A DNA stretch of 18,675 nucleotides from Dehalococcoidia bacterium UBA3254 (GTDB taxonomy: Bacteria > Chloroflexota > Dehalococcoidia > Dehalococcoidales > UBA3254), in assembly GCA_002362735.1 (NCBI GenBank), contig DEUU01000368.1, forward strand, positions 1 to 18,675. The letters run 5' to 3'. Position numbers and translations under genes: made by a program. Below are positions 1 through 18,675 of this stretch, in pieces (position 1 is the stretch's first letter; each line of letters opens with the position of its first letter). Under the pieces are notes generated by a model that was given only the letters and a program-made list of their open reading frames with translations, was not told the origin of the DNA and ran no database searches.

Positions 1-344
1 TTAACGAAGAGTCCAGCAATATCTCCCAGGGGCAGAAACAGCTTCTGACGATAGCCAGGGCTTTCCTTTCCGATCCCAAGATGCTGATCCTGGATGAAGC
101 CACCAGCTCGGTGGATACCCGGACTGAGGTACTGATTCAGAAAGCGATGGAAAACCTGATGGAAGGCAGAACTTCATTTATCATTGCACACCGGCTGTCG
201 ACCATCCGCGACGCAGATATTATCCTGGTGATGAAAGACGGCGAGATTGTAGAGCAAGGTAATCACAAAGATTTGCTGCGGACAAACGGATTTTATGCTT
301 CCATGTATAATAGCCAGTTTGAAGCGGCATTAGCTGAGAGTTGA
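1..344 (+). CDS. ABC exporter, C-terminal end of the ATPase domain (5'-truncated by window)
   Basis: The reading frame is open from base 3 and the true start lies before the window. The visible 113 residues are the last part of an ABC nucleotide-binding domain. They contain a signature loop in the variant form ISQGQKQ, then ARAFLSDP, the Walker B segment MLILDEATS, a D-loop (SSVDTRTE) and the switch histidine in IIAHRLS. The tail after [14 protein letters not shown] is typical of fused membrane-ATPase exporters of the MdlB/LmrA/MsbA type, where SQGQ instead of SGGQ is common. Such proteins form dimers in the cytoplasmic membrane and export lipids, drugs or peptides using ATP. The substrate cannot be told from this fragment. 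The gene is convergent with the DUF362 gene, with a dispersed repeat between them. The internal ATG at 81 is not the real start, because the signature loop lies upstream of it. Confidence 0.93.
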
Positions 345-355
345 CCATGTAAAGA

Positions 356-387
356 TTGTCATGCTGGAGCGAAGCGAAGCATCCAGC
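356..387. repeat. Short dispersed repeat with hairpin between convergent genes
   Basis: This 32-base segment begins TTGTCATGCTGGAGCGAAGC and contains the inverted repeat GCTGGA (363-368) / TCCAGC (382-387) around a GCGAAGCGAAGC core. It begins with the same TTGTCAT as the larger element at 15541 and shares its GCGAA motif, so it looks like a degenerate copy of one intergenic repeat family. It lies between the 3' ends of two convergent genes and could also help terminate both transcripts, though no T tract follows. Confidence 0.5.
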
Positions 388-409
388 TCTCTTCCACCGT
401 GACGCCAAA

Positions 410-1567
410 TTAATCTTTTCTGCGGAAAATAAGGCGTCCCGCTAACGGTCGTTCGACGGTGATCGCTCCCTCGGGGCAGGTCTCCTGACAGCAATAGCAG
501 CGAATACAGTGGCCGTGTTGAATTCGGGGTATCTTTTTTCTCTGGCTATCTGTAAACCAGTCCAGGGCCTCAGTTCCTATGGGGCAAGCCTGGATGCAGT
601 TGCCGCAGGACACACATTTTTCCGGATTGATCAGGGGTCTTGGGGTAAGCTGGTTCCGGATAAATCTCTGAAGTCGGCTTCCGCTGGTCCGGACGGGGGG
701 CCTGCGCGTAACTCGAAAATCTCTCGCCATGAATGAATCCAGACGGTCACCGACCAGTTCTATATTCTCATAATGGTAAGTTCCCAAACCGGCTTTCTCT
801 CCCGGTTTAGAAGTAGGGACGAACTCCGGGTTGAGATCGATGATTTTACAGGCGGCAGAATCGATGGCGATAGGGTCCGTGGAAAAAAGCAAAATATTCA
901 TAGGACGGGAACTCCCTGAGAAAGGCCCATTACCCTCCATGGCTACGATGCCATCCATCACTACCAACCGCGCGCGTATGAAAGAGTTAATGTCAACAAG
1001 CATTGTGGCAAAATTGTAAGGGTCCGGCATTTTAAAGTGAAACTCTCTTTTAAACTGGCCTGGAATACAGCCGAACAGGTTCTTAACCGCCCCGGTGAAT
1101 CGGGTCAACTGGTGAGTTTTTAATTTCGGCAGGTTAACTACTCCATCGGCGTCCAGAATTCCATTGGCAATCACAAATTTCTTATTCAGCAGAGCGGTCT
1201 GATGGAAAATCTCCCTGCCGTTATCAAAATCAGCCAGAGTGAAACCCATCTCGTCGCCGGCAGCCTTCAATTGAGCCCGTTTCAGGTTAAATTCCACTCC
1301 ACCGAGAGATGGTGAGTCCCCGTAGGAGACGATTGCTCCAGCCTCTTGAAACATCCTTCCAACCTCTTTAAAAACCACAGGATGAGTGGTTACGCTCCTT
1401 TCGGGTCCAGATCCTATCAGAACGTTGGGTTTGAGGACAATCTTCTCTCCGGGTTTAACGAACAATGAAATCCCACCCAGCAGACCAACGCCGGTTTTCA
1501 CTGCTTCACGCACGAGATTATCATCATACCCATTACATCTGACGACGGCAACTTTAGATTGAATCAT
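410..1567 (-). CDS. DUF362 domain protein with C-terminal 2x[4Fe-4S] ferredoxin domain
   Basis: The encoded protein is 385 residues long if the start is the ATG at 1567. A longer frame reaches an ATG at 1639 (409 residues), but that start has no Shine-Dalgarno sequence. The ATG at 1567 follows GGTGAG closely, and SKVAVVRC is where family members usually begin. In 409-residue numbering the DUF362 part shows LKPNVL (69-74), GDSPS (107-111), LPKLKTH (170-176) with KNLFGCIPG (186-194), and MDGIVAMEGNGP (228-239). The C-terminus has two classical cluster motifs: C342, C345, C348, C352 and C378, C381, C384, C388, each followed by Pro. DUF362 proteins are common in anaerobes, are presumably cytoplasmic electron carriers, and have no settled reaction. 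The gene stands alone on the minus strand. Confidence 0.9.
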   Translation of the reverse strand: MIQSKVAVVRCNGYDDNLVREAVKTGVGLLGGISLFVKPGEKIVLKPNVLIGSGPERSVTTHPVVFKEVGRMFQEAGAIVSYGDSPSLGGVEFNLKRAQLKAAGDEMGFTLADFDNGREIFHQTALLNKKFVIANGILDADGVVNLPKLKTHQLTRFTGAVKNLFGCIPGQFKREFHFKMPDPYNFATMLVDINSFIRARLVVMDGIVAMEGNGPFSGSSRPMNILLFSTDPIAIDSAACKIIDLNPEFVPTSKPGEKAGLGTYHYENIELVGDRLDSFMARDFRVTRRPPVRTSGSRLQRFIRNQLTPRPLINPEKCVSCGNCIQACPIGTEALDWFTDSQRKKIPRIQHGHCIRCYCCQETCPEGAITVERPLAGRLIFRRKD

Positions 1568-1682
1568 ATTCTCACCAGCTTGTGGCGCTCTATTATCATC
1601 ATAGCAGTCCGGGCAGTATAGTTCATACACTGTATCCATCTACTAAGCATTTTGGCGTAAAACTAGGGTATTTTGAGGGGAC

Positions 1683-1696
1683 GATTTACGTAAATC
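1683..1696. promoter_or_regulatory. 14-bp perfect palindrome, possible operator, in a divergent intergenic region
   Basis: GATTTACGTAAATC equals its own reverse complement. It lies between the divergent DUF362 and 119-residue protein genes. A TATAAT follows at 1725-1730 on the plus strand without a recognisable -35, so the palindrome would be centred about 47 bases before the expected transcription start. That placement suits an activator or a repressor of the orphan gene. No regulator can be named. Confidence 0.4.
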
Positions 1697-1789
1697 CACG
1701 GATATTATTTCTTTCCCCGTTCCTTATAATTTAGTTAAGATCAAATCCGGACCAGTGTTTAGCTTAGACAAAACTTGAAGGAGGATGAG

Positions 1790-2149
1790 ATGTCAGTAAA
1801 TTTAATGATAAGAAGACCAGGTAAGGCGGAGACTAAACGTCCGATGTCAAAGAGTCAAAAAATGCACCACCGGGTCCTGCCCAGATTAACAGATGCTTTG
1901 TCCCGCTTGATTTCGGCAATGGCTGCTTCTATTCCTGAAGGTGTATCCAGCATTGAAAGCATGATCATTAAAGGGGACAGGCTTTTCATTCATTACAGGA
2001 CCGGAAAAAGGCAAGTGGAAGATAGCGCTTTCGTCAGCGATCAGTCTATCTCTGCCGGGAATGTATGTATCATGAAGATTGGCGATGGCACGGTCCTGGA
2101 GCAACTGCAATCGATATATCAGGTTAATGCATCCCGTCAACCATGGTAA
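1790..2149 (+). CDS. Hypothetical protein, 119 aa, family not recognised
   Basis: The ATG at 1790 is preceded by AAGGAGG (1778-1784) at 5-base spacing. An in-frame TTG at 1775 overlaps that site and is rejected. I do not recognise the protein. Its N-terminal 30 residues are basic and polar (RRPGK, KSQKMHHR). A likely helix follows (LPRLTDALSRLISAMAASI), then a stretch that looks beta-rich (MIIKGDRLFIHYRTGK, AGNVCIMKIGDGTV) and a C-terminal helix. There is no signal peptide, membrane segment or metal-binding cysteine set. It appears to be monocistronic, preceded by TATAAT at 1725-1730 and a palindrome at 1683, and convergent with the efflux operon. The strong ribosome binding site and intact frame support a real gene. 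Confidence 0.75.
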   Translation: MSVNLMIRRPGKAETKRPMSKSQKMHHRVLPRLTDALSRLISAMAASIPEGVSSIESMIIKGDRLFIHYRTGKRQVEDSAFVSDQSISAGNVCIMKIGDGTVLEQLQSIYQVNASRQPW

Positions 2150-2198
2150 ATCCAGGAATACCGGGACCCGAATCGCCTGACAGTATTAAACCTTAATC

Positions 2199-3734
2199 CT
2201 ACTCCACAGGCATTACACGGTCCTTTTTCCTCGACTTACCATTATGGTAGAGGAACAAAGCTGGAATGATACCTATGAAGATAATAACTGCACCGATAAT
2301 AAAAACCTTATCAAACGCCAGCACGTAAGCTTTTAAGATCGTCATCTGATAAAGCAAGGCAATAGCCTCTTGATGAGCAGCCTGCAAAGTCATTCCCGCT
2401 TTTTGCAAGTAGACCTGGGCAGTGGATATGACCTGTAAAGAAGTCACGGAATCTGGCGTCACGGTTTGCGTTAGGACAGCTACATTGAATTTCTCGTAAG
2501 AACTCAACATGCTGGCAAAAATGGCGGTGGCTAAACCCCCAAAAACAGATCGCAGAACGTTGTTGATGGTTGATGCCGCCGAAGTGAGGGCGACGGGGAC
2601 CTCCGCCAGAGCGAAGGTCATGACGGGCATCATACACAGGCCGATACCTAACCCTCTGAACGCTATTAAAAGCATGAAAGTACTTTCCGGCGTGGTAACG
2701 TCCAGTGCAGAAAGCCGCCAGGTGATATATCCGGTAAGGATGAGGCCGATAATCGTTGGAGGCCGCGGACCGACTCTATCGTAAAACCGGCCGCCGATGA
2801 TCGTGCCGACCATAGACCCCAGGGCCTGGGGGATCATCAAAATTCCCGCCTGGAAAGCTCCCAGACCCCTGACGCTTTGTAAAAATAGCGGCAGGATGAG
2901 CATCGCCGAGTAGAGACCCATCGTGGTGACGAAACTTAAGAAAGTCCCCAGCGAGTAGCCTTTAGATTTAAACACTCGCAGATCAAGGAGCGGAATTTTT
3001 ACCCGCAATTCTACTATTACCCAGATTGCCAAACAAGTTAAACTCGTTCCAAGCAGCCCGAGAGTGCGGATATCGCCCCAACCCCAGCTTGGAGCATAAG
3101 TAAGCGCATAAAGCAAACTTCCAAAGCCGACAGCCGCAAATATGAAACCTTTGAGATCCAGAGGTAAAGTTGCATTTTTGGGAGTATCTTTAATCCAGAG
3201 AATGCTGATAATGACAGCCACGATGACAATAGGCACATTGACGTAAAAGCACCAACGCCAGTCAAGGTATTCCACCAGGTATCCGCCCAGCGTAACTCCA
3301 ATGGCTGGAGCCAGTACCATAGGTATGCCGAAGAGCCCCATGGCCGTTCCTCTGCCTTCCGGAGGAACATTTGTGAAGATTAAGGTCATGGCTAAAGGCA
3401 TGAGGACGCCACTGCTGGCTCCCTGGACTATACGGCAAATAATGAGAGAATTGGTATTCCAGGAAAAACCGCAAAGCATTGAACCGGCCAGGAATAAAAT
3501 TAGACTGGCAATGTAGATTCTTTTAACACCCAGTTTGGTCATCAAGTAGGTGGCCAGCGGAGCACTCACGGCCATGGCCATGAGATAAGCCGAGGTCACA
3601 AATTGCATCTTATCCAGAGTCTCGTTAAAAACTGCCAGGATATGCGGCAGGGCAATATTTACAATGGTGGCATCGATCATCATCATGAATGTGCCGGCGA
3701 TAGCCACCAGGATAATTTTCCACTGATAAGACAT
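2199..3734 (-). CDS. emrB: DHA2-family MFS multidrug transporter (EmrB/QacA type)
   Basis: This 511-residue, very hydrophobic protein has the length expected for the 14-helix DHA2 group of proton-drug antiporters in the cytoplasmic membrane. The first helix carries MMMIDATIVNIALP, with Asp21 at the place of the conserved DHA2 motif. MTKLGVKRIYIA is a degenerate motif A. The fifth helix region (GIPMVLAPAIGVTLGG, followed by WRWCFYVNVPI) is the antiporter motif C plus the usual EmrB continuation. The start follows AAAGGGA at 6 bases and lies 12 bases after the stop of the EmrA-like gene, so the two are co-transcribed and probably translationally linked. It is the last gene of the marR operon. 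The exported compound is unknown; context suggests a hydrophobic or phenolic toxicant sensed by MarR. Confidence 0.93.
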   Translation of the reverse strand: MSYQWKIILVAIAGTFMMMIDATIVNIALPHILAVFNETLDKMQFVTSAYLMAMAVSAPLATYLMTKLGVKRIYIASLILFLAGSMLCGFSWNTNSLIICRIVQGASSGVLMPLAMTLIFTNVPPEGRGTAMGLFGIPMVLAPAIGVTLGGYLVEYLDWRWCFYVNVPIVIVAVIISILWIKDTPKNATLPLDLKGFIFAAVGFGSLLYALTYAPSWGWGDIRTLGLLGTSLTCLAIWVIVELRVKIPLLDLRVFKSKGYSLGTFLSFVTTMGLYSAMLILPLFLQSVRGLGAFQAGILMIPQALGSMVGTIIGGRFYDRVGPRPPTIIGLILTGYITWRLSALDVTTPESTFMLLIAFRGLGIGLCMMPVMTFALAEVPVALTSAASTINNVLRSVFGGLATAIFASMLSSYEKFNVAVLTQTVTPDSVTSLQVISTAQVYLQKAGMTLQAAHQEAIALLYQMTILKAYVLAFDKVFIIGAVIIFIGIIPALFLYHNGKSRKKDRVMPVE

Positions 3735-3746
3735 TTTGCGTCCCTT

Positions 3747-4427
3747 TTAATTAGTTAAGATTTTAACTTCGACCGAGCTACCCGGTATGAGAGCTAAACC
3801 ATCGGTATCTTCGAGGGTTATCCGTACCGGTATAATTTGAGAAACCTTGGTAAAATTAGCGGTATTATTGCCGGAAGGCAGCAGAGAAAAGCTGGAGGAG
3901 GTGGCCGGAGTGATGGCCTGCACTTTCCCTTTCAGAACAATGCCTCCCAGGCTATCTACCGTAATATCCGCAGTCTGACCCGGACGGACTCTACTGATCT
4001 TGTTTTCATCGATATTCGCGGTTACCCAGACTTTGGAGTCATCAAAAAGGGTAATTATCGGAGAACCGGCGCCAATAATTGCCCCAGAGTAGGTCCATAC
4101 CGCGGCCACATAACCTGCGACAGGGGATTCTATTGCTGTCCCGCTGCCGGGAACAGCACTGAACCCTTGCCGGGCGGTACTATCAGAGAAACGGGGGCTG
4201 CCAACTTCAGCAATAGGCTGCTGCTGTTGAATACGGTCTCCGATACCTACGTCGACATTAATTACCTGACCCGCTGAAAGAGAGCTGACGGATATTAACG
4301 GGGCACCGATAGTCGCGTTATCCGTTGAAAGATAACGCGATCCCTGAAGTAAAGTATTGATTCCAAAGAAACCGCCCACACCGACTACTACTATTATGGC
4401 TATTATGATTATTATTTTGCGTTTCAT
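3747..4427 (-). CDS. emrA: EmrA/HlyD-like membrane-fusion adaptor, short form without coiled-coil hairpin
   Basis: The ATG at 4427 is preceded by AAGGTGA. A GTG at 4436 in the same frame overlaps that site and the upstream stop, so I prefer 4427 (226 residues). An N-terminal basic pair is followed by one membrane helix (about residues 4-24). The EmrA signature follows: STDNATIG, a lipoyl half around SVSSLSAGQVINVDV, a second half near ESPVAGYVA, a beta-barrel part (VWVTANIDENKISRV) and the characteristic SFSLLPSGNNTANFTKVSQI. Usual EmrA proteins are about 350-390 residues; the missing part is the long helical hairpin between the lipoyl halves. It presumably pairs with the DHA2 transporter encoded next. 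The partner adaptor upstream does have a long helical region, so the two may act together. Confidence 0.88.
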   Translation of the reverse strand: MKRKIIIIIAIIVVVGVGGFFGINTLLQGSRYLSTDNATIGAPLISVSSLSAGQVINVDVGIGDRIQQQQPIAEVGSPRFSDSTARQGFSAVPGSGTAIESPVAGYVAAVWTYSGAIIGAGSPIITLFDDSKVWVTANIDENKISRVRPGQTADITVDSLGGIVLKGKVQAITPATSSSFSLLPSGNNTANFTKVSQIIPVRITLEDTDGLALIPGSSVEVKILTN

Positions 4428-4432
4428 AAATA

Positions 4433-5905
4433 TCACCTTTTTGAAATTATTCTTCTCTGGCTAAAAAGATTCTTTAATGGAGTGACCATTTCCCCCTCTG
4501 TTCCAGAGGTTACCACCTGGTCCCCATCATTAACACCGCTGGTAACTTCAGTTTGAGATGTATTGCTAAGACCTTTAATGATGGTTTGAGCTGTGGATTT
4601 ATCTCCATTCACAATCTGGACATAACTTTTCCCCTGGTTATCAGTCTTGATTGCCTGGGTGGGTACCAGTAAAACATTGCTTTGTTCACCGGTGACGATA
4701 TCAGTGCGGGTATTCATACCGGCTTTGATAACCAATCCCTGGGGAGCCGTGAAGCTGATTTTGACGGTGTAAGCTGTGACTCCGGTAGCGGCAGCCTGAG
4801 CGTTAGGGACTGTAGACACTGAAAAGACTTTGCCTTCCAGGGTTGTTTCAGGGAGAGCGTCAACGCTGATCATTGCTTTCTGTCCAGTTTGGACCGGCGG
4901 AATATCCATTTCGTCGATGTTAACATCGGCTTCCAGATTAATGTTATCCACAATGTAAACAATCATCTGGGGAGCGGCCACGGGACTGGGAATGATATCT
5001 CCGAGTTTATGATAAAGCGTCACGACCACTCCGTCTAAAGGAGATGTGATAGTGGCGTCATTAATTTGTTTCTGGATGTAATCCAGATTTCGCTGAGCGA
5101 GAGCGATTCCATCTTTAGACTGATCTATAATCTGCTGGGCGAGATTGATCCCATTATTGGATTGGTCCACTGCCTTCTGAGTTGCTTCCAAAGCCAATTC
5201 CTTCATCTGGACATCTTGCACGGTTAACCGATCGTAGGTCTGGCCCATGATATTATAGGTTAACGCACCGGTGCCGGTGTATTCCGCATTGCTTAAAAGG
5301 TCTAACAGTCTTTTCTGGTCTCTGCCATATTCGATCTGGTAGGAGGCTTTCTGTGCCCGCCAGTAATTAGCCCCATCTGAATCATTATGGGCCAGAGCAT
5401 CCTGAGTGAGCATCTCTGCGTATTTGATTTGCTCCTCCATTTTGGTAATTTCATCCTTGATATCGCTGACAGCCTGAGTGCGGTCAAGATTGAACTGGGC
5501 TACCACTAAGGCTGATTTTGCCTGAATTTGAGCTAACTGGGCCTGGTTCAAGGTGTTCTGGGCTTGAGTTTGCGCGAGCTTCGCCTGATCCATGGTTACT
5601 CTGGCTTGTGCCAGTTGTACTTCTAAACTGGAAGTATCCAGAGCGGCCAGAACCTGCCCTTTAGTAACCCGGTCTCCCTCTTTTACATTCAGAGTCTTCA
5701 GAGTCCCGCCACTGCCAAAAGACAAGTTAGAGTCTGTTGAGACTGCTATTTTCCCGCAGCCTGTCACGACGGATGTTAAATTACCGCGTTTTACGGTGAC
5801 CTTTTGAATCTGTGCAACAGGTTGGTTGCCGGTCACACAAGCACTGATAGATAAAACCAGGACCGAAATCATCAAGAACAGCAAAATGGTTTTCCAAGAT
5901 TTCAT
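4433..5905 (-). CDS. HlyD/RND-type periplasmic adaptor, predicted lipoprotein, with long coiled coil
   Basis: This 490-residue adaptor starts after AGGAG (SD) and a short A-rich spacer. Residues 1-22 form a lipoprotein signal peptide ending SISA before Cys23, so the mature protein should be lipid-anchored outside the membrane. A first lipoyl half (GTLKTLNVKEGDRVTKGQVL, 68-86) is followed by a Gln/Ala-rich helical region (about 90-285), a second lipoyl half (ITSPLDGVVV), a beta-barrel (NLEADVNIDEMDI) and a membrane-proximal domain ending near 475. The helical part contains an 11-residue near-duplication, DQSNNGINLAQ and DQSKDGIALAQ. The architecture is that of MacA/AcrA-type adaptors. No permease of the MacB or RND type and no TolC are in the window, so it may serve the EmrB-like carrier. 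It is separated from the EmrA-like gene by only 5 bases. Confidence 0.9.
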   Translation of the reverse strand: MKSWKTILLFLMISVLVLSISACVTGNQPVAQIQKVTVKRGNLTSVVTGCGKIAVSTDSNLSFGSGGTLKTLNVKEGDRVTKGQVLAALDTSSLEVQLAQARVTMDQAKLAQTQAQNTLNQAQLAQIQAKSALVVAQFNLDRTQAVSDIKDEITKMEEQIKYAEMLTQDALAHNDSDGANYWRAQKASYQIEYGRDQKRLLDLLSNAEYTGTGALTYNIMGQTYDRLTVQDVQMKELALEATQKAVDQSNNGINLAQQIIDQSKDGIALAQRNLDYIQKQINDATITSPLDGVVVTLYHKLGDIIPSPVAAPQMIVYIVDNINLEADVNIDEMDIPPVQTGQKAMISVDALPETTLEGKVFSVSTVPNAQAAATGVTAYTVKISFTAPQGLVIKAGMNTRTDIVTGEQSNVLLVPTQAIKTDNQGKSYVQIVNGDKSTAQTIIKGLSNTSQTEVTSGVNDGDQVVTSGTEGEMVTPLKNLFSQRRIISKR

Positions 5906-6011
5906 TTTATTCTCCTATTGAAGATCACATTTAGACCAGTTTTATTGATTCGGGAAAGAATTCAGTGGTGGCACCAAATTGACCCTGCGGATGGTTAACC
6001 GTAATCTGTCC

Positions 6012-6476
6012 CTATCCCTGGCTGCCCTGCCTTCCAATATTAGATTTCACCAGTTTATTAAAAATACGATTTAAAACAAAAAGATCTTCCTGAGTCAATT
6101 TTTCCAGTAATGATGAAAGCATATTCCGGCGGCTCTCAGTAAGTTTAGCAATGAAAGTTCTGCCAGCTTCCGTTGTCTTCAGAACCTGCATTCGCCGATT
6201 TTCCGGATTTTCCTCCCGGCTTACCAGTTGCTGGGCCACCAGACGATCGATAACATCCGTAATACTAGGAGGAGTGACTCCCAGGGCATCTGAAAGGTTT
6301 TTAAAGTTGGTGCTGCCCGCATAGTCGATAAATAACAGGCACTTTAATTGAGCGGTCGTTAAATTTAGTCCTAGCCAGACCTCTGGATCGAATTTCCATG
6401 ATCGTGCCATCAACTGCATGGCGTTCCCAATCTCATCGATCAGTTGTTTTCGGTCCGTTCCAGATAAAGTTTCCAT
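6012..6476 (-). CDS. MarR-family transcriptional regulator of the efflux operon
   Basis: The 154-residue protein has the MarR layout: N-terminal dimerisation helices (1-40), a winged helix-turn-helix (about 45-105) with recognition helix VTPPSITDVIDRLV, a wing REENPENRRMQVLKTT, and C-terminal dimerisation helices. Members usually repress their own operon and release DNA on binding a phenolic or other small ligand. This is the first gene of an operon with two adaptors and a DHA2 transporter, and 106 bases separate it from the next start. Its promoter has a palindrome over the expected start of transcription, which fits autorepression. The Shine-Dalgarno sequence (AAGGAT) is about 15 bases from the ATG and therefore poor, so translation may be weak. 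Confidence 0.92.
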   Translation of the reverse strand: METLSGTDRKQLIDEIGNAMQLMARSWKFDPEVWLGLNLTTAQLKCLLFIDYAGSTNFKNLSDALGVTPPSITDVIDRLVAQQLVSREENPENRRMQVLKTTEAGRTFIAKLTESRRNMLSSLLEKLTQEDLFVLNRIFNKLVKSNIGRQGSQG

Positions 6477-6500
6477 TAAATGTTCGGATTATCCTTACTG

Positions 6501-6515
6501 TTAGTATTAATCTAA
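6501..6515. promoter_or_regulatory. Candidate MarR operator over the transcription start
   Basis: TTAGTATTAATCTAA is an imperfect palindrome, with half-sites TTAG and CTAA around 7 bases. It lies immediately downstream of the -10 box of the marR promoter, so a bound dimer would cover the +1 site. Size and position suit a MarR autorepressor site. This is inferred from position only. Confidence 0.5.
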
Positions 6516-6516
6516 T

Positions 6517-6545
6517 AATATATTCTTTGCAAAACATAAAGTCAA
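6517..6545 (-). promoter_or_regulatory. Sigma70-type promoter of the marR-efflux operon
   Basis: Read on the minus strand, TTGACT (6545-6540) is followed after exactly 17 bases by TATATT (6522-6517). Both hexamers differ from consensus at one position. Transcription would start near 6510, about 34 bases before the marR ATG. Confidence 0.7.
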
Positions 6546-6761
6546 GGACACTTTAGTACTGGTCCGACGTGATATACTTATCCCCATCTTTTTTGCAGAT
6601 AGGTTAAATAGCATTTTTTTGAATTAGCATTGCCGAAAAAATTCCCCAATATGCTGACCAAGGCTCTAGCGAAGTAGAAGTTCGAAAGTCTCTGAGGTCT
6701 GCTTTGCCCACCCTGCCTCTGGTCACGCTGGATAGTCTGCATTTTTTCAGTCTCTTGACGT

Positions 6762-6790
6762 TTGAGGTTGAGATATCAATCAACTATAAT
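6762..6790 (+). promoter_or_regulatory. Sigma70-type promoter of the OFA-family carrier gene
   Basis: TTGAGG (6762-6767) and a perfect TATAAT (6785-6790) are separated by 17 bases. The start of transcription would be near 6797, giving a leader of about 58 bases before the ATG at 6855. A TTGACG at 6755 is closer to the -35 consensus but sits 24 bases from the -10, which is too far. Confidence 0.6.
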
Positions 6791-6854
6791 AAGATCGTAA
6801 CACCATGAAATACCAGCGGTTATACTCAGATTCCCTCGGGAGCTTTTTCAAATA

Positions 6855-8213
6855 ATGTCGGGGCTGTCTCTCGCCCATGATAAACCAGTAGCCCGGAAAA
6901 AATTTTTTTACGGCTGGGTGATTGTGGCCGTTTGCACCCTGATGCTGGTCATTACTTACGGTCTGATGTACAGCTACAGCGTCTTTTTTAAACCTCTGGC
7001 TGCGTATTTTAACTGGGACCGTGAGACGGTCTCCCTGGTCTACTCAGTTTCTCTGGTTTTCCGGGGAGCGATCTCAATCGCAACTGGCTGGGTGGCAGAT
7101 AAATATGGTCCGAGAAAAGTTATGGTCTTTTGCGGCTTCATGATCGGACTTGGATTTTTCCTCTCGGCGCATGTCCAGAATTTATGGCAGTTTTTCTTGA
7201 CCTATGCGGTTATTGAATCCATCGGTTTAAGCGGTGCCTTTGGCATCGGGACGGCGATGACCTCACGGTGGTTTACGAAAAACCGGGGTCTGGCTTTGGG
7301 GATCATCTCTTCGGGTGTCGGCCTGGGGACTCTTTTAATTGTGCCCGGGGCTGAGAGTCTGATAGAACTACTGAACTGGTCTCAAACTTTTATTATCTGT
7401 GGTGTGGTATCCGGGATAATTATTATGGTCTCTGCTCTCTTCTTAAAACCAGCGCCGGCAGGGACACTTCCCTCCATCTCTCTTCAAAAAAGGGAGAAAA
7501 GCCTGGAAAGCATCAGGTTTTCCTCACAGGTTAAGGCAGATAAAGTTAGAGATAATTCTTCCCGGTCTTCCCTGGCAGGAGGAGTAACAAGAAGTCAGGC
7601 CCAGCGGCCCGAGCAGGTGGAAAAGACTTTACTGCAGGCTATCCGAGATCCCAAGGTGATCGTTATGATGTCGATTTTTGCCTTTCTTATAGGATGTACT
7701 CAACTGGTAGTTGTTCATCTGGTCAACTACGCCACAGATATGGGTATAACTCCGCTGGTGGCAGCAACCTTTGTTAGTGTGATTGGAGTTGCCAGCATTG
7801 GCGGTCGGCTCATCATCGGGGCAGGTTCCGACAGAGTCGGACTAAATAATACGCTAATTACCTGCGTTTTACTGGTTATCGCCTCCATGGCCAGCCTGTT
7901 CTTTGTTAAGTCCCTTTGGTCATTTTATCTTTTCGGTGTAATTTTTGGGCTCGCTTACGGCGGTGAAGTACCCCAGATACCCCTGTTTGTAGGGAAATTC
8001 TGCGGGACGAAAGCTATGGCAACCGTGATGGGCCTGGCGCTGTTTGTCGGCAATATCGGAGGAGCTCTTGGACCCTGGATCGGCGGCAAAATATTCGATA
8101 TGACTTCAAATTACTACTGGGCGTTTGTTGCAGCTTTAATCGTCAGCATTCTGGCTTTAATCCTGACGCTGGTGTTAAATCGAATTATGAAAAAACAGCT
8201 CCTGAATCATTGA
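6855..8213 (+). CDS. MFS transporter, oxalate/formate antiporter (OFA) / monocarboxylate type
   Basis: The 452-residue protein has 12 predicted membrane helices in two halves joined by a polar loop (about residues 197-262) rich in Ser, Arg and Gln. The opening FFYGWVIVAVCTLMLVITYG and SYSVFFKPLAAYFNW is the hallmark of the OFA/MCT-like branch. Motif A is GWVADKYGPRKVM (78-90), and a second-half counterpart is GRLIIGAGSDRVG. Members exchange or import organic anions such as oxalate, formate, pyruvate or other monocarboxylates across the cytoplasmic membrane. The ATG at 6855 has GGGAG about 12 bases upstream, a long spacing. The gene is convergent with the QueG-like gene, 16 bases apart. Given the neighbouring decarboxylase and molybdoenzyme, an aromatic or small carboxylate substrate is plausible but not shown. 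Confidence 0.88.
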   Translation: MSGLSLAHDKPVARKKFFYGWVIVAVCTLMLVITYGLMYSYSVFFKPLAAYFNWDRETVSLVYSVSLVFRGAISIATGWVADKYGPRKVMVFCGFMIGLGFFLSAHVQNLWQFFLTYAVIESIGLSGAFGIGTAMTSRWFTKNRGLALGIISSGVGLGTLLIVPGAESLIELLNWSQTFIICGVVSGIIIMVSALFLKPAPAGTLPSISLQKREKSLESIRFSSQVKADKVRDNSSRSSLAGGVTRSQAQRPEQVEKTLLQAIRDPKVIVMMSIFAFLIGCTQLVVVHLVNYATDMGITPLVAATFVSVIGVASIGGRLIIGAGSDRVGLNNTLITCVLLVIASMASLFFVKSLWSFYLFGVIFGLAYGGEVPQIPLFVGKFCGTKAMATVMGLALFVGNIGGALGPWIGGKIFDMTSNYYWAFVAALIVSILALILTLVLNRIMKKQLLNH

Positions 8214-8229
8214 TCTATCTTTTTAACCA

Positions 8230-9141
8230 TCAGGATAGAGGAATGCAGTTCTCACAGGGGACATCGGTCTGACAGAAACCGCAGCCTAAAATATCCGTAT
8301 AAAGAAATCCGTTCACGGCTAACTGTCCGGACTTTTCGAGATTTTGTTTCATTGCCTTTAGATACAGCTCGCATTTGTTCTTATCGTGACCTTTTTCGCT
8401 GATAGCCTGGGCCGGGCAGCGTGAAATACATTTCCCGCAACCACCCTGGCGCAAGAAGAGACAGTTGGCACGATAATCGGAATAAGGTCTGGGAGTAATC
8501 GGCAATGCCAAATTAGTAACTACGCTGCCAAGACGGATCGCTATCCCTTTGGGCGTAATGAAACCGTCACTCAGACTGAAGGTACCGAGTCCGGCAGCAT
8601 AGCCAACATGGCGCTGAGACCAGCGGCAAGACTTACCGTTGGGTTCTTCGATCATGCTCCACCATTTAGCCAGATCTGGAGCTACCGCCAGATATCCCAT
8701 GCTCTCAAGTAAGCTTACCACGTATCTTTCAAGACGATAGTTAACTTCCTGCCCTTTTAATCGGGTATGGTTCCATCTTAACGAGCAGACAGTGGTTTCC
8801 TCTTTCATACTGAAGCGGGTTTTAGTCGTCGAGGGCAGTACCCAGGAGATTACGCTGATCCGGGAAAGGTCCTTTTTACCCAGACCTCCGGTTTTAAGAT
8901 ACATCTCCAGGACTTCACGGGGAGTCACGTGATATTCACCAATTACAGTCTTATATTCTTGAAAAAGAGGGTCATCACCGTTTGCACAAGCGACCAAGGG
9001 CTCATCCCAGATAGGCTCATCCGGAGAAAAATCAAAGCGATTATCGGGACTCCTGGCAATATAATCCCGGACGGCCTTCACGATAAATATTCCCGGATTG
9101 GTTTGAAATTGTTTTTGCTTCGAGGGAGTCAAGCAAATCAT
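8230..9141 (-). CDS. QueG-like / epoxyqueuosine reductase-related double [4Fe-4S] protein
   Basis: I place the start at the ATG at 9141 (303 residues). A TTG at 9168 would coincide with the predicted transcription start, and AAGAGG lies 11 bases before 9141. In 303-residue numbering the C-terminal half has C235-G-K-C238-I-S-R-C242-P with C227 and C257 nearby, and a second set C287, C290, C296, C299. Part of this recalls the GCxxCQxxCP motif of QueG and of the C-terminal part of reductive dehalogenases. The middle (RHVGYAAGLGTFSLSDGFITPKGIAIRLGSVVT) matches the conserved core of that group, where the cofactor pocket lies. There is no twin-arginine signal, so it should be cytosolic. The N-terminal 160 residues do not look like canonical QueG, so queuosine synthesis is doubtful. 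A B12-dependent or simple electron-transfer role is possible. Confidence 0.78.
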   Translation of the reverse strand: MICLTPSKQKQFQTNPGIFIVKAVRDYIARSPDNRFDFSPDEPIWDEPLVACANGDDPLFQEYKTVIGEYHVTPREVLEMYLKTGGLGKKDLSRISVISWVLPSTTKTRFSMKEETTVCSLRWNHTRLKGQEVNYRLERYVVSLLESMGYLAVAPDLAKWWSMIEEPNGKSCRWSQRHVGYAAGLGTFSLSDGFITPKGIAIRLGSVVTNLALPITPRPYSDYRANCLFLRQGGCGKCISRCPAQAISEKGHDKNKCELYLKAMKQNLEKSGQLAVNGFLYTDILGCGFCQTDVPCENCIPLS

Positions 9142-9173
9142 ATCTTTCTGTGCCTCTTTTCCTAACAATACCG

Positions 9174-9201
9174 AATATCTCAGTACAATTCAAATAGACA
9201 A
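9174..9201 (-). promoter_or_regulatory. Possible promoter of the QueG-like gene
   Basis: On the minus strand TTGTCT (9201-9196) is followed after 16 bases by GATATT (9179-9174), four matches of six in each box. The region is AT-rich, so chance matches are likely. The predicted start near 9167 favours translation from the ATG at 9141. Confidence 0.35.
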
Positions 9202-9254
9202 CAAGCCAAAAATCGAATGTTAAAAGTAAAAGTGTAATATTTTTAATATTAAAT

Positions 9255-10277
9255 TCAGTTTATTTTAAACAGCTTTTTAGCGGTCAGATGGTGAATTTTA
9301 TCCTTATCAGCATTCGAGACGGGAATCCGATTTATAAAATCTACCGCCTCCAAGGAGTTTTCGTATGGATAATCCGCTGCAAACATCATATGATCTGCCC
9401 CGAGCTCCATAAAGACACTCAAAAAGGCAGGTATAGAATACATTCCAGCATTATTGACATAAAAATTATTCCGGAGATATTCACTCGGTGCTTTCCGGAT
9501 ATCAGGGCGGACTTCTTCTCCCATCCAGGGCTTTTTAAAACTAAAATCAATGCGATAGATCCAGAAGACGAGTCCCTCTCCGAGATGCCCAAGAACGATC
9601 TTCAGCCGCGGATATCGATCAAAAAGTCCGCTGTAGATCAAACGCATGGCATGCAGGGAGACTTCGGCTCCAAAACCCCAGGGAGGGCCAGCCAGGGCAA
9701 ATCCGTAGTCGGAATATGGTTTGAGGCTGGAGGCGATGGGAGTGTTCGGATGAAGAAAGATCGGGACATCCAGCTTTTCAGCAACCTCGAATACCGGCCA
9801 GTATTTTTTATCATCCAGGTAACTATATCCGACATGAGAGTTGATTTTAGCTCCTCGGAGACCAAGTTTCAGGACCGCTCTTTCTAATTCACCGGCAGCT
9901 TCTTCCGGGCTCTGCACGGCGAGAGAAGCTAAACCGATAAAACGGTCAGGATGCCTGGATATTGCCGTGGACAAAGCCTCGTTAGTCCGGCGGGAGAAGT
10001 GCATACCGTCAGCAGAGTTGAACTGCTCACATCCGGGCGTAGACAAGCTTAAAACCTGTATATCAATACCCGACTGGTCCATATTTTTAAGTCTACCTTC
10101 GGCTAAGTCCAGAAGTTGATCTTCGATCTCCATTCCGTGGGGTTCCCAGATTTGTGATTCGTACCATAAGCGAACATAACCTTTATAGATTTCCTCCCGG
10201 GGTGTATCCTGGCGTGAGAACAAATAATCCTGATATTCCTTGGTATAAAAATGAGCTTCAGTATCAATCCTGGTCAT
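9255..10277 (-). CDS. Amidohydrolase_2 family metal-dependent decarboxylase/hydrolase, gamma-resorcylate decarboxylase-like
   Basis: I chose the ATG at 10277 (340 residues). It is preceded by GAGGGA at 4 bases, while the ATG four codons earlier (10289) has no such site. The protein is a complete TIM-barrel amidohydrolase of the ACMSD group. Metal-site residues appear in order: Glu7 and His9 in DTEAHF, His176 in IFLHPNTP, His231 in LGHLGEGL and Asp302 in AADYPYE. Characterised relatives include gamma-resorcylate (2,6-dihydroxybenzoate) decarboxylase, 5-carboxyvanillate decarboxylase and ACMSD, which remove CO2 non-oxidatively from aromatic or muconate-type acids. Others in the family are hydrolases, so the reaction is not proven. 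The ExH spacing and the HLGEG and DYPYE segments favour a decarboxylase. It has a strong promoter of its own and lies near a molybdenum hydroxylase-like pair. Confidence 0.85.
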   Translation of the reverse strand: MTRIDTEAHFYTKEYQDYLFSRQDTPREEIYKGYVRLWYESQIWEPHGMEIEDQLLDLAEGRLKNMDQSGIDIQVLSLSTPGCEQFNSADGMHFSRRTNEALSTAISRHPDRFIGLASLAVQSPEEAAGELERAVLKLGLRGAKINSHVGYSYLDDKKYWPVFEVAEKLDVPIFLHPNTPIASSLKPYSDYGFALAGPPWGFGAEVSLHAMRLIYSGLFDRYPRLKIVLGHLGEGLVFWIYRIDFSFKKPWMGEEVRPDIRKAPSEYLRNNFYVNNAGMYSIPAFLSVFMELGADHMMFAADYPYENSLEAVDFINRIPVSNADKDKIHHLTAKKLFKIN

Positions 10278-10309
10278 ATTTTCCCTCATAAATCAAAATT
10301 GAGGACTTA

Positions 10310-10338
10310 ATTCTGGCAAAGGGGCAGGGCTTTGTCAA
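10310..10338 (-). promoter_or_regulatory. Sigma70-type promoter of the amidohydrolase gene
   Basis: On the minus strand a perfect TTGACA (10338-10333) is followed after 17 bases by CAGAAT (10315-10310), four of six matches to TATAAT. Transcription would begin near 10303, about 26 bases before the chosen ATG. Confidence 0.55.
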
Positions 10339-10571
10339 GGTAAAAGTATTATTGTCTGTGGCCAAATCTTAGTATGTAGATGAGTATTTTACTATATTTT
10401 AGAAGGCTAAGTTGTTATTAATGTTGAGGGATGTGGATTGCTTTGCTCTGCTTGCAAAGGCAGAACGATGCTTCGTAAATATGGGCATAGAAGATGGCCT
10501 TGGTAACGATATTTGGATAGGCCTTTTACTGAAGCAAAGACAATTGCCGGAAGTTGAGCTAAAATATATGT

Positions 10572-11261
10572 ATGCTGCTGAACATCGTTGTAATCATCCT
10601 GGCGGCGATTGCCCCCTGTGCCTTCTGGCTCTGGATTATTTATAAAGGGGACAGATACAAACCGGAGCCGAAAAGGCTGGTCATCCGTACATTTATTTTA
10701 GGAATGGTTATCGCTATACCGGTGGCAATCATAGAGTCGGTACTATATCCCGGATCAGTATCCGGGAATTTGTCTGTGTCCACAGCGGCTTACGTCGCCT
10801 TTGTTGTAGCCGGGGTTACGGAGGAAGCCGGGAAATTTTCCGTAGTCAGATTCAGTGTCTATAATTCTCCACATTTTGAAGAACCAGCGGACGGGCTGAT
10901 TTATTCAGCAGCTTCAGCTCTGGGTTTTGCTTCTCTGGAAAACATCATCTACGTCGTTAGCTTTGGGTGGCAGGTACTTCTTGTAAGGGGTCTCTTTTCA
11001 AATTTGGCCCACGTCGTTTTTTCATCTCTCTGGGGATATCCGCTGGCTCTCACCAAACTGGGTATGTTGAAACATAAATCCTTAACCTATTTCGGGCTGG
11101 TAGCGGCAATGATTGCACACGGGATCTTCGATTTTCTCTTTTTCACCGGTACCGCTCTGACCTGGCTGGTAGTTCCGTTTTTCCTCGGGGGTGTAGCTCT
11201 GTTCGTGCTCATGATGATTCATGCTAACCGGCATTCGGTATATATCCAGCACAGAGTATAA
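10572..11261 (+). CDS. PrsW family intramembrane metalloprotease
   Basis: The 229-residue membrane protein has about seven or eight predicted helices. Catalytic-type motifs sit where PrsW/CPBP-related proteases have them: EEAGK with Glu84, Glu85 and Lys88, GFASLEN with Glu123, NLAHVVFSSLWG with His147, and MIAHGIFDF with His183. PrsW of Bacillus cleaves the anti-sigma factor RsiW at the membrane; many other members have unknown targets. No sigma/anti-sigma pair lies in this window, so no target can be named. The ATG at 10572 has only a weak upstream purine stretch. A frame from 10412 overlaps the beginning in another phase and is not accepted. An AT-rich weak hairpin (11271-11290) follows the stop. 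Confidence 0.9.
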   Translation: MLLNIVVIILAAIAPCAFWLWIIYKGDRYKPEPKRLVIRTFILGMVIAIPVAIIESVLYPGSVSGNLSVSTAAYVAFVVAGVTEEAGKFSVVRFSVYNSPHFEEPADGLIYSAASALGFASLENIIYVVSFGWQVLLVRGLFSNLAHVVFSSLWGYPLALTKLGMLKHKSLTYFGLVAAMIAHGIFDFLFFTGTALTWLVVPFFLGGVALFVLMMIHANRHSVYIQHRV

Positions 11262-11389
11262 CATATCCGCAACTATATATTTTTATAGTTTAAAATAGTC
11301 TGTTTTCTTAATATTTTCGTAATAGTTTAAGCTTAGAATATAAGTACAGCGTGGAGCAGCACGTTTATGGCAAGTTCTCTGCTACAGCG

Positions 11390-11419
11390 GGCTCCGGCCG
11401 GGCTTGATTCCCCGGAGCC
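11390..11419. repeat. GC-rich inverted repeat, possible structured RNA or terminator stem
   Basis: GGCTCCGG (11390-11397) and CCGGAGCC (11412-11419) form a perfect 8-bp stem around 14 bases. It stands out in an AT-rich intergenic stretch between the PrsW and DUF4342 genes, which converge. A second, imperfect stem precedes it (AGCAG near 11355, CTGCT near 11380). Read on the minus strand it follows the DUF4342 stop by about 60 bases and could act in termination, but no T run follows. No coding potential is supported here. Confidence 0.45.
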
Positions 11420-11476
11420 AGACCATTTCCAGTCAAAAGGTATACTTACAATTCAGCCAAAGGTCAGGAGAAGACA

Positions 11477-11740
11477 TCACTTCTTTTTTGGCTTCTCGAC
11501 TTTTTCTACTTCGACGATACACTCATTTACCAGGCTGCCGAAGGCCCGGATAGCTGCCAGTACGGGAGCTTCGATTAAATTAGCCGGAGAGGCCGGATCT
11601 TTCGTGGTTAACGGAATATCCAGAAGATGATTCTCTTCGCTTATCAGACAGACTTTCCTGGCATCACCCCTTCCTACCAGTTCACGGATCGCTTCAGCCA
11701 GCCGGTTTCCTTTAACGACCATCCTCTCCTTTTTTGCCAT
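11477..11740 (-). CDS. DUF4342 domain protein
   Basis: The 87-residue protein starts at the ATG at 11740, eight bases after AGAGG. A GTG at 11749 overlaps the ribosome site. Nearly the whole length matches the DUF4342 pattern: KGNRLAEAIRELVGRGDARK, a short strand pair (VCLISEENHLLDIPLT), then a hydrophobic segment with APVLAAIRAFGSLV and the ending ECIVEVEKVEKPKKK. Larger family members carry an N-terminal UBA-like domain, which is absent here. The function is unknown. The usual glycine-rich hydrophobic insert before APVLAA is replaced by KDPASPANLIE, so membrane association is not evident. It is divergent from the molybdoenzyme pair, with 276 bases between the two starts, and convergent with the protease gene. 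Confidence 0.8.
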   Translation of the reverse strand: MAKKERMVVKGNRLAEAIRELVGRGDARKVCLISEENHLLDIPLTTKDPASPANLIEAPVLAAIRAFGSLVNECIVEVEKVEKPKKK

Positions 11741-11918
11741 CGCTGCCACCTCTTAGATTAATTTAAAGAAAAATCTCAAAAAATATCGAAAGAAAATTTG
11801 TTAATTTGCTTTGGGATTTAAGATTTTTATCCTCTATCTATAGTATATCAAAGGGCTATTTATCCAACCGGAAGGTAGATGGCTGGCAAAAAATCCTGGT
11901 ATCAAATAAATAAACGTA

Positions 11919-11934
11919 TGTGATCAAAGTCACA
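11919..11934. promoter_or_regulatory. CRP/FNR-type palindromic site upstream of the molybdoenzyme promoter
   Basis: TGTGATCAAAGTCACA is TGTGA-N6-TCACA, a perfect match to the two half-sites bound by CRP and several other CRP/FNR-family regulators. It ends 6 bases before the -35 box and is centred about 49 bases before the expected transcription start, a place suited to activation. No regulator gene of this family lies in the window, so the cognate protein and signal are unknown. Confidence 0.6.
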
Positions 11935-11940
11935 AAATAT

Positions 11941-11969
11941 TTGAGTATCAGTTTATTATGCTATATAAT
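11941..11969 (+). promoter_or_regulatory. Sigma70-type promoter of the molybdoenzyme operon
   Basis: TTGAGT (11941-11946) and a perfect TATAAT (11964-11969) are separated by 17 bases. Transcription would begin near 11976, leaving a leader of about 40 bases with AAGGAGAGG in front of the ATG at 12017. Confidence 0.65.
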
Positions 11970-12016
11970 AAAGTCTAAAGTTAAAGAGATTGAATACCCT
12001 GAAAGGAGAGGAATGA

Positions 12017-14656
12017 ATGGCAGAGAAAAAAGGTGAACCCAAAGCCAGGGGAATTGCCCAGGTAGATAAAACGGTTCTGAAATCTACCGCCCTTGGCGGA
12101 ATGCATGGCGGCGGTGCACCAGTCTTTGTCGATGTCAAAGACGGAAAAGTCGTCCGCGTCAGACCCTTCCATTATGATTGGAAATATGACATGAAATCTT
12201 TCAACCCCTGGAAATTTGAGAGAGACGGTGTCAAACTCCAACCCCTTACCAAGACCTGCATCGGTCCTTACTCGCTGGCATATAAGAAGAGGACCTATTC
12301 CCCCAACCGCATCCAGTATCCTATGAAGAGGGTGGACTGGAATCCCAAAGGCGAGAGAAATACGGAGAACCGCGGCAAGAGCAAATTTGTCAGAATCTCC
12401 TGGGATGAAGCTTCCACAATCATCGCCGACGAAATTAAAAGAATCCATAAGAAATATGGACCCCTGGGTATCATGCTGCAAGGCGATGGTCATGGGGAAT
12501 GCAAGACGATCAACACGCCTCACGGCCAGTCAGGCCTACTGCTGGATAAAATCGGTGGTTTCACCCAGATGGTTCGAAACCCGGACAGCTGGGAAGGCTG
12601 GTACTTCGGTTCCAAGCATGTCTGGGGCCAGGGCATCGTCGGTATGATGCATCCGACGGATAACTCAATCAAAGATATTACAGAATATTCGGACATGGTA
12701 TTGTTCTGGGGCTGCGATCCCGAGACTACACCCTGGGGGTTTGTCGGTCAGTTCGCTTCACGTCTCTGTTACTTCTGGCGTGATTGCGGAATCAAGCAAG
12801 TCTATGTTTGCCCGGATTTAAACTACGGAGCAGCGGTCCATGCAGATAAATGGATTCCCATCCTGCCCAATACAGATGCGGCAATGCATCTGGCAATTAT
12901 TTATACCTGGATTAAAGAAGGGACCTATGACAAGAAATATGTAAAGAGCCACACGGTCGGTTTTGATAAGATCAAAGACTACGTCCTGGGCAACGATGAA
13001 GACGGTATCGTCAAGACCCCGGAATGGGCTTCCAAAAAATGCGGCGTTCCCGAATGGACGATCAAAGCTCTGGCCAGGGACTGGGCGAAGAAAACCGTTT
13101 CCATAGCTCACTACTTCGGCGGTTCTTATGTTAGAGGGCCTTACTCTCATGAGCCGGCCAGACTTGAATGCGTCCTTCTGGCGATGCAAGGCCTCGGCGG
13201 TCCGGGCAAGTGGCAGATCCAGATCACTTACGGCGGCATGCCCCGCGCAGAAGGCATTAAGACCACCCGTTTCTTCAACCCGGTACTCGGTGAACGTTTG
13301 ATCAAACCGACCCGGTCCACAGTGGCGGCCTGGGGTAAACAGCTAATCCCGAAAACCCTGGTTCATAAAGCCATCCAACTCGGTTCTCTTTCATATTATG
13401 GCAGCGGTGCTATCGAAGCTCCGGTAGAGGACCAGTTTAAGAAATATACTTATCCTATCGCTAAAGAAGACGGCGGTACCGAAATCCATATGCTCTGGTG
13501 TGATAATCCCTGCCGTACTACCTGCTGGAACTGCGGTAATGAGACGATCGAAGCTTACCGAAGTCCCAAGATCGAAACCATTGTCGTTCAGCACCCCTGG
13601 CTAGAAAATGATACACTCTATGCCGATATCATTTTACCGACCAATACCATGATGGAAGTCGACGATATCGTCACTCATACCCGGCAGGGTGTTCAATTCC
13701 AGCATATTGCTATCCAGAACAAGGCCATCGAACCCATCGGCGAATCCAAGAGCGACTTTGAAGCGGTCATGGAAGTGGCGAAAAAGATGGGTAAATATGA
13801 AGAGATTACCCAGGGTCAGACTCTTCAGGACCTCCAAAAACTGGTGTTCACCAACATGGGCACCGATAAATTCCTGAGCTGGGAAGATTTCAAAGACAAG
13901 CAGTATTTTGTGTTCCCGATTGCTAAGGACTGGGAAAAAGACATTGAAAAGTCCCTTTGGAGAAAGTTCTACGAGGACCCGGACAACAATCCCATACCCA
14001 CTCCTACGGGAAAGATGGAGTTGTATTCTGAAGCACTGGCTGAAGCTTTCCCCACCGATAAAGAAAGGCCGCCTTATCCACAGTGGGTGGAAAAGAGCGA
14101 AATGCATGATGAGAGAGTAAGCGGCAGCCGCGCCAAGATATTCCCGCTCTTGATCGTGGCCAACCATCCCAGGTGGAGGACTCACGCTCAGGGAGATGAT
14201 ATCCCCTGGACACGGGAAGCATTAACATGTAAAATTGAAGCCTGGGACGGTTACTGGTACGAGCCAGTCTGGGTTAATCCGAAAGATGCGGCTTCCAGAG
14301 GCATCAAGACCGGAGACATCGTCAAAGTCTTCAATGAGAGAGGAGTTGTCCTCGGTGGCGCCATAGTCTGGGAGAGGATTATGCCCGGTGTAACCTACAT
14401 GGATCATGGAGCTAGATGCGATTCAATCCTGGCTGGTAAGATAGATCGGGGCGGCGCAATAGACCTGATTTCCCCGGATTGGGTTATTTCCAAGAACTGC
14501 GTCGGTGAGGCCACCAGCGGTTTCCTGGTAGATGTACAAAAAGTGGCTCAGGCCGAGATGGAAGAGTGGAGAAAGCTCTATCCCGAAGCCTGGGAGAGAG
14601 AATACGACCCGGCTTCCGGTCTACGGTTCAATGCTTGGGTTGAAGGAGGAAAATAA
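12017..14656 (+). CDS. Molybdopterin enzyme large subunit, pyrogallol transhydroxylase / resorcinol hydroxylase-like
   Basis: The 879-residue protein is a complete DMSO-reductase-superfamily catalytic subunit that should bind Mo and two pyranopterin guanine dinucleotides. AAGGAGAGG (12003-12011) is 5 bases before the start. There is no twin-arginine signal, so it is cytosolic. The N-terminal segment (GGMHGGGAPVFVDVKDGKVVRV) sits where most relatives have a CxxCxxxC cluster site, but the first cysteine is Cys81, so no N-terminal [4Fe-4S] cluster is possible. This absence, the length (the Pelobacter acidigallici large subunit is about 875) and the motif Asp190-Ser191-Trp192 point to the transhydroxylase family, where a serine in an Asp-Ser-Trp triplet ligates Mo. 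The C-terminal domain (KIFPLLIVANHPRWRTHAQ, about 707-840) is the usual pterin-binding barrel. It is followed directly by its small-subunit gene. Pyrogallol hydroxyl transfer, resorcinol hydroxylation or a related ring reaction are all possible. Confidence 0.88.
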   Translation: MAEKKGEPKARGIAQVDKTVLKSTALGGMHGGGAPVFVDVKDGKVVRVRPFHYDWKYDMKSFNPWKFERDGVKLQPLTKTCIGPYSLAYKKRTYSPNRIQYPMKRVDWNPKGERNTENRGKSKFVRISWDEASTIIADEIKRIHKKYGPLGIMLQGDGHGECKTINTPHGQSGLLLDKIGGFTQMVRNPDSWEGWYFGSKHVWGQGIVGMMHPTDNSIKDITEYSDMVLFWGCDPETTPWGFVGQFASRLCYFWRDCGIKQVYVCPDLNYGAAVHADKWIPILPNTDAAMHLAIIYTWIKEGTYDKKYVKSHTVGFDKIKDYVLGNDEDGIVKTPEWASKKCGVPEWTIKALARDWAKKTVSIAHYFGGSYVRGPYSHEPARLECVLLAMQGLGGPGKWQIQITYGGMPRAEGIKTTRFFNPVLGERLIKPTRSTVAAWGKQLIPKTLVHKAIQLGSLSYYGSGAIEAPVEDQFKKYTYPIAKEDGGTEIHMLWCDNPCRTTCWNCGNETIEAYRSPKIETIVVQHPWLENDTLYADIILPTNTMMEVDDIVTHTRQGVQFQHIAIQNKAIEPIGESKSDFEAVMEVAKKMGKYEEITQGQTLQDLQKLVFTNMGTDKFLSWEDFKDKQYFVFPIAKDWEKDIEKSLWRKFYEDPDNNPIPTPTGKMELYSEALAEAFPTDKERPPYPQWVEKSEMHDERVSGSRAKIFPLLIVANHPRWRTHAQGDDIPWTREALTCKIEAWDGYWYEPVWVNPKDAASRGIKTGDIVKVFNERGVVLGGAIVWERIMPGVTYMDHGARCDSILAGKIDRGGAIDLISPDWVISKNCVGEATSGFLVDVQKVAQAEMEEWRKLYPEAWEREYDPASGLRFNAWVEGGK

Positions 14657-15472
14657 TTGAAAGTATTCGTTCATGACGTATCAATCTGTAATGGTTGTTA
14701 CAACTGCCAGATTGCCTGCAAGGATGAGCACGTTGCCAATGACTGGACTCCTTATGCCAAACCTGAACCCGAAATCGGACATTTCTGGCTGAAATTAACG
14801 GAGACCGTCAGAGGCCAGGTGCCCAGAGTGAAGGTAGCTTATTATCCAATCCTCTGCAACCATTGTGGTGACGCTCCCTGCATGGATGCCTGCAAAGTAG
14901 AAGGTGCGATCTATCGTCGGGAAGATGGTCTGGTAATCATCGACCCGGTTAAATGCACCGGCTGCAAACTTTGCGTAGATTCCTGTCCTTACGGCGTGAT
15001 CTACTTCAATGACGGCCTGAACATTGCTCAAAAATGTACCGGCTGCGCTCATCTGATCGATAGCGGTTGGAAAGAACCGAGATGCGTAGATGCTTGCCCG
15101 ACTCTGGCCCTTAAGTTCATGGAAGAATCTGAGGCTAAAGAATACATAGCGAAGGCAGAGTATACTAAACCAGAGCGCGTCGCTCATGATAAACCGCACG
15201 TCTATTATCTGGGCCTCCCCAAGAGATTTGTTGCCGGGACAGTCTACGATCCGGAGGAAAAAGAAGTCATCATCGGGGCTAACGTTTCTCTGGTCGAGAG
15301 CGGAAACAGTAAAAAGACCTATTCCGCGAAGACAGACAGTTACGGCGACTTCGAGTTTGAAAAGCTCCCCGTAGGCAAGTTTACTCTAACGATTGAAAAA
15401 GGGAAGAAATCCAAGACTATTAAAGTCAGTACTGAAAAAGATGTCAGTCTGGGCGATATTCCCTTAACCTAG
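14657..15472 (+). CDS. Iron-sulfur small subunit of the transhydroxylase-like molybdoenzyme, with C-terminal beta domain
   Basis: The 271-residue partner starts with TTG right after the large-subunit stop, with AAGGAGGA (14643-14650) inside the end of the preceding gene, so translation is coupled. Residues 1-150 form a DmsB-like ferredoxin with 16 cysteines in four groups: C11, C14, C17, C21; C67, C70, C75, C79; C100, C103, C106, C110; C127, C130, C143, C147. This predicts four [4Fe-4S] clusters. Residues about 195-271, from RFVAGTVYDPEEKEV to VSLGDIPLT, form a carboxypeptidase-regulatory/transthyretin-like beta domain (SYGDFEFEKLPVGKFTLTIE). The Pelobacter transhydroxylase small subunit (about 274 residues) has the same extra domain, which is a strong family marker. 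As I recall, that protein has only three clusters, so the fourth tetrad here is notable. A strong terminator follows. Confidence 0.9.
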   Translation: MKVFVHDVSICNGCYNCQIACKDEHVANDWTPYAKPEPEIGHFWLKLTETVRGQVPRVKVAYYPILCNHCGDAPCMDACKVEGAIYRREDGLVIIDPVKCTGCKLCVDSCPYGVIYFNDGLNIAQKCTGCAHLIDSGWKEPRCVDACPTLALKFMEESEAKEYIAKAEYTKPERVAHDKPHVYYLGLPKRFVAGTVYDPEEKEVIIGANVSLVESGNSKKTYSAKTDSYGDFEFEKLPVGKFTLTIEKGKKSKTIKVSTEKDVSLGDIPLT

Positions 15473-15489
15473 ATACCTCGAAAGAATTA

Positions 15490-15524
15490 AAATAAGGCGA
15501 GGATTCAATATCCTCGCCTTATTT
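15490..15524 (+). terminator. Rho-independent terminator of the molybdoenzyme operon
   Basis: A perfect 15-bp stem (15490-15504 with 15510-15524) around the 5-base loop TCAAT contains the GC-rich core GGCGAGGAT / ATCCTCGCC. It begins 18 bases after the small-subunit stop. The A-rich left side and T-rich right side allow it to act in either direction. Confidence 0.85.
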
Positions 15525-15540
15525 GGTTATAAATACTATT

Positions 15541-15672
15541 TTGTCATTCCAGCGAAAGCCGGAATCTACCGCCTTCATCGAGAAGGCTATTTCGCGAGGA
15601 ATATCCAAAATTCTCCAGGAAGGAATCGCCTCGACGGCGATAGTAGATTCTGAATCAAGTTCAGAATGACAA
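15541..15672. repeat. 132-bp element with terminal inverted repeats, MITE/REP-like
   Basis: The ends TTGTCATTC (15541-15549) and GAATGACAA (15664-15672) are perfect reverse complements. A second inner pair, GAATCTAC (15562-15569) and GTAGATTC (15643-15650), is also perfect. Inside is no ORF. The pattern resembles the non-coding GTCATTC...GAATGAC repeats scattered in many bacterial genomes. A degenerate partner is at 356-387. No clear target-site duplication is seen. It ends only 18 bases before the radical SAM start codon. Confidence 0.65.
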
Positions 15673-15690
15673 GAACGGAATTAAAATACT

Positions 15691-17331
15691 TTGTCTAACT
15701 ACGATGTCATCTTAATTCATCCTCCGGCGATTTTCGATTTCCGCAAGAAGACCATCTTCCCGGGACCTCTCGGCGTTTCAGTCGAATCCGTCCAGTATAC
15801 AAAGGTACCGATCGGGATGTTGAGCCTGGCGGAATACCTGGACAGGCACGGTTACACAGTCACGATCGATAATTTGGGTGACCGGATGGTTGCGGATCCT
15901 TCTTTTGATACTGAACAGCATTTAAAAAAGATATCTGCCCGAATATTTGCCGTTGGCCTCCACTTTCAGCAGCATGCTCCCGGAGCGATGGAGGTCGCCC
16001 GGCTATGTAAAAAATATCATCCGGACTCACAGGTGGTTATGGGAGGGTTGACGGCAACCCGTTTTCACGATGAGATTATAAGCAAATATGAGTTTGTGGA
16101 CGCCGTCATCCGGGGTGAGGCGGAAAAAGCTTTTCTGGAGTATCTCAGAGCATCAGAGAAATCCGGGAAAATCTCAGAAACTCATAATTTGACTTATCGT
16201 AAAGAGGACGGGGAGATTACCATTACCCCTCTGTTACCCCCTAGTTTAAACCTGGATGAATTTAATTACACTCGCTTCGACCTTCTGGAACCGAAAACCT
16301 CGATATTTGCTCCGGACTTGATGCCCCGGTGGAGTTTGGAGGTCTGTCGCGGTTGCGCTTATAACTGCGCTATTTGCGGAGGGTCAGCCTATACCTACAA
16401 GACTTACCTGGGCATGGATAAACCTGCCTTTAGAAGTGCTGGAAAAATCGTCGAAGATATTAAAAACCTCGGTGCTCAGGGGGTCCGGTCGGTAGGACTT
16501 TATCAGGATCCGCGCATGGGTGGAGAAAAATACTGGCGGGAATTGTTGCAGGCTTTACGTCTGGAGAAGACAAATATCGAGCGGTTGTCTCTGGACCTTC
16601 TCATACCTTCCGGGGAAGAGTTCATTAAAGCGGTTGCGGAGACAGAAATACCGGTGACCATTCATATTTGCCCGGATACCGGTTGCGATGCTGTGCGTAA
16701 AATGCTTGGCAGGCATTATTCGACCGCAGATTTGCTTGATACGGTGAAGCTGTGTCACAAGTATCTGATACCGGTTACATCATTCTTTTCTGTGGGACTG
16801 GCGGGAGAAAACCGGGAAAATATAAATGATACTTTGGAACTGTGGGATAAACTCTCCGAATTAGAACAAATTGCTCAAACGAAAGGTCGTTATTTTGGAA
16901 TTGGAACTGGCGTACCTTTAGGAGGACCGATCACGGGTCCCATTCTCCTTGATCCCGGGTCTCTGGCGTTCGACTTTCCAGAAAAATATGGTTACAAGCT
17001 TCTTTATCGGAACCTCGAGGAGTATATCCGGGCTCTATCCGGACCTTCCTGGCATCAGTGGATAAATTATGAAACCGACCTCATGAAAAAGGAACCTCTA
17101 ATAGAACTTATTCTCGAAACCACCTCATTCGCTATCGATCAGAGAGAGGCATACGGTTTTCAGACCCGTACCCAGTCTGCAGCGGAGCGTTTAAGATTGA
17201 AAGCAGATATCATCGCGGTAAATGAAGTGGAGCGAATCTCAAGGCTGACAGACAAAAACGAAGTCGAATCAAGACTTAAGGCGTTGAAGACCAGCTATGA
17301 CTCCTTCCTTAACCGTAATCCGAACAATTAG
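15691..17331 (+). CDS. B12-binding domain / radical SAM protein (resembles the Ta0216-type family)
   Basis: The 546-residue protein has an N-terminal Rossmann-like cobalamin-binding-type domain (about 1-155: DVILIHPPAI, GYTVTIDNLGDR, VVMGGLTATRFHDEI, VIRGEAEKAF) and a radical SAM barrel with CxxxCxxC at Cys222, Cys226 and Cys229, extended upstream by Cys219. Glycine-rich segments (RSVGLYQDP, SFFSVGLAGENREN) follow at the places of later barrel strands. Overall it resembles the B12-binding radical SAM group typified by Thermoplasma Ta0216, whose reaction is not known. Class B methylation or C-C chemistry is the general expectation. The frame is closed by TAA at 15682, so the TTG at 15691 is the only upstream start possible. 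The ribosome site is weak (GGA 11 bases upstream). It follows the repeat element and is separated from the molybdoenzyme operon by a terminator. Confidence 0.87.
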   Translation: MSNYDVILIHPPAIFDFRKKTIFPGPLGVSVESVQYTKVPIGMLSLAEYLDRHGYTVTIDNLGDRMVADPSFDTEQHLKKISARIFAVGLHFQQHAPGAMEVARLCKKYHPDSQVVMGGLTATRFHDEIISKYEFVDAVIRGEAEKAFLEYLRASEKSGKISETHNLTYRKEDGEITITPLLPPSLNLDEFNYTRFDLLEPKTSIFAPDLMPRWSLEVCRGCAYNCAICGGSAYTYKTYLGMDKPAFRSAGKIVEDIKNLGAQGVRSVGLYQDPRMGGEKYWRELLQALRLEKTNIERLSLDLLIPSGEEFIKAVAETEIPVTIHICPDTGCDAVRKMLGRHYSTADLLDTVKLCHKYLIPVTSFFSVGLAGENRENINDTLELWDKLSELEQIAQTKGRYFGIGTGVPLGGPITGPILLDPGSLAFDFPEKYGYKLLYRNLEEYIRALSGPSWHQWINYETDLMKKEPLIELILETTSFAIDQREAYGFQTRTQSAAERLRLKADIIAVNEVERISRLTDKNEVESRLKALKTSYDSFLNRNPNN

Positions 17332-17431
17332 CTGGTTCTGAAATCATCGATTGGCAACTTGAACTAACCTTAGTAACTTTGTCGTAAAATTAAAGTGTAA
17401 AATGTCATCATATGCCATCTTTACAGGTTGT

Positions 17432-17460
17432 TTGACTATTGGATAATGCTCGTCTACAAT
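17432..17460 (+). promoter_or_regulatory. Sigma70-type promoter of the DUF47-phoU genes
   Basis: TTGACT (17432-17437) and TACAAT (17455-17460), each one mismatch from consensus, are separated by 17 bases. Transcription would start near 17467. An ATG at 17459 in the frame of the next gene overlaps the -10 box and so cannot be the translation start. Confidence 0.7.
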
Positions 17461-17494
17461 GACGCATATAATGACTTCGGGAGGCTCGTTGTCA

Positions 17495-18124
17495 ATGCCT
17501 AGTTTTTCGCTGGTTCCCAAAGAGACGAAATTTTTCGCTTTTTTTGAGCAGCAAGCAGACAATATCGTCAAAATGGCCCATCAGTTGAAGGATATGGTCT
17601 TCATCTGGCAAAACATCAAGGAAAGAGCCAGCGTACTGGCTGATATGGAACAGGATGGGGATGCCATGATCCATGATATCATGACGCTTCTCCATCGCAC
17701 CTTTGTTCCCCCGCTGGACAGAGAGGATATTTCTGCACTCGCCCATGCGCTGGATGAAATTGCCAACCGTATACATGCTGTGGCAGACATGCTTTATTTA
17801 TATAACATTGAAAGTCCCACAGATCGGGCCAAAGAAATGTGTGATATTATCCTGAACGCGGCGCTGGAGGTAAAAGAGAGCGTATCGGAGATTAAGCTCA
17901 GAATGCGAAAAGAAAAGCTTATCAGCCGGTGTATTTCCATTAACCAGATGGAAAATTCCGGTGATATTATCTACCGCAAGGCACTGGTCGAACTCTTCTC
18001 TCACACCAGCGATATGGCTTCGATTGTAAAGTGGCGTGAGATTTATCAGAAAATGGAATCGGCGGTGGATGCCTGCGAGGCTTTCGCAAATATTCTGGAG
18101 GGAATTGCTCTGAAGTACGCCTGA
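17495..18124 (+). CDS. DUF47 family (PhoU-like) phosphate transport regulator
   Basis: The start is the ATG at 17495 (209 residues). GGGAGG (17479-17484) lies 10 bases upstream, and the promoter excludes the earlier ATG at 17459. The protein is all-helical and matches DUF47: it opens SLVPKETKFFAFFEQQADNI, has acidic metal-binding-type helices (MEQDGDAMIHDI and LAHALDEIANRIHAVADML) that recur in the second half (NQMENSGDIIYRKAL), and ends MESAVDACEAFANILEGI. DUF47 proteins usually accompany Pit-type phosphate transporters as cytosolic regulators and resemble PhoU. Here no pit gene is present, but phoU follows 43 bases downstream on the same strand, so the two are likely co-transcribed. Confidence 0.9.
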   Translation: MPSFSLVPKETKFFAFFEQQADNIVKMAHQLKDMVFIWQNIKERASVLADMEQDGDAMIHDIMTLLHRTFVPPLDREDISALAHALDEIANRIHAVADMLYLYNIESPTDRAKEMCDIILNAALEVKESVSEIKLRMRKEKLISRCISINQMENSGDIIYRKALVELFSHTSDMASIVKWREIYQKMESAVDACEAFANILEGIALKYA

Positions 18125-18167
18125 TTCTACGATTTTTTAGGGTGAAATTCTTAGAGGAGTGATAGAT

Positions 18168-18675
18168 ATGGAAAACAGAGAGGCTTTTGAAAAATTATTA
18201 CGTGAAGATAAAGAAGAAGTCCTGGTGATGGGAAGCATGGTAGAGAAAGCGCTTGGCCGTGCAGTTGAGGCCTTGAAAAAGCGAGACTTGAACCTTGCCC
18301 ATCAGATAATTGCCGATGATGCACAAATCAACCGGAAACGGTTTGAAATTGAGAAGATGTCTATTGGACTTATTACAGATCAACGGCCGAGTGCGAACGA
18401 GCTAAACGCTATTGTCGCCATTTTGAATATTATCATAGAGTTGGAACGTATCGGTGACTATGCTTCCGGCATTGCCAAGATTGTCGTTATGATTGGAGAT
18501 GAACCTCCTCTAAAGCCCCTGATCGATATTCCCCGAATGTGCGATATTACCTCTGATATGATAAAAAATGGTTTGAAAGCCTTCATCGAAAATGATGCCA
18601 ATGGGGCTGTCCAAGTGATCGGAATGGACGAAGTAGTTGATAGTATTTATGACCAGGTATTCCGGGAGCTGCTGA
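18168..18675 (+). CDS. phoU: PhoU phosphate signalling protein (3'-truncated by window)
   Basis: An ATG at 18168 is preceded by GAGGAG (18154-18159) at 8 bases and the frame is open to the end of the window, giving 169 residues. A full PhoU is about 215-235, so roughly 50-60 residues are missing. The first helical repeat contains MVEKALGRAVEALKKRDL, IIADDAQINRKRFEIE and the family hallmark IIIELERIGDYASGIAKIV, whose acidic residues bind metal. The second repeat begins near RMCDITSDMIKNGLKAF with MDEVVDSIYDQVFREL. PhoU connects the Pst phosphate transporter with the PhoR-PhoB two-component system and limits phosphate uptake. Its position after a DUF47 gene puts both PhoU-like proteins in one unit; pst genes may lie beyond the window. 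Confidence 0.92.
   Translation, partial: MENREAFEKLLREDKEEVLVMGSMVEKALGRAVEALKKRDLNLAHQIIADDAQINRKRFEIEKMSIGLITDQRPSANELNAIVAILNIIIELERIGDYASGIAKIVVMIGDEPPLKPLIDIPRMCDITSDMIKNGLKAFIENDANGAVQVIGMDEVVDSIYDQVFRELL

Follow-up and report, generated by a model that had tools for sequence, protein, structure and literature searches.

The closest structurally solved relative of the enzyme considered here is the pyrogallol-phloroglucinol transhydroxylase AthLS of Pelobacter acidigallici (PDB ID: 4v4c), a two-subunit enzyme in which the large subunit begins with a PF21423 domain and has no N-terminal cluster and the small subunit ends in a beta domain. The wider class of small subunits is represented by DmsB and the PsrB-type protein 2vpw_B, which have four cysteine tetrads but, at 195-205 residues, are too short for a C-terminal beta domain and have other large-subunit partners. 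In this class, a cross-pairing rule assigns the tetrad cysteines to clusters, and the cluster known as FS4 is the one nearest the electron partner, at the exit end of the wire, in DmsABC, NarGHI and PsrABC. The resorcinol hydroxylase RhLS of Azoarcus anaerobius is likened to the present enzyme by family description only, not by sequence: the passages on this family in PMC10100899 count RhL and PgtL among the Ser-coordinating enzymes and describe RhLS as carrying out a net hydroxylation in anaerobic respiration. Neither RhL nor RhS was found among the plasmid matches searched. According to PMC7028382 and PMC11887054, catechol dehydroxylases (Dadh, Dodh and kin) are anaerobic Mo enzymes that act on phenols, a genome often encoding many paralogues; the Dodh type is considered a soluble complex of two subunits, and the group is placed beside acetylene hydratase, away from the pyrogallol enzyme. 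In sediment Chloroflexi, pyrogallol hydroxytransferase genes have been taken to indicate pyrogallol fermentation (PMC3971608) and the transhydroxylation or hydroxylation of aromatics (PMC4959651).

The window, meaning the whole analyzed stretch of 18,675 nucleotides from Dehalococcoidia bacterium UBA3254 (contig DEUU01000368.1), carries a tight two-gene unit of this family on the + strand. The first gene encodes an AthL-like bis-MGD-type molybdopterin oxidoreductase of 879 residues (large subunit, 12017..14656; PF21423, PF00384 and PF01568), and the TTG start of the second lies at the base right after its stop. The second encodes a small subunit of 271 residues (14657..15472), in which a ferredoxin-like part with 16 cysteines is followed by a transthyretin-like beta domain (about residues 190-271; 15224..15469, +). 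We put at roughly 0.5 the probability that this pair is a cytoplasmic, four-cluster redox enzyme with a Ser-coordinated Mo (or W) bis-MGD site, which forms its own clade beside the transhydroxylases and would add or remove a hydroxyl group on a substrate other than pyrogallol. No twin-arginine motif was seen at the large-subunit start and no Fe-S motif at its N-terminus; the window enzyme is most likely cytoplasmic. Beyond the small-subunit stop lies a hairpin of 15 pairs with a loop of 5 (15490..15524; −23.4 kcal/mol, z −6.05), which probably ends the two-gene transcript; it was called terminator-like on the − strand, and such sites number 7 against 5.1 expected. Upstream of the large gene are promoter-like hexamers (11941-11969, +; 7 such sites found against 5.8 expected) and an exact TGTGA-N6-TCACA palindrome (11919-11934, +), which we take to resemble a CRP/FNR-type regulator site. 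At up to one mismatch this palindrome is found once, with 0.41 expected, and it is present in 72 of 200 shuffles. Its candidacy as a conserved regulator site was rejected, as it is absent upstream of the relatives tested (1 mismatch in L090, 2-5 in the others).

AthL (4v4c_A) is the best solved relative of the large subunit by sequence (396 bits; next 235) and ranks first in a Foldseek search with the predicted model (TM 0.81), a model with a mean pLDDT of 75 and values below 50 in active-site loops 158-162 and 189-214. His159 (12491..12493, +) aligns with AthL His144, which has a catalytic role, and does not vary among the 44 window-type sequences in alignment A2. Likewise, Asp190-Ser191-Trp192 (12584..12592, +) aligns with AthL Asp174-Ser175-Trp176, in which Ser175 is the Mo ligand and Ser191 its counterpart in the window. 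The two proteins differ at AthL Tyr152, Tyr404 and Tyr560, to which the 2004 AthL crystal paper reportedly assigns roles in the pocket. Tyr152 gives way to Thr in the window and has no Tyr counterpart in any window-type row aligned, Tyr404 meets a gap in the window and a gap or another letter across the window-type rows, and Tyr560, also a gap in the window, is absent in all of those aligned. All three tyrosines are present in 18 of 20 AthL-type rows, AthL counted (two in L090, one in L081); their sources are Dehalococcoidia and the plasmids of Ensifer, Cupriavidus, Burkholderia, Paraburkholderia and Salipiger. Across the wider window clade the His/Asp pair is not universal, because Asp174 is replaced in four of six exported relatives and in L124; Ser175 is Thr in L071. 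In a third type of large subunit, A3 (L086, L089 and L127, the last at 9932-12505), Tyr404 and Tyr560 are present, position 152 is Gly, position 174 is Ser or Cys, and FS4 is retained alongside the two tyrosines. Membership in the catechol dehydroxylases, which according to PMC7028382 lie closest to acetylene hydratase, was also considered and was rejected: acetylene hydratase matches the large subunit at 67 bits, compared with 396 for AthL.

The small subunit contains exactly 16 cysteines, and all four of the tetrads in which they lie align with those of E. coli DmsB. These are tetrad I (Cys11-14-17-21, 14687..14719), tetrad II (Cys67-70-75-79, 14855..14893), tetrad III (Cys100-103-106-110, 14954..14986) and tetrad IV (Cys127-130-143-147, 15035..15097), each on the + strand. 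AthS, the best PDB match, has cysteine at 12 of the 16 aligned sites: counterparts of Cys79 and of Cys100, Cys103 and Cys106 are missing, and Cys110 is retained. By the cross-pairing rule, we take the four missing residues to be the ligands of one cluster, FS4. The first-pass annotation had described an AthLS-like build (no large-subunit cluster, Asp-Ser-Trp, C-terminal beta domain), 16 cysteines in four tetrads and one cluster fewer in AthS; alignments and domain matches confirm all of this, and the shortfall in AthS proves to be clade-wide. What does not hold is its treatment of the fourth cluster as a distinguishing extra. Because four clusters are the normal state of this small-subunit class, 16 cysteines alone are unremarkable, and AthS would be the derived exception.

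The tetrads shared with DmsB also bear on the alternative that the pair reduces S- or N-oxides (or another oxyanion) as a cytoplasmic DMSO/TMAO-reductase-like enzyme with four clusters, as in DmsAB. Database names agree with it in part, since among the matches listed the large-subunit relatives that carry a protein name are often called S/N-oxide or TMAO reductase, and the large subunit is matched by the NCBIfam models dmsA_ynfE (331 bits) and bisC_fam (310 bits). Both scores fall far short of the curated cut-offs, 778 and 1018 bits respectively, however, and AthL is closest by both sequence and predicted fold. The active site also departs from these reductases: TorA has Trp where the window has His and Tyr-Ser-Thr in place of Asp-Ser-Trp, and DmsA has Tyr-Ser-Ser. 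We regard oxide reduction as unlikely; it is the most probable of the alternatives.

To define the cysteine pattern across the family, 241 small subunits were aligned, comprising the window with its best 120 matches and AthS with its next 119; the homologue sets were the best 120 of 7169, the best 120 of 6048 and the best 120 of 3901. In 120 of the 121 window-type sequences all 16 cysteines are present, and the remaining one has Gln at Cys103. Not one of the four FS4 cysteines occurs in any AthS-type row (0/120), and a few of these rows vary elsewhere too, with Asp at Cys21 in 8. Complete window-type small subunits in the genome loci likewise have 16 cysteines, or 15 with Cys103 replaced by Asn (L033), Gln (L012), Ala (L042 and L043) or His (L014 and L036). 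Cys103 is thus the sole cysteine substituted among the window-type rows seen. In PDB alignments, the same position is Ala in the perchlorate reductase subunit PcrB and His in the ethylbenzene dehydrogenase subunit EbdB, and the FS4 of these two enzymes is a working [3Fe-4S] cluster. Because the replacements sit only at the site for which other enzymes have a known [3Fe-4S] form, the pattern looks like that of a cluster in use rather than one in decay.

This conservation weighs against a redox-neutral transfer of hydroxyl groups between other phenols, in which the fourth cluster would simply not yet have been lost. Such a transfer would suit the His, Asp and Ser shared with AthL, the three clusters that AthLS itself retains, and the adjacency of window-type and AthL-type large genes described below. 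With all 16 cysteines in 120 of 121 sequences, variation confined to Cys103, unlike decay, and different pocket residues, we regard it as rather improbable.

Further cysteine losses are found in five plasmid-type relatives, in which Cys21, Cys127 and Cys130 are gone as well, and Cys143 too in L050; this type appears to keep two clusters. The plasmid relatives were 5 of 8 matches with more than 36% identity to AthS (H1, H2, H5, H7 and H8). The plasmid-borne AthLS relatives (L047, L048, L049, L050 and L051) have Ensifer, Cupriavidus, Burkholderia, Salipiger and Paraburkholderia as hosts, and VOC-family and fumarylacetoacetate-hydrolase genes lie near them in the four annotated stretches.

Trees of both subunits separate the window from AthLS. 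The large-subunit tree (59 rows, quick IQ-TREE, two TorA sequences as outgroup) left out 13 of 20 aligned database proteins, the duplicate stretch L078 and genes below 800 residues. It groups AthL together with every three- and two-cluster partner (support 97), and recovers a window group (100) and L086/L089 (100); its long branches belong chiefly to the exported group and to L086/L089, beside the outgroup. The small-subunit tree (62 rows) was built by a careful method with all 16 cysteine columns removed, and left out the L024 fragment, two L036 rows and L032, three duplicate ORFs having been dropped earlier. In it the window group forms a clade (100/95), AthS joins the plasmid type (100/99) and seven 16-cysteine relatives make up the outgroup (98/98), with no supported deeper order for the other three-cluster rows or the 16-cysteine row L020. 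A tree uniting the window, P0121 and AthL was rejected (p-AU 5e-5). Because the outgroup and two of the three large-subunit clades have FS4, four clusters are probably ancestral, so that AthS-type subunits would have lost one and the window gained none. An independent-pairs test of FS4 against the pocket residues yielded one pair, with the pocket mostly alike, and no support for correlation; the differences in FS4 and in the pocket go back to a single evolutionary split and are not a repeated correlation.

The pairing of large and small genes was compared across 81 stretches, 80 from Dehalococcoidia, the class of L001, plus the window, with 93 large-subunit and 54 small-subunit ORFs. Large genes were sorted into window-type (W), AthL-type (A) and A3; nine other large-subunit ORFs are fragments or fall outside the family by alignment columns. 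Wherever a small gene lies directly downstream, its type follows that of the large gene: W genes have a four-cluster mate in 25 of 25 cases (21 with all FS4 cysteines, four without Cys103), A genes a three-cluster mate in 13 of 13 and A3 genes a four-cluster mate in 3 of 3, and the intermediate L081 has a three-cluster mate. Strict as it is, this pairing traces back to the same single split in the tree. A further 21 W genes have no adjacent small gene though the sequence continues, and seven more stand at contig ends; the corresponding numbers for A genes are eight and six. Within the window's own subgroup, marked by His-Thr-Asp-Ser-Trp, 14 of 16 genes (window included) have a four-cluster mate; a fifteenth stands at a contig end, and in the last, L106, another large-like ORF intervenes. 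At L052 (G323:C200), what comes before the four-cluster small gene is three short ORFs and no full-length large ORF.

Six contigs from five genomes (L068, L072, L074, L078, L101 and L113) have W and A genes side by side, and a W gene accompanies an A3 gene on L127. In four loci a lone W gene is followed on its own strand by an A gene, after about 20 bases in L068, L078 and L101 and about 110 bases in L113, an arrangement resembling a single operon. Next after the pair comes a three-cluster small gene in L068 and L078; the contigs of L101 and L113 end first. The W genes beside A genes all come from subgroups about 50-56% identical to the window, and none from the window's subgroup. This adjacency would tie W proteins to A-type chemistry, and some may work without a four-cluster mate.

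Because 21 W genes stand without an adjacent small gene, the chemistry of the W clade may not always depend on a four-cluster wire. The same genes are what favors a non-redox enzyme of the hydratase type, with clusters of structural use; acetylene hydratase demonstrates that non-redox chemistry is possible in this superfamily. A four-cluster gene directly downstream in 14 of 16 members of the window subgroup and the weak acetylene hydratase match (67 bits) make this reading very unlikely for the window. Least probable of all, to the point of being hardly credible, is a true pyrogallol-phloroglucinol transhydroxylase: AthLS is the closest solved relative, one close relative among the matches listed (P0182) is named pyrogallol hydroxytransferase and related Chloroflexi genes are so named in PMC3971608 and PMC4959651, yet the window lies outside the AthL clade, lacks Tyr152, Tyr404 and Tyr560, and has W-gene counterparts in genomes (G001, G395, G408 and G410) that hold a separate AthL-pocket gene with a three-cluster small subunit.

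A net-redox role is the better reading of the window pair than hydroxyl transfer. The first-pass annotation had argued for such an enzyme from the fourth cluster; the pair's separate clade in both trees, its altered pocket tyrosines and the position of FS4 at the exit end of the wire in known enzymes favor that view. As a strict rule linking the fourth cluster to redox chemistry, the argument is opposed by the 21 lone W genes.

An exported sister group of six loci (L067, L070, L071 and L076 in G230; L073 and L075 in G302), from two genomes only, bears on the route of the electrons. The large proteins start with a twin-arginine and lipobox-like stretch, and the small mates have 16 cysteines. 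In five of the six loci (L070, L071, L073, L075 and L076) the small gene is followed by one for a hydrophobic protein of about 190 residues, the L067 contig ending at this point. This is probably a multi-pass membrane protein and a possible new membrane anchor; neither of the two copies scanned matches a Pfam model above its cut-off, and the protein would suit a wire that reaches a membrane partner in the exported group. Upstream lie genes of a response-regulator cluster in all six loci (one member scanned, from L083) and, in three of them, those of a Reg_prop histidine kinase cluster (one member scanned). Within the window, no electron partner was recognised beside the pair. A built-in partner was considered in cluster c6, a flavin-type pyridine nucleotide oxidoreductase with a rhodanese domain, and was rejected, as c6 is absent from the window; it lies near seven related loci (L053, L056, L058, L061, L064, L066 and L069; the L066 member was scanned), several of which share other genes too.

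Other genes in the window offer a hint of the substrate. An amidohydrolase-fold protein encoded 1.7 kb from the enzyme pair on the opposite strand (9255-10289, −) has gamma-resorcylate decarboxylase (E 8e-66) and 5-carboxyvanillate decarboxylase as its best matches, and an MFS carrier is encoded at 6855-8213. Together, the decarboxylase-like neighbor and the carrier do no more than hint at phenolic acids, and the W-A gene neighbors with the gamma-resorcylate-decarboxylase-like gene hint at a phenolic substrate. Relatives of the decarboxylase-like protein (E 1e-50) are found in 8 of 151 genomes of the order, only three of which also belong to the 25 that have a relative of the large subunit. 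G001 encodes a 74% identical relative of this protein, a possible supplier of phenols. In addition, the window encodes a B12-binding radical SAM protein (15691-17331; TIGR04190, below cut-off), likewise found near four-cluster pairs in L070 and L076, and a 312-residue protein (8230-9168, −) that ends in a ferredoxin stretch and weakly matches reductive dehalogenase/QueG, for which there is no PDB match at E 0.001.

The few close relatives of the enzyme with a taxon name are, among the matches listed, mostly from Dehalococcoidales or Chloroflexota, with one from Thermoleophilia; small-subunit relatives with a protein name are often called tetrathionate reductase subunit B. Small-subunit relatives at E 1e-40 occur in 5 of 294 genomes of the class, in 22 of 151 genomes of one order, and in 2 of 400 genomes of the phylum, both in that same order; large-subunit relatives at E 1e-60 occur in at least 25 of the 151. 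As at most 8, 16, 6 and 6 candidates per genome were scored in the four genome scans, gene counts are lower bounds.

For the four-cluster redox enzyme proposed here, the following course can be envisaged. The Mo/W-Ser site would carry out a net two-electron hydroxylation or dehydroxylation of a substrate that is not pyrogallol and may be phenolic, the acid-base pair being supplied by the conserved His and Asp. Electrons would pass along Mo-FS1-FS2-FS3-FS4 to or from a soluble partner. Transhydroxylases, on the sister branch, may have shed the exit cluster once hydroxyl transfer needed no net electron export. The ligand residues, the clades and the gene pairing come directly from the sequences; the cluster types, reaction direction, substrate class and electron partner are what we infer from these comparisons.

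More tentatively, and with a probability that we consider rather low, the large AthL-like clade of Dehalococcoidia, cytoplasmic and exported (as a Tat-lipoprotein with a membrane partner), might be a new enzyme family, made up of anaerobic redox hydroxylases or dehydroxylases and expanded to several paralogues per genome, as in the reductive dehalogenases and catechol dehydroxylases. The transhydroxylases would then be a sister branch that lacks the exit cluster, and some proteobacterial plasmid relatives would lack a second one. In the literature covered, mostly open access and including passages of PMC3971608 and PMC4959651, no paper was found that separates the four-cluster clade from the transhydroxylases.

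Judged by sequence, the AthL-like family holds at least two kinds of enzyme, which differ in four cysteines and in three tyrosines of the pocket. Only one of these kinds looks like a transhydroxylase, so inferences of pyrogallol metabolism from genomes need a gene-by-gene check. Finally, the series of four-, three- and two-cluster enzymes bears, as a natural experiment, on the question of which clusters can be lost from a redox-neutral Mo enzyme.
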